NCBI RefSeq assembly: GCF_000018405.1
Contig: NC_009943.1
Location: 3,413,001-3,477,000 of the forward strand
Source: Desulfosudis oleivorans Hxd3
Lineage (GTDB): Bacteria; Desulfobacterota; Desulfobacteria; Desulfobacterales; Desulfosudaceae
Direction of reading: 5' to 3'
DNA: 64,000 nucleotides
Below are positions 1 through 64,000 of the stretch, one piece after another. Under the pieces are notes generated by a model that searched no databases, was not told the origin of the DNA, and worked only from the letters and a program-made list of their open reading frames with translations. Positions within the stretch are counted from its first letter, which is position 1. Each line of letters opens with the position of its first letter. The position numbers and the translations under genes are program-made.

Positions 1-595
1 CCATCCTGTCGAACACCGTCAGCATCATTCGGGGCGCGCCGCCCAGCATCTTTTTCAGGGCCTCGGCACCCCGCAGAATGGCATCCATGCCGGCTTTCAA
101 CACATACTGGCGGGTCACGCACAGCAGGTCCGAATCCACACCGCATACAACGATCGTCTTGATCTTGTCGGGTGTGTCAAACAGCGCGACAGGCAACCCG
201 CCGGGCACGCACCGCAAAAACCGGTCGGCAGCCTCCAGCGACGGGGTTTTACCGGCCTGGGCAAAGGCGTCATCCGCCGCGGCACTCGCATCCACCTTGA
301 CGGTTACAGCGGTATACCGCCGGCCGAAATTCCCGGTATAGGCATCCACCGAGGACACCGTACCGCCCAGGGCCGCCGTGGCATAAGCGTCGCTGCCGGC
401 AATGGGTGATACCGCCTGGCCTTGGGCAATGGCGTCTCCTGTATGGACCTGCAACGCCGTCTGATTTTCAAGGGGCGTGTCCACCAGCAGGGTGATAGCG
501 GCGGGTGCCGGTATTTCCTGGGCCGCCAGGGTCGAATCCAGGGGTTCATACATCAATGTAGGCTTTGCCAATCCGAAAAACGGTCTTTTTATCAT
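1..595 (-). CDS. rnfC: Rnf complex subunit RnfC, N-terminal part (cut by window edge)
   Basis: The frame is open from the ATG at 595 to the window edge, giving about 198 residues beginning MIKRPFFGLAKPTL. An RnfC-type barrel-sandwich segment follows (HTGDAIAQGQAVSPIAG, then GGTVSSVDAYTG), and then a Rossmann-like stretch with VVCGVDSDLLCVTRQYVLKA. This matches the N-terminus of RnfC, the membrane-peripheral subunit that passes electrons between NADH and ferredoxin in the ion-pumping Rnf complex. The Fe-S region lies outside the window. The cytochrome c gene ends 63 bp upstream on the same strand, the order seen in Rnf loci of sulfate reducers. The rest of the operon should continue to the left. 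Confidence 0.78.
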   Translation of the reverse strand, partial: MIKRPFFGLAKPTLMYEPLDSTLAAQEIPAPAAITLLVDTPLENQTALQVHTGDAIAQGQAVSPIAGSDAYATAALGGTVSSVDAYTGNFGRRYTAVTVKVDASAAADDAFAQAGKTPSLEAADRFLRCVPGGLPVALFDTPDKIKTIVVCGVDSDLLCVTRQYVLKAGMDAILRGAEALKKMLGGAPRMMLTVFDRM

Positions 596-658
596 CGCCT
601 TACCTTTTTCATCCCATTAACTATTAAATGCCGTGACACCGCCGCGGCAAACGTGTCT

Positions 659-1213
659 CTACTGGGCGTGGCACTCGCCGCAGGCAACGGGTCCCGCCCC
701 ATAATCCTCGTGACATCCGATGCACTGGTCATGCAGGGCGTCCGACGTCTTCTGAAACTTCATGATCATTGCATCCCCGTAATCCGGGTCGTGGCACTCG
801 CTGCAGGAGGCCGGAATATCCTCGCCTTCGGCCAGAGCATGGCAGTCCTTGCAGGTCCAGGCCTCCGGTTCGGTCTCCAGCACCACATGGTGCTCATCAA
901 AAATATAGTCGTCGTAAATCACGGGGTGGCAGGCCGTGCACTCGGAAGGAACGGTCTTGACGTCAGCGGCCCGGTGACATTCGGCGCACGACATGTAATC
1001 GCCCGTTTCACCGTGATGATGACAGGCGGCGCAGTCGTCCACCTGGGCATGCATCTGATGGTCGAACATCACATCCCCCCCCAGGCTTTTGTAAACCTTC
1101 CGAACAGGTTCGTCAGGCTTTTCCGCGGGCACCGCCGCGTAACAGACCACGCCCACAATCAGTAAAATTGCGGCCAGACCGTAAGCAAGTTTTGTCTCCT
1201 TTTGTGATCCCAT
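659..1213 (-). CDS. Seven-heme c-type cytochrome, Rnf-associated
   Basis: 184 residues. An N-terminal hydrophobic segment (about residues 9-27, LAYGLAAILLIVGVVCY) is an uncleaved anchor or signal. The periplasmic part holds seven CxxCH heme sites: CAACH, CAECH, CTACH, CKDCH, CSECH, CIGCH and CGECH. The first is followed by HH, a possible distal ligand as in class III cytochromes. It probably exchanges electrons between the periplasmic cytochrome pool and the Rnf complex, inferred from its place directly upstream of rnfC. A GAGGA Shine-Dalgarno lies just before the ATG at 1213. The partner specificity is inference; the heme count is read directly. Confidence 0.9.
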   Translation of the reverse strand: MGSQKETKLAYGLAAILLIVGVVCYAAVPAEKPDEPVRKVYKSLGGDVMFDHQMHAQVDDCAACHHHGETGDYMSCAECHRAADVKTVPSECTACHPVIYDDYIFDEHHVVLETEPEAWTCKDCHALAEGEDIPASCSECHDPDYGDAMIMKFQKTSDALHDQCIGCHEDYGAGPVACGECHAQ

Positions 1214-1424
1214 CTACATGTCCTCATTCCAGGTTTTAGAAAACGGGTTTGAATTAAAAATTGTAAAAAATATTCTCTAGCACAGTCGATGCGGCCTTTT
1301 CAAGTGTTTTATGTCAAAAATGACCGATATCAGCCGGTTTCCGCAAAAGGCGGAAGAAAAACGAGGAGTACACGTATAACTACTTGAATTTAAAATGAGG
1401 TGCAGAGAAAACGGGTAAGCCCGC

Positions 1425-2069
1425 TCAGAACGGCCAGAGAAAACACTTGAGGGACGCTTCAAGGCTTTTTCGGCACCCGGCATACTGGCGGGCATACAGG
1501 TCGGCCCTGGCCTGGACCTTCCGGGCCACGGCCAGCAGAGAAGGCTTTTTCTGATGGGTGCCCCGGGAAAAACCGCCCTGGCCCTCATGGTAGGCAAGAT
1601 AGAGGCTGTAGGCGTCACTGGCGGCGATACCGCACTTCACCCGGCTCAAGTGACAATACCAGCCGATAAAGTCCACGGCATCGGCAAAATCGTCCCGGTC
1701 GGCCCCGGCGTTGCCCGTGGCCCTTTGATAGGCGTCCCATGTGGCGTCCAGTGCCTGGGCATACCCGTAGGCGGAGGAGGGGCGCGGGCCGGGCAGAAGA
1801 CAAAGGCAGGTGGTGCGGGGCGGCCTGGCCTTGGGCTGAAAGCGGGACTCCTGGTGCATAATGGCCATCAGTACCGGTATGGGAATGCCCCATCGCCGGG
1901 AGGCGGCGTGGGCCGGCTTGAACCAGTCGTCCTTCTCTTTAAAAATACGGCAGACATTGTCCCGGGAGGAGAGCGGTTGGAAGCCGGCACAGCCGAAAAC
2001 CGACATGCCGGCACACAGACAAACGATTCCCAAAAGCACGGGTTTTATATAGGACTCGGCTTTTGTCAT
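1425..2069 (-). CDS. Lytic transglycosylase (SLT domain) lipoprotein
   Basis: 214 residues from the ATG at 2069. The N-terminus is a lipoprotein signal ending SVFGCA, with the modified Cys about residue 26. The SLT fold follows: catalytic Glu in MAIMHQESRF, then SAYGYAQALDATW (the usual GLMQ-type motif) and YLAYHEGQGGF (the AYNAG-type motif). It should cleave peptidoglycan between MurNAc and GlcNAc at the inner face of the outer membrane. An in-frame ATG at 2120 would add 17 residues before the signal and is less likely. Neither start has a strong ribosome site. It stands alone between the PxxKW gene and the cytochrome gene. Confidence 0.85.
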   Translation of the reverse strand: MTKAESYIKPVLLGIVCLCAGMSVFGCAGFQPLSSRDNVCRIFKEKDDWFKPAHAASRRWGIPIPVLMAIMHQESRFQPKARPPRTTCLCLLPGPRPSSAYGYAQALDATWDAYQRATGNAGADRDDFADAVDFIGWYCHLSRVKCGIAASDAYSLYLAYHEGQGGFSRGTHQKKPSLLAVARKVQARADLYARQYAGCRKSLEASLKCFLWPF

Positions 2070-2164
2070 GGTGTCGCTGCCGGCCCGCTCAGAAAGGTTT
2101 TCTTCCGGCAGGCAGACCATTAAGATTTACAGGCAGTTGTTTTCGTAAAGACAACGGCTGTTTT

Positions 2165-2214
2165 AAAAAAATCGGGCGGCGGGCATGACGGGGAAAGACA
2201 TGCTCGCCGCCGGA
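2165..2214 (-). terminator. Rho-independent terminator of the PxxKW gene
   Basis: On the minus strand a GC-rich stem (CGGCGGC...AGCATG pairing with CATG...CGCCGCC) with a loop of about 11 bases is followed directly by seven T. It lies about 50 bp past the stop of the cysteine-rich gene. Confidence 0.8.
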
Positions 2215-2264
2215 ATCAACAGAAATCCGCAACCAGGGGCCTGGAAAACGGTACCGTAGCCCGT

Positions 2265-2540
2265 CTATTTGGAACCGCGCTTGGACGCCTTGAGCGGGTT
2301 TACTTTCGACTTGGTCGCTGCGGCATCCACCACATGGGTGGCCAGGTTGCACCGGCCCCGCTTCCATTTGGCCGCGGGGTCAGGGGTGGCTGTACAGTAC
2401 AGACCTGTGGGAAACTCGGCAATGCGTTTACAGCCCGAACAGGCTTCCACAACAGGCTTGCACACCCCTCCGATAAAGGAGCAGCCCGCCGCCGTCATAA
2501 AGGGACATTCGACATTCTCTTTTACAGTTACGCACAACAT
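2265..2540 (-). CDS. PxxKW-type cysteine-rich small protein
   Basis: 91 residues from the ATG at 2540, chosen because GGAGG lies 11 bases upstream; a longer reading to 2624 lacks a ribosome site. Eight cysteines fall at about residues 3, 12, 20, 27, 34, 37, 49 and 64, with CSGC as the only tight pair, and PAAKW at 55-59. The tail is lysine-rich. This pattern fits the small PxxKW cysteine-rich family of deltaproteobacteria, whose function is unknown to me. The cysteines suggest a metal or Fe-S site. It is transcribed divergently from the selenoprotein gene at 2758. Confidence 0.75.
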   Translation of the reverse strand: MLCVTVKENVECPFMTAAGCSFIGGVCKPVVEACSGCKRIAEFPTGLYCTATPDPAAKWKRGRCNLATHVVDAAATKSKVNPLKASKRGSK

Positions 2541-2611
2541 GATGACAACACCTCCATGAAACAGACCGCCCTGCCAGTACATGGACAGGGCATAAAAAAT
2601 TAAAGTTCTAT

Positions 2612-2640
2612 TTTTTAAATCCATTCGAAGGGCAAGTCAA
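2612..2640 (-). promoter_or_regulatory. Probable sigma-70 promoter of the PxxKW gene
   Basis: TTGACT at 2640-2635 and TAAAAA at 2617-2612 on the minus strand, separated by 17 bases. The distance to the ATG is about 70 bases. Confidence 0.4.
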
Positions 2641-2757
2641 GGCTTTTTTGGCTTTTTGTGTTTTGCTGCGCCTGGATTTCTCCCGGAAAACCTGATAGAG
2701 TGTCCGGATCATAACGGCCCGCATGTCGTGACACCGTTCCCCCTTCAGGAGGCAGCA

Positions 2758-2979
2758 ATGGACCGCACAGTGATCATTTATGGCAAGCACACATGACCCT
2801 TCACCCGGTTGGCCCGTGAGGCCTATGCCGCGTCCGGACGGACAGTGGACTATCGCGATGTGGCGCAGGGATCGCCCGACACCCTTGACGCCATGCTGAC
2901 CCTTTCCGGTGGCAACCGGAAAATACCGGTGATCGTGGATGAAGGCCGGGTGATCATCGGCTTTCAGGGACGGGGCTGA
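2758..2979 (+). CDS. Glutaredoxin-like selenoprotein, UGA read as Sec at codon 13
   Basis: A perfect AGGAGG (2747-2752) precedes the ATG at 2758. Reading through a single in-frame TGA at 2794-2796 gives 73 residues. The start is MDRTVIIYGKHT, then U, then PFTRLAREAYAASG. Later come TLDAMLTLSGGNRKIPVIV (the conserved TVP-type cis-proline loop) and GRVIIGFQG (the GGxxI-GF motif). UGA falls exactly at the first Cys of the glutaredoxin CPYC site, so the active site is UPFT, one-redox-residue type. All family motifs continue in frame after the TGA and the ORF ends normally at TGA 2977. Small glutaredoxin-like selenoproteins are known from sulfate-reducing deltaproteobacteria. A nonsense-mutated gene is the alternative, but nothing else is decayed. 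Confidence 0.82.
2797..2830 (+). promoter_or_regulatory. Candidate bacterial SECIS hairpin
   Basis: Downstream of UGA 2794-2796, GGCC (2811-2814) can pair with GGCC (2820-2823) around a CGUGA loop. The loop starts 19 bases after UGA and has G in its second position. Three further pairs are possible outside an internal loop. The stem is short, so this is only a candidate. Confidence 0.4.
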
Positions 2980-3046
2980 AAGGCCTAGTCACAACCGGCC
3001 GGCGGCCGGATTCCAACAACCCCACCAGAACAGGAAAAAAACAACA

Positions 3047-3697
3047 ATGAGCAGACAGTTTCTCCTTGATGAGTTCAAGCTGGAAGAGTCCTGGCGTCTT
3101 TTTAAAATCATGGGCGAATTTGTCGAAGGCATCGACGAGCTTCACAACATCGGCCCGGCGGTGAGCATCTTCGGATCGGCCCGGCTGCACCCCGATTCGC
3201 CGGTTTATCAAAAAGCTGAAAAAGTTGCTGGTCTGTTTGCCGAAAACGGTTTTGCCGTGATTACCGGCGGCGGCGGGGGCATCATGGAAGCGGCTAACAA
3301 AGGGGCCTCGGCAAAGGGAGGCAAATCGGTGGGATTGAACATCGACCTGCCCTTTGAGCAGAAGCCCAATGATTATGCCAATATCAAACTCCAATTCCAC
3401 TATTTTTTCATTCGCAAGGTCATGTTCGTCAAGTATGCCCAGGCCTACATCATCATGCCCGGCGGATTCGGCACAATGGATGAGCTGTTCGAGGCGGTCA
3501 CCCTGGCCCAGACCCAGCGCATTCGGCCCCTGCCCATCATTTTGATGGGGTCGGACTACTGGTCGGGCCTGGTGGAGTGGGTACGGGCCACCCTGCTGGC
3601 CGATGGCGCAATTTCTGCGGAAGACATGGATTTTCTTCAGATTATCGACGAACCGGAAGCAGTGGTCAAGGCCGTCAAAAAGCTGGTAATTCTGTAG
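3047..3697 (+). CDS. LOG family (TIGR00730-type) nucleotide-binding protein
   Basis: 216 residues. Rossmann-like protein of the family once called lysine decarboxylase. AVSIFGSARL (about 38-47) is the first strand and turn, GFAVITGGGGGIMEAANKGA the glycine-rich loop, and MPGGFGTMDELFEA the signature PGGxGTxxE motif. Characterised relatives are cytokinin riboside 5'-monophosphate phosphoribohydrolases or pyrimidine/purine nucleotide 5'-monophosphate nucleosidases. The substrate here is not predictable. An AGGA lies about 12 bases before the ATG. It follows the selenoprotein gene by 67 bp on the same strand, so co-transcription is possible. Confidence 0.88.
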   Translation: MSRQFLLDEFKLEESWRLFKIMGEFVEGIDELHNIGPAVSIFGSARLHPDSPVYQKAEKVAGLFAENGFAVITGGGGGIMEAANKGASAKGGKSVGLNIDLPFEQKPNDYANIKLQFHYFFIRKVMFVKYAQAYIIMPGGFGTMDELFEAVTLAQTQRIRPLPIILMGSDYWSGLVEWVRATLLADGAISAEDMDFLQIIDEPEAVVKAVKKLVIL

Positions 3698-3704
3698 GCT
3701 AAAT

Positions 3705-4355
3705 CATTGGTGTTCAAAACCGTTCCCAAAAGAACGTTTAGGCTTTACAACTATTTGAATTTACAAATTCCGGGAATGGGGCATCAATGGCAGGCCCCGC
3801 CCATTGCAGCGCAGCCGAACGCAAATGCTTTTTTCGGGAAAAAGCGGGCAGGCTGTTTGAGCACCGCGAAGCGGGCGAGTTCCTGCCCTGGATGTTTCAC
3901 GAGCTGATTTGGCCGCAGATGCAAGGCGCGGCATGCGACGCTGTAGCCGGTCTACTGCGAGCATGCCGCAACACAGCAGATGCGGCCAAGGCGGCTCGCC
4001 CGAAGGGGGAATTTTTTCGACAGAAAAATAACAGATTCCCTTAAAATCAACTTTTTGTTGTCGAAAAAATTCATGAAATATTCAGGTGCCCGCGCCGAAC
4101 AAAGCGTTTGCGCAAGGGAAGCCACGCCTGTGGCGTGGCGAGCCAGAGGCCAAGCTGTCACGCCTGCGGCGTGATTCTTTTGGTACTTTTCTTGCCGCCA
4201 AGAAAAATACACGGATAAGCAGGATAAGAGAGATATCCTTTAAGAGCACTGCCGTAAAGACAATTCGATTTCGATCCCGATCCCGATAGCAATTCGATTT
4301 GGATAAACAACCGGGAATCTGTCCTGCCACAATTAAAACCGTTTTGGGACAACAA
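3705..4355 (+). repeat. Repeat family A, copy A1, interrupted by a family B element
   Basis: This stretch matches the copies at 37739-38210 and 59965-60491. It begins with a version of GGTGTCCAAAA and ends with a version of TTTTGGGACAATAAT, which are inverted to each other. Inside are a long GC-rich palindromic tract and a strong hairpin (4177-4210; TGGTACTTTTCTTG with its complement), then an ATCG-rich hexamer tract (4261-4300). The A sequence breaks at 3887 and resumes at 4087. No gene is recognisable here. Confidence 0.85.
3887..4086 (+). mobile_element. Family B MITE-like element, copy B1 (short variant), inserted in A1
   Basis: About 200 bp with inverted ends CCTGGATGTTTCACG and CCTGAATATTTCATG. 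The conserved core GATGCGGCCAAGGCGGCTCG is followed by a CGCCCGAAGGG hairpin, as in the full copies. TGCCC flanks both sides (3884-3888 and 4087-4091), while intact A copies have a single TGCCC. That indicates insertion with duplication of the target. Confidence 0.8.
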
Positions 4356-4360
4356 TGAGC

Positions 4361-4387
4361 CTAAATATTTCATGAAATGTCCGGGCT
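4361..4387. repeat. Solo family B end palindrome
   Basis: AATATTTCATGAAATGTCCG is nearly palindromic and equals two family B ends joined back to back. It lies about 27 bp beyond the msbA stop. It may be a collapsed element. Confidence 0.6.
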
Positions 4388-4412
4388 CGCCGGGAAAGGG
4401 ACGCCTTCCCGG

Positions 4413-6170
4413 CTACTCTTCCTGAAGCCCGCCGTTGCTGAGTTGCATCTGGCAGAGCCGGGCATAATCCCCTTTTCGGGCCAGCAACTCCTCGTGCTTT
4501 CCCTGCTCGGTGATCCGGCCGTCCGACAGCACCACGATCCGGTCCGCATGGTGGACCGTGGAGAGCCGGTGAGCAATCACAAAGGTGGTGCGGCCCTTCA
4601 TCAGGTTGGCCAGAGCCTTCTGCACCACTGCCTCGGATTCACTGTCCAGGGCCGAAGTGGCCTCATCCAAAATCAGGACCGGCGCGTCCTTGAGCAGGGC
4701 CCGGGCAATGCAGAGCCGTTGCTTTTGCCCACCTGAAAGACGCGCTCCCAGCTCGCCGATCATGGTATCAAACCCCTTGGGAAACCCCACGACAAAGTCA
4801 TACGCATAGGCGTCTTTTGCCGCCTGAAGGATATCCGCCTCCGATGCATCCTGATTACCGTAAGCGATGTTGTTGCGCACGGTGTCGTTGAACAGGATGG
4901 GCTCCTGGGTGACAATGGCGATCTGCTCCCGCAGCGAGGCGATGGATGCCTTGCGGATGTCCGTGCCATCGATAAGAATGCGACCGGAGGCCACATCATA
5001 AAACCGGGGAATCAGGTTGACAAGGGTGGTTTTGCCGCCGCCGCTGGCGCCCACCAGGGCCACCACTTCGCCCGGCGCCACCGTCAGGTTGATGTCGGTA
5101 AGTACCGGCCCGCCGGTGTCGTAGACAAACGAGACCTTCTCAAACGCCACTGTGTGGGGGGCCCGTTGTATCGTCACCGGGTCCGGCGCTTCAACGATAT
5201 CGGACCGGGTTTCTAAAATATCGTAGACCCGGTCCACGGCGGCCAGCCCCTGCTGAAGCAGGGCATTTAAACCGGAAATCTTTTTCACCGGGTCGTACAT
5301 CAGCATCACCGCCGCCAGAAACGACAGAAAGGTACCGGTGGTATAGACCCCGCTGATGACCCGGGAGCCGCCCAGCCAGATGACAAAGGCGATGCCCGCC
5401 CCGGCCACGAACTCCATGAGCGGAGACGACAGTGCCCGCACCATGATGCTTTTCATCTCAATCACAAAAAGCGACCGGGACTTTTCATAAAACCGGGCCT
5501 CTTCGTAGGCCTCCATGCCAAAGGCCTTGACGATCTTGTTGCCGGAAAAGGTCTCGTGCAGAAAAGCGTTCATGTCGGCGATGGTCTCCTGGCTCCGGGT
5601 GGAGACCCGCCGCACCTTCCGGCCGATGGCCACCACCGGGTAGAAGGCCACCGGCAGGACGATGAAGGCCACCAGGGCCAGCTCCCATATCTGGTAGAAG
5701 ATCAGCCCCAGCAGGAAAAAAACCGTGCAGAAGTCGCGTACCATGGAGGTGACGGCATTGGAGACAACGATCTTGATGAGATTCACATCATTGGTGATGC
5801 GGGACATCAGGACCCCGGTGCGCTCCTTGTGAAAAAAGGCCAGAGGGAGCTGACATATCCGGGCATAAAGATTGTCCCGAAAATTTTTGATGATGCCCTC
5901 GGCCACCCGGCCCATGAAAAACTCCTGGCCGTACATGCCCGTGCCCCGCAGCAGGGAGACAATCACCACCGCCAGCGGAATCAGCCGAAGCATTTGGGCG
6001 TCCTTGGTGATAAAAATCTGATCAATGGCCGGCTTGATGAGATAGGCAAGGGCCGCGGTGGTAGCCGATGTCAGCAGCATGCAGGCCACGGCCAGGTAAA
6101 GCCGGAAACGGTTTCCCTTGATGTATCCCAGCAGGCTGCGGTGTCGTGGTTTTAATCGAAAAATCGCCAT
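4413..6170 (-). CDS. msbA: Lipid A/lipid flippase, MsbA-type ABC transporter
   Basis: 585 residues, a full-length half-transporter. Six membrane helices (about 25-300) precede the ATPase: Walker A GASGGGKTTL, Q-loop VTQEP, signature LSGGQKQR, Walker B VLILDEATSALD and the switch His in AHRLST. It should flip lipid A-core across the inner membrane as a homodimer. The start ATG overlaps the lpxB stop in a TGATG junction, so translation is likely coupled. It is the last gene of the envelope operon. Assignment as MsbA rather than a generic lipid exporter rests on the lpxB context. Confidence 0.9.
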   Translation of the reverse strand: MAIFRLKPRHRSLLGYIKGNRFRLYLAVACMLLTSATTAALAYLIKPAIDQIFITKDAQMLRLIPLAVVIVSLLRGTGMYGQEFFMGRVAEGIIKNFRDNLYARICQLPLAFFHKERTGVLMSRITNDVNLIKIVVSNAVTSMVRDFCTVFFLLGLIFYQIWELALVAFIVLPVAFYPVVAIGRKVRRVSTRSQETIADMNAFLHETFSGNKIVKAFGMEAYEEARFYEKSRSLFVIEMKSIMVRALSSPLMEFVAGAGIAFVIWLGGSRVISGVYTTGTFLSFLAAVMLMYDPVKKISGLNALLQQGLAAVDRVYDILETRSDIVEAPDPVTIQRAPHTVAFEKVSFVYDTGGPVLTDINLTVAPGEVVALVGASGGGKTTLVNLIPRFYDVASGRILIDGTDIRKASIASLREQIAIVTQEPILFNDTVRNNIAYGNQDASEADILQAAKDAYAYDFVVGFPKGFDTMIGELGARLSGGQKQRLCIARALLKDAPVLILDEATSALDSESEAVVQKALANLMKGRTTFVIAHRLSTVHHADRIVVLSDGRITEQGKHEELLARKGDYARLCQMQLSNGGLQEE

Positions 6171-7339
6171 CAGGTTACCCCTTCATTCAGCAGCCGGGCC
6201 GCGATTCCGGCGGCCCGGGCAGATGCCCCGGGACCGCCCAGGCGCTTCCGAACTTCGGCAAGCTCCTTTCGAACGGTCTCCAGTTCCTGGGGATCAGAAA
6301 TCATCGACATGATGCGCGCGGCAATATGCTCCGCCGACGCATCTTTCTGAATCAGCTCCGGCACAACCGCTTTTCCGGCGATCAGGTTCACCAGGCTGAT
6401 GTGCTCCAGCCGGATCAATGCCTTTGCCAGCCAGTAACTGAGAAACGACACCTTGTAAATCACCACCATGGGAACGCCGTACAGGGCCGTTTCAAGGGAC
6501 ACGGTGCCGGACACCGCCACAACGCAGGTGCTCCTCTTCAACACCTGGGTCACGTCACCGGGAACAATGGTAAAAGGAACGGTGCCGATATACTTTTCCG
6601 TGATTGAAGCCATGCTTTCCACCGGAATCGAGTGCGCGCAGGAGACCATGAAAGTGACATGGGGATGGCGACGGCTGATCCGGGCCCCGGCTTCCATCAT
6701 TACAGGCAGGTGTCGTGCCACCTCGCTGCCCCTGGAACCGGGCAGCAGGCCCACCACTGTCCGCCCTTCTGTTCTCTCGTATAACGGCGCCGGACCGTAT
6801 CCGGCGTCCAGCAGGGGATGGCCCACAAAGGTCACGGGGACATCGTGGGCCTTAAAAAAATCGGCCTCAAAGGGAAGAATCACCGCCGTGTGATCCACCC
6901 GTTTTCGAATGGTGCGCACCCTGCCTTTTCGCCAGGCCCATACCTGGGGAGAAATATAGTAAAAAACGGGAATGCCGTGCTTTTTGGCCGTTGCGGCCAT
7001 TCTCAGGTTAAAATCGGGAAAATCGATAAGCACCAGCAGATCGGGAATGCGGGAGGCCAGCATCCTTTTGGCCGTTTTCATGCCGCTTAGGATATCCGGC
7101 ATGCGGGCAATCACCTCGGTGATTCCCACCACCGAAAGCCGCTCCGCCTCCACCAGAATCTTGGCGCCGGCCCGGCGCATGGCCGCCCCTCCAATGCCGC
7201 AGAAAAAAAGAGGGTCCTTAATCTGTTCGCGCATGTTTCGGATCAGGTTGGCGCCGTGCAGGTCGCCGGAGGCCTCGCCGGCAATGATCATCACGCACCG
7301 GCCCACTGGCACCCTGTTCGGCAAAGCATGCTTATCCAA
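6170..7339 (-). CDS. lpxB: Lipid-A-disaccharide synthase
   Basis: 389 residues if it starts at the TTG at 7339. That codon has AGGAG six bases upstream and overlaps the stop of the preceding gene. Alternatives are GTG 7312 and ATG 7291. GT19 family: MIIAGEASGDLHGA at the N-terminus, YYISPQVWAWRKGR in the middle and LLPGSRGSEV before the nucleotide-binding half. It condenses UDP-diacylglucosamine with lipid X to form the lipid A disaccharide at the inner membrane. It lies between the Gfo/Idh oxidoreductase and msbA. Confidence 0.92.
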   Translation of the reverse strand: MDKHALPNRVPVGRCVMIIAGEASGDLHGANLIRNMREQIKDPLFFCGIGGAAMRRAGAKILVEAERLSVVGITEVIARMPDILSGMKTAKRMLASRIPDLLVLIDFPDFNLRMAATAKKHGIPVFYYISPQVWAWRKGRVRTIRKRVDHTAVILPFEADFFKAHDVPVTFVGHPLLDAGYGPAPLYERTEGRTVVGLLPGSRGSEVARHLPVMMEAGARISRRHPHVTFMVSCAHSIPVESMASITEKYIGTVPFTIVPGDVTQVLKRSTCVVAVSGTVSLETALYGVPMVVIYKVSFLSYWLAKALIRLEHISLVNLIAGKAVVPELIQKDASAEHIAARIMSMISDPQELETVRKELAEVRKRLGGPGASARAAGIAARLLNEGVT

Positions 7340-8288
7340 TCCGGTCTCCTGTGCGCTGAATCTGGTCCGCCACATTCAGGGCCACCCGCAGGGCCTCCCG
7401 ACCCACCCGGCCGGACACCTCCGGGGTCTCCCGGCGCCGAACGCTTTTTACAAAGGCCCGAACCTCCTGCTCCAGTGCGTCCCATTTCATAAACGAAAGG
7501 TTTTTTACGGTCAGGCCGGGAATGAAGCTCGACGCGTCGCCGTCTCCGCTTTTATCAACAATAGTGATGTCGCTGTTGGCAAAATCGATGGCGATATAGG
7601 CCTCTTTCTGAAACATGCGCAGTTTGCGTTCGTTACGGGTGGAGATGCGGCTGGCCGTTACGTTGGCCACGCACCCGTTTGCAAATTCCAGGCGGGCATT
7701 GGCGATATCCACGGAATCAGAAATCACGGCCATGCCGGCGGCTCGAATGTCGGTCACCTCGGAACTCACGAAGTTTAAAATAATGTCAATATCGTGAATC
7801 ATTAAATCCAGCACCACGCTCACGTCAGTGCCACGGGGCTTGTAAATGCTCAACCGGTGGGACTCGATAAACAGGGGCTTTTTGACGATTCCCTTCAGGG
7901 GCGCCACCGCCGGGTTAAACCGTTCCAGGTGCCCCACCTGAAAAACAGCCCCGGTGGATTCGGCCATCTCCACCAGGCGGTCCGCCTCGTCCAGGGTCTC
8001 GGTCATGGGCTTTTCCAGCAGAATATCCACACCCTGTTCCAGAAAGGCCCGTGCCACCTCAAAATGATACCGGGTGGGCACCACGATGCTCACCGCGTCC
8101 ACACGGCCGAAGAGATCGCGAAAATCGGTGCGGGCCGTGGTGTTCAATTTTCCGGCCACCGCTTCAGCAGCGGCCCGGTCGATATCCACCACGCCCACCA
8201 GGTTCACATCCTCTATGGCGGCATACTTTTCCGCGTGGAATTTTCCCAGATACCCGGTTCCCACCACACCGACACGCAGTTTTTCCAT
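7332..8288 (-). CDS. Gfo/Idh/MocA family oxidoreductase in the lipid A operon
   Basis: 318 residues. N-terminal NAD(P)-binding fold with GVVGTGYLGKFHAEKY, then LLEKPMTETLDEADRL (the EKP catalytic-lysine motif) and a C-terminal Gfo/Idh alpha/beta domain. Its place between lpxI and lpxB suggests a sugar-nucleotide substrate. GnnA, which oxidises UDP-GlcNAc at C3 before transamination to make amide-linked lipid A, belongs to this superfamily and clusters with lpxA in other bacteria. No GnnB-like aminotransferase is in the window, so that role stays a hypothesis. The stop overlaps the lpxB start. Confidence 0.85.
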   Translation of the reverse strand: MEKLRVGVVGTGYLGKFHAEKYAAIEDVNLVGVVDIDRAAAEAVAGKLNTTARTDFRDLFGRVDAVSIVVPTRYHFEVARAFLEQGVDILLEKPMTETLDEADRLVEMAESTGAVFQVGHLERFNPAVAPLKGIVKKPLFIESHRLSIYKPRGTDVSVVLDLMIHDIDIILNFVSSEVTDIRAAGMAVISDSVDIANARLEFANGCVANVTASRISTRNERKLRMFQKEAYIAIDFANSDITIVDKSGDGDASSFIPGLTVKNLSFMKWDALEQEVRAFVKSVRRRETPEVSGRVGREALRVALNVADQIQRTGDRIG

Positions 8289-8306
8289 CTTCCGCCTTAC
8301 CCTTTA

Positions 8307-9128
8307 TCAGGAGAGCCTTGCGTCCTTGTCCGTCAACGCCATGACGCACATGTTATTTGCATCCGCAAACGATACCATCTCCGGCTTATCAAACACCACG
8401 GAGCGGCCCGCTTCCACCGCCAGCACCTTGGCCCCCGTGGACTGCATGGTTTTGACTGTCTCCATTCCCACCGCGGGAATATCAAACCGCAGGTCCTGGT
8501 TGGGCTTGCACACCTTTACCACCACCGCGTCCCCGCCGCCCAGCCTGCCGCCCCGGGCAATGGCCGCGTCGGTGCCCTCGATGGCCTCCACCGCCAGCAC
8601 GGACCCTTTTTGCACCACCACGCACTGTCCCACGTCCAGCCGGCCGATCTCCTTGGCAATACGCCACCCAAGGGAGATATCGGACCACTGACCGGCGGTG
8701 GGCTTTGTTTTCGTCCAGCACCCTTCACCGGCAAGAATGTGCGGCAACAGGAACGTGGAGGCCCGGACCCGCAGCCCGTTTTCCTCCAGCAGCCCGGCAA
8801 AACTTCTTAACAGCAGATCATCATGCGTCTCCGTCAGTCCGGCAATAAAGGCCAGGGCCGTGGCATCGGGCTGAAAATCAGAAAACATGACGGTTTTACG
8901 CACCCATCCCATGATCACCGTGTCGGTGACCTGATGGCGGGAAAAAAAACCCAGCAGGTGCTCCACCTGGCCCACGTTGAGCCAGGCAGCGGCATCAACC
9001 GCCTCCTGAATGGCGGGGTCAGCCTGGCCGGTGTAGGCCACCGCATAGACCCTGTGGCCGGCCGCTTTTGCCGCGCGGGCGAACAACAGGGGAAAACAGC
9101 CGCCCCCCGCGATCAGTCCGATGTTCAT
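8307..9128 (-). CDS. lpxI: UDP-2,3-diacylglucosamine pyrophosphatase, LpxI type
   Basis: 273 residues, DUF1009/LpxI length. The N-terminus MNIGLIAGGGCFPLLFARAA is characteristic. Other landmarks are IMGWVRKT (about 70-77), DDLLLRSFAGLLEENG and the C-terminal AVEAGRSVVFDKPEMVS. LpxI hydrolyses UDP-2,3-diacylglucosamine to lipid X and UMP, doing the job of LpxH by a different fold. The position directly after lpxA supports this. The gap to lpxA is 118 bp, the longest inside this operon. Confidence 0.92.
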   Translation of the reverse strand: MNIGLIAGGGCFPLLFARAAKAAGHRVYAVAYTGQADPAIQEAVDAAAWLNVGQVEHLLGFFSRHQVTDTVIMGWVRKTVMFSDFQPDATALAFIAGLTETHDDLLLRSFAGLLEENGLRVRASTFLLPHILAGEGCWTKTKPTAGQWSDISLGWRIAKEIGRLDVGQCVVVQKGSVLAVEAIEGTDAAIARGGRLGGGDAVVVKVCKPNQDLRFDIPAVGMETVKTMQSTGAKVLAVEAGRSVVFDKPEMVSFADANNMCVMALTDKDARLS

Positions 9129-9246
9129 GATATGCTCTCTTCCGGTGCCAAAGCGGATAACCGCTTTCGGTGCTGAGTGCTCTTTGGTCTCGAAAAGGTT
9201 ACGAAACGATATTCATCCATCCCGGAAAACTTCACGGGATTTTGGC

Positions 9247-10017
9247 CTATCGTGTCAGCCCCCGGTTGGACGAGGTGATAAAGTCCATGAAGGCTTTGAC
9301 CTCGTCGGTCTGCTCCACCTCGGCATAGGCCCGCTCCACCGCCTCATTTAGGGTAAGCCCGATGCGAAAAATAATCCGGTAGGCTTTTTTGAGGGCCGAC
9401 AGGGCCGTGGGCGAAAAATCATGTCGCTTGAGTCCCACCATGTTCAGTCCATAGAGTTTAGCCCGGTCTCCGGCGGCGATCACGTAGGGCGGAATATCCT
9501 TGACCACGGCGGACTTGCCACCGATAAACGCGTAGCTGCCGATCTTGACAAACTGGTGAACGGCCACCAGGCCGCCGATGGTGGCGTAATCGCCCACCGT
9601 GATGTGGCCGGCCAGGGTGGCGTTGTTGGAAAAGATCACCCGTTTGCCCACACGGCAGTCGTGGGCAACATGGGTGTAGGCCATGAGCAGGCAGTCGTCG
9701 CCGATCTCCGTGAGACCACTGCCTTCCACCGTTCCCCGGTGAACCGTGACAAACTCCCGGATCGTACACCGGTTCCCGATTTTGACATAGGTCTCTTCTC
9801 CGGAAAACTTCAGTGCCTGGGGCACCGCGCCGATGGCGGCAAACTGAAAAATCCTACATTCCGAGCCGATGGTGGTATGGGACTGGATGACCGCATGGGG
9901 TCCGATCACGGTACCGGCACCGACAGACACCTTGTCCCCGATGATCGAATAGGCGCCGATCTGAACATCGGGCCCGATATCAGCCCCGGGATCAATAATC
10001 GCGGTTGGGTGTATCAC
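9247..10017 (-). CDS. lpxA: UDP-GlcNAc O-acyltransferase
   Basis: 256 residues from a GTG at 10017, which has GGGAG seven bases upstream; a longer reading to 10116 runs into fabZ. Left-handed beta-helix of hexapeptide repeats starts at VIHPTAIIDPGADIG. The catalytic-base region is THVAHDC, and GGLVAVHQFVKIG follows. The C-terminal helical domain begins near KLYGLNMVGLKRHDF. It performs the first acylation of lipid A synthesis. Whether it prefers the 3-OH or the 3-amino sugar matters because of the nearby Gfo/Idh gene and cannot be settled by eye. Confidence 0.93.
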   Translation of the reverse strand: MIHPTAIIDPGADIGPDVQIGAYSIIGDKVSVGAGTVIGPHAVIQSHTTIGSECRIFQFAAIGAVPQALKFSGEETYVKIGNRCTIREFVTVHRGTVEGSGLTEIGDDCLLMAYTHVAHDCRVGKRVIFSNNATLAGHITVGDYATIGGLVAVHQFVKIGSYAFIGGKSAVVKDIPPYVIAAGDRAKLYGLNMVGLKRHDFSPTALSALKKAYRIIFRIGLTLNEAVERAYAEVEQTDEVKAFMDFITSSNRGLTR

Positions 10018-10033
10018 TTTTCTTCTCCCGTGC

Positions 10034-10486
10034 CTATGCGTCTGTCTCCGACGGCTGAAGGCTGGCCATGATCTGGGCCTCGGCCACGTGCACGCCGTCA
10101 ACCTCGGCAAAGGCATCGATCTTGATGGTGTTGAGTTTTTCTTTCACAATAGCGGCGCAGAGAATCAGGGCGTCTCCCGGCACCACCTTTTTCCGGAACC
10201 GGACCCTGTCCAGCCCGGTGAGATACCGGACCCCGCCCACCGGCGTATCCTGCCGGGAGAGGCCGATCAACAGGCCGCCGGCCTGGCACATGGCCTCCAC
10301 GATCAGCACGCCGGGCATGACCGGATTGCCGGGGAAATGCCCGGCGGCCCAGGGTTCGGCGGCGAACACGTTTTTGAGTACCCGAATCTGCCTGTTGGGC
10401 ACCACCTCCAGCACCCGGTCAATCATAAGAAACGGATAACGCTGGGGCAGTATGTTGAGAATCGTCCCGATGTCGATGGTTTCCAT
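10034..10486 (-). CDS. fabZ: 3-hydroxyacyl-ACP dehydratase FabZ
   Basis: 150 residues from the ATG at 10486 (METIDIG); an ATG two codons earlier is also possible. Hot-dog fold with ILPQRYPFLMIDRV and the active-site HFPGNPVMPGVLIVEAM, holding the catalytic His and Glu. It dehydrates 3-hydroxyacyl-ACP in fatty acid synthesis and so competes with LpxA and LpxD for the same acyl-ACP. The usual lpxD-fabZ-lpxA order is kept, with 22 and 16 bp spacers. Confidence 0.95.
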   Translation of the reverse strand: METIDIGTILNILPQRYPFLMIDRVLEVVPNRQIRVLKNVFAAEPWAAGHFPGNPVMPGVLIVEAMCQAGGLLIGLSRQDTPVGGVRYLTGLDRVRFRKKVVPGDALILCAAIVKEKLNTIKIDAFAEVDGVHVAEAQIMASLQPSETDA

Positions 10487-10508
10487 GGGCATGTCCCGTT
10501 GTGATGGA

Positions 10509-11531
10509 TTACCCTTTTTCCAGAACAGCCAGCCGCTTTTCCAGTTCCGCAATCTTCTTTCGCATTCCGGGCAGGCCGGCCACGATGGACTGGGCACGGA
10601 GCCACAATTTGTGTGGCATACCCGGCGTACCGGAAACGGTTTCGCCGGGTTTTATCGATTTCACGATGCCGGCCTGAGGGCCGACCACTGCGTTGTCTCC
10701 GATATCAAGATGGCCGGAAATACCGGCCTGACCGGCCAGTATCACATGGCGGCCCACGGTAGTGCTGCCGGCAATACCGACCTGGGCCACAATAATGGTG
10801 TTCTCGCCCACGGTCACATTGTGAGCGATATGCACCAGATTGTCGGTCTTCACGCCCTGCCGGATCCAGGTCCGGCCGAAGGTGGCCCGGTCAATGGCAT
10901 TGCCCGCGCCGATCTCCACGTCATCATCAATCTGAACCATACCGCTGTGGGGAATCTTGACATACATTTCCCCATCCGGGGCAAACCCGAACCCATCACT
11001 GCCGATCACCGAACCGGCGTGAATGATCACCCGGTTGCCGAGCACGCACTCCCTCAGGATCGATGTATTGGCATGAATGATCCCGTCATTTCCGATGCGC
11101 ACATGGTTGCCCAAAAACACACCGGGATAGAGCAGCACCCGGTCTCCCAAGGTCACATGGTCCCCGATCACCACGCCGGGACCGATGGATACATCCTCTC
11201 CGCAGGCAAAGCCGCCGCCGATAACAGCCCGCGGATCAATGCCGACGGGCTGCCGGCAGCCGGTGTCAAACATCTGCCGTATGCGAGCAAAAGCCGCCGC
11301 CGGATTCTCCACCGCCACCAGGTTCCGGCGGCTGTCCGTAAAATCAGTGGGTACCACAAGGGCGCCGGCGCCGGTCTGATCGATGCGCTTTAAAAATCCG
11401 GCGCTGCCGGCCAGGGTGATCTCCTCCGGCCCGGCCTGCTCAAAGGGCGCGGCCCCGGAAACCTTCTTGGCGGCATCCCCCACGACCCGGCCGCTTACCA
11501 GCCGGGCAATCTGTTCAAGGGAGCGTTTCAT
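10509..11531 (-). CDS. lpxD: UDP-3-O-acylglucosamine N-acyltransferase
   Basis: 340 residues. An N-terminal uridine-binding domain (about 1-100) is followed by a left-handed beta-helix of hexapeptide repeats. VHIAHNVTVGENTIIVAQVG contains the catalytic-His region, and ILAGQAGISGHLDIG is typical. The C-terminal helix ends KIAELEKRLAVLEKG. It adds the second acyl chain in lipid A synthesis. It follows ompH by 33 bp, and the stop lies 22 bp before fabZ. Confidence 0.95.
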   Translation of the reverse strand: MKRSLEQIARLVSGRVVGDAAKKVSGAAPFEQAGPEEITLAGSAGFLKRIDQTGAGALVVPTDFTDSRRNLVAVENPAAAFARIRQMFDTGCRQPVGIDPRAVIGGGFACGEDVSIGPGVVIGDHVTLGDRVLLYPGVFLGNHVRIGNDGIIHANTSILRECVLGNRVIIHAGSVIGSDGFGFAPDGEMYVKIPHSGMVQIDDDVEIGAGNAIDRATFGRTWIRQGVKTDNLVHIAHNVTVGENTIIVAQVGIAGSTTVGRHVILAGQAGISGHLDIGDNAVVGPQAGIVKSIKPGETVSGTPGMPHKLWLRAQSIVAGLPGMRKKIAELEKRLAVLEKG

Positions 11532-11564
11532 TGACAGGCTGCCTCACCTTGTCTTCGACGGGAA

Positions 11565-12101
11565 TTACTCCCCGTCCAGGGTCAATTTTTTGGAATTGGC
11601 AAACACGATCAGCTTGTCGGTGACATCAATGGCACTGGGATAATACATGGTGTACCCCTTTTCGACCATCAACAGCAGCCCTTCCTTGGTGCCGAACTCC
11701 TGGGTCAGCCTGGTGAGTTTCGTGTCAAGCTTGCGCAGCATCTCCTGGTTGACCTTTCTTAAATTTTCCGAATATTTTTGCTGAAGCACCTGAAAATCGT
11801 ACTTCTTGATGCGAAACGCGCGATCCTTTTCCTCGCGTTTCTCCTCGGACATCACCATGGCGTCGCGCTCCAGCTCTGCTTCAAGCGTCTGGACCTCCTG
11901 GGCCGCCGCTTCCAGATCGGCCTTGAGTTTTGCGTGTTCCTTTTCCACCTGGGCATTGGCCGCCTTGCCGATATCGGACTCCTTGAAAAACTTCTGAATG
12001 TCCACCACCCCAATTTTCGCCACATCAGCGCCAAAGCAGGGCAAGGAGCACCCCATGCACACCAGTGCCATCACGCTCATGCATATAACAAATTTTTTCA
12101 T
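11565..12101 (-). CDS. OmpH/Skp family periplasmic chaperone
   Basis: 178 residues with a signal peptide (MKKFVICMSVMALVCM, cleavage after CFGA). Mature part: KIGVVDIQKFFKES at the start, a long charged coiled coil (about 55-125) and a C-terminal strand region ending VFANSKKLTLDGE. Skp-type proteins hold unfolded outer-membrane proteins for delivery to BamA, which lies directly upstream here. AGGAGG lies 10 bases before the ATG. Confidence 0.88.
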   Translation of the reverse strand: MKKFVICMSVMALVCMGCSLPCFGADVAKIGVVDIQKFFKESDIGKAANAQVEKEHAKLKADLEAAAQEVQTLEAELERDAMVMSEEKREEKDRAFRIKKYDFQVLQQKYSENLRKVNQEMLRKLDTKLTRLTQEFGTKEGLLLMVEKGYTMYYPSAIDVTDKLIVFANSKKLTLDGE

Positions 12102-12189
12102 GGGATTACCGCCTCCTTATTGGTTTTGTTGTGTTCAAAATGTATTGTCTGATAAAAACCGCCGACCCGAAAAATTTAGAACGGTTCGG

Positions 12190-14931
12190 TTAAAATGCCG
12201 TGCCGATGGTGAACTCCCACCGTCCGCCAGAATCCTCGCCCGGCCTGGGGTCCAGGATGTATCCCCGCTCCAGGCGAATGGGACCCATGGGCGAGAACCA
12301 CCGGATACCGAACCCGGCGCTCTCCCGTGGGCGCAGGTCAAACAACTCCTGGCCTTCATCATACACGTTACCGGCATCATAAAATAACACTCCCACCAGA
12401 CCGGCCTTTTTGTCAAACAGGGGGCAGAGCAGTTCGATGTTAAACTGCACAAACTTGTCGCCGCCCTTCTCTTCCACGATCACCTCCTGCCAGCTGTTGG
12501 TTTGACTGGACCATACCTCTACGGTCTCTTTCACCGATATATCACGCCAGCCAAACCCCCGCAACGAGTTGATGCCGCCCAGGTAGAACCGGTCATAGTC
12601 CGGCAGAAACCCGCCGGAATTTTCATGCACATAACCGCCCTTGGCATGGGCAAAACCCACAAACCGCCAGAAAAGAGGGTGATACCAGCCGGTCTCACCG
12701 GTGTACTTGGTGAACGCCACATCTCCGCCCAGAGGACCGCCGGCGTTCTCAATGGCAATCGTACTCTTGGTGCCCCGGGAGGGATTCATATAGTTATCAC
12801 GGGTATCATACACCAGGGAAACAGAGGCCCCGCTGGTGACACTCTCGCCTCCCTGGGCGGCCATCTCCTGAATGGACCAGGGCGCATAGATGGAAACATC
12901 GTCCACCTCATTGACATCATAGGTATACGCCAGGTAAAGGCGGGTGTTTTCAAACAGGGGATAACCGAACCGAAGGCTGCCGCCGATGGTATGCCGGTCA
13001 TAGGTATCGGCATCCACGTTCCAGTCATACACATCGATGCCTGCAGAAACACGGGTGTCAAACAGATAGGGCTCGGTAAAACTGAGCCGGTACTCGGAGG
13101 AGGTGCCGCCGATCTGGCCCTGAAGGTTGAGCACCTGGCCCCTGCCGAACAGGTTCTGCTGGGAGACGGAGGCCGTAAAAAACAGGCTCTCCACGCTGCT
13201 GTACCCGCCGCCGAAGGAGAACATGCCCGTGGGTTTTTCCTCCACCTCAATCTTCAGGTCCACCTTGTCCGGTTCCGCGCCTTCAACGGTGTCTACTTTG
13301 AGGGTCTCAAAATAGTTAAGCCGGTGAAGCCGGGACACGCTCTTTTTCAAACGGCTGCCGCTGTAAAGCTCCTGCTCATAGACATCCAGCTCCCGACGGA
13401 TCACCTTGTCCCGGGTCTTGGTGTTGCCGGTGATGATAATATCGTCAAAATAGACCAGCCCGCCCTTTTGAACGATATACGTGATATCCACCGTCAGGTC
13501 GGCATCATTTTTCCGCACATCGGGAATCACGTCGGCATAGAAATACCCCTTGTCCCCGTAAAAACCAGTGATCGAAAGAATATCGGCCCGGACCATGGAC
13601 CGGTTGAAAAATTCCTCTTCGGTAATGTTGAGCATTTTCTCAAGCTCGGGCCTGAACTCATCCGCGTCCCCCTGAAGGTCCACGATTCCCACCCGGAATC
13701 GCTGTCCCTCCTCAATCTTGAAGGTGATGCGAATCCGTTCCTCCAGGTATTCGATTTCAGGGTCTCCGATCCGGGCATCAATATAGCCGCTGTTGTGGTA
13801 ATGGTTGCTCAGCATGGCCACGTCCTGGCGCAGCTGATCCATGTTCAGATCCCCCGACGATGTGAGCCACCAGAAGAATCCTTTTTTTCTGGTTTTGATG
13901 ATTTTGCGCAGCTCCTTGTCCCTGTATGCGCTGTTGCCCGCAAAAATAATCTCGCGCACCATGAACTTGTCGCCCCGGTCAATGGTAAAGGCCACATCGG
14001 CCTGGTTGTTCTTTTCCTCCTGAATCTCGTAGGAGACTTTTACGTTGTGATAGTTCTTGCCCTTGTAAAGCTGCTCAATGCGGTTGACACTCTCCTGAAT
14101 CTCAACGATATTCAGCACCGCGCCACGCTTGATGACAAGCTCCTCCCTGATCTCCTCTTCGGAAAAAACCGTGTACTTGTGGATGGTGATACGGCCGACC
14201 GTGGGCCGCTCCCTGACGGTAAAAACGATCTTTTTCCCCCGGGCCGAATCTTCGGCTTCCACCCGCACGTCCTCAAAATAGCCCATGGCGTAAATGTGCT
14301 TCAGGTCTTCCGAGAGCTGTTCCCGGTTGTATATTTCCCCTTCCCTGGTCCGAATCACCCGCACAATGGCATCGGCCTCAATACGATCACTGCCCTGGAC
14401 CACAATCTGCTCGATCCTTTTGCGACCCGTGACCGCGGCGCACATGTCACTGGAAAGACCGCGAATCGCATCGGCCAGTTGGCCCGGATCTTCCCCCTGG
14501 CCAAAAAACCGGCGAAGTTCCCCGCTGTCCGCGGAAAGCAGGGAAAGATCAATGCTGAAGCTGTTGCCCAGGGAGGTGATGCCGCCCCATAGCGCGAAAT
14601 CGGCCTGTGCCGCCCGGGCGGCCCGCTGCTTCTCCCCCGGCGTGAAAAGGGACGCTGCTTCATCGTAAAGCGTAACGGAAACACCGCAGGTCTGTTCAAA
14701 ATTTTCGGAAACCAGGGCCAGTACCTGTTGTGACAGCGGACCGGCGGCGTCGCTGTCGGCCCACACGGCCAAAGGGAAAAGCGCCACACGAGGCTGCTGG
14801 TCTGCCCCGGCGGGGACAGGGAAGAAACAGAGCGCCAGCAGGAAAACGGCGCCGTTATAAAACATGGCCCGGGAAACGGGACTGTCCGCAAACCACCGGA
14901 CACAACGATACCATATCTGTCTTGATCTCAC
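12190..14931 (-). CDS. bamA: Outer membrane protein assembly factor BamA with extra N-terminal domain
   Basis: 913 residues from a GTG at 14931, which has GGAG seven bases upstream; an earlier TTG at 14961 would overlap lolD. A signal peptide (FYNGAVFLLALCFF) is followed by about 130 residues before the first POTRA (VALFPLAVWADSD, ADFALWGGITS), resembling TolB-N-like periplasmic domains. POTRA repeats start near RIEQIVVQGSDRIEADAI. The C-terminal barrel ends MGPIRLERGYILDP and WEFTIGTAF, with the terminal Phe typical of barrels. E. coli BamA is about 810 residues, so the extension is real. BamA inserts barrel proteins into the outer membrane. Confidence 0.95.
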   Translation of the reverse strand: MRSRQIWYRCVRWFADSPVSRAMFYNGAVFLLALCFFPVPAGADQQPRVALFPLAVWADSDAAGPLSQQVLALVSENFEQTCGVSVTLYDEAASLFTPGEKQRAARAAQADFALWGGITSLGNSFSIDLSLLSADSGELRRFFGQGEDPGQLADAIRGLSSDMCAAVTGRKRIEQIVVQGSDRIEADAIVRVIRTREGEIYNREQLSEDLKHIYAMGYFEDVRVEAEDSARGKKIVFTVRERPTVGRITIHKYTVFSEEEIREELVIKRGAVLNIVEIQESVNRIEQLYKGKNYHNVKVSYEIQEEKNNQADVAFTIDRGDKFMVREIIFAGNSAYRDKELRKIIKTRKKGFFWWLTSSGDLNMDQLRQDVAMLSNHYHNSGYIDARIGDPEIEYLEERIRITFKIEEGQRFRVGIVDLQGDADEFRPELEKMLNITEEEFFNRSMVRADILSITGFYGDKGYFYADVIPDVRKNDADLTVDITYIVQKGGLVYFDDIIITGNTKTRDKVIRRELDVYEQELYSGSRLKKSVSRLHRLNYFETLKVDTVEGAEPDKVDLKIEVEEKPTGMFSFGGGYSSVESLFFTASVSQQNLFGRGQVLNLQGQIGGTSSEYRLSFTEPYLFDTRVSAGIDVYDWNVDADTYDRHTIGGSLRFGYPLFENTRLYLAYTYDVNEVDDVSIYAPWSIQEMAAQGGESVTSGASVSLVYDTRDNYMNPSRGTKSTIAIENAGGPLGGDVAFTKYTGETGWYHPLFWRFVGFAHAKGGYVHENSGGFLPDYDRFYLGGINSLRGFGWRDISVKETVEVWSSQTNSWQEVIVEEKGGDKFVQFNIELLCPLFDKKAGLVGVLFYDAGNVYDEGQELFDLRPRESAGFGIRWFSPMGPIRLERGYILDPRPGEDSGGRWEFTIGTAF

Positions 14932-14932
14932 T

Positions 14933-15673
14933 TCAGGACTCCGTTTCTGATCCGTCTTCAACAGTTTTCACTTTCCCGTCCACAATGGTCATTTGCCGGG
15001 ACATCAGGGACGCAAGCCCCATGTTATGAGTGGCGACAATAAGCGTCGTGCCCAGTTCCCCGTTCAGCTCAGCCAGCAATTCGTGAATGCGGCTGCTGGT
15101 TTTTGCGTCCAGATTGCCGGTGGGCTCATCGGCCAGCACGATCTGAGGACGCAGCACAAGGGCACGGGCAATGGCCACGCGCTGCTGCTCACCGCCGGAA
15201 AGCTCGGAAGGGCGATGGTGCAGCCGGTGGGCCAGCCCCACCCGGGCCAGTATCTCCTCGGCGGCATCCGCGGCCGCGGGCCGGTCGTTAGACCCGATCA
15301 ACACGGGCATCATGACGTTTTCAAGCGCGTCAAATTCGGGCAGCAGGTAATGAAACTGGAACACAAACCCCACGTAGCGGTTTCGCAAGGCCGCCAGCTC
15401 CGATTCGCCCAGGGCATAGACATCCCGGCCTTCAAACAAAAGGGTGCCCCTGTCCGGCGGATCCAGTGCCCCCAGTATCTGGAGAAAGGTGGACTTGCCG
15501 ATGCCCGACGCCCCGACCACGGCCACGGTCTCGCCCCTGAATATCTCGATATCCACGCCGGTGAGCACCTCCACCCGGAACTGGTCATTATGAAAACCCT
15601 TGTACAGGTCCCGGCCCACGATCAGAGGATCCGCCATGCCTGTTTTTCCGGTAAGTCCGTTCGTGTCAACCAT
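14933..15673 (-). CDS. lolD: Lipoprotein-releasing system ATPase LolD
   Basis: 246 residues. Walker [12 protein letters not shown], signature [15 protein letters not shown], Walker [13 protein letters not shown] and switch His ATHNMG. With LolC it extracts outer-membrane lipoproteins from the inner membrane. The start ATG overlaps the lolC stop (ATGGTTGA) and has GGAGG about nine bases upstream. The stop lies one base from the bamA GTG. Confidence 0.93.
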
Positions 15674-16892
15674 AACGGATCGCCTCCACCGGGTCCACCT
15701 TGGATGCCTGGTTGGCGGGATAGAGGGTGGCCAGATAGCAGATGGCCAGGGCCGCCAGGGCGATGATCAGTCCGTCAGTCAGCTCCAGCTGCACCGGCAG
15801 GGTGGTAATGTAGTAGACGTCATCAGGCAGATCGATAAACTGGTACCGTTGAAGGAGCAGGCAGGCAAGCACGCCAAAAAAGAGGCCCAGCAGGGTGCCG
15901 GCCCCCCCGATGATCATGCCCTCAATGACAAAAATACGCTTGATGCTTTTCCGGGTGGCGCCCATGGCCTTTAGAATGCCGATCTCCCGTTTTTTGTTCA
16001 TCACGATCATGATCAGCGAACTGGCGATATTAAAGGCCGCCACAAGGATGATCAGGGTCAGAATAATGAACATCACGGTCTTTTCAAGTTTCAGTGCCGA
16101 AAACAGGTTTCGGTTCATGGACATCCAGTCCCTGGCGTAATAGGGGTAACCCAGGCGGGCAACCAGCTGCTCGCCGACGGTATCGGCCCGGTAGATGTCC
16201 TTCACCCGTATTTCAATACCACCCACGCTGTTGTCCATGTGCAGGATATGCTGGGCCTCGGCCAGGTGAATATAGGAAAAAGCACTGTCATACTCGTGCA
16301 TGCCCGCTTCAAAAATGCCGGTCACCGCGAACCGCTTGACCGCCGGCATATGGCCCACCGGGGAGAGCGCCCCCATGGAGAGCACAAGATACACCGTGTC
16401 GCCTTCCGTTACGCCCAGTCGCTGGGCCAGTTCCTTGCCCAGCACAATACCCGGCGCCTGGTCTTTGGTGCGCTGCCGAAGCTTTTCCGCCAGGGGTTCC
16501 ATGTTCTTAAAGATGGTCATGACATGGGCGGCCTTGTCCGGTTCCACGCCTTTTAAAAGCCCGCCGGACACCCCATAGGAAGAACGGAACATGACCTGGG
16601 TCATGATAAAGGGCAGTTGCGTTTCCACTTCAGGGTGACGGGAAACCTCCTGCACAACGCGTTCGTAGTCATGAAGTTCACCGCCGTGGCGGGAGAGCAC
16701 CACATGGGACTCAATGCCGAGAATGCGCGCCTTGATGTCGGCTTCAAACCCGGACATCACGGCGATGACGATGATCAGGGCCATGACCCCGATGATGACC
16801 CCCACCACCGACAGCAGGGTGATCAGGGAGACAAACACGTTGCGCTTGGCCGTCATCAGGTGGCGTCTACCGATGAACAGTTCATACATCAT
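15666..16892 (-). CDS. lolC: Lipoprotein-releasing system permease LolC/E
   Basis: 408 residues. FtsX/MacB-type permease with one N-terminal helix (about 24-48, [20 protein letters not shown]), a large periplasmic domain and three C-terminal helices. The tail [21 protein letters not shown] is the conserved end of LolC/E. A single permease gene suggests a homodimer (LolF-like) rather than LolC plus LolE. It follows lysS by 42 bp. Confidence 0.92.
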
Positions 16893-16934
16893 AAAACCAC
16901 TACGCTTTTGTGGATGGTTGATCCGGGCCGCGAT

Positions 16935-18431
16935 TCAGGCATTGCCCGGCGCTTCTTCCCGCCGCATATGGGGAAAAAGAATGACCTCCCGAATGGAAGG
17001 CGCATCGGTCAGCAGCATGACCAGCCGGTCGATGCCGATGCCTTCGCCGGCCGTGGGCGGCATGCCGTATTCAAGGGCCTCAATATAGTCCTCATCCATG
17101 AAATGGGCCTCGTCATCCCCGGCTTTCCGGGCCGCCACCTGAGCCGCGAACCGCTGGCGCTGCTCTTCGGGATCATTGAGCTCTGAAAATCCGTTGGCGA
17201 TTTCATTGCCCGCGATAAACAGTTCAAACCGGTCTACAAACCCCGGCGCCTGCGCGCTGGCTTTTGAAAGCGGTGAGACCTCCACCGGATAGCCGGTGAT
17301 AAAGGTGGGCTGAATCAGGTGGGGCTCCACCAGCGCGTCGAACAACTTGGTGATCACCTTGCCGGTGCTGGTGTCCGTCCGGGCGATCTGCACCCCTCTG
17401 GCCGCGGCATGGGCCAGCAGGGCCTCCCGGTCGTTCAGTATCCCCGCGTCCACACCGCCGATCCGTTGCAGGGCCTCCAGCAGGGGCACTCTGGGCCAGG
17501 GTCCGGAAAAATCAATGGTATGCGCCTGGTAAACGACCTGCCGGGAACCGGTCACCGCTTCAGCCACATGGCAGAACAGATCTTCGGTCATGGCCATCAG
17601 GCCCTGGTAGTCGGCATAAGCCTGGTAGAACTCCAGCATGGTGAACTCCGGATTGTGACGGGTGGAAATCCCTTCGTTCCGAAAATTCCTGTTGATTTCA
17701 AACACTCTCTCAAAACCGCCCACCACCAGCCGCTTGAGATAGAGTTCCGGCGCGATGCGAAGAAACAGGTCCATGTCCAGGGCATTGTGATGGGTCACAA
17801 AGGGTCTGGCCTCGGCCCCGCCGGGAATGGGCTGCATCATGGGCGTTTCCACCTCCAGAAAATCCCGCTCCAGCAGAAAGGTCCGAATGGCCTGGATCGC
17901 CCGGCTCCGACGAATAAAGACGTCCCGGGTGGCGCTGTTCATGATCAGGTCCAGGTACCGCTTCCGATACCGTTTTTCCGGATCCTTGAGACCGTGAAAT
18001 TTTTCCGGCAGGGGCCGGGTGGCCTTGCAGAGCAGCCGGATCGTTTCGGCCTGAACGGTCCATTCCCCGGTTTTTGTCTGAAACAGGCCCCCGGAAAGAC
18101 CGATAACGTCGCCCACGTCCATCTGCTTGAAAAGGGCGTAGGCGTCACTGCCCACCTTGTCTTTCTGTATGTAAGCCTGCATCAGGCCGGTACGGTCCCT
18201 GAAACGGACAAAGGCAGCCTTGCCGAAGCGGTTGATGGCCATCATGCGGCCGGCCAGTACCGGCAGGTTATCACTCTCCGGTGACGGCGGCCGTCCGGCC
18301 TCAATCAACCCGAGCATGTCGGCCACCGTGTGGGTGACATTGAAAGTGGAAGGGAAGAGATCAATCCCTCCGGCTTTGAGGGCCGACATCTTTTCCCGGC
18401 GTATGTCAATTATGCTTTCGGCTTTTTCCAT
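16935..18431 (-). CDS. lysS: Lysyl-tRNA synthetase, class II
   Basis: 498 residues from the ATG at 18431; an upstream TTG at 18452 is less likely. N-terminal OB anticodon-binding domain (VLAGRMMAINRFGKAAFVRF), then the class II core: motif 2 FRNEGISTRHNPEFTMLEF and motif 3 GIGIDRLVMLL. It charges tRNA-Lys. It may be the first gene of the envelope operon, because lolC starts 42 bp downstream on the same strand. Confidence 0.96.
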   Translation of the reverse strand: MEKAESIIDIRREKMSALKAGGIDLFPSTFNVTHTVADMLGLIEAGRPPSPESDNLPVLAGRMMAINRFGKAAFVRFRDRTGLMQAYIQKDKVGSDAYALFKQMDVGDVIGLSGGLFQTKTGEWTVQAETIRLLCKATRPLPEKFHGLKDPEKRYRKRYLDLIMNSATRDVFIRRSRAIQAIRTFLLERDFLEVETPMMQPIPGGAEARPFVTHHNALDMDLFLRIAPELYLKRLVVGGFERVFEINRNFRNEGISTRHNPEFTMLEFYQAYADYQGLMAMTEDLFCHVAEAVTGSRQVVYQAHTIDFSGPWPRVPLLEALQRIGGVDAGILNDREALLAHAAARGVQIARTDTSTGKVITKLFDALVEPHLIQPTFITGYPVEVSPLSKASAQAPGFVDRFELFIAGNEIANGFSELNDPEEQRQRFAAQVAARKAGDDEAHFMDEDYIEALEYGMPPTAGEGIGIDRLVMLLTDAPSIREVILFPHMRREEAPGNA

Positions 18432-18521
18432 GCGTATCAACCTGTCTGGCAATTTTCGGCCCGGTAGCCGGTATTCGATTAAACCTTTAAGGTCTACAGG
18501 AGACCCGGCCGGTAGTCAAGG

Positions 18522-19967
18522 TTAAGTTTCAAGCGCGGTCGGTTGGTCCAGCGGTGCGGGGACTTTTTCCAGGAACAGGCTGAACCGGGACCCCTGCCCC
18601 TGGAGGCTCTCCACGTCGATCCGGCCGCCATAGGCTTCAACCAGGCGATGCACCACGGAAAGACCAAGACCCGTTCCCTTGGGCTTGGTGGTAAAAAAAG
18701 GGTTAAAGATGGCATCCATATCGCTTTCCGGCATGCCACAGCCGTTATCAGCCACCTCGATGGCGGCCAAATGGTCCCTGGCCGAGGCTGTGGTCACGGT
18801 GATGACGCCTTCTTTCCGGCCACTGTCCCGAATGGCGTCGGCCGCGTTGAGCAGCAGGTTCCAGAGAATCTGCCGCAGATATTCGGGATCCACATCCACC
18901 CAGATATTGGGGGCCAGAACCGACCGGCAGACGATCCAGTCTTCATTGATCCCCTTTTCAAACAGATCAAGGGTGTCGCGGATCACCCGGTCCAGAAGAA
19001 CCGACTGAGCCTTGCCCCTTTGGGGTCTGGCAAACAAAAGAAAATTGGTCACCAGCGTGTTGAGCCGCTTGGTTTCCCGCTTGACAATCCCCATCAACCG
19101 GGCCCCGTCAGGATCAAAAAAAGTCAGTTCACTGTTGAGCATCTCAATAGCACCGGTGAGGGCCGCTAAAGGGTTCTTTATCTCATGGGCCAGGCCGGCG
19201 GCCATTTCCCCGATGGCGGCCATGCGCTCCACCCGGTCCACATGCTTGCGCATGGCCCACAACTCTTTTTTGGCGCGCTGCTCCTGCTCCACCAGCAGGC
19301 TGGTGAGAAAGGCGACCACAAAACAGGCCAGAATGGTCACGATCATCTTATAAAGAATATGGGGGCCGCTGTAGGATGCCACCCCGAAGATATGGGCCAT
19401 CTCAAAGGGTCGCAGAATGCCGTAATATTCCAGGTCGATCATCAGGCCGTATTGAATACTGCACAGGGCCGCGATGATCATACCGCCCTTTCGAAGCAGA
19501 AAAAAACAGGCGCTGATCACCACGATGAGATAGAGAAACGAAAAGACGCTGGAAAAAGAGCCGGTGATAAAGATGATCGTTGTGACGATGAATGTGTCCA
19601 TAATCAGCTGGACAAACGTGAACAGCTTCTTTCTCTTTATAAACAGCATCAGGATGGCGTAAGCCAGAGAGAGAAGAAGAATGAAGGCGGAAAGAAAATA
19701 GAGCAGGATCAATGGGTCGGCGGCGGCGGAAAACTTCTTGATGCGGGTAAAGGCCACCGTGGAGCCGAGTAAAAAAAGTCCGAACATGGCCCGCAGAGCG
19801 ATCAGCCATTTAAGCCGCCGGCTGAACTCCTGCGCAAACAGGTCCATGGTGGCATCCACCACGGATATCGCGATTCGTTCGCCCGGCGGCAATGATGATG
19901 TTTTTTCTTTCGGCATGAGGGAAAATTCCGACCGTGGCGACCCGACAATGATAAAAACCCGGCTCAT
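18522..19967 (-). CDS. PilS-like sensor histidine kinase
   Basis: 481 residues from the ATG at 19967; GTG 19979 and ATG 19916 are other options and none has a clear ribosome site. Five or six membrane helices (about 45-215) precede a short linker. The kinase core has H-box GLAHEIKNPLAALTG, N-box LRQILWNLLLNAADAI and G-boxes DNGCGMPES and TKPKGTGLGLSVVHR. The multi-helix sensor and the position right after pilC match PilS of PilS-PilR, which controls pilin transcription. No pilR is in the window, since the next gene is lysS, so the partner regulator is unknown. Confidence 0.8.
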   Translation of the reverse strand: MSRVFIIVGSPRSEFSLMPKEKTSSLPPGERIAISVVDATMDLFAQEFSRRLKWLIALRAMFGLFLLGSTVAFTRIKKFSAAADPLILLYFLSAFILLLSLAYAILMLFIKRKKLFTFVQLIMDTFIVTTIIFITGSFSSVFSFLYLIVVISACFFLLRKGGMIIAALCSIQYGLMIDLEYYGILRPFEMAHIFGVASYSGPHILYKMIVTILACFVVAFLTSLLVEQEQRAKKELWAMRKHVDRVERMAAIGEMAAGLAHEIKNPLAALTGAIEMLNSELTFFDPDGARLMGIVKRETKRLNTLVTNFLLFARPQRGKAQSVLLDRVIRDTLDLFEKGINEDWIVCRSVLAPNIWVDVDPEYLRQILWNLLLNAADAIRDSGRKEGVITVTTASARDHLAAIEVADNGCGMPESDMDAIFNPFFTTKPKGTGLGLSVVHRLVEAYGGRIDVESLQGQGSRFSLFLEKVPAPLDQPTALET

Positions 19968-20010
19968 GAACAGCGCCACCGGGCGAAGTTAAGCCAGGGC
20001 ACTCGGGAGA

Positions 20011-21222
20011 CTAGCCGGATACCGCGCCGGCCAGTTGGAAGACGGGCAGATACATGGAGACCACCAGGCCGCCGATCAATCCGCCCATGAAGACCATCAT
20101 CAGCGGCTCAATGGCAGAGGTCAGGCTTTCCACGGCGGCATCCACCTCTTCTTCATAAAAATCGGCGATCTTTTCCAGCATGGCATCCAGAGCGCCGGTG
20201 GACTCGCCAACGGAAATCATCTGGCACACCATTGACGGAAAGACCCCGCTCTCCAGAAGGGGATCGGCCATGGTGCGGCCTTCGGAAATGCCGGAACGGA
20301 CCTTGAAGACCGCGTTTTCCACCACCTTGTTGCCGGCGGTGCGGGCCACGATATCCAGAGCATCCAGAATGGAGACGCCGCTGGCCAGCATGGTACCCAT
20401 GGTGCGAGTGAATCGGGCAACCGCCACCTTGCGGAGCAGAATACCTACAATGGGGAACTTGAGAAAAAGGCCGTCCATGAACAGGCGACCCTTTTCCGTC
20501 TTGTAAAACTGGCGGTAGGCCAGGACAAGCAGTACAAAGGCGATGATGATAAAATGAATCTGGGATTTCACCGTATCGGAAAGAAAAATGACAAACTGGG
20601 TGGGGGCGGGCAGCTCTTTGCCGAAATCGGCAAACATCTCCTGAAACACCGGAATGACGAACACCAGAATCACGATCACCACCAGAACAGCAATGGACAG
20701 GGTGATCAGAGGGTACATCATGGCACCCTTGACCTGCCGCTTGAGCTTGGCCGCCTTTTCCATGTAAGCGGAGAGCCGCTTCAGAATGACATCCAGAATA
20801 CCACCGGCCTCACCGGCGGCGATCATGTTGACAAACAGATTGTCAAACTGATCGGGAAACGGCTTCATGGCGTCGGCCAGGGTCTGGCCCCCTTCCACGC
20901 TGTCCTTTATACTTTTAAGAATCTTTCTGAAGGTGGGGTTGTCCTCCTGGGAAAAAAGAATATCCAGACACTGAACAATGGGCAGACCGGCATCGATCAT
21001 GGTGGAGAACTGGCGGGCAAAAATAATAACATTCTCTTCCTTGACCCTGGGCTGAAGAAAGGCGACGTTTTCAAACAGATCTTTTGGTTTTTTCTTGACT
21101 TTTATCGGCGTGATTCTCTGCCGCTGAAGCTGGGCACGGACCGCCTCCTCGCTGGGGGCCTCCATCTCGCCCTTCTGGGTCGACTGGTCTTTTCGCTTTC
21201 CTTCCCAGAGATAAAGCGCCAT
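20011..21222 (-). CDS. pilC: Type IV pilus/type II secretion inner-membrane platform protein PilC
   Basis: 403 residues, normal PilC/GspF length. Two repeated T2SSF domains: FARQFSTMIDAGLPIVQCLD (about 67-86) and FTRTMGTMLASGVSILDALD. Three membrane helices, the last ending GGLIGGLVVSMYLPVFQLAG. It is the platform that the PilB/PilT motors act on. AGGAGGAG lies just before the ATG. No pilB or pilT is next to it; upstream is a family B repeat and then metK. Confidence 0.93.
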   Translation of the reverse strand: MALYLWEGKRKDQSTQKGEMEAPSEEAVRAQLQRQRITPIKVKKKPKDLFENVAFLQPRVKEENVIIFARQFSTMIDAGLPIVQCLDILFSQEDNPTFRKILKSIKDSVEGGQTLADAMKPFPDQFDNLFVNMIAAGEAGGILDVILKRLSAYMEKAAKLKRQVKGAMMYPLITLSIAVLVVIVILVFVIPVFQEMFADFGKELPAPTQFVIFLSDTVKSQIHFIIIAFVLLVLAYRQFYKTEKGRLFMDGLFLKFPIVGILLRKVAVARFTRTMGTMLASGVSILDALDIVARTAGNKVVENAVFKVRSGISEGRTMADPLLESGVFPSMVCQMISVGESTGALDAMLEKIADFYEEEVDAAVESLTSAIEPLMMVFMGGLIGGLVVSMYLPVFQLAGAVSG

Positions 21223-21258
21223 CGCTCCTCCTCGCTGTTATGAACCGCTAAACCCTAA

Positions 21259-21525
21259 CCCGAATATTTCATGAAATTTTTCAGCATGGACGAATATTCA
21301 TGCCAAACACAGGCTGCTCTAATAAAATTCAGCCGGTTTTTGAAAATACAAACTGTCATGAGCGGTTTGAGGCATTTTACGCCAATTTTATGTCGAAAAA
21401 TTTCACCCTTCGGGCGAGCCGCCTTGGCCGCGTCTGCTGTGTTGCAGCATGCTTGCGGTAGCCGGCTACAGCATCGCATGCCGTGCCTTGCATCCGCGAC
21501 CAAACCAACTCGTGAAACATCCGGG
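21259..21525 (-). mobile_element. Family B MITE-like element, copy B2
   Basis: 267 bp with inverted ends CCCGAATATTTCATGAAA and, on the other strand, CCCGGATGTTTCACGAG. It is flanked by CTAA (21255-21258) and TTAA (21526-21529), both fitting YTAR. The same core as B1, B3 and B4 is read on the minus strand. It occupies most of the 480-bp gap between pilC and metK; the rest of that gap (21530-21702) shows nothing recognisable. Confidence 0.8.
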
Positions 21526-21702
21526 TTAAGCCCTTTTGCCGGCAAACCGGCAGGCCGTCTGCTGCATCGTTGTTACTATACGGAATAATAAGGAACTTTT
21601 CAAGCTAATATCAAAAAGACGCAAGCATCCGTCAAGGCGCGGCTCCGGTCCTGATCGGCGCCCGGCAACAGACCGCCATATTGTGGTCTCTGAACAAGCC
21701 GA

Positions 21703-22869
21703 CTATATTCCCGCCTTGCCGCGAATCTCATCGGCCCGGCGGGTCGATTCCCAGGGGAAGCTGTCGCCGGTGCGGCCGAAATGGCCGTAGGCGGCGGTGG
21801 GCCCGTAGATGGGCCGCTTCAGATCCAGGTAATCGATGATGGCTGCCGGTCGCAAATCGAACACCTCCCGCACGATCCGCTCGGCATCGGCCTCGGGAAT
21901 GCGACCGGTCCCCATGAGATCCACCATGACCGATACCGGCTGGGCCACGCCGATGGCATAGGCTACCTGCACCTCGCACCGTTTGGCAATACCGGCGGCC
22001 ACGATATTCTTGGCCACGTGCCGGCCCATATAAGAAGCGCTTCTGTCCACCTTGGAGGGATCCTTGCCGGAAAAACAGCCGCCGCCGTGACGGCCCATGC
22101 CGCCGTAGGTATCCACGATGATCTTTCTGCCGGTGAGACCACAGTCTCCCATGGGCCCGCCTACCACAAAACGGCCTGTGGGGTTGATAAAATATTTTGT
22201 CTGTTCATCCAGCAGTTCTCCGGGTATCACGGGCAGAATCACCTCCGCGATAATCCGGTCTTTGAGTTCGTCATACGTCACGTCCGGGCTGTGCTGGGAG
22301 GAAATGACAATGGTATCGATCCTTTTGGGCTGGCCGTCCTCATACTGAACCGTGACCTGGGATTTGCCGTCAGGCCTTAAAAAATCAAGCACCCCGTTTT
22401 TGCGCACATCGGCAAGCTGTTTTGTCAGCTTGTGAGCGTAGCTGATGGGGGCCGGCATGAGTTCAGGGGTTTCATCACAGGCAAACCCGAACATCAGCCC
22501 CTGGTCCCCTGCCCCCTGTTCCTTGAAAAGACCGTCCCCCTCGTTCACGCCCTGGGCGATGTCCGGAGACTGCTTGTCAATGCTGGTCACCACGGAGCAG
22601 GTCTGCCAGTCAAACCCCATGTCCGAAGAGGTATAACCGATCCGGCGAATGGTGTCCCGGACGATATCGGGAAAGTTGACCGTGGCATTGGCCGTGATTT
22701 CACCGGCGATAAACGCAACACCCGTGGTGACAAGGGTTTCACATGCCACGCGGCAGTTTTTGTCCTGGCTGATCAGGGCGTCAAGAACAGCGTCGGAGAT
22801 GCAGTCGGCCACCTTGTCGGGATGGCCTTCGGTAACGGATTCGGATGTAAAAAGATGTGTCCTGCCCAT
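21703..22869 (-). CDS. metK: S-adenosylmethionine synthetase
   Basis: 388 residues, full length. [20 protein letters not shown] (ATP-binding His region), the loop [18 protein letters not shown] (phosphate-binding) and the C-terminal [14 protein letters not shown] are all canonical. It makes SAM from methionine and ATP. A strong promoter about 120 bases upstream leaves a leader of about 112 bases, which may be regulatory. Confidence 0.97.
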
Positions 22870-22982
22870 GAAAAACTCCTTGTCTTTTGTTGTTGCCGGG
22901 GCGGTGGAGCAAATCGCGTGGCCGCCGGGTATCGCCAGTCAGGTGCGGAACACGGTGTTGCCGGTCCAAACATCTGTCAAGT
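22870..22982 (-). promoter_or_regulatory. Long structured 5' leader of metK
   Basis: About 112 bases between the predicted transcription start and the metK ATG. It contains AACACCGTGTT (a small hairpin), GACTGGCGATACCCGGCGGC and CCGCCCCGGCAAC, which allow several GC-rich pairings, and an AAGGAG ribosome site. Parts recall SAM-binding leader sequences, but I could not match it to any SAM or SAH riboswitch consensus. Confidence 0.35.
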
Positions 22983-22988
22983 GTTGAC

Positions 22989-23017
22989 CATATATATAAT
23001 ATTTTTCTGCCTGTCAA
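22989..23017 (-). promoter_or_regulatory. Sigma-70 promoter of metK
   Basis: TTGACA at 23017-23012 and TATATG at 22994-22989 on the minus strand with a 17-base spacer, set in an AT-rich tract. The remaining gap to the next gene (23018-23283) shows no further feature beyond the ribosome site at its end. Confidence 0.65.
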
Positions 23018-23283
23018 CAGGAAACACGGCGGGGGGGGCGGGCAATATGTATCTAAAATCAATGTGTTGTAAACACTTTAGCGCTGTGCTGCCGGAGCCT
23101 TCCCACTGTTTGCCCACATTCCGGCACCCGGCTGTCCCCGGAGGCCGGCCTCAGGAAATATCTTCTTGAAAAAAAAAGCCACATGATCATAATATGGCCC
23201 TTTACATTCGGTCCAAAGAGCGGTACTCGCTATACAACGGCACCGCTGAAGCACAAACGGAAACTAACTTTTAAGGATACACC

Positions 23284-24621
23284 ATGGCACGCGTTGTCCC
23301 TTTGCGGGGGATTCTCTATAATCCTGAAAAAACGGGGGGTTTTGGAAACGTGGTCTCCCCTCCCTACGATGTCATCTCAGCTGGCTACCAGAAGGTCCTG
23401 TGTGACCGCCACCCCCATAATGTGGTCCGGCTGATTCTCGGCGAGCCCGGGGAAAACGCCGGGGAAACTCCACGGTTTTACGGGGCCTCGGCCCAGCGGT
23501 TTGAAGAATGGCGGGCACAAGGCATTCTTGCGCAAGACAGCGAGCCCGCCTTTTATCTCTCCTCGGTCACCTTTTCCGTGGAGCAGCAGACTTACACCCG
23601 TTACGGCATCATCGCCGAAGTGGGGCTGGAGCCCTTTGAACGGGGCATCATTCTGCCCCACGAGCGGACCTCCTCCAAGGTCAAGGCCGACCGGCTGCTT
23701 TTGACAAAGGCCACAAAAGCCAACTTCAGCCCCATCTTCTCCCTCTTTTCCGATGACGACAACCGGGTACTGAATCTGGTAAAACAGGCCACCGGCGGCA
23801 ACACCCCGGATGCCTCCTTTGTGGATGACCGGGGCGAAAAACAGTGCCTGTGGCGCATCACGGACAAAGCCGTGCAGCAGGAGATCTCACGGGCAATGGC
23901 CGACAAACAGCTTTTTATCGCCGACGGCCACCACCGTTACGAAACGGCCCTGGCCTACCGGCAGTGGGTGGCCGACCAGACCCCGGATTTTTCCGACCGC
24001 CACCCGGCCGATTATGTGCTCATGTACCTGTCCAGCATGGCCGACCCCGGCCTGGTGATTCTCCCGGCCCACCGCCTGCTGAAGGGGGTGGCACCGGCCC
24101 GGCGCGACCGGTTCCTGGAAGAGGCGTCCGCCTGTTTCGACATTCAGACGATTCCCGTGACTGGGGCCGACCTGTCCGCGGCCCGGAAGGAACTGATGGG
24201 ACAGCTGCAGGCCGATACCGCAAATAACACCATCGGCTGCGCCATCGGCGGTAAGGATGCCTTTTACCTGCTTACCCCCAAGCCCCGGGTGATGGAGACC
24301 GTCTTCTCAGGAGAGGTACCGCCGGTGCTCCGCACCCTTGACGTTACCGTGCTCACCCGGCTGATCCTGATCCAAATACTGGGGTACCCCCTTGCCGATC
24401 TGGATGACGAACATGTGCTGGCCTATACCAGCATCGCCGGCGAAGCATTTGACGCTGTGGCTTCAGGCGACTGCGACATGGCGTTCCTTTTAAACCCCAC
24501 GACCAACGACCAGATGAAGGCCGTGGCAGGGGCCGGGGAGATCATGCCGAGAAAATCGACCTTTTATTATCCAAAAGTGTTTGCGGGACTTGTCTTAAGC
24601 AGCAAGGCAGGAACCCGCTGA
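23284..24621 (+). CDS. DUF1015 family protein
   Basis: 445 residues, full length for the family. The N-terminus VPLRGILYNPEKTGGFGNVVSPPYDVIS is typical, followed by LPHERTSSKVKADRLLL and FIADGHHRYETALAYRQ (conserved DGHHR motif). Part of this family has been linked to ParB-fold free-serine kinases; the very next gene is serA, which fits serine metabolism. That link is inference from family literature as I recall it and from gene order. AAGGA precedes the ATG. The spacing to serA is 25 bp, so they are likely one transcript. Confidence 0.88.
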   Translation: MARVVPLRGILYNPEKTGGFGNVVSPPYDVISAGYQKVLCDRHPHNVVRLILGEPGENAGETPRFYGASAQRFEEWRAQGILAQDSEPAFYLSSVTFSVEQQTYTRYGIIAEVGLEPFERGIILPHERTSSKVKADRLLLTKATKANFSPIFSLFSDDDNRVLNLVKQATGGNTPDASFVDDRGEKQCLWRITDKAVQQEISRAMADKQLFIADGHHRYETALAYRQWVADQTPDFSDRHPADYVLMYLSSMADPGLVILPAHRLLKGVAPARRDRFLEEASACFDIQTIPVTGADLSAARKELMGQLQADTANNTIGCAIGGKDAFYLLTPKPRVMETVFSGEVPPVLRTLDVTVLTRLILIQILGYPLADLDDEHVLAYTSIAGEAFDAVASGDCDMAFLLNPTTNDQMKAVAGAGEIMPRKSTFYYPKVFAGLVLSSKAGTR

Positions 24622-24646
24622 CAACCCAACCATAGAGGAGGCCATC

Positions 24647-26230
24647 ATGAAGGTCCTGGTGAGTGACAAACTGGGAGAGGCAGGCATTGAACTGTTTAAA
24701 AATGAGCCCGGCATTGAGGTGGACGTAAAAACCGACCTGACGCCAGAAGCTCTCATTCAGCAGATCGGGACTTACGACGCCCTGATAATCCGCAGCGCCA
24801 CCAAGGTGACCGCCGAGGTCATTACGGCGGCCACCAACCTCAAGGTGATCGGCCGGGCCGGCATCGGCCTGGACAACGTCAACGTGCCGGCCGCCACCCA
24901 GAAGGGCATCGTGGTAATGAACACGCCCACGGGCAACACCATCACCACCGCCGAACACGCCATTGCCATGATGATGGCTCTGTCCCGCAACATTCCCCAG
25001 GCCACCATCTCCCTGAAGGCCGGCCGGTGGGAAAAGAAAAAACTTCAGGGCCAGGAGATGATGAACAAAACCCTGGGCCTGCTGGGCTTCGGCAAGATCG
25101 GTTCCATCGTGGCGGACCGGGCACGGGGCCTGCGCATGAACGTGATCGTGTTCGACCCCAACGTGAACCCGGAAAAAATTCAGGAAGCCGGTTACGAAAG
25201 CGTCTCCCTGGATGAACTGTATGCCCGGTCCGACTACATCACCATTCATGTACCCAAAATGGAAAAAACCATCGGCCTGCTCAATGCCGACGCCTTTTCC
25301 AGGATGAAGGACGGGATCATGATCATCAACTGCGCCCGGGGCGGCATCATCGACGAAGCAGCCCTCTACGATGCCTTACAATCGGGAAAGGTGGCGGGCG
25401 CGGCCCTGGACGTGTTTGCCAAGGAGCCGCCCGGTGAACATCCCCTGCTGACCTGCGAAAACGTGATCTGCACGCCCCACCTGGGCGCCTCCACCCAGGA
25501 GGCCCAGACCAACGTAGCCGTGGACGTGGCCCGGCAGATCATCGCTTATCTGAAAGAGGGAACCATCATCAACGCGGTCAACACGCCCTCGGTGACCGGT
25601 GACCGCCTGGCCCGGCTCAAACCCTACCTGGAACTGGGCCGAAAGCTGGGGCTGCTGCTGGCCCAGATTCATCGCGGCAAACTGCAGGAAGTAGCCATTG
25701 AATACAGTGGCGAGTACCACGACCTGGAGCTGGGGCCCATTTCCACGGCCCTGATCAACGGGCTGCTGGAGCCTCTGGTGCGTGAGGGCGTCAACGCGGT
25801 CAACGCCCCGGCCATTGCCCAGGAGATGGGCATCAAGGTGACGGAAACCCTGCGGGCCGAGCCTTTTGACTACCTCAACCTGATGACGGTGCGGGTGACC
25901 ACCACAGAGCAGACCGACACGGTATCCGGCACCCTGTTCGGTAAAATCTATCCCCGTATCGTGGAGATCAACGATTTCCGCGTGGATGTCAGCCCGGAAG
26001 GCCACATGCTGATCATTCTCAGCGAGAACAAGCCGGGCGTGATCGGCAGAATCGGCACCACCTTCGGCGAAGGGGGCGTCAACATCGTTCGCTTTATGGT
26101 GGGCAATGAAGCGATTGAGGGCCAGAAGAACATGGTGATCATCAAAACCGACGAGCCGGTGCCCGCCGATATCCTTGAGACGCTGAAGAGCAAAAAAGTC
26201 ATCTTTGAGGCCACATCGGTCAACTTTTAA
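24647..26230 (+). CDS. serA: D-3-phosphoglycerate dehydrogenase, long ACT form
   Basis: 527 residues. The D-2-hydroxyacid dehydrogenase core has LLGFGKIGSIVADRARG (NAD-binding), NCARGGIIDEAALYDAL (with Arg) and CTPHLGAS (catalytic His). An allosteric-substrate-binding domain follows and then a C-terminal ACT domain (LIILSENKPGVIGRIGTTFG). It catalyses the first step of serine synthesis, probably with serine feedback at the ACT domain. GAGGAGG lies before the ATG. Confidence 0.96.
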   Translation: MKVLVSDKLGEAGIELFKNEPGIEVDVKTDLTPEALIQQIGTYDALIIRSATKVTAEVITAATNLKVIGRAGIGLDNVNVPAATQKGIVVMNTPTGNTITTAEHAIAMMMALSRNIPQATISLKAGRWEKKKLQGQEMMNKTLGLLGFGKIGSIVADRARGLRMNVIVFDPNVNPEKIQEAGYESVSLDELYARSDYITIHVPKMEKTIGLLNADAFSRMKDGIMIINCARGGIIDEAALYDALQSGKVAGAALDVFAKEPPGEHPLLTCENVICTPHLGASTQEAQTNVAVDVARQIIAYLKEGTIINAVNTPSVTGDRLARLKPYLELGRKLGLLLAQIHRGKLQEVAIEYSGEYHDLELGPISTALINGLLEPLVREGVNAVNAPAIAQEMGIKVTETLRAEPFDYLNLMTVRVTTTEQTDTVSGTLFGKIYPRIVEINDFRVDVSPEGHMLIILSENKPGVIGRIGTTFGEGGVNIVRFMVGNEAIEGQKNMVIIKTDEPVPADILETLKSKKVIFEATSVNF

Positions 26231-26267
26231 CCCGGCCGCACTGCGACACAGCCCTTTCTTGGCCCTG

Positions 26268-26317
26268 AAACCGCCCGTTGTTACGGATCTTTCCTGCCGG
26301 TGCAACAGGCGGTTTTT
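26268..26317 (+). terminator. Rho-independent terminator after serA
   Basis: AAACCGCC-GTTG pairs with CAAC-GGCGGTTT across a loop of about 20 bases, followed by six T. It lies about 38 bp after the serA stop. Confidence 0.8.
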
Positions 26318-26490
26318 TCATGCCCTGTTTTTGTTTCGCATTCAGGCCCTTTCTTGACAGCACCAGGGGATTTTGGATACAACGCAGACAGGTGCCGGAA
26401 ACGGGTTGTTTATGTTGAGCCCGGTTCGCAAGCGGCAACGCCGCTGCTCCGGCCGCCTGTTTTTTTTCACACATCCAAAAAGGAGGTTCC

Positions 26491-27291
26491 ATGCTGATTA
26501 TCGGAGAACTGATCAATGCCAGCCGCAAACCCGTGGCCCAGGCCATCAGGGAGCAGGACGGCGCCGCCATTGCCGGCATCGCCGCCATGCAGCATGCCTG
26601 CGGCGCCGGGTATATCGATGTCAATGCCGGTGTATTTGCCGATGCCGAGGCCGATCATCTGGCCTGGCTGGTTCAGACGGTCCAGCAGGCCACCGGCGCG
26701 CCCTGCTGCATCGACAGCCCCAGCCCCGCCGCCATTGAGGCGGCCCTGGCCGTCCACCAGGGAACGGCCATGATCAACTCCATCTCCCTGGAAGAAAAGC
26801 GGTGCGACGCCATTCTGCCCGTCATTGCCGGCACCGATCTGAAGGTGATTGCCCTGTGCATGAGCGACGACGGCATGCCGGAGACCGTTGACCAGCGCAT
26901 GGCTATCGCCGACCGGCTGGTCAATCGCCTGGTGGGAGCAAACGTGCCTGTGGACAACATCTACGTGGATCCCCTGGTCCAGCCGGTGGCCACCAACAGC
27001 GCCTACGGAACGGCCTTCCTGAACACCATTGAAACCATCATGGCGCAATTTCCCGGTATTCACACCGTCTGTGGCCTGTCGAACATTTCCTATGGACTCC
27101 CTGAAAGAAAACTGTTAAATCAGTGTTTTGTTGTCATGGCCGTGTTAAAGGGACTGGATGCGGCCATCATCAATCCCACGGACAAACGGATGGTGGCCCA
27201 TATCGCGGCGGCCGAGGCTCTGGCCGGCAGGGACAATTACTGCGCCGGTTACCTTTCCGCCTTTCGCGCCGGCAAACTGGAACTTTCGTGA
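26491..27291 (+). CDS. Methyltetrahydrofolate:corrinoid methyltransferase (AcsE-like)
   Basis: 266 residues, a single pterin-binding TIM barrel. MLIIGELINASRKPVAQAI starts it, and AGYIDVNAGVFADAE, IDSPSPAAIEAAL and MINSISLEE carry the conserved Asp and Asn of the pterin site. VCGLSNISYGLPERKLLN is characteristic of AcsE/MeTr. In the Wood-Ljungdahl pathway it moves the methyl group from CH3-H4folate to the corrinoid Fe-S protein. No other CODH/ACS genes lie nearby, so a different corrinoid acceptor is possible. AAGGAGG precedes the ATG. Confidence 0.88.
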   Translation: MLIIGELINASRKPVAQAIREQDGAAIAGIAAMQHACGAGYIDVNAGVFADAEADHLAWLVQTVQQATGAPCCIDSPSPAAIEAALAVHQGTAMINSISLEEKRCDAILPVIAGTDLKVIALCMSDDGMPETVDQRMAIADRLVNRLVGANVPVDNIYVDPLVQPVATNSAYGTAFLNTIETIMAQFPGIHTVCGLSNISYGLPERKLLNQCFVVMAVLKGLDAAIINPTDKRMVAHIAAAEALAGRDNYCAGYLSAFRAGKLELS

Positions 27292-27332
27292 AGTCCGGCA
27301 ACAAAAACCGCCGGGCAAATGGATAAGACCGT

Positions 27333-28319
27333 ATGATCAAGAAAAACACCAAACGGATCACCGGGGTGGGCTCAGCCCTGGTGGATCTGCTGGCCCTGGA
27401 AGAGGACACGTTTCTGCAACTGCTGGGCAGCGCCAAGGGCGGCATGACCCTGGTGGAAAGCGAATTCATCGAACGGGCCATTGAACGGGCCAGCCGGAAA
27501 CCCGCCATCGTGTCCGGCGGATCGGCCTGCAACACCGTGGCCGGTGTCGGCATGCTGGGCGGCGACGCCCGGTTCATCGGCGTGATGGGCCAGGATACCT
27601 TTGGCGAGCTCTTCCACTTTGACCTGAAAAAGAGCAACGTGGAGGCGGTGCTCTCCCTGTCCGCCTCTCCCACGGGCAAGGTGCTGTCCGTGATCACCCC
27701 GGATGCCCAGCGCACCATGTTCACCTGCCTGGGCGCCTCCACCGAGCTGAATCCGGCGGCCATGAACCGCCACCTCTTTGAAGGATGCGCCATCGTGGTG
27801 GTGGAAGGCTACCTGCTGTTCAACCCCGCACTCATGCTGGCCACGGTGCGGGCCGCCAAGGAGGCCGGGGCACTGGTCTCCCTGGACCTGGCCAGCTTCG
27901 ACGTGGTCAACCAGTCCCGGGACCTGCTGGAAACCCTTGTGGCCGACTACGTTGACATTCTGATCGCCAACGAGGACGAGGCCCATGCCTACACCGGCCA
28001 CACCGATGCGTTAAAGGCCCTGGCCGGCCTCTCCAGAAACGTCACCATTGCGGCCCTGAAGGTCGGGGCCCTGGGCAGTTACCTTTCGCACGCCGGCGAG
28101 GTGATCCGCATCGAGCCGCAGACCGACTGCCCGGCCATCGACACCACCGGCGCCGGCGACCTGTGGGCCGCCGGGTTCCTTTACGGGCTGGTCAACGGCT
28201 ATTCCCTGGACCGGTGCGGGGCCCTGGGGTCGGCCTGCGGATACGAGGTGTGCCAGGTGATCGGGGCAAAAATTCCGGACCACGGGTGGAAGCGGATACG
28301 TTCGTTGATTCATTGTTGA
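27333..28319 (+). CDS. PfkB family carbohydrate/adenosine kinase
   Basis: 328 residues. The N-terminal ribokinase motif is VSGGSACNTVAGVGMLGGDA, and the C-terminal DTTGAGDLWAAGFLYGL contains the catalytic Asp. Homologues in deltaproteobacteria are usually labelled adenosine kinase, which would salvage adenosine released by SAM and SAH turnover. The substrate cannot be proven from motifs. The gene starts 41 bp after the methyltransferase and is followed at 21 bp by the TPR gene. Confidence 0.85.
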   Translation: MIKKNTKRITGVGSALVDLLALEEDTFLQLLGSAKGGMTLVESEFIERAIERASRKPAIVSGGSACNTVAGVGMLGGDARFIGVMGQDTFGELFHFDLKKSNVEAVLSLSASPTGKVLSVITPDAQRTMFTCLGASTELNPAAMNRHLFEGCAIVVVEGYLLFNPALMLATVRAAKEAGALVSLDLASFDVVNQSRDLLETLVADYVDILIANEDEAHAYTGHTDALKALAGLSRNVTIAALKVGALGSYLSHAGEVIRIEPQTDCPAIDTTGAGDLWAAGFLYGLVNGYSLDRCGALGSACGYEVCQVIGAKIPDHGWKRIRSLIHC

Positions 28320-28340
28320 TCTATTAAGGAGCAAAAAACC

Positions 28341-29009
28341 ATGGCCAAAATCAGTCGCATCTCCCTTGAGAGAAAACGGGAACTTGAAGAGCCGGACAAA
28401 TTCATGGTGTTTGTGGCAAGAGCCATGCAGCTTGCCCAGACCTACAGAAAACAGATCACCGCCATTATCGGCCTGGTGATCGCGGTGGCCGTGGTAACCG
28501 GCGGGGTGTTCTACCTCGGCGCCCGGGCCGAGGTCAAGGCATCGGATATGCTGGCTTCGGCCACGGCCCGGGCGGACGCCGCCGGGGCCGGCAGCACGGA
28601 TGAGTACAGGGCGGTTTACGAAACATACCCGCGCACCGTTGCCGGGCAGATTGCCGGACTCCGTTATGCGGAACAGCTCTACCGGTCCGGGGAAGCGGCG
28701 GCCGCCGTTGATGTCTATACAAAACTCGTTAAAAGCGTGGCCGGCAAACCGACCCTTCACCACCTGGCCTTAAACGGTCTCGGCTATGCCCATGAAGCGG
28801 CCGGGGATCTGAAGGCCGCCGCCGACTGCTTTGAAACCATCGCGGCCACACCTGTGTCCGCCCACAAGGAGACGGCCCTCTTCAACCTGGCCCGCCTCTA
28901 TGAACAGGTGGGGGAAACGGAAAAAAGCCAAAAGGCCTTCGCTCAAATCGTGTCCGAATACCCGGACTCCATGTACGCGGACATTGCCAGGGAAAAAAGC
29001 GCTTCCTGA
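28341..29009 (+). CDS. Membrane-anchored TPR protein (YfgM-like)
   Basis: 222 residues. A cytoplasmic N-terminus (about 1-38) rich in charged residues is followed by one membrane helix (ITAIIGLVIAVAVVTGGVFY) and a periplasmic domain of TPR-like helices, with ALNGLGYAHEAAGDLKAAAD and ALFNLARLYEQVGETEKSQK as the clear repeats. The layout matches YfgM/TPR_21 proteins that work with SecYEG and periplasmic chaperones. No specific partner is nearby. AAGGAG precedes the ATG. Confidence 0.8.
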   Translation: MAKISRISLERKRELEEPDKFMVFVARAMQLAQTYRKQITAIIGLVIAVAVVTGGVFYLGARAEVKASDMLASATARADAAGAGSTDEYRAVYETYPRTVAGQIAGLRYAEQLYRSGEAAAAVDVYTKLVKSVAGKPTLHHLALNGLGYAHEAAGDLKAAADCFETIAATPVSAHKETALFNLARLYEQVGETEKSQKAFAQIVSEYPDSMYADIAREKSAS

Positions 29010-29011
29010 GC

Positions 29012-29041
29012 AAACCTGAATAGTTCATGAAATATTCGGTT
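29012..29041. repeat. Solo family B end palindrome between convergent genes
   Basis: CCTGAATAGTTCATGAAATA followed by TTCGG is a near-perfect palindrome made of two family B ends. On the minus strand it begins right after the TAA stop of the MFS-acyltransferase gene. Confidence 0.6.
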
Positions 29042-30954
29042 TACCGCCGGTCGCCGCGCAGCTTTATGACAGCGGCCCGAAGCGCGTCAGCGGTTGCCTG
29101 TTCAGGGGCCATGGCCGGTCCGGCCGCCAGCTCCACACGTGACCAGAACCGGCGGGGCTTCTTGGAAAGAGGTTCTCCGCCCTTTCTGCTGAAATAACTT
29201 CCCCACATGCCCCGCAGGGCCATGGGCACCACGCAAACGGGGTTGCGCTCCAGAATCTTCTCAATGCCGGTTTTAAACTCTCCGATCTCTCCATTGGCCG
29301 TCAGCCGGCCCTCCGGAAAAACACAGACCACCTGGCCGTCGTCTAAGGCCTGGGCGATGCGGTCAAACGCCTGCTCATAGGTCCGTGGGTCATTTTTCTG
29401 TGAATCAATGGGAATGGCCTTGCCGGTACGAAAGATAAAGTTGAGCACCGGCATCCGGTAAATGGGTTTGTACATGACAAAGCGCGGCGGCCGGCGGCAG
29501 GCCCCGGCAATAAGCAGGCCATCCACGTAGCTCACGTGGTTACAGACCAGCACCACCGGGCCCTCGTCCGGAATATGCTCCAGGCCGGTATGGCGCACCC
29601 GGTAGAGGGTATGGGTCATTATCCATATGAGAAACCGCATCACAAATTCGGGCACCACCGTATAGATGTAGAGGGCCACCACCACGTTCATCACCGCCAG
29701 CACCGCGAAAAAAAGGGGAATGGAGAGGCCGGCCATGCCGATAAGAACAATGGCGGCAACATTGGCCGCCACCATGAACAGGGCGTTTAAAATATTGCTG
29801 GCCGCGATCACCCGTGCCCGGTATGCGGGATCGGTGCGCTTCTGAATAAAGGCAAACAGCGGCACCGAGTAGAACCCGCCGAACACACCGATAAGCAGCA
29901 GATCGACCAGCACGCGAAACGCCCCGTCAGCGGCCAGAAAGGACCGGATGCCCATGAGCGGCTCCACGGGATGGGGTGTCCAGGAGAGAAACAGGTCAAA
30001 CCCGAAAATACTCAAGCCGATGGAACCCAGGGGCACCAGGCCCAGCTCCACCTTTCTGCCGGACAGCTTTTCGCAGAGCAGCGATCCCAGGGCGATGCCC
30101 ACGGTAAACATCACCATCAGCAGAATGTAGACATCAGTGTTGGCATACAACACCCGGGCCGTGAAGTTGGGCAGCTGGGTGACATAGGCCATGCCCAGAA
30201 ACCAGAACCACGACACCGCCAGAATGGAGAGAAACACGGAGTGAACCCGGCGGCCGAAACCGATGGTCCTTGCGGTCTGGGTCAGGGGGTTAAAATTGAT
30301 CGCAAGGTCCGGCGCCGGCGCCGGTGATGCCGGAATAAACCGGCTGGCAACCCATCCGAATACCGCGATGGCCACAACGGCCCCGCCGATGAGCAGGGGC
30401 CGGTCCGGGTGGGCCAGCTTGCCGCCGGCCACCAGGCCCAGCAGAATGGCCACAAAGGTTCCCATCTCCACCATGGCGTTGCCGCCCACGATTTCGTCCG
30501 GTTCGAGATGTTCGGGAATGATGCTGTATTTTATGGGGCCAAAAAAGGTGGACTGAACCCCCATGAAAAAAAGCAGCGCCAGCAGCAGGGCAATGCTGTT
30601 CAGATAAAACGCAACGGCCGCAAGGGCCATGATTCCGATCTCGGCAAGCTTGATCCCCCGAATCAGCACCGCCTTCTCGTACTTGTCCGCGATCTGGCCG
30701 GCAGTGGCGGAAAACAGAAAAAAGGGCAGAATAAAAAGGCCGGCGGCCAGGTTGACCAGAATGCTGGCGCTGCTGCTGTCGGCAAGGCCGGCGCCAAAGG
30801 CGATCAGTACGATCAGGCCGTTGCGGAACACGTTGTCGTTAAAAGCGCCGAAAAACATGGTGCCGAAAAAAGGAAGAAACCGCCGGGTCGACAGCAGCCC
30901 GAACTGGCCGGTTTTGCCATGCGGCGGCACCGGGGTAGGCACGTCGGTTTTCAC
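29041..30954 (-). CDS. MFS lysophospholipid transporter fused to PlsC acyltransferase
   Basis: 637 residues from a GTG at 30954 (GGGGG five bases upstream). Residues about 20-420 form a 12-helix MFS domain of the LplT type (FFGTMFFGAFNDNVFRNGL). Residues about 430-637 form a PlsC acyltransferase with block I NHVSYVDGLL (the HX4D motif) and block III FPEGRLTANGEI. The pair suggests flipping of lysophospholipid and re-acylation in one protein, like E. coli LplT plus Aas but without the acyl-ACP ligase domain. No partner gene is adjacent. Confidence 0.9.
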   Translation of the reverse strand: MKTDVPTPVPPHGKTGQFGLLSTRRFLPFFGTMFFGAFNDNVFRNGLIVLIAFGAGLADSSSASILVNLAAGLFILPFFLFSATAGQIADKYEKAVLIRGIKLAEIGIMALAAVAFYLNSIALLLALLFFMGVQSTFFGPIKYSIIPEHLEPDEIVGGNAMVEMGTFVAILLGLVAGGKLAHPDRPLLIGGAVVAIAVFGWVASRFIPASPAPAPDLAINFNPLTQTARTIGFGRRVHSVFLSILAVSWFWFLGMAYVTQLPNFTARVLYANTDVYILLMVMFTVGIALGSLLCEKLSGRKVELGLVPLGSIGLSIFGFDLFLSWTPHPVEPLMGIRSFLAADGAFRVLVDLLLIGVFGGFYSVPLFAFIQKRTDPAYRARVIAASNILNALFMVAANVAAIVLIGMAGLSIPLFFAVLAVMNVVVALYIYTVVPEFVMRFLIWIMTHTLYRVRHTGLEHIPDEGPVVLVCNHVSYVDGLLIAGACRRPPRFVMYKPIYRMPVLNFIFRTGKAIPIDSQKNDPRTYEQAFDRIAQALDDGQVVCVFPEGRLTANGEIGEFKTGIEKILERNPVCVVPMALRGMWGSYFSRKGGEPLSKKPRRFWSRVELAAGPAMAPEQATADALRAAVIKLRGDRR

Positions 30955-31162
30955 AAAGACCCCCTTTTATCCGTTAATGCAAAACAGTACCGCATGACGG
31001 CAACACCGCGACAGGGTTTATGTGTAAAACAGTCTGCTCTCCTTCTGGGCCGGGCAGGCCCGGGGCCGGCAACGGAACAGTGACGGAAAATTTTTAAACA
31101 TGGCGGATTGAACAGTTTCCGGCCGATGGCGGGACAAAACGGGAAAGGCCGGGAAAAGAGGA

Positions 31163-31190
31163 GCGGGGGGCGGGAGTGCCGCCCCCCCGG
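31163..31190 (-). terminator. Probable terminator of the HU gene
   Basis: A very GC-rich hairpin (CGGGGGG...CCCCCCG with CACT in the loop region on the minus strand), followed by CTCCTCTTTT. It starts 12 bp after the HU stop. Confidence 0.55.
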
Positions 31191-31202
31191 TGACATCAAT
31201 GA

Positions 31203-31475
31203 CTACACATCGTCCCGAAGCTTTTTACCAGGTCTGAATTTTACAACGTTGCACGCCTTGATCTTGATGGGTTTGCCGGTCTGGGGATTTCTGCCGGTGC
31301 GTGCCTTGCGATGGGCCTTGGCAAAGGTGCCGAAGCCGACCAGTGTGACCTTGCCTTCCTTTTTCTTGAGCGCCTTTGTCACGCCGTCCATGAAAGCGTC
31401 AAGGGCTTTGCCCGCGGCCATCTTGGTAATCTTTGCATCCGCGGCCATCTTGTCAATCAATTCAGCCTTTGTCAT
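31203..31475 (-). CDS. DNA-binding protein HU
   Basis: 90 residues from the ATG at 31475 ([11 protein letters not shown]). HU fold with [20 protein letters not shown], which holds the DNA-contacting beta arm and the conserved RNP. It bends and compacts DNA as a dimer. A good promoter lies about 100 bases upstream, so it is a single-gene unit. Confidence 0.95.
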
Positions 31476-31570
31476 GGTGTACACCTCTCCTCTAAAAGTT
31501 GTTGTTGGATGGAACTCCCCCGGTATATGCGCCTGTGGACCAACGGCGACAAACCGTTTTTCCGCTAACA

Positions 31571-31599
31571 GCTATAACAAAACACCGATTGCCTGTCAA
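31571..31599 (-). promoter_or_regulatory. Sigma-70 promoter of the HU gene
   Basis: TTGACA at 31599-31594 and TATAGC at 31576-31571 on the minus strand, spacer 17. Confidence 0.7.
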
Positions 31600-31656
31600 T
31601 ACCCTATTTTAAAGGAAGAACAATTTTTTTGCCCGCCCGGTCCCGGATGGACAGGC

Positions 31657-32448
31657 TCACGGCAACAGGTGGCCGTAACGGGAACGGATCACCGCCAGCA
31701 ACCGGTTGCCGATATCAAGCCCCATGTCGATGAACTGCGGGCCGTAAGCCCGGCCGGTGCGGGTGCGAAAGGTGGTTTTGATGTCGGCAATCACCGCCAT
31801 GGCCCTGGGGTAATACCCCACGAACCGTGGGAGCGGGGGCGGTGCCGTTTGTATCATTTGCCACAGGGTATGGGTGAAATTGTCCGGCCCCCACCGGAAC
31901 TTGTCCGCGTCATAAAGGCTGCCGGAAACAATGTGGCCGGCCGTCGACGGTGACGGCGGCACCGGTTTGAACGCCTCGTGGTGACGGATGGCAAAGGTCA
32001 CCAGGTCGATGCCCGAACCATCCAGCACGCCGGCACGTTCCAGGTGCCGGTGTGCCACCCGTGCCCCTTCGGCGGCATGGTCCGGAGCGCTTCGCGCAAT
32101 GTCATGCAGCAGCCCCGCGCAATGGGCCAGCAGCACCATGTGAATTGTTTCCGCCGAAGAACAGCCGGCCTGCTCCGCCTCCACCGCGGCCACGGCGCCC
32201 GCGTCCAGGGCCACCTGCCAGGCGTGGCCCAGGCCATGGCCCAGGTTGCCGGGGGAACGGGATCTTATCGTTTCAGCCAGCTCCCCCAGATAGACGCTGG
32301 TTTCAAGGTCCCGGCGGGAGCGGGCCACGGCCACCGCAAAATCGCGGTAAAAGTCCGGCTGCGGGCCGGCCTCCGCCATTTGCCGGGCCGTCTGCCGAAG
32401 ATCAGCATAAATGGTTAAAAGATCACTGGCGTTCAGGTTATCCACCAA
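31657..32448 (-). CDS. HD domain protein
   Basis: 263 residues. The metal-binding HD core is visible: LLAHCAGLLHDIARSAPDHA (HD pair) and an upstream His in GNLGHGLGHAWQVA; later ALRHHEA-type AIRHHEAFKP and YDADKFRWGPDN. It is a putative phosphohydrolase of unknown substrate. The start (TTG 32448 or GTG 32445) overlaps the moaA stop, so it is probably translated with moaA. A role connected to molybdopterin is only suggested by position. Confidence 0.75.
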   Translation of the reverse strand: MVDNLNASDLLTIYADLRQTARQMAEAGPQPDFYRDFAVAVARSRRDLETSVYLGELAETIRSRSPGNLGHGLGHAWQVALDAGAVAAVEAEQAGCSSAETIHMVLLAHCAGLLHDIARSAPDHAAEGARVAHRHLERAGVLDGSGIDLVTFAIRHHEAFKPVPPSPSTAGHIVSGSLYDADKFRWGPDNFTHTLWQMIQTAPPPLPRFVGYYPRAMAVIADIKTTFRTRTGRAYGPQFIDMGLDIGNRLLAVIRSRYGHLLP

Positions 32449-33430
32449 TGCACCACATCTCCCTGGGCAGACGGGAGCCGTTTGTTCCCACGGCGTTATG
32501 GCCCCCCGGTTTCAGGCGCACCGCCTCCCGGAATGTCGCTTCGATCTCAGACAAAGAGGCACCGCCGCGCAACGGGCCCTTGATGTCAACGGCCCGGTCG
32601 GACATCAGACAGGGCCGCAGCCTGCCGTCCGCGGTCAGGCGAAGCCGGTTACAGGTTTTGCAGAAATGACAGCTCACCGGGCGAATGATACCGATTTCTC
32701 CCATGGCGCCGTCAATGGTAAACCGCTGGGCCGTGGAGCCGTCACCGGTATCTCCGATGGGCACCATGCGGCCCACATCGGCAATACGCGCCTGAATATC
32801 AGGACCGAGCAGCGGCGCCTCGGCATCAGCCAGCCGGGTTTCCACCGGCATCTGTTCGATGAACCGGACGTGAACAGGCCACTTGAGCACCAGCCTTGCA
32901 AAGTCGGCCACCTCGTCGTCATTGATGCCCCGCATCACCACCATGTTCAGCTTCACAGGGGAAAACCCCGCCTTCAGGGCCGCCTGTATGCCCTTCCAGA
33001 CCCGGTCAAACCGGTCATGGCCCGTGATGGTTTTAAACCGCCGTCGGTCCAGGGTGTCCAGACTGATGTTGATGCGATTGACGCCGGCCTTCCGCAACCT
33101 GCCGGCGCAGTCGGCCAGCACCACGCCGTTGGTGGTCAGGGACAGATCCGTGATGCCGCTGATGGCTGACACACTGCCGATAAAATCACAGGCATCCTTT
33201 CGAACAAGGGGTTCGCCGCCGGTGATGCGCACCTTGGTGATGCCCAGCCCGGCACCGGCCTCGATAATGGAAAGAAGCTCCTCATAGGTCAGGATATCAC
33301 TATGGGCCAGCTTTTTCGCATACCGGGACGGGTTGCAGTAGATGCAGTTCAGGTTGCACCGGTCAGTGACGGAAACACGCAGGTAGGTGATGCGCCGGCC
33401 GTGAGTGTCGATCAATAAATCATTTCGCAA
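32438..33430 (-). CDS. moaA: GTP 3',8-cyclase, molybdenum cofactor synthesis
   Basis: 330 residues. Radical SAM cluster CNLNCIYC (CxxxCxxC), GGEPLVRKD and the C-terminal second cluster CHFCKTCNRLRLTADGRLRPC. The last residues are GG, needed in MoaA for activity. It converts GTP to 3',8-cyclo-dihydro-GTP. The likely start is a TTG at 33430 without a strong ribosome site. The next upstream gene is the glycosyltransferase 10 bp away. Confidence 0.94.
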   Translation of the reverse strand: MRNDLLIDTHGRRITYLRVSVTDRCNLNCIYCNPSRYAKKLAHSDILTYEELLSIIEAGAGLGITKVRITGGEPLVRKDACDFIGSVSAISGITDLSLTTNGVVLADCAGRLRKAGVNRINISLDTLDRRRFKTITGHDRFDRVWKGIQAALKAGFSPVKLNMVVMRGINDDEVADFARLVLKWPVHVRFIEQMPVETRLADAEAPLLGPDIQARIADVGRMVPIGDTGDGSTAQRFTIDGAMGEIGIIRPVSCHFCKTCNRLRLTADGRLRPCLMSDRAVDIKGPLRGGASLSEIEATFREAVRLKPGGHNAVGTNGSRLPREMWCIGG

Positions 33431-33439
33431 GGGTCTGTC

Positions 33440-34417
33440 TCATTTCCGCTGTGAAAACTTCCGTTGATATGCCGCGATCTCCACCATGGGGGGGCGCTCG
33501 TTGAGGACCATGGTATGAATGTCCGGAACATGTTCGTTGTTGACCAGAACAAACTGGATCATCTCCTCAAACAGCCTGCGGGTCAAGGTGATGCGGCCCA
33601 GTTTTTCAATCCGGTCAAAAAAGGTTTTCATTACGGTAAACGCCATGCGGCCCAGGGCCCTGGTGTCCTGGTTCCGGTGGACCCGCTTGTCTAAGTCCAC
33701 CTGGGCCATGACACCCAGCCCCCACTTTCTGTAGATATCAAGAATCATGCCGGTCTCAATGCCATAGCCGATGGGAAAGGGAATCTTTTCAAACACCGAC
33801 CGGTAACCGGCATACTCTCCGGACAGAGGCTGAAGCAGCTGGGCCAGTTCGGGAAAAAAAAGCGAAAACAGGGGTCGCACCACCAGCTCGGTGACCCGGC
33901 CGCCGCCGCTGGCCACCACTTTTTTTTGATCCAGGGCGATGGGCCGATCGTAAAAGGCCTTGGAAAACCTGATGGTGTCGGTGGTGATCAGGGGGCCCAC
34001 CAGGCCGTAGACAAACCGCGGATGGATGTTCTTGATGTCCGCGTCCAGGTAGACGAGAATGTCTCCTTCGGTAACGTAGAGGGCTTTCCACAGGTTCTCC
34101 CCCTTGCCGGAAAACCGCTCCAGGTCCGGCAGGATCTCGTCGGCGGCATAGGTTCTGGCGCCGTAGGCCGCGGCCTCCCCAAGGGTGTTGTCCTCAGAGC
34201 CCGAATCCACCACCACGATCTCGTCGATCAGGGGATGGCGGGACACCAGCTCCGACTTTAAAATAACGATCTCCTTGGCAATGGTCTTTTCCTCGTTGAG
34301 GGTGGGCAGGCAGAGGGAGATGGTCAGGCCTTTTTTCTCTTTGGCCTCCACCAGGGCACCGATATCGCTGAACGCGGAGTGGTGCAGGGTATTGGTTTCA
34401 ATCCAGGGCCGGTTCAT
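33440..34417 (-). CDS. Glucosyl-3-phosphoglycerate synthase-like glycosyltransferase
   Basis: 325 residues from the ATG at 34417 (GGAG six bases upstream). GT-A fold: TISLCLPTLNEEKTIAKEI, then IDEIVVVDSGSEDNT and the metal-binding ILVYLDADIKN. ASGGGRVTELVVRPL, PLSGEYAGYRSVFEKIPFP and GYGIETGMILDIY match the GpgS family. GpgS makes glucosyl-3-phosphoglycerate, precursor of the compatible solute glucosylglycerate. It overlaps the M20 peptidase gene by 20 bp. A phosphatase for the next step may be the histidine phosphatase at 35677. Confidence 0.88.
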   Translation of the reverse strand: MNRPWIETNTLHHSAFSDIGALVEAKEKKGLTISLCLPTLNEEKTIAKEIVILKSELVSRHPLIDEIVVVDSGSEDNTLGEAAAYGARTYAADEILPDLERFSGKGENLWKALYVTEGDILVYLDADIKNIHPRFVYGLVGPLITTDTIRFSKAFYDRPIALDQKKVVASGGGRVTELVVRPLFSLFFPELAQLLQPLSGEYAGYRSVFEKIPFPIGYGIETGMILDIYRKWGLGVMAQVDLDKRVHRNQDTRALGRMAFTVMKTFFDRIEKLGRITLTRRLFEEMIQFVLVNNEHVPDIHTMVLNERPPMVEIAAYQRKFSQRK

Positions 34418-35567
34418 CGCACACTCCGTCGTCAATGGCCAGCATCACGCCCACGATCTGGGCGATGCCCCGGAACATGGGCTCGATCCGGATTTTCGAA
34501 AGCTCCGGCGCAAAGGCCTCCTCACCGTAGGTGATGCCCAGGGTCACCGCCGGTATGTTTCTCGACAGAAAGGCGGACAGCTCCGACTCGCTGGGCAGGG
34601 CCACCGGCTCCAGCTTGAGCCGCTTCATCACCTCCACCGTGGCCTTGACCAGGGGATGGCTGAACCGCAGGCGCGACGGCAGCTGTTCGCTGATGTTCTT
34701 CATTCGAAGATGCACATGATACTCATGGGCCAGGCCGGCCACGATGTCTTGAATGTCGTTGCAGACAGCGGTCACCATATCGGCATGGTCGCTCTGAATC
34801 TCGAGGCTGAGCCGGGCCTCCAGGGCCGCGGTGCCGTGCTTGGTGCCGCCCCGAATCCGGCCGATCACCACCCGGGTAAGCGGCCGCTGGGGCAGGCGCA
34901 GTTCCAGAATCTGGTTGATCACCTCGTTTAACACGAGAATGGCATTGGGCGGAGACTTGTGTTTAAGGCCGGCGCCCGGCGTGACGCTGCACTCGATTTC
35001 ACAGCGCTTCAGCCCTTCGGAAAAATAGCTGATCCGGCCGAGCTTGTGGCCCTCGATGCAGACCGCCCCGCGGATCGGGGTCCGCCAGTGGTCCAGCAGA
35101 AACCGGATGCCCTCCAGGTTGCCCTTGCCGATGGAGCGGACCACCCCGGCCAGCACGATGTCCGACGCAAAGAAGAGGTCCAGTGCCCGAAGAATATCGG
35201 GAAGAGAGGCCAGCACGCCGATGCCCACGGAATTGTCCATGATGCCGGGGCCGATGATGGTGTTTTTCTTTACCGTGTAGTTATGGTCCACGTCCCGGTT
35301 CGCCACCGTGTCCAGGTGGGCCACCACGAACAGGGGCGGTTTGTCCGGGTCTTTCCCCTTAATAATACCCACCGGGTTGCCCATGCCATCGGCGGCGCAC
35401 TCAATGCCGGCCGTGGAGAACCGCTCCAGCAGCATATCGGCCCGCTGGGCCTCCTCAAAGGTCGGGGCCGGCACCTGGCCGGTGAGCACGATGTTGGTGA
35501 TAATCGTCTCTTTGATCGATTTGATTGTTTCTACAAATAGTGGTATTCGGTTGCTGTGCGGCATCAT
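34398..35567 (-). CDS. M20-family metallopeptidase
   Basis: 389 residues. Zinc-peptidase core: FVVAHLDTVANR (HxD motif, about 81-83), GPGIMDNSVGIGVL (metal Asp) and CIEGHKLGRI. The usual catalytic EE is not obvious, so the activity could differ from classic M20 enzymes. C-terminal SESELSAFLSRNIPAVTLGI fits the second metal site. Its overlap with the GpgS-like gene suggests co-expression, but no direct functional link is known to me. Confidence 0.8.
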   Translation of the reverse strand: MMPHSNRIPLFVETIKSIKETIITNIVLTGQVPAPTFEEAQRADMLLERFSTAGIECAADGMGNPVGIIKGKDPDKPPLFVVAHLDTVANRDVDHNYTVKKNTIIGPGIMDNSVGIGVLASLPDILRALDLFFASDIVLAGVVRSIGKGNLEGIRFLLDHWRTPIRGAVCIEGHKLGRISYFSEGLKRCEIECSVTPGAGLKHKSPPNAILVLNEVINQILELRLPQRPLTRVVIGRIRGGTKHGTAALEARLSLEIQSDHADMVTAVCNDIQDIVAGLAHEYHVHLRMKNISEQLPSRLRFSHPLVKATVEVMKRLKLEPVALPSESELSAFLSRNIPAVTLGITYGEEAFAPELSKIRIEPMFRGIAQIVGVMLAIDDGVCDEPALD

Positions 35568-35676
35568 TTTCTTTCCACCGGGGCTTGTTTGTCTGCGGGC
35601 GAACAGGCCGTTTTTACGGGTTCATGATGCCTGAAAAGCGCCCTGCCGTCAAGGCAAACGGGCAACGGAGCAACGC

Positions 35677-36369
35677 ATGACAACGACACAACCTTACGGC
35701 CTGGCCATGGCCCGCCTGCTGGAACGTCTTTACAACCGGCCCGGCACCTCCCGGCTGGTGGTGGTGATGCGCCACTCGGCCCGGCGCTATGCCGAGCACC
35801 CGGCCGGCGAGCCCTTCATGGAACTCACCGAAGAGGGAAAGGAGATCGCCCATGCCTGGGGAAAGGCCCTGCCACCGGGCGCGCCGGTCTCGTTTTTCTC
35901 AAGCTTCATAGGCCGGTGCATCGAAACCGCCTACCTGATCGACAAGGGCCACGTGGCGGCCGGGGGCCAAACCCGGCACACGGTCATTGAAGAGACCCTG
36001 TCCCCCTATTACGTGAGAAACGCCCACCGGTTCCTGGAGGTGTGCAAAACGCTTTCCGACTTTTTTACCCAGTGGTTTGCCGGCCGCATTTCACCTGAAA
36101 TCATTGATCACCCCTCCGACATCGCCGGGCGAATGGCCGGATTCTGGCACCACCGGCTGGACACGGGGAGCACCGGCGAAAAGACCGTGGATATCTGCAT
36201 CACCCACGACTGGAACCTGTTCGTGGCCCGGGAGTACCTGCTGGGCCTGGCCCACGACGCCCACGGCGATGTGGCCTACCTGGACGGCGTGGTGGTGTTT
36301 GAGGAAAAGGGGAAACGCTATATCGTCAGCCCGGACAACGACCCCGCGGTCCTTCCGGACCGGCCATGA
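35677..36369 (+). CDS. Histidine phosphatase superfamily protein
   Basis: 230 residues. The catalytic RH motif is VVVMRHSARRYA (about 29-40), followed by ELTEEGKEIAHAWGKAL, an Arg in SSFIGRCIETAY and the second catalytic His in DICITHDWNLF. Mycobacterial glucosyl-3-phosphoglycerate phosphatase (GpgP) is a member of this superfamily, and the GpgS-like gene lies close by on the other strand, so a GpgP role is a reasonable guess. GGAG lies seven bases before the ATG. Confidence 0.82.
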   Translation: MTTTQPYGLAMARLLERLYNRPGTSRLVVVMRHSARRYAEHPAGEPFMELTEEGKEIAHAWGKALPPGAPVSFFSSFIGRCIETAYLIDKGHVAAGGQTRHTVIEETLSPYYVRNAHRFLEVCKTLSDFFTQWFAGRISPEIIDHPSDIAGRMAGFWHHRLDTGSTGEKTVDICITHDWNLFVAREYLLGLAHDAHGDVAYLDGVVVFEEKGKRYIVSPDNDPAVLPDRP

Positions 36370-36424
36370 TCCGACGCAACGGTTCCGACCGACAGCAACC
36401 GAAGAAACACAAGGAGAATACGCC

Positions 36425-36859
36425 ATGACCCACAACAACCGTTCCATTGCCGAACGCATGAACACCGACTTTCCCTGGCCTGTGTGGCTGGCCGGATGGA
36501 TGGCCCTGTTAAAAGGGGTGATATGGCTCTCCACCGACCCCAACCTGCCGGCCTCCCAGCTGACCGTTCTGGGCGTCAAGCATGTGCTTTTCATGGCTCC
36601 GTTTGTCGCCTGCGCCTTTGGCGCGTGGAAACTGCGACGGTGGGCCGGGTGGGCGCTGGTGGTGCTGTGCGGCCTGGAGCTGATCTTTTTCGCGGTCTAT
36701 CCACCGGCTTTGAAAGCCCTGACCTTTAACGACATCACGGCCGTGACCCTGCTGTTTTCCGCCGCGGTCTTCGTGGTCAATGGACCGGTGGGCGCCGTTC
36801 TGATTCTGGCCCTGACACCGTCGCTTTTCCGGCATTCAGGGACAAACGGCCGTTCATAA
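36425..36859 (+). CDS. Small four-helix membrane protein, unknown function
   Basis: 144 residues from the ATG at 36425 (AAGGAG upstream). Four predicted membrane helices, at about 21-36, 49-66, 72-91 and 100-130. No recognisable motif. It lies 55 bp after the histidine phosphatase and 14 bp before the crotonase, so all three are probably one operon. I do not recognise the family. Confidence 0.75.
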   Translation: MTHNNRSIAERMNTDFPWPVWLAGWMALLKGVIWLSTDPNLPASQLTVLGVKHVLFMAPFVACAFGAWKLRRWAGWALVVLCGLELIFFAVYPPALKALTFNDITAVTLLFSAAVFVVNGPVGAVLILALTPSLFRHSGTNGRS

Positions 36860-36873
36860 ACGGGAGATCACGA

Positions 36874-37647
36874 ATGAAAAACACCTACCTGAAGCTGGAG
36901 ATCACCGACCGGGTGGCCCTGGTGACCATTGACCGGCCGGAAAAGAAAAACGCCCTCTCCCCGGAGGTGCTGGCCGAGGTCGAGGCCGTGTTTACCGCAC
37001 TGGACGCCGACCCTGATGTTCACGTGGTGGTGTTCACCGGCGGAGAGCACTTTTTTTCCGCCGGGTTTGACCTCAATTTTATCCGCACCATTGAAAAAAA
37101 CAGCAACGAGGACTTCACGGCCCTGTTTCACCGGGCCTACCGGGCCGTCCTGTTCTGCGGCCAGCCGGTGATCGCGGCAGTGGGAGGACCGGCCATTGCC
37201 GGCGGGTTTGACCTGACCATGATGTGCGACATCCGCTATGCGTCGGAACGGGCCAAATTCGGCCAGCGGGAAATCGCCCTCTCCCTGACGCCCATTTTAG
37301 ACCCCCTCTGGCGGATCATCGGCCTGGGCCGGGCAAAGGAGGTGGCCCTGACCGGCCGGATTTACGGGGCCGCCGAGGCCGAGCAGATGGGATATGTAAG
37401 CCGTGTGTTTCCGGAAGGAAAACTTGTCGCGTCAGTCATGGCCATCGCCAAATCCATGGCCGCGTACGACCGCCAGTGCCTGCGGGAAACCAAGGAGTTG
37501 TCCAATGCGCTTTTAAACCAGGATCTGGGCGGGGCCATGAAAACCCAGGAGTGGCTGTTCCGCACCTATATCGGGGCACCGGACAACCACCGGCGCATCG
37601 ACGCCCTGCTGGAAAGCCTGAGAAAAAAGGCTTCGTCTCCCGATTAG
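36874..37647 (+). CDS. Enoyl-CoA hydratase/isomerase (crotonase) family protein
   Basis: 257 residues, usual crotonase length. VTIDRPEKKNALSPEVLAEV at the start, then FTGGEHFFSAGFDLNFI (oxyanion-hole region) and GGPAIAGGFDLTMMCDIRYA (second oxyanion hole). The position normally holding the hydratase Glu reads CDIRYASERAKFGQREIALS, so the exact reaction is unclear. It may act in fatty acid or aromatic CoA degradation. The last four codons and the following 60 bases recur at 38914-38981. Confidence 0.85.
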   Translation: MKNTYLKLEITDRVALVTIDRPEKKNALSPEVLAEVEAVFTALDADPDVHVVVFTGGEHFFSAGFDLNFIRTIEKNSNEDFTALFHRAYRAVLFCGQPVIAAVGGPAIAGGFDLTMMCDIRYASERAKFGQREIALSLTPILDPLWRIIGLGRAKEVALTGRIYGAAEAEQMGYVSRVFPEGKLVASVMAIAKSMAAYDRQCLRETKELSNALLNQDLGGAMKTQEWLFRTYIGAPDNHRRIDALLESLRKKASSPD

Positions 37648-37703
37648 TTGCAGTAAACGATTTGCATACTTTTTTCGTGTTGTCGATGGTTTTAAAAGGG
37701 GCC
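37636..37703. repeat. Repeat C, first half, copy 1
   Basis: 68 bp with about three mismatches to 38914-38981. It covers the last four crotonase codons and the bases after them, ending in GGGGCC. The second half of the same repeat resumes at about 38331. Confidence 0.8.
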
Positions 37704-37738
37704 AAGGGTTCAAGTGATCAAATAAAATACTGTAAACC

Positions 37739-38210
37739 ATTATTGTCCCAAAACGGTTTTAATCACGGCAGGGCAGATCCCCGGTTGTTTATCCAAATCG
37801 AAATCGGGATCGGGATCGAAATCGAATTGTCTTTACGGCTGCGCTCTCAAAGACTATCTCCCTTATCCTGCTTATCCGTGTACTTTTCTTGGCGGCAAGA
37901 AAAGTACCAAAAGAACCGGCCCGTGCAGCTTGGCCTTCGGCTTCCCTCGCGCAAACGCTTTTTTCGGCGCGGGCAGGAACTCGCCCGCTTCGCGGTGCTC
38001 AAACAGCCTGCCCGCTTTTCCCCCGAAAAAAGCGTTTACGCTCGGCTGCGCTGCAATGGGCGGGGCCTGCCATTAATGCCCCGACGGGGTGTATAAAAAA
38101 TTTATTTCTCCAGAGGCAACCTGGTTTTCAGTCTTATTTTTATAATTTGTAAATTCAGATGATTATAAAGCTTAAAAGTCCTTTTGGGAGCTATTTTGGA
38201 CACCACTGAC
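37739..38210 (-). repeat. Repeat family A, copy A2
   Basis: About 470 bp, in reverse orientation to A1 and A3. It runs from ATTATTGTCCCAAAACGG to the complement of GTCAGTGGTGTCCAAAATAG. The hairpin at 37880-37911 and an ATCG hexamer tract at 37796-37829 are present. No family B insertion. No gene is visible between 37648 and 38426; the bases after 38210 are AT-rich with nothing recognisable until repeat C. Confidence 0.82.
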
Positions 38211-38330
38211 TGTAAACAAAAACTTTACAAACACCGAAACTTTCGGTTTATAAATTGAAATCAGGCGATTATTCACCAATAATTCAACTTTTTTGCAATA
38301 ACAATAGAACAGTAACAAAAACCGGTACAG

Positions 38331-38396
38331 GGCCTTGGTAAATCTTTCAATAACAAACCCTTGGACCCTCGACCCCTTGAATCCTGTGTACCCACT
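38331..38396. repeat. Repeat C, second half, copy 1
   Basis: TTGGACCCTCGACCCCTTGA and its surroundings match 38981-39046. In copy 2 both halves are contiguous. Here they are separated by 627 bp carrying A2, flanked by GGGCC on both sides (37699-37703, 38330-38334). Confidence 0.7.
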
Positions 38397-38426
38397 ACCT
38401 TGGAAAAAACCCAGAAGGAATAACCC

Positions 38427-38849
38427 CTACTCCTGGCCGATCTCACTCATCACTTTTGACAGTCGCATCTGGGCCGCCTGCACATCGGGATCTGCCATGT
38501 AGGGCATCATCTTCATGAAGGATTCGGCATACCGCTGGCTGACGGCCTCGGTCTCCTTCCGGGACTGCTCCAGCTCCTCGGGCAGATCCCCATCCCCTCT
38601 GAGTTCCGGGTACTTCTTGTTGATCGCCTTCATCTCCGGCGCCAGCGATTCCATGCCATCGGCAAACCGGTTAATGGCGGCCGCCACATCCTTTGCACTT
38701 TCTGCCTTTTCCAAGGCAGTCACGTAAGTCTCCATCACCTTGGCAAACTGCTTGTTGACGCTGATGATGTCCGAATACTTGCCGCCGCAGGCCACGGTCA
38801 GCAGCACCAGGCTCAACACACACAGAAACACCGCTGCTCTCTTTTTCAT
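38427..38849 (-). CDS. Hypothetical lipoprotein
   Basis: 140 residues from the ATG at 38849 (AGGAG seven bases upstream). Lipoprotein signal with lipobox LTVAC, so the mature protein starts at Cys about residue 21. The rest is helical and charged (KYSDIISVNKQFAKVMETYV, then EELEQSRKETEAVSQRYAES). I do not recognise the family. It sits between two repeat C copies and is probably transcribed alone. Confidence 0.8.
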   Translation of the reverse strand: MKKRAAVFLCVLSLVLLTVACGGKYSDIISVNKQFAKVMETYVTALEKAESAKDVAAAINRFADGMESLAPEMKAINKKYPELRGDGDLPEELEQSRKETEAVSQRYAESFMKMMPYMADPDVQAAQMRLSKVMSEIGQE

Positions 38850-38913
38850 TGTCTTCTCCTGTTGATCGTTAAATCGGCCCGGAAAAGAGCCGGGCATTAA
38901 AAAATCAGGTTCA

Positions 38914-39046
38914 TCTCCCGATTAGTTGCAGTAAACGATTTGCATACTTTTTTCGTGCTGCCGATGGTTTTGAAAGGGGCCCCTGATAAGTCTTTCAACA
39001 ACAACCCCTTGGACCCTCGACCCCTTGAATCCTGTGCACCCGCTAA
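38914..39046. repeat. Repeat C, copy 2 (uninterrupted)
   Basis: About 130 bp. The first 68 bp match the end of the crotonase gene and its downstream flank, and the rest matches 38331-38396. The copy carries a dead CCCGATTAG gene tail with no gene in front of it. Confidence 0.75.
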
Positions 39047-39102
39047 ATTAGAAAAGATCCAGAAACTACAACATACACTCGTCTGCCGGTAAAAGACAAT
39101 CC

Positions 39103-40083
39103 TCACGGCAAAAAACCACCGGCAGCCAGGCGCTCCCTGTAATCGGACACGGCGGCCAGGACCTGGTCTTTTGTCTCAATCCGCCTGATCGACTCGCGAA
39201 ACAGGGTGCCGTGGGGCATGGCCCTGGTAAACCAGCCCAGGCGGCTGCGCATCACCCGGCAGGCAAGGTCCTCACCATAATGCGCCACCATGGCGTTGAT
39301 ATATTCGGACATCACCTCAAACCGGTGCTCCAGGGAAGGTTCCACAACCGGTTTGCCGGCCAGGCAGGCATTGATCTGTTTAAAAATCCAGGGCGCCCCG
39401 ATGGCGGCCCGGCCCACCATCACCGCGTCACACCCGGTCTGGTCCAGCATGCGCCGGGCATCTTCCGGGAGAACAATGTCCCCGTTGCCGATCACCGGCA
39501 GGCCGGTCCGCTGTTTTAAGGCGGCAATCAGGGACCAGTCGGCCGTGCCCCCGAACCCCTGGGTGGCAGTGCGGGGGTGAAGGGCCACGGCGTTGACGCC
39601 CCGGGCCTCGGCAATTTCGGCCAGGTGAAAGGCATCGCTGCCGTCCGGGTTCCAGCCGCTTCGCATCTTGATGGTCAGGGGAATGGAGACGGCGTCCCGC
39701 ACCGCCTGGATCACCTCCGCGGCCAGGGGCAGGTCCTTCATCAGGGCCGCCCCTGCTCCGGATTTTAAAATCTTTTTTACCGAGCAGCCGAAATTTATGT
39801 CGATCATGTGAGCACCGGAGGCCTGGACCATTGCGGCGGCCCGGCCCATGACAGCGGGTTTTCCGCCGAAAATCTGGACGGCAAAGGGGGCTTCTTCAGG
39901 AGTGGTGCGCAGCATGGCCCCGGTTTTTTCAGACTGGTAAAAAAGACCGTGGCTGCTGACCATCTCGGAGTAGACAAGGGCACAGCCGGCTGCCTTGGCC
40001 AGCCGGCGGAAAGGGGCATCGGTAATGCCGGCCAGGGGAGCAAGAATGGTGCGTCCCGCCAGAAAAACCGGCCCGATTCTCAT
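39103..40083 (-). CDS. dus: tRNA-dihydrouridine synthase (DusB type)
   Basis: 326 residues from the ATG at 40083 (GAGG upstream). TIM-barrel flavoenzyme: LAPLAGITDAPFRRLAK, INFGCSVKKILKSGAGAAL (catalytic Cys replaced in context by the NxGC motif), IKMRSGW, RTATQGFGGTADW and GNGDIVLPEDA for FMN binding. It reduces uridines in the tRNA D-loop. It follows the hypothetical gene at 40121 by 37 bp. Confidence 0.93.
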   Translation of the reverse strand: MRIGPVFLAGRTILAPLAGITDAPFRRLAKAAGCALVYSEMVSSHGLFYQSEKTGAMLRTTPEEAPFAVQIFGGKPAVMGRAAAMVQASGAHMIDINFGCSVKKILKSGAGAALMKDLPLAAEVIQAVRDAVSIPLTIKMRSGWNPDGSDAFHLAEIAEARGVNAVALHPRTATQGFGGTADWSLIAALKQRTGLPVIGNGDIVLPEDARRMLDQTGCDAVMVGRAAIGAPWIFKQINACLAGKPVVEPSLEHRFEVMSEYINAMVAHYGEDLACRVMRSRLGWFTRAMPHGTLFRESIRRIETKDQVLAAVSDYRERLAAGGFLP

Positions 40084-40120
40084 GACAACCTCGCGCGGGG
40101 GAAAGATGGATAAAAAAAGA

Positions 40121-40798
40121 TTACAGGACGCGGACCAGGTCCACCACCACGGTGGGGCTGCCCGGCGGGCCGTTGGGTCCTTCATATTTCACAAAAACAC
40201 CGTCGGTTTTTCGAAACCAGTAGTCTCCGCTCCACAGCGGGGCCAGCATTCCGGGCAGGCCGATTCTGACCTGCTGAACCTCTGCCGGCTCACCCAGCAC
40301 CGGCCATCGGTCCACCCCCTTTTTCCGGGCCACCAGCCGGTGGGGTTCAAGGGTGGAAGGCCGCAGGATCCAGAACTCCAGCTTCTCGTCGCCGGAGGTC
40401 ACAAAAGGGCGGAAGCAGAGGGTGGTGGCCTGGTACCAGGGTTTGTCGTCAATGGGAAACTCCCGGTTGACCGTTTTTCCCTGAAAGGTACCGGTCAGGC
40501 GGATCACGTTGCCTTTTCTTTCCGCTCTCACTTTCGTGTTTTCTTCCGGCCGGACCGTTTCCCAGCAAATGGTGGCAAAGTCCGCATCAATGGTGGTAAC
40601 CGACTTTTCTTCTTTTTCCACGTAGACCAGCCGGGTCTGGCCGCCCGTTTCAAGGCGCCACTCCACGTCGGTGCGGTCCGACTCCACGCATTGCAGGTAT
40701 TGATACCGCTCCACGCCAAAGCCGATCACGCCGGTATACAGAGACAGCCACAGGCCCACTGCCATCATACACACCATCGGGGTGGATCGCATTTTCAT
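40121..40798 (-). CDS. Hypothetical secreted or membrane-anchored protein
   Basis: 225 residues from the ATG at 40798 (AAAGG eight bases upstream). The N-terminal hydrophobic segment MVCMMAVGLWLSLYTGVIGF is a signal or anchor. The rest looks like a beta-rich periplasmic protein (YLQCVESDRTDVEWRLE, WYQATTLCFRPFVTSGDEKL, FWILRPSTLEPHRLVARKKG). No family recognised. It probably shares a transcript with dus. Confidence 0.75.
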   Translation of the reverse strand: MKMRSTPMVCMMAVGLWLSLYTGVIGFGVERYQYLQCVESDRTDVEWRLETGGQTRLVYVEKEEKSVTTIDADFATICWETVRPEENTKVRAERKGNVIRLTGTFQGKTVNREFPIDDKPWYQATTLCFRPFVTSGDEKLEFWILRPSTLEPHRLVARKKGVDRWPVLGEPAEVQQVRIGLPGMLAPLWSGDYWFRKTDGVFVKYEGPNGPPGSPTVVVDLVRVL

Positions 40799-40952
40799 TA
40801 ACAACACCTTTCTGTGCTCGATCATTCTGTACAGCCGATAAAACGCAGGGAGTATCATAGGGAACGCGGCGGCATGTGTCAATGCTGTTGTAGTTGACCC
40901 GGCTGACTGTTTTGGCTACAGTCTTTTTTCAAACCATCACAGGGGGCCTGAA

Positions 40953-41402
40953 ATGAATATTCAGTGCGAGGTGCCGGCCTGCAACGTGCCGGAAAAGGAG
41001 ATTCGGGCGGTTTTAAAAAACCACACAACCGTGGCCGTGGTCGGCATCTCCCACAAGCCGGAGCGGGACAGCCATAAGGTCGCCGCCTATCTTCTGGGCG
41101 CCGGATACCGGATGGTGCCGGTCCACCCTCTTCAAAAAGAGATATTGGGGCAAACCGTTTATCCGGATCTGGCCGCTGTGCCGTTTCCCATAGAGATTGT
41201 AAACATCTTTCGAAGGCCCGACATGGTGGAACCCATCGTGGACCAGGCCATTGCCGTAAACGCCAGGGTGGTATGGATGCAGGTGGGCGTTGTCAACAAC
41301 AAAGCCGCGCGAAAAGCCGAGGCGGCCGGGCTTCGCGTAATCATGAACAGATGCATCAAGACGGAACACATGAAGATGGTCGCGCAAGCCATGTCAGGCT
41401 GA
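40953..41402 (+). CDS. CoA-binding protein (YccU family)
   Basis: 149 residues. Rossmann-like CoA-binding domain: VAVVGISHKPERDSHKVAAY near the start, YRMVPVHPLQKEILGQTVYP, then VVWMQVGVVNNKAARKAEAA and VIMNRCIKTEH. The family is related to succinyl-CoA synthetase alpha; the cellular role is not established. AGGGG lies before the ATG. It stands alone between a minus-strand gene and repeats. Confidence 0.88.
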   Translation: MNIQCEVPACNVPEKEIRAVLKNHTTVAVVGISHKPERDSHKVAAYLLGAGYRMVPVHPLQKEILGQTVYPDLAAVPFPIEIVNIFRRPDMVEPIVDQAIAVNARVVWMQVGVVNNKAARKAEAAGLRVIMNRCIKTEHMKMVAQAMSG

Positions 41403-41469
41403 ATGTTGCCTTTCGTGTTCTGCTTCGATCTTCTCCGGTCCCGTTTCCCATCAACACTCACGACTCCGC

Positions 41470-41509
41470 AAAAAAGGGCCGGTCATGGCCGCAAGCAGCC
41501 ATGACCGGC
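41470..41509 (-). terminator. Strong terminator for the desulfoferrodoxin transcript
   Basis: A 12-bp perfect stem GCCGGTCATGGC/GCCATGACCGGC with an 8-base loop. On the minus strand it is followed by CCC and six T. A family B element lies between it and the last gene of the unit. Confidence 0.8.
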
Positions 41510-41539
41510 GCGAGAAACAGGTCAATACCAGACGAACTG

Positions 41540-41562
41540 GAATATTTCATGAAATGTTCGGG
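41540..41562. repeat. Solo family B end palindrome next to B3
   Basis: GAATATTTCATGAAATGTTC followed by GGG, almost palindromic, just before the CTAG that flanks B3. Confidence 0.6.
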
Positions 41563-41566
41563 CTAG

Positions 41567-41832
41567 GCCGGATGTTTCACGAGTTGATTTGGCCGCAGAT
41601 GTAAGGCGCAGGACGCGAAGCTGTAGTCAATCTACCGCGAGCGGCCTGCAACACAGCAGATGCGGCCAAGGCGGCTCGCCCGAAGGGTGAATGTTTCGAC
41701 ATAGAAATCGACGGAAAAGACATCAAACCGCTCAGACAGTTTGTATTTTGCAAAACCGTCTGAATATTATCGCAACAGGCTGTGTTTGATGTAACTATTT
41801 ATCCATGTCGAAACATTCATGAAATATCCGGG
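41567..41832 (+). mobile_element. Family B MITE-like element, copy B3
   Basis: 266 bp, flanked by CTAG on both sides (41563-41566 and 41833-41836). Ends GCCGGATGTTTCACG and, inverted, CCCGGATATTTCATG. The right-hand CTAG contains the TAG stop of the zinc-ribbon gene read on the minus strand. It has the conserved core seen in B2 and B4. No coding capacity. Confidence 0.85.
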
Positions 41833-42018
41833 CTAGGCTCCGCCCTCCATCTTGCACTGGGTAAAGTCGATCTCCTGGCCGCACTTATCACATTTGTGGG
41901 TCCGGTCAAACTCGTCGGAAAAGATCTCCTTGGACTCCCCGCAGTTGGGACAATTACAACTGAAGGACTTCAGGTGTTTGAACTGCTCGAATCCCGGGCA
42001 GTGCTGAGGTGTGGTCAT
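41833..42018 (-). CDS. Small zinc-ribbon/rubredoxin-like protein beside desulfoferrodoxin
   Basis: 61 residues from the ATG at 42018, with GGAGG eight bases upstream. Cysteines: CNCPNCGES (residues 21-26) and CDKCGQEIDFTQC (residues 43-55), so two CxxC knuckles fit a metal-binding ribbon. It lies 53 bp behind the desulfoferrodoxin gene and before a terminator, so they form one unit. It may be a small electron-transfer or zinc protein for superoxide reductase. That role is inferred. Confidence 0.75.
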   Translation of the reverse strand: MTTPQHCPGFEQFKHLKSFSCNCPNCGESKEIFSDEFDRTHKCDKCGQEIDFTQCKMEGGA

Positions 42019-42071
42019 AACGCCCTCCTTGTCTCTGCCGGCGGCGACAAAGCATCCGCCGGCCAGGCAGT

Positions 42072-42452
42072 TTACATGTCGGCCTTCCAGTGGCCGTGAA
42101 GGTTGCAGTACTCTCTGGCCGTGATCTTGTCCGCGGCCATCACAAAAACGGCCTCGGGCGCGTCTCCGGGCTTGAGGAACTGGGTATAGCTCTTTCCATC
42201 GGCGATCAGCTCGATCCACTGAATGTAATGCTTCTCCTCCATGGGATGGGCAACGCTGCCCACCTTGACCGTAATCTTGTCGCCGGACTTTTCAATCACC
42301 GGCACATGTTTTTCCTTGGCCGCGTCCACGGTGTTTTCCGTCATCAGGTTCATGGGCTGGTCGCAGCATACCAGGGTACCGTCACTGCCGAACATCACCT
42401 CCACGATATTTCCGCATAACTCGCATTTATAAATCTGAAATCGTTCCGCCAT
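42072..42452 (-). CDS. dfx: Desulfoferrodoxin (two-iron superoxide reductase)
   Basis: 126 residues from the ATG at 42452 (GGAGG upstream). The N-terminal desulforedoxin domain has CELC and a CC pair (center I, FeCys4). The catalytic domain has [16 protein letters not shown] and CNLHGHW, supplying the His and Cys ligands of center II. It reduces superoxide to peroxide in anaerobes without making oxygen. A consensus promoter lies about 100 bases upstream. Confidence 0.95.
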
Positions 42453-42553
42453 GACAAACCTCCTTGGAATTTTATTATAATGAAAAGATGGCAGCGGCTC
42501 GTCGACATGCCGGCGTCTCATGACCGACCGGCGCGAACCGCTGAATAAGTAGA

Positions 42554-42582
42554 AATATAGGCACTAAGAAAAATAATGTCAA
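42554..42582 (-). promoter_or_regulatory. Sigma-70 promoter of desulfoferrodoxin
   Basis: TTGACA (42582-42577) and TATATT (42559-42554) on the minus strand with a 17-base spacer, an almost ideal match. Confidence 0.8.
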
Positions 42583-42604
42583 GGCCGCCGGACAATCTTG
42601 TGCC

Positions 42605-45568
42605 TCAGATGTGGTGAAGCGCCAGGGGGGAAGCCAGCCGGGTATTGGCCTTTTTCAGCAGCGCCTCCGAAGAGATCACCACCGTTCCACAGTGCTCCTG
42701 TCCGGTGGGAAAATGGCGCAGGGCCACGGCCCTGACCTTTTCCCTGGTCACGGTCAGCACCCCTTCCTTGAACCGCTGCCGGCAGGTATCGGTAACGCCG
42801 ACAAGCTTTCGGTAAAAATCCCGGGTAGCGGCTTCGGCCGGGGTGTCGGGCTTGTCGATGTCCGAGCAGACCTGAAGCACGGACTCGGTGATCTCTTCGT
42901 CTGTGTAGTCACCGGACTGAATATAGGCCACGGCCCGTGTGTAGACCTCCAGCGTGGCCCGAATGTGGGGGTCCCGGTAGGAGGCAAAACAGAACCGGCC
43001 GTCTTCCGGGTTATACAGGGCAAACCCGCCGTAGGCACCGCCCTTTTCCCGTATCTCCCGGTGAAGAAACGTGGACCGCAGCAGTTTGCTGATCACGGCC
43101 AGCACGGGCGCGTCTTCGTGGTCCATGCGAATGGTGGGAAAAACCGATGCCACAAAGGACACTGCCGTGGAAGTGTACCATCCCTCCCTGGGCGGCTGCG
43201 TGTCATGTTCAATGGCCTGCCCCCTGAATTCAGCCGGCATCGCGCCGGCTCCCAGGTTTTCCACCATGGCCCGGGCCAGACCGGAGGCCGTGTCCAGACC
43301 CTTTCCATGGCCGACCAGGCCGACTTGAAGGTTTTCTTTTGAAAAGAGGTTCCGTCCAATCAGGCAAAGCCTGTCTGCAATGGCGGCCAGGGCGGGCCCT
43401 TCCAGGTCGGCGGTCAGGGACTTGAAGTATTGCAGCTGGCCAATGCCGTGCCACATCTCGGAAAGATGGCTGGCAAAAGAAACGTGCCGTGACGCCAGGG
43501 AGATGGCGTACCGGTGGCCGTTGTGGACCACGGCCGATTCCATGTGGGCCCGGTACTCGGCCACCAGCTGGCCAAGCCGCTGATGGTCGGCAAAACTGTA
43601 GTCGCACAGCAGTTCCCGCACAAGATCGAACATTTGCTCGATCTTCCGGTCCAGGCACTTTCCGGAAAACGAGATGTAGGGAATACATTCGCCCGTTTCC
43701 CCGTACCGGGTCCGGGCCTGGGCCGACAGGCCAAGGCCACCGGTGTGCATGTCGATCAGCCGCTCCAGGGCCACATAATCGTGCCGGCGTGTGCCCATGC
43801 GGGGAAGTGCCGCGCAGAAGAAGGGGACCAGGGGCAGCAGGTCCGGCGAAAGCCGGTCGATGCCCACAGCCGACGTATAATATAGGATACCGGAGGTGGG
43901 CTGGTCATAACAGCGCAGGGGCTCGGCCGCCATGACCGGGGCCACGGTCCGGACCGACGCGTCAATGTCGGAAAGCGTCAGGGTGGGCAGAACCGTAAGG
44001 TCCTCATCGGTCATCTGAAGGGCGTCCAGTTCCCGGGCATCCTGTTGAATCTTGTCCAGTGCTTCAGGGGAGAGGGACGCGGCGACACGGGCCAGTTCCC
44101 GCTCTTCTTCGGCCTGTTCCCTGGCCCCCATTTCCATGTCCGGTTCCAGGGTAAAACGCACCCGGTGGGGGTTGTTTAAAAACCACCGCCGGATCGAATT
44201 TTCCAGAAACGGTCCCCGGCCGGTTTCCCCGGTCAGGCGTTCCAGGTAGGGGTCAAGTTGAATGATCTCGGCGGGATCGGTGCCGTGAAGCCAGCTGCCG
44301 CAAAGGGTCAGCAACAGCTTGATGCCGTAGGGATAGGGCGTGTTGGATATCTCCCGGCGGTGAAACTCAATCTGGTGAATGGCCGATTCCACCAGCTCCG
44401 GATCAATACCCCGGTCCGCCACATCGGTCAGGGTGTCGACAATGATCTTTTCCACGGCTTCGGCGTCGTCTTTTCCCACGTCCTTCAGGCCGCAGGCAAA
44501 CAGGGTGTCCTTCATGTCCGGGTCGTATCCCGTGCCATCGCAAAGGGCGCTTCCCAGGCCGGAATCGATCAGGGCCTTGTACAGGGGTGCCCCGGGATTG
44601 CCCAGCAGTACCTGCTCCAGCAATACCAGGACGAACACGTCAAAGCTCTCCTGCACATCGGCCATGAGCCAGGCCACGCAGGCCTGGTATTTTTTTGCCG
44701 GGTCTTCGTCCGGCGCCAGCGGATAGGCGTGGGCCACTTGCCGGGGGACCTGCCACCGGGGCTGGGACGCCACCTGCGTATCGGGGTCGATACGGGAAAA
44801 CCGGCAAAGCGCGTGGTCGTTGATATAGGCCAGGTGCTCCTGCAGGGGAATGTCGCCGTAGGTATAAAAGTAAGCGTTGCTGGGATGGTAGTGACGCCGG
44901 TGAAAATCCCGCAGCTGCTCCCAGGTCAGTGTCGGGATCACCGCCGGATCACCGCCGGAGTTGTTGCTGTAGGTGGTGTCCGGGCAAAGAGCGGCGGTCA
45001 GGGCACGGGACATCACCTGGTCCGGCGATGACATGGCCCCCTTCATCTCATTATAGACCACGCCCTTGTAGGCAAGCTCCGGCGCTCCCTGGCCTTCGGC
45101 CGCCTTTACCACCTCCAGGCGGTGGCCCTCCTGCTTGAAAGCAAGCTCGGTCAGCAGGGGGAAAAACACGGCGTCCAGGTAGACATCGGCCAGGTTGTAA
45201 AAATCTTTTTTATTGGGAGAGGCAAAGGGATACAGGGTCCAGTCCGACGCAGTAAAGGCGTTCATGAAGGAATTCAAGCTGCGCCGGATCATGGAGAAAA
45301 ACGGGTCCCGCACCGGATATTTTTCCGACCCGCACAGAATGGTATGTTCCAGGATATGGGCCACCCCGGTGGAGTCCCTGGGAACCGTCTTGAAGCCTAC
45401 GCCGAACGTGTTTTCCCTGTCGGCGTTGGCGATATGCAGGTGTTGCGCGCCGGTGGCCTCGTGCACCAGTTCGTAAACCAGCGATTGAATATCGTCAAAC
45501 GCAATAACCTGTTTTACCCGGTAACCGCTTACCCGTGAGCCGACGTCAAGACCGGCGCCGTTTGTCAT
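42605..45568 (-). CDS. M16C-type insulinase-family metallopeptidase
   Basis: 987 residues, length of presequence-protease-like (Cym1/PreP) enzymes. The inverted zinc motif HILEH (in GVAHILEHTILCGS) is near residue 70, and the distal Glu is in VYNEMKGAMSSPDQ. The C-terminal half has the inactive M16 repeat with RSTFLHREIREKGGAYGGF, where R and Y bind substrate. It should degrade short peptides, probably in the cytoplasm as no signal is seen. GGAGAGG lies before the ATG. Confidence 0.93.
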   Translation of the reverse strand: MTNGAGLDVGSRVSGYRVKQVIAFDDIQSLVYELVHEATGAQHLHIANADRENTFGVGFKTVPRDSTGVAHILEHTILCGSEKYPVRDPFFSMIRRSLNSFMNAFTASDWTLYPFASPNKKDFYNLADVYLDAVFFPLLTELAFKQEGHRLEVVKAAEGQGAPELAYKGVVYNEMKGAMSSPDQVMSRALTAALCPDTTYSNNSGGDPAVIPTLTWEQLRDFHRRHYHPSNAYFYTYGDIPLQEHLAYINDHALCRFSRIDPDTQVASQPRWQVPRQVAHAYPLAPDEDPAKKYQACVAWLMADVQESFDVFVLVLLEQVLLGNPGAPLYKALIDSGLGSALCDGTGYDPDMKDTLFACGLKDVGKDDAEAVEKIIVDTLTDVADRGIDPELVESAIHQIEFHRREISNTPYPYGIKLLLTLCGSWLHGTDPAEIIQLDPYLERLTGETGRGPFLENSIRRWFLNNPHRVRFTLEPDMEMGAREQAEEERELARVAASLSPEALDKIQQDARELDALQMTDEDLTVLPTLTLSDIDASVRTVAPVMAAEPLRCYDQPTSGILYYTSAVGIDRLSPDLLPLVPFFCAALPRMGTRRHDYVALERLIDMHTGGLGLSAQARTRYGETGECIPYISFSGKCLDRKIEQMFDLVRELLCDYSFADHQRLGQLVAEYRAHMESAVVHNGHRYAISLASRHVSFASHLSEMWHGIGQLQYFKSLTADLEGPALAAIADRLCLIGRNLFSKENLQVGLVGHGKGLDTASGLARAMVENLGAGAMPAEFRGQAIEHDTQPPREGWYTSTAVSFVASVFPTIRMDHEDAPVLAVISKLLRSTFLHREIREKGGAYGGFALYNPEDGRFCFASYRDPHIRATLEVYTRAVAYIQSGDYTDEEITESVLQVCSDIDKPDTPAEAATRDFYRKLVGVTDTCRQRFKEGVLTVTREKVRAVALRHFPTGQEHCGTVVISSEALLKKANTRLASPLALHHI

Positions 45569-45624
45569 TTACCTCTCCGTTTCCGCTGCCGCTGCCGCTG
45601 TCGAACAAAAACCCCGCCCGCCTT

Positions 45625-46005
45625 TTATTTTACCGCCACGTATACGCCGCGGCCCACCCGCTCAAGCTGGCCCAGTTTGTGAAGCCTGAAAATGATATTG
45701 CGCAGTTTCTTTTCCTCAAACCCGGTCTTTTTCTGCAACGCGGCAAAGGTGACCCCCTTCTTGCTGCGCTGAACCGCTTCCAGCACCGTGCTGGTGGCGG
45801 ACGTCCGGCGCAGCCCGGTGCCTTTGACGGCCCGTTTCTGGGCGGTGGCGGCCGCCTTTGCGGTTGCCGCCTTTTTAACAGCCTTCTCCAGGCGGTCGAT
45901 CTTGGCGTTCAGCTTGTCCAGATCCTTTTTGGTTAAAAATCCCTGGTCCTTGAGAATCTGCTTGAACGCCGCATCCATTGAAATCTGTGTCGCCTTTCGT
46001 GCCAT
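45625..46005 (-). CDS. Lys/Ala-rich protein with C-terminal winged-helix-like domain
   Basis: 126 residues from the ATG at 46005 (GGAGG upstream). The N-terminal region has a coiled coil (LTKKDLDKLNAKIDRLEKA), the middle is Lys/Ala-rich low complexity (VKKAATAKAAATAQKRAV), and the end resembles a winged helix (TVLEAVQRSKKGVTFAALQK, then KLGQLERVGRGVYVAVK). It could bind DNA like a small nucleoid-associated protein. I recognise no named family. It follows nothing co-directional closely. Confidence 0.78.
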   Translation of the reverse strand: MARKATQISMDAAFKQILKDQGFLTKKDLDKLNAKIDRLEKAVKKAATAKAAATAQKRAVKGTGLRRTSATSTVLEAVQRSKKGVTFAALQKKTGFEEKKLRNIIFRLHKLGQLERVGRGVYVAVK

Positions 46006-46258
46006 TGCCTGCCTCCTTTTTTTACGGATGAATAAAACAGCCCGGCCTGTTGCAAAACACACGGGCTTTTTTTACTTATTTCCTTCTAGACCATTAAGGT
46101 ATGCTATGTCAAACAGCTTAACATGTTTACGGATAAATAACAGCAAAACTTTGGGGTCTGAGAAAGAACGGGGATGGATAATGGCTCAAAGCAGGTACAT
46201 CATGAGCATGTAATGCGTGCACAAACATACAGCAGGCAGGGGGCCGGAGGGAGTGCTG

Positions 46259-47821
46259 CTACCGCCACTGCCACACGGCCTGGCGGTCTTTTTCGATAAA
46301 GTGCAGGTAACCGAGATCAAACAGCTGTTGAATGCTCAGTTGAACAAAATCCAGGGGCTTGTTCAGGGCAGCAGCCAGGTATTGGGAAAGGGCCGCCGCG
46401 GGCGGCGTACCGTTGCCCAGGGCAAAGGACGGGGCCGTTTCCACAAGGTCATGTGAGAGCAGGCCAAACACAATCTCCATTTTCTGCTTTCCCAGGTGGC
46501 GCAGCTGGTCGGCCTCGCTTAACGTCCCTTTGTAAAACTCTCTTTCGATCCGGTTCTCGTCTTGTCGAATTTCTTTAAAGTAGCACTCCTCCACGAACTG
46601 TTCGATCGCTTGCGGACTTAAAGAAGAGGTGCGCACGATGGACCGGTTGGCGTCAAACTCGTCCCAGTTGTTGGAAAGCAGTTCAAGATCGTAGTCGCCG
46701 ATATGCTCTTTTACATCGGTGCCGGGAAACGGCACCAGAAAGTGATAGCCGTACTCCGCGCCCAGTTCCCTGGCAAAGCGGTCCGACGCGGCCAGGGTCT
46801 CGGCGGTTTCTCCGGGAAGGCCCACGATAAAGGAGCCGAACACCCGCATGCCCGCGGCTTTGGAATCGGCCACGGCCCGGCGAATCCGGTCCAGGGTGAT
46901 GGTTTTGCCGATGCGGTCCAGCATCTCCTGGTCGCCGGATTCAAAACCGAAAAAGATGGTGTCGCACCCGGCATGGCGCATTTGCGCCAGCAGTTCCGGG
47001 GTCACCGAATCGGCCCTGGCAAACACCGTCCAGCAGAACTTCAGGTTCCGGCGCTCGATTTCAGCGCAGACCGCCCGCACCCGGCGGGGGTTGGAGGTGA
47101 AAAAATCGTCGGCAAAGTTGATCCGTTCAAACCCGAAAGCCAGCAGGCTTTCAATCTCATCCACCACGCGCCGGGGATCGCGGTTGCGCACCCGGCTGCC
47201 CACCATGCGGCGGCCCTGACAGAAGATGCATTTGCCCGGACATCCCCGGCTGGTGATGATGCTTGCGGGAAACCCCATGGCCAGGTACCGGGACATTGGC
47301 AGAAGGTGCCGGGCCGGCAGGGGAAGGCGATCCAGGTCGCCAATCAGTTCCCGGGGGCCGGTAAAGCGCACGGCCTCGCCCTCTTTGAAAGCGATGCCGG
47401 CAATGCCGGGCCACGCCTTGCGGTCCCTGATGACCGGCGTCAGCTCGGCAATGGTCGCTTCTCCCTCGCCCACCACGATGAGGTCAATTTCAGGGAACCG
47501 GGTCAGGGTGTTCCCGTAATCAAAGCTCACATGGGGGCCGCCCATGATCGTAATAGCCTCGGGAAAAAGCTGCCTGGCGATTTTGAGCAGATTGGCCGCG
47601 GCGTTGAAGTTCAGGGTCACCGAACTGGTGCCGATGACATCCGGGCCAAAGGCCGACAGCTCGGCTTCCATCTTTTCCGGGGACCAGGCCCGGACCATGT
47701 AGTCAAAGATGCGGACATCGGCCCCGGCAGCTTCAAAAGCGGCTGCGGCATAGCAAAGACCCAGGGGCGGAGAGGGTCCCTCGGCCAGGGGATAGGGGGA
47801 GGCAAGCAGGGCGACTTTCAA
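46259..47821 (-). CDS. B12-binding domain radical SAM protein
   Basis: 520 residues from a TTG at 47821 preceded by GGGA; the frame stays open 17 codons further up. The N-terminal cobalamin-binding fold (LKVALLASPYPLAEGPSPPL, about 1-140) lacks a clear DxHxxG motif, as in many of this class. The radical SAM cluster is RGCPGKCIFC (CxxxCxxC), and EIDLIVVGEGEATIAELTPV precedes it. The reaction is unknown; relatives include methylases and anaerobic cyclases. No neighbouring pathway genes hint at a substrate. Confidence 0.85.
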   Translation of the reverse strand: MKVALLASPYPLAEGPSPPLGLCYAAAAFEAAGADVRIFDYMVRAWSPEKMEAELSAFGPDVIGTSSVTLNFNAAANLLKIARQLFPEAITIMGGPHVSFDYGNTLTRFPEIDLIVVGEGEATIAELTPVIRDRKAWPGIAGIAFKEGEAVRFTGPRELIGDLDRLPLPARHLLPMSRYLAMGFPASIITSRGCPGKCIFCQGRRMVGSRVRNRDPRRVVDEIESLLAFGFERINFADDFFTSNPRRVRAVCAEIERRNLKFCWTVFARADSVTPELLAQMRHAGCDTIFFGFESGDQEMLDRIGKTITLDRIRRAVADSKAAGMRVFGSFIVGLPGETAETLAASDRFARELGAEYGYHFLVPFPGTDVKEHIGDYDLELLSNNWDEFDANRSIVRTSSLSPQAIEQFVEECYFKEIRQDENRIEREFYKGTLSEADQLRHLGKQKMEIVFGLLSHDLVETAPSFALGNGTPPAAALSQYLAAALNKPLDFVQLSIQQLFDLGYLHFIEKDRQAVWQWR

Positions 47822-48138
47822 TGGCGTTCCCGTATGTGGTTGTTCCGCCTGGCGTCTGTGATCCAAAGGCAAACGAAAAAGTTAAAAATTCAGGCTGAAG
47901 GAAAATATGCAAATTCCACGGGAGTGTCAATAAAAAGGTTTGGCCCCTCCAAATCGAAATCGCTATCGCTATCGAAATCGGGATCGGGATCCGAAGCCAG
48001 AGCGGTGGGGAAACAGGTTGCGCAGGGGCGACTTTTTCTGTTATAAAAAATGCTGTTAAGGGGATAAAAAAGCCCGTTTTCTGAAATCTGTGACATTACC
48101 AGCCTGATTCGCGTCAAATTCAACAGGACACCTTCACC
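47822..48138. other. Gap with an ATCG-type hexamer tract
   Basis: No gene is visible. At 47951-47991 lies a stretch of imperfect hexamers (AATCGA, ATCGCT, ATCGGG). The same kind of tract sits inside family A copies at 4261-4300 and 37796-37829, but here no other A sequence surrounds it. Confidence 0.6.
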
Positions 48139-48516
48139 ATGCGCTGCCCTCTTAAAAATGCCAACACAATTCTTTACTGTACCCGGTGGGAAGAGACCGT
48201 TTCTTTCTATAAGGATGGGCTGGGGCTGGGCGTCACCTTTTCAACCGGCTGGTTTGTGGAGTTTGCCCTGACCGGCAGTGCCCGGTTGAGCATTGCCGAT
48301 GCGCGCCATGCCACGGTCCGGACCGGCCCGGAAAAAGGGATGACCCTGTCCCTGGAGGTGGACGATCTCCAGGCGACATGGAACGCGCTCCGCGACGCCG
48401 GTCTTGGGCCCGGTGAAATCAAATCCCACGCCTGGAACGCCAGGGTCTTTTACCTGTTTGATCCGGAGGGGCATCGCCTGGAGTTCTGGCAGCGCTGTGT
48501 GCCACCGCACGAATGA
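48139..48516 (+). CDS. VOC (glyoxalase-like) family protein
   Basis: 125 residues. One vicinal-oxygen-chelate domain: NANTILYCTRWEETVSFYKDG at the start, and VFYLFDPEGHRLEFWQR at the end, whose EGHRLEFW carries the usual metal-binding Glu. Substrate unknown. It has no strong ribosome site and sits 118 bp before hcp. Confidence 0.82.
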   Translation: MRCPLKNANTILYCTRWEETVSFYKDGLGLGVTFSTGWFVEFALTGSARLSIADARHATVRTGPEKGMTLSLEVDDLQATWNALRDAGLGPGEIKSHAWNARVFYLFDPEGHRLEFWQRCVPPHE

Positions 48517-48540
48517 AAAAATAAAAAAAGTTTTGCCGTC

Positions 48541-48554
48541 TTGACTTAAATCAA
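48541..48554 (+). promoter_or_regulatory. HcpR/FNR-like operator upstream of hcp
   Basis: TTGACTTAAATCAA is an inverted repeat (TTGAC-N4-ATCAA) of the CRP/FNR class. HcpR of sulfate reducers is known to bind such palindromes ahead of hcp genes. It lies 94 bp before the hcp ATG. Confidence 0.65.
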
Positions 48555-48634
48555 GGAAGTGGGTCGGCCTTTGACATAAAGTGGGTTCCAACAAAGGCAA
48601 GCAACTTACCAACCCATAAACAGGAGGCGTGAAC

Positions 48635-50281
48635 ATGTTTTGTTTTCAATGTCAGGAAACAGCCAAAAACCAGGGCTGTACAGTCAAGGGCGTGTGCGGC
48701 AAACCCGAAGAGACCGCCGATCTTCAGGACCTGCTGATTTACGTGTGCAAGGGGATCGCGATTTACGGTGAAGCGCTGAATGCCGCCGGCACTCTGGATC
48801 GCGAAGCGGCCCATTTCATCTGCCGCGCCCTGTTTACCACCATCACCAACGTGGCCTGGGATGATGACGTGCTCGTCGACCGGATCAAAGAAGGCCTGGC
48901 GGTGCGGGATGCCGTAAAGGCAAAGGCGGGAGAGGCCGTGTCCGGCTCGCTTCCCGACTGCGCCACCTGGGCATCGGAAGACAAGGCGGCCATCATGGCC
49001 AAGGCCCTGTCCGACGAGGTGCGCATCACCACCATGGCCAATGAAGACGTGCGCTCCTTGCGGGAGCTGCTGATCCTGGGGTGCAAAGGGGTCGCCGCCT
49101 ATACCGACCATGCCGCCATTCTGGGGTATGAAAAGGACGATATTTACGCCTTTCTCATGGAAGCCCTGGCCTCCACCACAAAAGAGCTTTCCGTGGACGA
49201 TATGATCGGCCTGGTGATGAAGGCCGGCGAAACCGCAGTGGCTGCCATGGCCCTTCTGGACGAGGCCAACACCGCCACCTACGGCCACCCGGAAATTACG
49301 GAAGTCAATATCGGCGTGGGCAAAAACCCCGGCATTCTGATCTCCGGCCATGACCTGAAAGACATGGAAGAGCTGCTCCGCCAGACCGAGGGCACGGGCG
49401 TGGATGTCTACACCCACGGTGAAATGCTGCCGGCCAACTACTACCCGGCTTTCAAGAAATACAGCCATTTTATCGGCAACTACGGCGGCTCCTGGTGGCA
49501 CCAGAACAAGGATTTTGAGTCCTTTAACGGCGCCATTCTTCTGACCACCAACTGCCTGATTCCCATTAAGGGCGACAACACCTACAAGGACCGGCTCTTT
49601 ACCACGGGCGTGGTCAACTATCCCGGCGCGGCCCACATCGGGGACCGGCCGGACGGCGGGGCCAAGGACTTTTCCCCGATTATTGAGCGGGCCAAAACGT
49701 GCGCGCCCCCCACGGAGATCGAAACCGGCACCATTGTGGGCGGGTTTGCCCACCACCAGGTTCTGGCCCTGGCCGACAAGGTCGTGGACGCGGTCAAGTC
49801 CGGCGCCATCAAACGGTTCGTGGTCATGGCCGGATGCGACGGCCGCATGAAGTCCAGAAGCTATTTTACCGAGGTGGCCGAAGCCCTGCCCAAGGACACG
49901 GTGATCCTCACCGCCGGGTGCGCAAAGTACCGGTACAACAAGCTGAACCTGGGGGACATCGGCGGCATTCCCCGGGTCCTGGACGCGGGCCAGTGCAACG
50001 ACTCCTACTCCCTGGCCGTCATCGCCCTGAAGCTCAAGGAGGTGTTCGGGCTGGCCGACATCAACGACCTGCCCATCTCCTACGACATCGCCTGGTACGA
50101 GCAGAAGGCCGTGGCCGTGCTGCTGGCCCTGCTTTTTCTGGGCGTCAAGGGCATTCGCCTGGGGCCCACCCTGCCGGCCTTTCTCTCACCCACCGTGGCC
50201 GGGGTCCTGGTGGACAAGTTCGACATCAAGCCCATCGGTACGGTTGCCGATGATGTGGCGGCCATGATGGCCGGCAAGTAA
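48635..50281 (+). CDS. hcp: Hydroxylamine reductase, hybrid cluster protein
   Basis: 548 residues from the ATG at 48635 (AGGAGG seven bases upstream); a GTG two codons earlier is less likely. The N-terminal cluster motif is [13 protein letters not shown]...GVCG, with spacing CxxC-x8-C-x5-C. Later cysteines for the hybrid cluster appear in [24 protein letters not shown] and [10 protein letters not shown]. It acts in nitric oxide or hydroxylamine defence. The nitrosative-stress operator just upstream supports this. Confidence 0.95.
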
Positions 50282-50302
50282 CCTTTGAGATTGTTTCCTC
50301 CC

Positions 50303-50340
50303 GCGGCGCGTCCGGTGTATGCCGGGCACGCCGTTTTTTT
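50303..50340 (+). terminator. Rho-independent terminator of hcp
   Basis: CGGCGCGTCCGG pairs with CCGGGCACGCCG over a short loop, followed by seven T, about 20 bp after the hcp stop. Confidence 0.85.
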
Positions 50341-50516
50341 ACGACAAAGGGGTCAAGGATTCAAGGGGTCAAGTGTGTGGCGTCCATAATCTTCCACCTT
50401 CTCCAAGTCGGCATCGCCCCCCCCCTGCCCGCCAATACACCCGTCTTTGCCCGGCTTCGCCGGCTGAAGACATCTGATGATTTAACACAAAAAAAAGACT
50501 TTCATGACGCTTCCCT

Positions 50517-50583
50517 GTTTGTAGTGACGCCGTCAGGCGTTTGAAACCGTCCTGCCAAATGCCCTTACGGGCACACTACAAAC
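50517..50583. repeat. Palindromic repeat with GTTTGTAGTG ends
   Basis: A 10-bp perfect inverted repeat (GTTTGTAGTG/CACTACAAAC) encloses two further small hairpins (GACGCCGTCAGGCGT and GCCCTTACGGGC). No gene. It resembles dispersed GC-hairpin repeats. The bases 50341-50516 hold nothing recognisable, apart from a fragment like the GGGGTCAAGGATTCAAGGGG of repeat C. Confidence 0.6.
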
Positions 50584-50609
50584 CTTGATGTTGTAAGCCC
50601 GGCCCGTCT

Positions 50610-50830
50610 CCACAATGACGGCACCCGCCCATTGCAGTGCAGCCGAGCGCGGGTGAATTTTTCGGGAAAAGCGAAAATGCTGTCTGAGCCACGCTGAAAG
50701 CGGGGCGAGTTCATTTTCGCGCCGAAAAATTCTTCGCGCGAGGGAAGCCACGCCTGTGGCGTGGCCAAGCTGCGGGGCGCGGTTCTTTTGGTACTTTTCT
50801 TGCCGCCAAGAAAAGTACCTGGATAAACAA
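50610..50830 (+). repeat. Repeat family A, partial copy A4
   Basis: About 220 bp matching the central part of A1-A3, with a diverged left half. The strong hairpin with CTTTTGGTACTTTTCTTG and its complement lies at 50785-50818. It ends close to the arsR promoter. No coding sequence. Confidence 0.7.
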
Positions 50831-50901
50831 AACAGAAAAAAACAATCATTTTACGACGCGTGGGCAAGATTAAGCTTGCCCGCCTCGCCCCGATTTTTTT
50901 C

Positions 50902-50943
50902 TTGACACCGGTTGCCTGCATCGTTATATTCCAATTTAACGAT
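50902..50943 (+). promoter_or_regulatory. arsR: arsR promoter with overlapping operator
   Basis: TTGACA (50902-50907) and TATATT (50925-50930) with a 17-base spacer. A perfect inverted repeat ATCGTTA-N10-TAACGAT (50920-50943) overlaps the -10 box, the usual place for an ArsR operator, so autorepression is expected. Confidence 0.8.
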
Positions 50944-50955
50944 ATGGAGGCAGAC

Positions 50956-51360
50956 ATGAAATCATTTGTCAAAGTGACCAAGGCCCTGTCCGATCCCAAC
51001 CGGGTCAGGATGGTCAAACTGCTGCAACGCCGGGTTTTATGCGTATGTGAGATACAGGCGGCCCTTAGCCTGGCCCAGTCCACGGCCAGCAAGCACCTTA
51101 AAATCCTTGAAGAGGCCGGCCTGATCACCTGCGCCAAAGAGGGGCTCTGGGTCAACTACCGCCTGGCCGATGGAAGCGCGAATCCTTACGCGGCCAGCCT
51201 TCTGGGAAACCTGCGCCACTGGCTGGAAGAGGAGGCCGAAATTCAGACCCTGGTAAAAAAACTGCCCGCCATTCACCGTGAGCACATCTGCGGCCCAAAA
51301 CACTTCACTGATATATCGCCAAAAAACGAATTATTAGAACAGCCTGAACAAAGGGTCTAA
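50956..51360 (+). CDS. arsR: ArsR-family repressor
   Basis: 134 residues from the ATG at 50956 (GGAGG seven bases upstream). Winged helix: KALSDPNRVRMVKLLQRRVL, then CVCEIQAALSLAQSTASKHL as the recognition region. The CVC pair at the start of that helix is the arsenite-binding motif of classical ArsR. Its stop TAA ends exactly where family B copy B4 begins. It should repress the downstream arsenic genes until As(III) binds. Confidence 0.92.
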   Translation: MKSFVKVTKALSDPNRVRMVKLLQRRVLCVCEIQAALSLAQSTASKHLKILEEAGLITCAKEGLWVNYRLADGSANPYAASLLGNLRHWLEEEAEIQTLVKKLPAIHREHICGPKHFTDISPKNELLEQPEQRV

Positions 51361-51626
51361 CCCGGATATTTCACGAGTTGATTTGGCCGCAGGTGCAAGG
51401 CGCGGGACATGAAGCTGTAGTCAATATACCGCGAATGTCCCGCAACACAGCAACTGCGGTCAAGGTGACTCGCCCGAAGGGTGAAATTTTTCGACACAAA
51501 ATTGATATAAAACGCCTCACAACGTTTATGACAGTTTGTATTTTCAAAAACCGCATGGAATTAAATGCAACATATTGTGTCTTATATAAAACTTACAAAC
51601 CCCGAAAATTTCATGAAATATTCGGG
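51361..51626 (+). mobile_element. Family B MITE-like element, copy B4
   Basis: 266 bp between CTAA (51357-51360, which includes the arsR stop codon) and CTAA (51627-51630). Ends CCCGGATATTTCACGAG and, inverted, CCCGAATATTTCATGAA. It contains the conserved core and hairpin. It separates arsR from the next ars gene without breaking a reading frame. Confidence 0.88.
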
Positions 51627-51658
51627 CTAAAACCGGGCTGCTTACAGGAGGGTGTTAA

Positions 51659-52831
51659 ATGAAGGAACGAACCAAGCTGATGTGGATTGTCGCTGTTTTT
51701 GCCGGGGCCTATTATATTCCATGGACCCACCCGGTGGTCCGGCAGTCGGGCCTGGAGGCCTTTCTCATGCTCCAGGAGTATGCCCGGGAGCATGTACTCA
51801 CCTGCCTGATTCCGGCGTTTTTCATTGCCGGCGCCATTGCCGTGTTTGTGTCCCAGGCGTCGGTGCTGAAATACTTCGGAGCCAAGGCAAACAAAATTCT
51901 TTCCTACTCGGTGGCTTCGGTGTCTGGCACCATTCTGGCGGTCTGCTCCTGCACGGTGCTGCCCCTGTTTGCCGGAATCTATACCCGGGGGGCCGGCATC
52001 GGCCCGGCCACCGCGTTTCTCTATTCCGGCCCGGCCATCAACGTGCTGGCCATCACCCTCACCGCCAAAATCCTGGGCTGGCAACTGGGCCTGGCCCGGG
52101 CTGTGGGGGCCGTGATCTTTGCCATTATCACCGGCCTGCTCATGGCGTTTATCTTCCGCAAGGACGACGCGGCCCGAACCACCGGGCAGATTTATGTGCC
52201 TGAGGAGGGCGCCAGAGAACGCACCCTGCTGCAAGACGGCCTGTATATCGGCACCATGGTGCTGATTCTTATTTTTGCCGCCTTTGCCAAGCCGGCCCCC
52301 GGTGCCACCGGCCTGTGGCCCGCCATTTTCGCGGCCAAGTGGTATATCACCGTGGCCCTGCTGGTCATTCTGGGGTTCATGGTCAAGGCATGGTACACCA
52401 AAGAAGAGACCAAAAACTGGTTTGAGGCCACCTGGGACTTCATGAAGCAGATATTTCCCCTGCTGGCCGGCGGGGTCCTGGTGGCCGGCTTTCTGCTGGG
52501 ACGGCCCGGTCACCCGGCCCTGATTCCCGAGCAGTGGATCGCGTCGCTCCTGGGCGGAAACTCCCTGTCCGCCAACCTGATCGCGTCACTGGCCGGAGCC
52601 TTCATGTACTTTGCCACGCTCACAGAGGTGCCGATTATTCAGGGCCTGGTGGGGTCGGGCATGGGCCAGGGCCCGGCACTGGCCCTGCTGCTGGCCGGGC
52701 CGGCCCTGTCCCTGCCCAACATGCTGGTGATCGGCAGCGTACTGGGAATAAAAAAGACGGCGGTCTTCTGCGCCATTATCGTGGTCATGTCCACCATTGC
52801 CGGCATGGCCTACGGCGTGATGGCCGGCTGA
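51659..52831 (+). CDS. Permease, ArsP-like (DUF318)
   Basis: 390 residues with about 8-10 membrane helices. Motifs VLTCLIPAFFIAGAIAVFV, SGTILAVCSCTVLPLFAGI and YSGPAINVLAITLTAKI are characteristic of the family. ArsP exports trivalent organoarsenicals; other members act on other metals. Placement in an arsR-arsC-acr3 cluster supports an arsenic role. AGGAGG lies just before the ATG. Confidence 0.88.
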   Translation: MKERTKLMWIVAVFAGAYYIPWTHPVVRQSGLEAFLMLQEYAREHVLTCLIPAFFIAGAIAVFVSQASVLKYFGAKANKILSYSVASVSGTILAVCSCTVLPLFAGIYTRGAGIGPATAFLYSGPAINVLAITLTAKILGWQLGLARAVGAVIFAIITGLLMAFIFRKDDAARTTGQIYVPEEGARERTLLQDGLYIGTMVLILIFAAFAKPAPGATGLWPAIFAAKWYITVALLVILGFMVKAWYTKEETKNWFEATWDFMKQIFPLLAGGVLVAGFLLGRPGHPALIPEQWIASLLGGNSLSANLIASLAGAFMYFATLTEVPIIQGLVGSGMGQGPALALLLAGPALSLPNMLVIGSVLGIKKTAVFCAIIVVMSTIAGMAYGVMAG

Positions 52832-52866
52832 TCATCCAAACAAAAACCTAACAGAAAGGTGCCATC

Positions 52867-53100
52867 ATGGAAATCAAGGTGCTGGGTCCCGGCTGCGCAA
52901 AATGCCAGCAGGCTGAAAAAATTGTTAAAGAGGCCGTTGCCGAAGCAGGTGTGGCCGCCACCGTGGAAAAGGTCACCGACCTGATGAAAATCGCCGGATA
53001 CGGCGTGTTCGGCACACCCGCCGTGGTGGTGGACGGAGACGTCAAGTGCGTCGGCAAGATCCCCAAAAAAGAAGATGTTATTCAATGGCTGAAAAAGTAG
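52867..53100 (+). CDS. Small thioredoxin-like protein
   Basis: 77 residues. Redox site GCAKC (in VLGPGCAKCQQAEKIV), and FGTPAVVVDGDVKCVGKIP carries the cis-proline and an extra Cys. It belongs to the 'redox-active disulfide 2' type of small thioredoxins commonly paired with ArsP-like permeases. It probably supplies reducing power or metal handling for the permease. AAGG lies before the ATG. Confidence 0.9.
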   Translation: MEIKVLGPGCAKCQQAEKIVKEAVAEAGVAATVEKVTDLMKIAGYGVFGTPAVVVDGDVKCVGKIPKKEDVIQWLKK

Positions 53101-53109
53101 GAGAGTAGA

Positions 53110-53406
53110 ATGCCGGACGCATGTTGCACAGGCGACAATAACGTGAAGAATCTGGCCAAAAGTCCATTTACCGAGGATATCCGCCTGGCGCCGGAGGCAG
53201 AAACCGTGTGTTACTGTTCCAGGGTAACTAAGGCTGATATTCTGCGGGCCGTTGCCGCGGGGGCACGGTCCTTGGAAGACATAAAAACCGCCACCGGAGC
53301 CTGTACAAAAGGCCGGTGCCGGGAAACCAGCCCGAGAGGCAGGTGATGTTCACGGGAGATCCGCCTTCTCCTGGGCCAGGAGAACGACCGCATGAAGGAC
53401 CAATAA
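53110..53406 (+). CDS. 2Fe-2S (BFD/CopZ-like) selenoprotein, UGA read as Sec
   Basis: 98 residues if TGA at 53344-53346 is read as Sec. The first 78 residues hold the BFD-type 2Fe-2S signature: CYCSRVTKADILRAVAAGAR, then TGACTKGRC. The frame continues TSPRGR-U-CSREIRLLLGQEND and ends at TAA 53404, 9 bp before the next gene. In relatives this place is a Cys-Cys pair after PxGR, so Sec replaces a cysteine. A perfect 8-bp hairpin with GGC loop follows 19 bases after UGA. I recall a database family named for Csac_0668 described as a 2Fe-2S (seleno)protein that may match. It probably carries electrons in the arsenic cluster. Confidence 0.9.
53366..53384 (+). promoter_or_regulatory. Bacterial SECIS hairpin for the 2Fe-2S selenoprotein
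   Basis: UUCUCCUG and CAGGAGAA form eight perfect pairs around a GGC loop. The stem begins 19 bases past the UGA and G occupies the first two loop positions, as expected for SelB-binding bSECIS elements. Confidence 0.85.
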
Positions 53407-53415
53407 GGATGCAAA

Positions 53416-53937
53416 ATGTTGCTGGAAACATACCATCTGGAAATCTTTAATTCTGAATGCATGCCCGGCGCCATGGGGGTGCACTGTTTTGCCCACCTGG
53501 ACCAGGATGTGAGCGAAGCCCTGCCCTACCTGAACGCGGTCCTGGGCGGGGATGTGTATCTTTCGGACCCACCGTCGGTGACCTTCAAGGCCCAGGGCAA
53601 GCTGATCACGGTCAGTGGCCGGAAAATAGCGATCAACGCGCTCAAGGACGAAGCCGAGGCCGGAAAGCTGGTGGAATGGCTGAAAAACGAGATCAACCAG
53701 GCCTGGGAGAACCGGGCTGAGATCACCCCCTGTTACAAGGGCCGGGCAAAACCGCAACTGATCGAAATTTTGAAACTCTTGCCCAGGACCAACTGCAAGA
53801 AATGCGGCCAGCCCACCTGCATGGTGTTTGCCGCCCAGGTGATGGACGGCGGCCGGGGGCCGGACGACTGCCCGGAATTGAGCCAGAAAAATCGTGAAAA
53901 ACTTGGCGCATATCTCTCAGGATTTGATTTTGGATAG
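53416..53937 (+). CDS. Fe-S protein with C-terminal four-cysteine domain
   Basis: 173 residues. The first about 110 residues (LLETYHLEIFNSECMPGAM, SGRKIAINALKDEAEA) are of unknown fold. The C-terminal part LLPRTNCKKCGQPTCMVFA with a fourth Cys in DDCPEL is the small Fe-S domain found in corrinoid protein subunits and CODH accessory proteins. It sits between the selenoprotein and arsC with 9 and 18 bp gaps. Function in arsenic metabolism is unproven. Confidence 0.8.
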   Translation: MLLETYHLEIFNSECMPGAMGVHCFAHLDQDVSEALPYLNAVLGGDVYLSDPPSVTFKAQGKLITVSGRKIAINALKDEAEAGKLVEWLKNEINQAWENRAEITPCYKGRAKPQLIEILKLLPRTNCKKCGQPTCMVFAAQVMDGGRGPDDCPELSQKNREKLGAYLSGFDFG

Positions 53938-53955
53938 GCCTGTAAAGGAGACCGC

Positions 53956-54393
<438 letters not shown>

Positions 54394-54408
54394 AAAGAGG
54401 AAATCAAC

Positions 54409-55599
54409 ATGAACGCAAAAGCCGACGACCGTAAGATGACAAGCCTGTTTGAGCGCTATCTGACCGTCTGGGTGTTCTTGTGCATTCTTGCCGGCATCGT
54501 GCTGGGAAAGGCGGCGCCGGGCGTGGCCCGTTACCTGGACGGGCTGGCCATTTATGTAAACGGCGCGCCGGTGGTGTCGATTCCCATTGCCGTCTGCCTC
54601 TTTTTCATGATGTACCCCATCATGGTAAAGATCGATTTTGCCTCGGTGGTCCGGGCCGGCAAAAGCGGCAAACCGGTGTTTCTGACCCTGTTTGTCAACT
54701 GGTGCGTCAAGCCCTTTACCATGTATGCCATTGCCTCCTTTTTCCTGGGCACCCTGTTTTACAACTTTATCGGCCCGGATGCCGTGGACCTGGTCAAGAT
54801 GCCCTTCGGCCTGGACCTGCCCGTGGGCGCGGCCCACGGCGCCGGCACGGTGGTGATGGTCGACGGCGTCAAGATGATGGAAGTTCCCCTCTGGCGCAGC
54901 TACCTGGCCGGCTGTATCCTGCTGGGCATCGCCCCCTGCACGGCCATGGTGCTGGTGTGGGGATTTCTTTCCAAAGGCAACGACGGCCTCACCCTGGTGA
55001 TGGTGGCCATCAACTCCCTTACCATGCTGGTGCTTTACGGCGTGCTGGGCGGCTTTCTGCTGGGTGTGGGAAAGCTGCCCGTGCCCTGGCAGGCGCTGCT
55101 GCTGTCCATCGGCATCTACGTGGCCCTGCCCCTGGTGGCCGGCTATTTTTCCCGCCGATGGGTCATATCCGCCAAAGGCGAAACCTGGTTTCAGGAAAAA
55201 TTTCTGCATGTGCTCACCCCTGTCACCATCACGGCCCTGCTGGCCACCCTGGTGCTGCTCTTCTCCTTTAAAGGCGATGTCATTGTTGAAAACCCCCTGA
55301 CCATTGTCTGGATCGCGGTTCCGCTGTTTATTCAGACCGTGCTGATTTTTGCCCTGGGTTACGGCCTGGCCCGGCTGTTTAAGCTGACTTACGAGGACGC
55401 GGCGCCAGCGGCCATGATCGGGGCCTCCAACCATTTCGAGGTGGCCATTGCCACGGCCACCATGCTGTTCGGCCTTTCGTCCGGCGCGGCCCTGGCCACG
55501 GTGGTGGGCGTGCTGATCGAGGTACCGGTGATGCTCATGCTGGTAAAAATCTGCCTGCGGACCCGGCACTGGTTTGATACCCAAAACCAAAAAGGGTAG
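54409..55599 (+). CDS. acr3: Arsenite efflux transporter, ACR3 family
   Basis: 396 residues, about ten membrane helices. [35 protein letters not shown] (conserved Cys of ACR3) and [20 protein letters not shown] are signature regions. It pumps As(OH)3 out of the cell. It follows arsC by 15 bp. Two hydrophobic stretches near the start ([15 protein letters not shown]) agree with the known topology. Confidence 0.93.
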
Positions 55600-55662
55600 A
55601 CTTTCAATGAAACAGACTTATCGTAAACAAATCAACCGAACCGTTGCCAAAGGAAACCACCC

Positions 55663-56181
55663 GTGAGTGATGCCACCACAGACAGCACGATAAAACAGGC
55701 GCTCCGGCAGGGACTTTCCCTGCTGGTGATCGCCTGGGTCCTGGCCCTGGGCGTCAATGCGCTCCGGCCCGGCGGCATTCCCCTGGTGGCGGACTGGTCT
55801 CCGGCGGCCCGGCTTTCAGCCGCCACAGGGGAAAGCATGGTCATCCCCCTGGATGAAGCCGTGGTCCTGTATGACCGCAGGGAAGCGGTTTTTGTGGACG
55901 CCCGGCTGCCCGAGGAGTTTGCCGCGGGCCATATTCCGGGCGCCCTGAATGTTCCGTGGATACTGGTTGATGAATATGAAGAACAGTTTTTCACAACCGT
56001 GCCCGACCCGGAAACCATTGTGATCGTCTATTGTGATGGCGAGGCCTGCGCCTTGAGCGAAGACCTGGCCCGCATGCTGATCGACATGGGATATGTCCAT
56101 GTCAAAGTGCTGGCCGATGGCTGGGGGCAATGGACCCGCCATGGATACCCGGTGGAAAAAGAGGACCGCCATGGGTCATAA
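55663..56181 (+). CDS. Membrane-anchored rhodanese-like protein
   Basis: 172 residues from a GTG at 55663 (AAGGA upstream). One N-terminal helix (LLVIAWVLALGVNALRPGG) anchors it, with the rhodanese domain outside. AVFVDARLPEEFAAGHIPGA is the domain start, and the active loop is VIVYCDGEACALSE, with Cys at the catalytic place. It may move sulfur or handle thiols in the periplasm. The stop overlaps the CDF start by 11 bp. Confidence 0.85.
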   Translation: MSDATTDSTIKQALRQGLSLLVIAWVLALGVNALRPGGIPLVADWSPAARLSAATGESMVIPLDEAVVLYDRREAVFVDARLPEEFAAGHIPGALNVPWILVDEYEEQFFTTVPDPETIVIVYCDGEACALSEDLARMLIDMGYVHVKVLADGWGQWTRHGYPVEKEDRHGS

Positions 56182-57094
56182 CCATTCTCACAGCCATGAA
56201 ACAACCATGGGCAGCCGCCTGCTGATGGCCATGGCCATCAACCTGCTGATTCCGGCGGCCCAGATCGCCGGCGGCATCGTGGCCGGCAGCGTGGCCCTGA
56301 TCTCCGACGCCGTGCATAACCTGGGAGACTTTGCCTCCCTGGTGGTGGCCTACGGGGCCCACCGGGCCGGCAGGCGGGGGCCCTCCCTGCGCCACTCCTT
56401 TGGCCTGCAACGCATGGAAATCCTGGCCGCCGTGATCAATTCGGCCCTGCTGGGCGGCGCGGCCCTGTTCATCGCAACAGAAGCCCTGGATCGACTGGCC
56501 AATCCGCAGCCCATTCGCCTGGGTATCGTGGCATGGCTGGCCCTGGCCGGACTGGCGGGCAACGGCCTGTCGGCCTGGCTCCTGCACAGGGATTCGGCGC
56601 GCAACCTCAACGCCAGGGGCGCCTTTCTGCACATGGTGGGCGACACCCTCACCTCCGCGGCAGTGCTGACCGGCGCCCTGGTCATGCGAGTGGCGGATAT
56701 GCCATGGCTGGACCCGGCCCTGAGCCTGGCCATCGTGGCCTATATCGCCTGGAACGCGGTCCTGCTGCTCAAAGAGGCGACACATGTGCTGATGAACGGC
56801 ACACCCCGGGGGCTGGACCTGGAAAAGGTCAGGGCCGACATGGAAGCGGTGGACGGTGTTCTGAGCGTTCACTACCTGCATGCATGGGCCATGGGCGGCT
56901 GTTCCGTTGCCATGACCGGCCATGTGGTGGTGACCGACCAGATGGTCAGCGCCACCGAACAACTGGCCCGCACCCTGGGCGACAGGCTGCTGGACGGCTT
57001 CGGCATCGACCACCCGGTGTTTCAGTTTGAAACGCGGGTCTGCGGCCAGGGGGAACTGCTCTGCCAGATGACATCCTGTGAACAGGAACACTGA
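56171..57094 (+). CDS. Cation diffusion facilitator family transporter
   Basis: 307 residues from the ATG at 56171 (GAGG upstream). His-rich start MGHNHSHSHE. ALISDAVHNLGDFASLVVAY carries the first DxxxD-type metal site and HMVGDTLTSAAVL the second. Six membrane helices and a cytoplasmic C-terminal domain (LEKVRADMEAVDGVLSVHYL). It should export Zn2+ or a similar ion. It overlaps the rhodanese gene, so the two are coupled. Confidence 0.9.
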   Translation: MGHNHSHSHETTMGSRLLMAMAINLLIPAAQIAGGIVAGSVALISDAVHNLGDFASLVVAYGAHRAGRRGPSLRHSFGLQRMEILAAVINSALLGGAALFIATEALDRLANPQPIRLGIVAWLALAGLAGNGLSAWLLHRDSARNLNARGAFLHMVGDTLTSAAVLTGALVMRVADMPWLDPALSLAIVAYIAWNAVLLLKEATHVLMNGTPRGLDLEKVRADMEAVDGVLSVHYLHAWAMGGCSVAMTGHVVVTDQMVSATEQLARTLGDRLLDGFGIDHPVFQFETRVCGQGELLCQMTSCEQEH

Positions 57095-57098
57095 CGCC

Positions 57099-57584
57099 AT
57101 GACAACAGACGTTCATCGCAACACACCCCTCGCCTGGCTGCCGCTGGCAGGCCGCCTTTTTCTGGGCGGCGTCTTTCTGTATGCCAGCGCGGACAAGGTT
57201 TTTGCTCCGGCTGAATTTGCCCGGATCATCTACAACTACCAGATCCTACCGGACGCCTTGATCAACCTGGCGGCCCTGGTTCTTCCCTGGCTGGAGCTTC
57301 TGCTGGGGCTCTGCCTGATCACCGGCCTGTGGCTGCCCGGCGCCCTGGTCTGGGCCAACGGCCTGCTGTGGGTTTTTTTCGCGGCCCTGCTGTTCAACCA
57401 CTTCCGGGGCCTGGATGTACACTGCGGCTGTTTTTCCACCCGGCCCGACCCGGCATCTCCGCCGGCAACGGCCTGGTACCTGGTCCGGGACCCGGTTTTC
57501 CTCGTGATCGCCGGATACCTGCTGTTTTTCCAGTTTACCGGATACAAAACCTCCGCCAATTCATTAAAAAAGGAACGTTCATGA
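57099..57584 (+). CDS. MauE/DoxX-like four-helix membrane protein
   Basis: 161 residues from the ATG at 57099. Four membrane helices. LAGRLFLGGVFLYASADKVF and LVLPWLELLLGLCLITGLWL are typical of the MauE/DoxX group. HCGCFSTRPDP offers a CxC pair facing one side. MauE relatives help periplasmic disulfide chemistry. Its stop overlaps the thioredoxin start (ATGA), and the CcdA gene follows, so it belongs to a thiol-relay unit. Confidence 0.8.
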   Translation: MTTDVHRNTPLAWLPLAGRLFLGGVFLYASADKVFAPAEFARIIYNYQILPDALINLAALVLPWLELLLGLCLITGLWLPGALVWANGLLWVFFAALLFNHFRGLDVHCGCFSTRPDPASPPATAWYLVRDPVFLVIAGYLLFFQFTGYKTSANSLKKERS

Positions 57585-57982
57585 CACGAATAAATCGCCT
57601 GTTGTTTATCGGACTTTTGCTGTTCTGCTGTGCCGGCCTGGCTGTGGCGGAAGATGGCAAAACAGCGGCCATTCCGCCGGTACCCACACCGGGCATGGTC
57701 ACCATGGTGGACCTGGGAGCGAAAAAGTGCGTTCCCTGCAAGATGATGGCGCCCATTCTCGTGGAACTGGAAAAAGAGTACGCCGGCCGGGCCTCCATCA
57801 TCTTCATTGATGTGTGGGAGCACCGGGAGCAGGCCCCGCGTTTCGGGATTCGGGGCATTCCCACCCAGATATTCTATGATAAAGACGGCAAGGAGGTCGG
57901 CCGCCACGTGGGCTTCATGGACAAGAAAAGCATCATTGAAGTATTTGAACAGCTGGGCGTTCCCGGAGAAAAAGCACTGTGA
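57581..57982 (+). CDS. Secreted thioredoxin-like protein
   Basis: 133 residues. N-terminal signal peptide (LLFIGLLLFCCAGLAVAE). Active site CVPCKMMAPILVELEKEY and cis-proline region GIRGIPTQIFYDKDG. The site sequence is CVPC in place of CGPC. It would work in the periplasm, receiving electrons from the CcdA-like protein encoded by the next, overlapping gene. Confidence 0.92.
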   Translation: MTRINRLLFIGLLLFCCAGLAVAEDGKTAAIPPVPTPGMVTMVDLGAKKCVPCKMMAPILVELEKEYAGRASIIFIDVWEHREQAPRFGIRGIPTQIFYDKDGKEVGRHVGFMDKKSIIEVFEQLGVPGEKAL

Positions 57983-58689
57983 TCCAGGCGTTTCTGATTG
58001 CAATTAATGAGTGGATGGCCGGCGGCATCGGCATCGCGGCCCTGGGCTGTTTTTTGTGGGGCATGGTCAGCGTGGCCTTAAGCCCCTGCCACATGGCCTC
58101 CATCCCCCTGATCGTGAGCTACGTGGCGGGCCAGGAGCGGGGCCTGCGCCCCCGGAGCGCGGCCTTTTACGCCGCCGCCTTTACCGTCGGCCTGTTTATC
58201 ACCATTGCCGTGGTAGGTATCGCCTGCGCCCTGCTGGGCCGCATGCTCGGTGACGTGGGCCCCTGGTGGACCCTCCTGGTGGGGGCCATTCTTATCTGGG
58301 TGGCCCTGGACATGCTGGGGGTAAAGGCCTGCTCCATGTCCGGCACCCTGATGGCGCGGCTTCGCGTGCGCGGCATGACCGGCGCCTTTGCCCTGGGCCT
58401 GGCCTACGGCGTACTCTCCGGCTCCTGCACCTTTGGTTTTATCGCACCGATCCTGGCCGTGATCACCATTCAGGAAAAGATCGCCACCGGCATCCTGTTT
58501 ATCACGCTTTTCGGCATCGGCCACTGCATTCCCATTGCCGTGGCCGGTTCCAGCACGGCCCTGGTGCGCCGTGTGCTGGAAAACAGCCGGTTCCAGCAGT
58601 CAGGCATCTGGTTCCGCCGCCTGGCCGGAGTGGCGATTTTCGTCCTGGGAGGGTATTTCATTGTCCGGCCTTTTCTGGCCGGTGCCTGA
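57979..58689 (+). CDS. CcdA-like membrane thiol-electron carrier
   Basis: 236 residues from a GTG that overlaps the thioredoxin stop. Six membrane helices; paired cysteines in VALSPCHMASIPL and LSGSCTFGFIAPI sit in the two halves, as in CcdA/DsbD-beta. It should pass electrons from cytoplasmic thioredoxin to the secreted thioredoxin. It is the last gene of the island. Confidence 0.88.
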   Translation: MIQAFLIAINEWMAGGIGIAALGCFLWGMVSVALSPCHMASIPLIVSYVAGQERGLRPRSAAFYAAAFTVGLFITIAVVGIACALLGRMLGDVGPWWTLLVGAILIWVALDMLGVKACSMSGTLMARLRVRGMTGAFALGLAYGVLSGSCTFGFIAPILAVITIQEKIATGILFITLFGIGHCIPIAVAGSSTALVRRVLENSRFQQSGIWFRRLAGVAIFVLGGYFIVRPFLAGA

Positions 58690-58760
58690 TCCGCATATTT
58701 CACAAATTCATTTGGCCACAGAGGCAAGACACAGGATGGGGTTCTGTAGGGCCAGCCCCG
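58690..58760 (+). repeat. Decayed 5' end of a family B element
   Basis: ATATTTCACAAATTCATTTG and the following bases resemble the first 60 bp of B3 and B4, with several changes, and the match then fades. It lies right after the CcdA-like gene. Confidence 0.5.
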
Positions 58761-58783
58761 GAATTGTGTGCTCTTCGTCATCA

Positions 58784-59086
58784 TCACCGGTTACTGTTTA
58801 CACGGCAGGTTTCTCTCTGAATATCGGTTGATGGATAGTCTCTGCATGCCGCCGGTCTTGCTTCATATACGCTGCATAAACTGGCGCCATCTATTATATT
58901 CAGAAAGATGCAATCTCCGTTCTCCTGGAATTTCATAAAACGCTTCTCACCGGCTTTATCAACATTGTCGGCAAATGCTTCCGGGGTCAGTCCCGTGAAG
59001 TTTTCAAGCGCCTTGATGTCGTCCTGAGAGAGCCGAATATATGCGAAATCCCTGCAACACAATCCACACCCGTTGCATGCCGGCAT
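58784..59086 (-). CDS. YkgJ-family Cys-cluster protein
   Basis: 100 residues from the ATG at 59086; a GTG at 59164 would lengthen it. CNGCGLCCRDFAYIRLSQDD is the opening cysteine cluster, with more cysteines in NGDCIFLN and CSVYEARPAACRDYPS. The family probably binds Zn or an Fe-S cluster; function unknown. It converges on the CcdA-like gene. Confidence 0.85.
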   Translation of the reverse strand: MPACNGCGLCCRDFAYIRLSQDDIKALENFTGLTPEAFADNVDKAGEKRFMKFQENGDCIFLNIIDGASLCSVYEARPAACRDYPSTDIQRETCRVNSNR

Positions 59087-59272
59087 TGATATCTCTTTGG
59101 TGGGTGTCTTTTCAATTTTCAATAGAAGCGGCTTTCTCCGGGCAGTGCCCGGAATTTTGCGCACATTTTTTTAAAGGTTTGCCTGCCGGCCTGGAAAGGT
59201 CGGGGTTGTGAGAGCGCAACGAAGATTTGCAAGCCGCGGACATCAGCTGCACCGCATGGTTCGCTGTTTTTA

Positions 59273-59590
59273 TTATAGCTCAGAATGCAGTGCTTTTTCT
59301 GGAAGAGGACGAACACGGCGCCAGTCTCTGGATAAATTCTCAGCTTCCCAAAGGTCGACGTTCTTTTGCAAATTCAGCCATAATTCGGGGGTGGTGTTGA
59401 AAGCTCTTGATAGCCGCAAAGCCATATCCGGCGTTACCGCACCTTTTTCATTCAGTATTTTAGATAGCGTTTTTCTCGACACATTCAATTTTGACGCCAT
59501 ATCAGTTACCGTTATTGATAATGGCTTTAGATAGTCTTCTCGCAGTATGGATCCAGGATGGGAAGGTTTTCGCTGAATTCTTTTCATCAT
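59273..59590 (-). CDS. higA: HigA-type antitoxin
   Basis: 105 residues from the ATG at 59590 (or the next ATG at 59587; AAGGGG upstream). The helix-turn-helix begins HPGSILREDYLKPLSITVTD and continues MASKLNVSRKTLSKILNEKG, the HigA/VapI form. It neutralises the toxin encoded upstream and represses their operon. The toxin stop lies 8 bp before the start, in the normal toxin-first order. Confidence 0.92.
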   Translation of the reverse strand: MMKRIQRKPSHPGSILREDYLKPLSITVTDMASKLNVSRKTLSKILNEKGAVTPDMALRLSRAFNTTPELWLNLQKNVDLWEAENLSRDWRRVRPLPEKALHSEL

Positions 59591-59598
59591 ATTCCCCT

Positions 59599-59877
59599 TC
59601 AATGGTAATCGTCATAGTTAACGATATAAGCATCACCGTCTACAAATTGAAAAAATACTCTCCAGTTTCCAGAAACATGCACAGAAAACTGGCCTTGTAA
59701 ATTTCCAGACAGTTTATGTAAATTTGATCCGGGATAATTCATATCCATAACCTCATTTGCCGCATTTAACCGGTCTAAAATTCTGGAAAGTCTATCTGCA
59801 TGTTCTGGTCGGATGCCCTTTTTCTTTCCAGAATAAAAGAAATCTTCAAGGCCTTTATGCTTGAATGATTTAATCAT
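59599..59877 (-). CDS. higB: HigB-type toxin (RelE superfamily)
   Basis: 92 residues from the ATG at 59877. MIKSFKHKGLEDFFYSGKKK is the usual start of short HigB toxins, followed by RLNAANEVMDMNYPGSNLHK, then GQFSVHVSGNWRVFFQFVD and a terminal NYDDYH. It should cut mRNA on ribosomes. It sits between repeats, so it may have come with them. Confidence 0.93.
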   Translation of the reverse strand: MIKSFKHKGLEDFFYSGKKKGIRPEHADRLSRILDRLNAANEVMDMNYPGSNLHKLSGNLQGQFSVHVSGNWRVFFQFVDGDAYIVNYDDYH

Positions 59878-59889
59878 TTGTGGATGAGC

Positions 59890-59906
59890 GTAACCTAAAA
59901 GGTTAC
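59890..59906. promoter_or_regulatory. Palindromic operator of higBA
   Basis: GTAACCT-AAA-AGGTTAC is a perfect 7-bp inverted repeat with 3-base centre, between the higB start and a TTGACC -35 box at 59915-59910 on the minus strand. It is likely the autoregulatory HigA site. Confidence 0.7.
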
Positions 59907-59964
59907 AGAGGTCAAGGATTATGTAAAGGCATATTGACAGCGAACATAGATTATATGGCATGAC

Positions 59965-60491
59965 GTCAGTGGTGTCCAAAATAGCGCCCAAAAGGACTTT
60001 TAAGTTTTATAACCATCTGAATTTACAAATTACGGAAATAAGACTGAAAACCAGGTTGCCTCTGGAGAAACAAATTTTTTTATACACCCCGTCGGGACAT
60101 TAATGGCAGGCCCCGCCCATTGCAGCGCAGCCTCACGCAAACGCTTTTTTCGGGAAAAAGCGGGCAGGCTGTTTGAGCACCGCGAAGCGGGCGAGTTCCT
60201 GCCCGCGCCGAAAAAAGCGTTTGCGTGAGGGCAGCCGAAGGCCAAGCTGCACGGGCCGGTTCTTTTGGTACTTTTCTTGCCGCCAAGAAAAGTACACGGA
60301 TAAGCAAAACGGTATTACAAATCAATTTTACGCTGGATTGCCCACTCCGGTTGGGCAATGACGGATAGGGAAACCGGTCAATTTTATGCTGGATCGCCGG
60401 GTCAAGCCCGGCGATGACGGGCGGAGGGAAATCGCGGGGTAAACAACCAAAGATCTGCCCTGTCAAAATTAAAACCGCTTTGGGACAATAA
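59965..60491 (+). repeat. Repeat family A, copy A3 (complete)
   Basis: About 527 bp from GTCAGTGGTGTCCAAAATAG to TTTGGGACAATAA. It holds the GC-rich palindrome (60110-60240), the hairpin at 60262-60294 and, in place of the hexamer tract, two hairpin units of the CTGGATYGCC...GGCGATGACGG kind (60329-60420). No gene between 59907 and 60500. Confidence 0.85.
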
Positions 60492-60500
60492 GGATTCAGG

Positions 60501-61400
60501 CTAAAAACCCAAAAACCCGGCCACATACTGTGCTGCGGTAAAGAGCATCACCACGGCCAGCATCCATTTGATGGCGTCGGCCGGCACAAAGCGCTGGCAC
60601 CGGGCCCCCAGGTACATGCCGGCCATGCCGCCCACGCCGAACAGCAGGCCCAGCATCCAGTCCGGGGCCACGGAGATATTCGGGTAAAACGGGGCCATGG
60701 CCTGGTAAAAGGCCACGCCGGCCACGGAAGTGACAAAGGTGCCCATCAGGGCTGCCCCGGCAATGGTGTAAACCGGCAGCCGGAAAAAGGTCACGAAAAA
60801 GGGGGCGATGATGGAGCCGCCGCCGATGCCGTAAATGCCGCCCACAATACCCACGATAAAGCTCAAGGTAAATATGCCCCAGAAGGGCGCGCCGAACACC
60901 TCTCCCTGAAAGCTGTATTCCAGGCGCCTGACGTCGAACCGGACCACGCGGACGGCGCCGCCGCCGCCAACCGGGCCGGCCGCCTCCTTTGCGGCGCGCT
61001 TTCTGTTTTTTACCAGGTCCCACGCCAGCCGGCCCCCGATGTACAGCAGCACACCGGCGGCAAACAACTTGAAATGGCGGGGGTCGGGAAGCCAGGCCAC
61101 CCGCACCACCGCGCCGATGAGCACGCCGGGCAGGGTGCCGAAAATCACGATCCAGGTCAGGGGCCACACCATGCGGCCCTCTTTCCAGTAGCGCCAGACC
61201 CCGCTGGGAATGGCCACGATATTGAAGAGCTGGTTGGTGGCGGACACCGAGGGGCTGGTGTAGCCCAGCACCGACACCTGAAAGGGCAGCAGCAGAAAGG
61301 CGCCGGACACGCCGCCCATGGAGGTGAAAAAGGAGATGACAAAGGCCGTGACCGGCGGAATCCAGACAGCGGCTTCAATCTGCGCGACGGAAAAAACCAT
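60501..61400 (-). CDS. TauE/SafE (TSUP) family anion exporter
   Basis: 299 residues with about eight membrane helices. FFTSMGGVSGAFLLLPFQVS and its second-half twin VGGIYGIGGGSIIAPFFVTF are the duplicated glycine-rich loops of the family. It is a possible sulfite or sulfur-compound exporter. AAGGAAC lies before the ATG. Its stop codon is followed by CCTGAATCC, a remnant resembling a family B end. Confidence 0.9.
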   Translation of the reverse strand: MVFSVAQIEAAVWIPPVTAFVISFFTSMGGVSGAFLLLPFQVSVLGYTSPSVSATNQLFNIVAIPSGVWRYWKEGRMVWPLTWIVIFGTLPGVLIGAVVRVAWLPDPRHFKLFAAGVLLYIGGRLAWDLVKNRKRAAKEAAGPVGGGGAVRVVRFDVRRLEYSFQGEVFGAPFWGIFTLSFIVGIVGGIYGIGGGSIIAPFFVTFFRLPVYTIAGAALMGTFVTSVAGVAFYQAMAPFYPNISVAPDWMLGLLFGVGGMAGMYLGARCQRFVPADAIKWMLAVVMLFTAAQYVAGFLGF

Positions 61401-61512
61401 TTGCGTTCCTTATTATACGCACTTGAAAAATAAATTTCTGAGTTCGCAGGGTTGCGACAGTTTAGCGACATCTGGAGGCTCGCGTCAAGCAAATACACGG
61501 CTGAAAAACCGT

Positions 61513-61541
61513 TTGACAAATTCGAACGCATGTTCTAAACT
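61513..61541 (+). promoter_or_regulatory. tetR promoter with inverted repeat
   Basis: TTGACA (61513-61518) and TAAACT (61536-61541), spacer 17. GAACGCATGTTC lies within the spacer as a half-symmetric operator candidate for the regulator next door. Confidence 0.65.
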
Positions 61542-61571
61542 GGCGTTCCAAACTGTTTTTAAAGGCGCCGC

Positions 61572-62255
61572 ATGGAAGAAAATACAATTCATTCCGATGA
61601 CACAAAGACCCGCCTGATTCAGGCTGCCGGCGAGGAGTTTGCCGGCCACGGGTTCAAGGGGGCAACGGTGCGCGACATCTGCCGCCGGGCCGGTGCCCAC
61701 GTGGGGGCTGTGAACTACCACTTCGGAGACAAGGAGGGTCTCTACGAAGCGGTGCTGGACTACTCTCACCGCATGGCGACACAAAAGTATCCGCCCGACA
61801 TGGGCCTTGACGGCAGGGCCGGGCCGGAAGAACGGCTCTCCGCCTTTATCCGGTCCCTGCTGCTGCGCATTCTGGGAGAAGGCCTGCCCGCCTGGCACGG
61901 CAAGCTCATGGCCCAGGAGATCGCCAACCCCACCGGCCTGATGAAACAGATGATAAAAAACTCCATCCGGCCCCTTCACACCCACCTGTCCGGCATTGTC
62001 AGCGCCCTGTTTCAAAAAGAGGGGGTAACCGTGGAAACCGGCAGCCCTGCCCTTTTTCTGTGCACCATGAGCATCGTTGGCCAGTGCCTGCACCATTTCA
62101 AGGCGAAAGAGGTTGTTGAAGCCCTGCGGCCAAAAAGCTTTGATCCGGCGAATATTGAAACCCTGGCCGATCATGTCACCCTGTTTTCCATCGGCGGCAT
62201 TCGGGCACTGGCAAAACAGGAAAAAAGTAAAAAGGAGTTACCATGGAATCCGTGA
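61572..62255 (+). CDS. TetR-family regulator (CerR-like C-terminal domain)
   Basis: 227 residues. The N-terminal HTH spans about 10-56: TRLIQAAGEEFAGHGFKGAT, VRDICRRAGAHVGAVNYHFG. The C-terminal domain resembles the DUF1956/CerR type. It is followed by DUF169 (13-bp overlap) and an RND adaptor gene, so it probably controls an efflux system. It most likely represses its own promoter. Confidence 0.9.
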   Translation: MEENTIHSDDTKTRLIQAAGEEFAGHGFKGATVRDICRRAGAHVGAVNYHFGDKEGLYEAVLDYSHRMATQKYPPDMGLDGRAGPEERLSAFIRSLLLRILGEGLPAWHGKLMAQEIANPTGLMKQMIKNSIRPLHTHLSGIVSALFQKEGVTVETGSPALFLCTMSIVGQCLHHFKAKEVVEALRPKSFDPANIETLADHVTLFSIGGIRALAKQEKSKKELPWNP

Positions 62256-63061
62256 TTGCAAAGGCGCTTGATCCCGAACACGCTCCCGTGGCCGTGATGC
62301 TCTCCGGCACGAAACCGGACAATGCCCTGGGATTCAAGCCGGGCCGGTGGGGCTGCGTCATGTTCATGTTTGCCAATGCGGTCCGGGGCAAAACCGCAGC
62401 CTTTGACAGAACCACTTACGGCTGCTGGGGCGGCGGCGTGGGCCTGGGGTTCGGCAACGCCTACGAACAGTTCCCCGGCGGCGTGCCCTGCTTTACCCGT
62501 TTTCTCTCTTCAGGCAATAAACAGTGGGAAACCGGCCGCCAGGTGGGACAGGCTGTTGCCGAAAACGCGGGCAAGGAGTTTGCCGACAATTTTTTAAACG
62601 GCGAGGCGTATGTCAAAAGCCCGGATCTGGTGGACCGCTTTCTGGAAGCGCTGCCCATCATGGACCACGGTTCCCCTTACGTGATATTCAAGCCCCTGGC
62701 CGAAGTGGATGCCGCGACCGAGACACCGGAAACCGTGGTGTTTACCGTTGATCCGGACCGGGTGTCGGCCCTGGTGATCCTGGCCAACTACGGGAGGGGC
62801 GGCATGGAAAACGCGATCATTCCCTGGGCCGCCGGGTGCCAGACCATCGGCATTATTCCTTTTAAGGAAGCGCAATCCGATTGTCCCAGGGCCGTGGTGG
62901 GGCTTACCGATATCTCGGCCCGGAAATACACGCAAAACCTGCTGGGCAGAAACGTGCTCACCGTGGCCCTGCCCTGGCGGCTGTTTTGTGAAATGGAGAC
63001 AAACGTTCCGGGCAGCTTCCTGGAACGCCACACATGGCACTCTCTTGTGGAAAAGAAATGA
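62243..63061 (+). CDS. DUF169 family protein
   Basis: 272 residues. AVMLSGTKPDNALGFKPGRW and CVMFMFANAVRGKTAAFDRT at the start, then TYGCWGGGVGLGFGNAY and PGGVPCFTRFLS, match the DUF169 family. Conserved Cys residues at about 36, 59 and 82 could bind a metal or ligand. Function unknown. GGAG lies before the ATG, which overlaps the tetR gene. Confidence 0.85.
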   Translation: MESVIAKALDPEHAPVAVMLSGTKPDNALGFKPGRWGCVMFMFANAVRGKTAAFDRTTYGCWGGGVGLGFGNAYEQFPGGVPCFTRFLSSGNKQWETGRQVGQAVAENAGKEFADNFLNGEAYVKSPDLVDRFLEALPIMDHGSPYVIFKPLAEVDAATETPETVVFTVDPDRVSALVILANYGRGGMENAIIPWAAGCQTIGIIPFKEAQSDCPRAVVGLTDISARKYTQNLLGRNVLTVALPWRLFCEMETNVPGSFLERHTWHSLVEKK

Positions 63062-63131
63062 TTTTTCCGCGGCTTCACGTCTCAGCCGGCCGCTGAAACA
63101 TGACATGATGTAAAAACGTGGAGGTTTGTGA

Positions 63132-64000
63132 ATGCAACGGTTTGGTAAAAACAAAATTGTACCGTCAGCGCTGATTGTGGCGGTGGTGCTGACCGGCTTG
63201 GTACTGGTTTCCGGGTGCAGGGACAACAACCCGCCCCCCCAGCGCCCGGCCCCGGAGGTGGGCGTTGTCACCATCGAAGAACAGCCGGTGGCCCTGACCA
63301 CTGAACTGCCGGGACGGGCCGCCCCCTTTCTGATGGCGGACATCCGGCCCCAGGTCAACGGCATCATTCAGAAGCGCCTGTTTGAAGAGGGGGCCATGGT
63401 AAAGGCCGGCCAGGTACTCTACCAGATTGATCCGGCCCAGTTCGAGGCGGTTTACGCAGCGGCCAAAGCCGCCCTGGATCGATCGCAATCCAACCTGGCG
63501 TCGGTGCAGGCGCGGGCCGACCGGTACCGGGAACTGCTGGCGGCAAAAGCGGTCAGCCAACAGGACGTTGATGATGCCGATGCGGCCCTTTCCCAGGTCC
63601 GGGCCGATATCGAATACTGGAAGTCGGAACTTGAAAAGGCCGGCATCAATCTTAATTATACACGGGTGACGGCCCCCATTTCCGGCCGCATCGGCCGGTC
63701 ATCGGTCACCGCCGGCGCGGTTGTGACGGCCTACCAGCCCGTGCCGCTGTCCACCATCGTCCAGTTGAATCCCATTTATGTGGATGTGACCCAGTCATCG
63801 TCTGAGCTTTTGCGCTTGGGCCGGGACCTGGAGACCGGCAAGATCACAAACGGCACCGACGCGACAAAAAAGGTGCGCATTCTTCTGGAGGACGGCACGC
63901 CCTACCCCCATGAAGGCACGCTGCAATTCCGGGACGTGACCGTGGACCCGTCTACCGGATCGTACGTGCTGCGCGTCAAGGTGCCCAACCCGGAACAGGT
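63132..64000 (+). CDS. RND efflux periplasmic adaptor, N-terminal part (cut by window edge)
   Basis: At least 289 residues from the ATG at 63132 (GGAGG upstream). Lipoprotein-type signal ending LVSGC. The biotinyl-lipoyl half ADIRPQVNGIIQKRLFEEGA, a coiled-coil hairpin (about 105-160) and LNYTRVTAPISGRIGRSSVT are the AcrA/MexA hallmarks. It connects an RND pump to an outer-membrane channel. The pump gene should follow outside the window. The tetR gene upstream is the likely regulator. Confidence 0.95.
   Translation, partial: MQRFGKNKIVPSALIVAVVLTGLVLVSGCRDNNPPPQRPAPEVGVVTIEEQPVALTTELPGRAAPFLMADIRPQVNGIIQKRLFEEGAMVKAGQVLYQIDPAQFEAVYAAAKAALDRSQSNLASVQARADRYRELLAAKAVSQQDVDDADAALSQVRADIEYWKSELEKAGINLNYTRVTAPISGRIGRSSVTAGAVVTAYQPVPLSTIVQLNPIYVDVTQSSSELLRLGRDLETGKITNGTDATKKVRILLEDGTPYPHEGTLQFRDVTVDPSTGSYVLRVKVPNPEQ

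Follow-up and report, generated by a model that had tools for sequence, protein, structure and literature searches.

Two reviews (PMC13188914, PMC9312934) tabulate a '(2Fe-2S)-binding protein (copper chaperone CopZ family)' in two selenoprotein forms, and the first of them gives the motifs as GxUC for form 1 and CU for form 2. The accessible parts of both reviews give neither a function nor an arsenic neighbourhood for form 1. Among the matches listed in our literature search there was no title on this protein in arsenic operons, and CopZ, copper chaperone, 2Fe-2S and arsenic go unmentioned in PMC2398784, PMC5029168 and PMC12013277; in PMC2398784 'arsenate' occurs twice, in the table of families, as arsenate reductase.

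The gene described here lies in a 64,000-nucleotide stretch of DNA from Desulfosudis oleivorans Hxd3 (hereafter the window; coordinates are window positions unless stated otherwise):

53110..53406, + strand: predicted selenoprotein gene, 98 residues with Sec as the 79th, [2Fe-2S] domain of BFD/CopZ type (frame, Pfam Fer2_BFD, aligned homologues)
53344..53346, + strand: UGA codon, very probably read as selenocysteine (alignment of 34 sequences, the window among them: 21 U, 8 C, 5 other)

From the ATG at 53110 the frame runs for 78 codons to the in-frame UGA at 53344-53346, continues past it for 19 codons, CSREIRLLLGQENDRMKDQ, and ends at a TAA at 53404-53406, with 9 bp separating this TAA from the next gene's ATG at 53416; an earlier note on this DNA had described just such a UGA stop, in-frame continuation and 9-bp gap, and the coordinates agree. 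The motif GRUC at residues 77-80 fits GxUC, and both the kind of domain and the motif resemble those of the CopZ-family form 1 selenoprotein (record WP_245779778.1, cd10141), as judged from its published description. Because form 1 with GxUC is listed in the accessible parts of PMC13188914 and PMC9312934, the window gene belongs to an already known kind. What goes beyond the literature listed in our search is the arsenic link: gene neighbourhood connects a selenoprotein family listed without function in the parts of these reviews open to us to arsenic resistance.

A CopZ-like protein and its cysteines

With 31.5 bits, the 98-residue read-through product passes the Pfam cut-off of 26 bits set for Fer2_BFD (PF04324), one of its two Pfam matches up to E 0.1. 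Neither the zinc domain PF18423, which is present in a full Csac_0668 family member (L080), nor a heavy-metal domain was found in this search. Five NCBIfam models match, two of them CopZ-type, and one of these two is named putative metallochaperone. The best of the five, one of the two CopZ-type models, is NF045877, the Csac_0668 family 2Fe-2S cluster-binding (seleno)protein (form 2, CU), which aligns over model positions 98-153 of 161 and is also matched once in the whole genome, by the selenoprotein gene itself. Membership of this family was rejected, the score of 50 bits being far below the cut-off of 190; by the motif given in the accessible part of PMC13188914, the Csac_0668 family has Sec second in the CC pair, whereas the window protein has it first.

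The closest solved sequence is the N-terminal domain of Archaeoglobus fulgidus CopZ (2hu9, E 1.8e-5). In the alignment the UGA falls on the first C of its CC, so that 2hu9 has Cys and not Sec at this place; it also has Gly in place of C65, and 67 residues precede the matched part. Bacterioferritin-associated ferredoxin (Bfd) has the same CxC start, and its sequence alignment covers only residues 33-72 of the query, with the Sec-bearing tail outside. An AlphaFold2 model built from a 10-row alignment with Cys substituted for Sec (mean pLDDT 75.4, pTM 0.59) was compared with solved structures using Foldseek. Bfd (6e6s) was the first match (E 0.041) and has the same fold, and CopZ 2hu9 gave TMq 0.52, rmsd 1.7 and E 0.10; the probability was 1.00 for both, at E-values from 0.04 to 0.1.

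Homologues were gathered in several searches. A search of genome contigs returned three loci, with UGA at this site in two and CC in one; the two UGA relatives that have names come from metagenome assemblies, one under the label Proteobacteria and one under Deltaproteobacteria. A protein search of 58 genomes matched 12 at 1e-3, mostly weakly, with one TGA in 5 of 15 matches. With a 4-row alignment as query, 18 of 395 genomes of the phylum matched at 1e-8 (one TGA in 13 of 21 matches) and 8 of 389 genomes of the class at 1e-12 (one TGA in six of eight), the window's own genome being counted in all three sets. A second draw from the phylum, from another centre, gave no new match. Plasmids yielded just two records, distant ones from Bacillota with Cys in each; none of the genes annotated near the first is an arsenic gene, and the surroundings of the second carry no annotation.

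The resulting alignment holds 34 sequences including the window, of which 21 have UGA, 16 in a main group and five in a second subgroup. C70 and C80 are present in all 34 and C34 and C36 in all 33 that cover them, the one gap being L066, whose match begins downstream of the CxC start. Column 79 has U in 21, C in eight, Q in two and G, S and T once each; a lack of homologues with Cys or Sec at the UGA, which the earlier note would have taken as a refutation, was not observed. C65 is found in all 16 main-group UGA members, in three of the eight Cys members and in none of the five others.

On this pattern C34, C36, C70 and C80 are probably the cluster ligands. The CopZ structure is in keeping with this assignment. 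The best reading of Sec79 is that it would sit beside the cluster ligands and not among them, because column 79 varies outside the UGA group while column 80 does not. The earlier suggestion that Sec replaces one of the family's C-terminal cysteines therefore stands in part: Cys does occupy the column in eight of the 34 sequences, but it is not one of the four invariant cysteines.

The second UGA subgroup (L071, L073, L074, L075 and L076) has a different middle part and ends in CRC-x-NPKGR-U-C or close to it. Whether it has a counterpart of C65 depends on the alignment, two alignments differing on this point. The one member scanned, L076, scores higher with NF047645 (55.3 bits) than with NF045877 (28.5 bits).

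The arsenic setting and a possible role

The selenoprotein gene stands within a run of genes on the same strand, several of which belong to arsenic-related families:

50860..51360, + strand: ArsR/SmtB-type metalloregulator, start uncertain (NF033788, 86.9 bits versus cut-off 55)
51659..52831, + strand: ArsP_1-family permease, substrate not settled (PF03773, 260.5 bits; sub-threshold matches to the SO_0444 Cu/Zn and SaoE models)
52867..53100, + strand: ArsE/MTH895-family thioredoxin-like protein (TIGR00412, 102.1 bits versus cut-off 62)
53416..53937, + strand: 173-aa protein, PF04060 Fe-S domain at its C-terminal end (Pfam)
53956..54393, + strand: ArsC, thioredoxin-type arsenate reductase family (TIGR02691, 158.2 bits, under cut-off 174.3; PF01451, 71 bits)
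54409..55599, + strand: ACR3 arsenite efflux transporter (TIGR00832, 377.1 bits versus cut-off 282.8)

The gene had been placed between a thioredoxin and arsC, and a thioredoxin-like gene does lie directly upstream, but the 173-aa Fe-S protein intervenes on the other side and arsC starts only at 53956. Downstream of ACR3 follow genes for a rhodanese, a cation efflux protein and a MauE/DoxX protein, a thioredoxin-like frame (recognised by eye) and a DsbD/CcdA-like gene. The best NCBIfam match of the rhodanese-domain protein (55663-56181) is the selenoprotein TsoB model, at 53.6 bits versus a cut-off of 805. Upstream of the arsenic genes, at 48629-50281, there is a prismane/hybrid-cluster protein (PF03063, 583 bits).

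We searched the loci of the relatives by tblastn at 1e-5, using as queries the window proteins and a DGC protein from L010. The loci range from 4.1 to 12.2 kb, the shortest, L088, being a 4.1-kb contig that has the gene at one end. An ArsC, ACR3 or ArsP-like gene was found at 12 of the 15 other main-group UGA loci, at two of the five loci of the second UGA subgroup and at none of six non-UGA loci (L065, L068, L069, L070, L088 and L011; L024, L029, L050, L055, L056, L080 and L081 were left out). Fisher's test on 12/15 versus 0/6 gives 0.0015, a value that overstates the certainty because the loci are related and unequal in length. Counted gene by gene over these 15 main-group loci, the thioredoxin was matched at 13, an ArsP-like gene at 11, ArsC at nine, and ACR3 and the Fe-S protein at seven each. 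As a negative control, 16 loci of the window's own genome (L001-L008 and L012-L019; 3-5 kb, shorter than most of those tested) gave no match to an arsenic query at 1e-4. Relatives with the UGA tend to occupy arsenic clusters too. Some of the ArsP-like matches are split; no in-frame UGA was seen inside the permease frames read for L063, L064, L066, L071 and L076, the reading for L059 being partly out of frame.

Other genes recur beside the selenoprotein gene. A DGC-domain (PF08859) protein is encoded upstream of it at seven of the 15 other main-group loci (L010:3682-4110, L009, L057, L060, L066, L072 and L086); in the window there is no room for such a gene between the thioredoxin and the selenoprotein. 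Multihaem cytochromes that look similar by eye lie nearby at L009:7431-8333, L010:7063-8070 and L087:1439-2386.

In the role that we favour, and consider rather probable, the protein would serve the arsenic system as a small [2Fe-2S] redox partner whose reactive group is Sec79; both the redox function and the partner are inferred. The product would belong with BFD and the CopZ N-terminal domain, as a small [2Fe-2S] protein that stands alone, its cluster held by C34, C36, C70 and C80. Sec79, adjoining the ligand C80, would not be taken up by the cluster and would act as a fast selenol, with C65 as a possible partner, and electrons might pass from the cluster to the selenol and on to the thioredoxin-like protein and ArsC, inside the arsenic-resistance unit. 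The earlier note had guessed at a reductant of the arsenic system; it stays a guess, but a better founded one, because the arsenic neighbourhood is common to relatives.

The main rival is a carrier of As(III) or another soft metal in place of a reductant: Sec79, with C80 or C65, would bind As(III) and pass it to ACR3 or the ArsP-like permease, much as CopZ carries copper. The CopZ-type models among the NCBIfam matches (two of five, with the best match and the putative metallochaperone among them) fit such a role, as does the presence of both efflux permeases in the same cluster, and the part of PMC13188914, a review of 2026, available to us notes that Sec may be a metal ligand in some selenoproteins (SaoB, SaoC, UXX-star). 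The Pfam search, however, found neither the PF18423 zinc domain nor a heavy-metal domain in the window protein, and we regard the carrier as a possibility on the unlikely side. Carrier and redox roles are not mutually exclusive.

A further explanation is that the arsenic setting is incidental, the protein being a redox selenoprotein of general function, located in a metal-stress island together with the arsenic genes but without an arsenic role. At L087, where both UGA and hairpin are present, none of the queries was matched within 6 kb (12.2-kb locus); ArsC, ACR3 and ArsP are missing from L060 and L072, short contig pieces of 7.2 and 4.9 kb on which the DGC and Fe-S proteins are present; and three of the five second-subgroup loci lack all three arsenic genes. 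Against this stands the contrast between main-group loci, 12 of 15 with at least one arsenic gene, and non-UGA loci, none of six, which makes a purely incidental setting improbable.

Beyond the redox partner that we favour, a bolder proposal can be put forward only tentatively: the Sec79-Cys65 pair by the cluster might bind or reduce arsenic species directly, the protein being a regular member of the arsenic operon and resistance depending on selenium. If the reading of an arsenic role is right, arsenic resistance in these bacteria would be selenium-dependent and the protein would be a natural example of a selenol right beside a [2Fe-2S] ligand. It is the shared arsenic setting that is of interest here, as it makes a role of selenium in arsenic handling testable.

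Decoding of the UGA codon

These proposals presuppose that the UGA is read as Sec. In the part of PMC13188914 accessible to us, the bacterial SECIS is modelled as a stem-loop after the UGA with an apical loop of 3-9 nt, 16-37 nt away, and G in the first two loop positions. The window has a candidate:

53366..53384, + strand: bacterial SECIS-like hairpin, 8 bp, GGC loop (pairing, centroid structure, synonymous recoding, alignment)

This hairpin, TTCTCCTG-GGC-CAGGAGAA, begins 19 nt past the UGA, where the earlier note had placed it. Its 3-nt GGC loop, 27 nt past the UGA on an 8-bp stem, conforms to the bacterial model, as that note had also supposed. It is the centroid structure of the folded 51-nt stretch. 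Counting both strands, the window has 2044 TGA triplets, and 27 of them, this one included, are followed by a hairpin that scores as high and has its loop at a distance of 15-36 nt; 0.39% of 20,000 synonymous recodings of the window tail reach the observed hairpin score. The folding energy of the whole 51-nt stretch is ordinary (z 0.10; 92 of 200 shuffles as low).

The recoding test was extended to relatives with 2,000 recodings each, codon usage being taken from seven window genes for all loci and L074, L075, L086 and L087 being left out. The hairpin is kept in most of the relatives examined: fewer than 5% of recodings are as good in 10 of 14 main-group members, among them L067, where the hairpin has another loop and lies nearer the UGA; the proportion is 5-10% in three more and 33% in L059. 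In three members of the second subgroup the hairpin is unremarkable (26-68% of recodings reach the score). Four non-UGA homologues gave 88, 25, 77 and 2%, the last being the strong hairpin of L070. Minimum free energy does not separate the UGA members, since none of 13 main-group relatives is at or below 5% of recodings and the non-UGA L069 and L070 are.

Alignment A2, which covers the main group except for L067, L086 and L087 (13 of 16 members), points in the same direction without the covariation being decisive. In it 90.4% of cells pair, a figure equalled by one of 500 shuffles. Double changes occur at three of the eight pairs (reached by 52 of 500 shuffles) and in seven cells (reached by none of 500); for two of the five structure measures, 52 and 79 of the 500 shuffles do as well. 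Covariation alone is indecisive because the structure slid by -1 scores as well (0.250 versus 0.252 slid).

The tail itself offers separate evidence. Over the 11 codons past the UGA, pairwise differences among 13 main-group members affect 44% of third codon positions, against 14% of first and 12% of second ones; judged by this pattern, the tail is under coding constraint, as in translated sequence. General recoding of TGA is ruled out, because TGA is the normal stop of four of the neighbouring genes checked, those for ArsP, CDF, MauE/DoxX and the CcdA-like protein.

The genome to which the window belongs, a single contig of 3.94 Mb, was searched for the machinery of Sec insertion. SelA, SelB and SelD are each represented by one match over cut-off, and there are two tRNA-Sec genes, at genome positions 2690342-2690435 (L012) and 3561047-3561140 (L013), which score 75.1 and 54.7 bits versus a gathering score of 47; ARAGORN types both of them as tRNA-SeC, anticodon tca. 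The selA, selB, selC and selD that the earlier note had proposed to look for are thus accounted for, and a genome without SelA or SelB is excluded. At the UGA, the ribosome would place Sec with the help of SelB and tRNA-Sec, guided by the hairpin 19 nt downstream.

Taken together, the frame, the hairpin, the Sec machinery, the aligned UGA/Cys column and the constraint on the tail make it very probable that this is a genuine selenoprotein gene, and we infer that Sec is inserted here in the cell. It is highly improbable that translation simply ends at the UGA and leaves the tail unmade: TGA does terminate neighbouring genes and the folding energy of the whole stretch is unremarkable, but the tail is kept as protein in 16 main-group members, homologues with Cys at the UGA column exist, the hairpin is mostly kept and the Sec machinery is complete, and a true stop with a dead tail is rejected on the codon-position constraint, the alignment and the hairpin tests.

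The SelD match (genome positions 3893407-3894333; L078) has an in-frame TGA inside it, so SelD is probably itself a selenoprotein.
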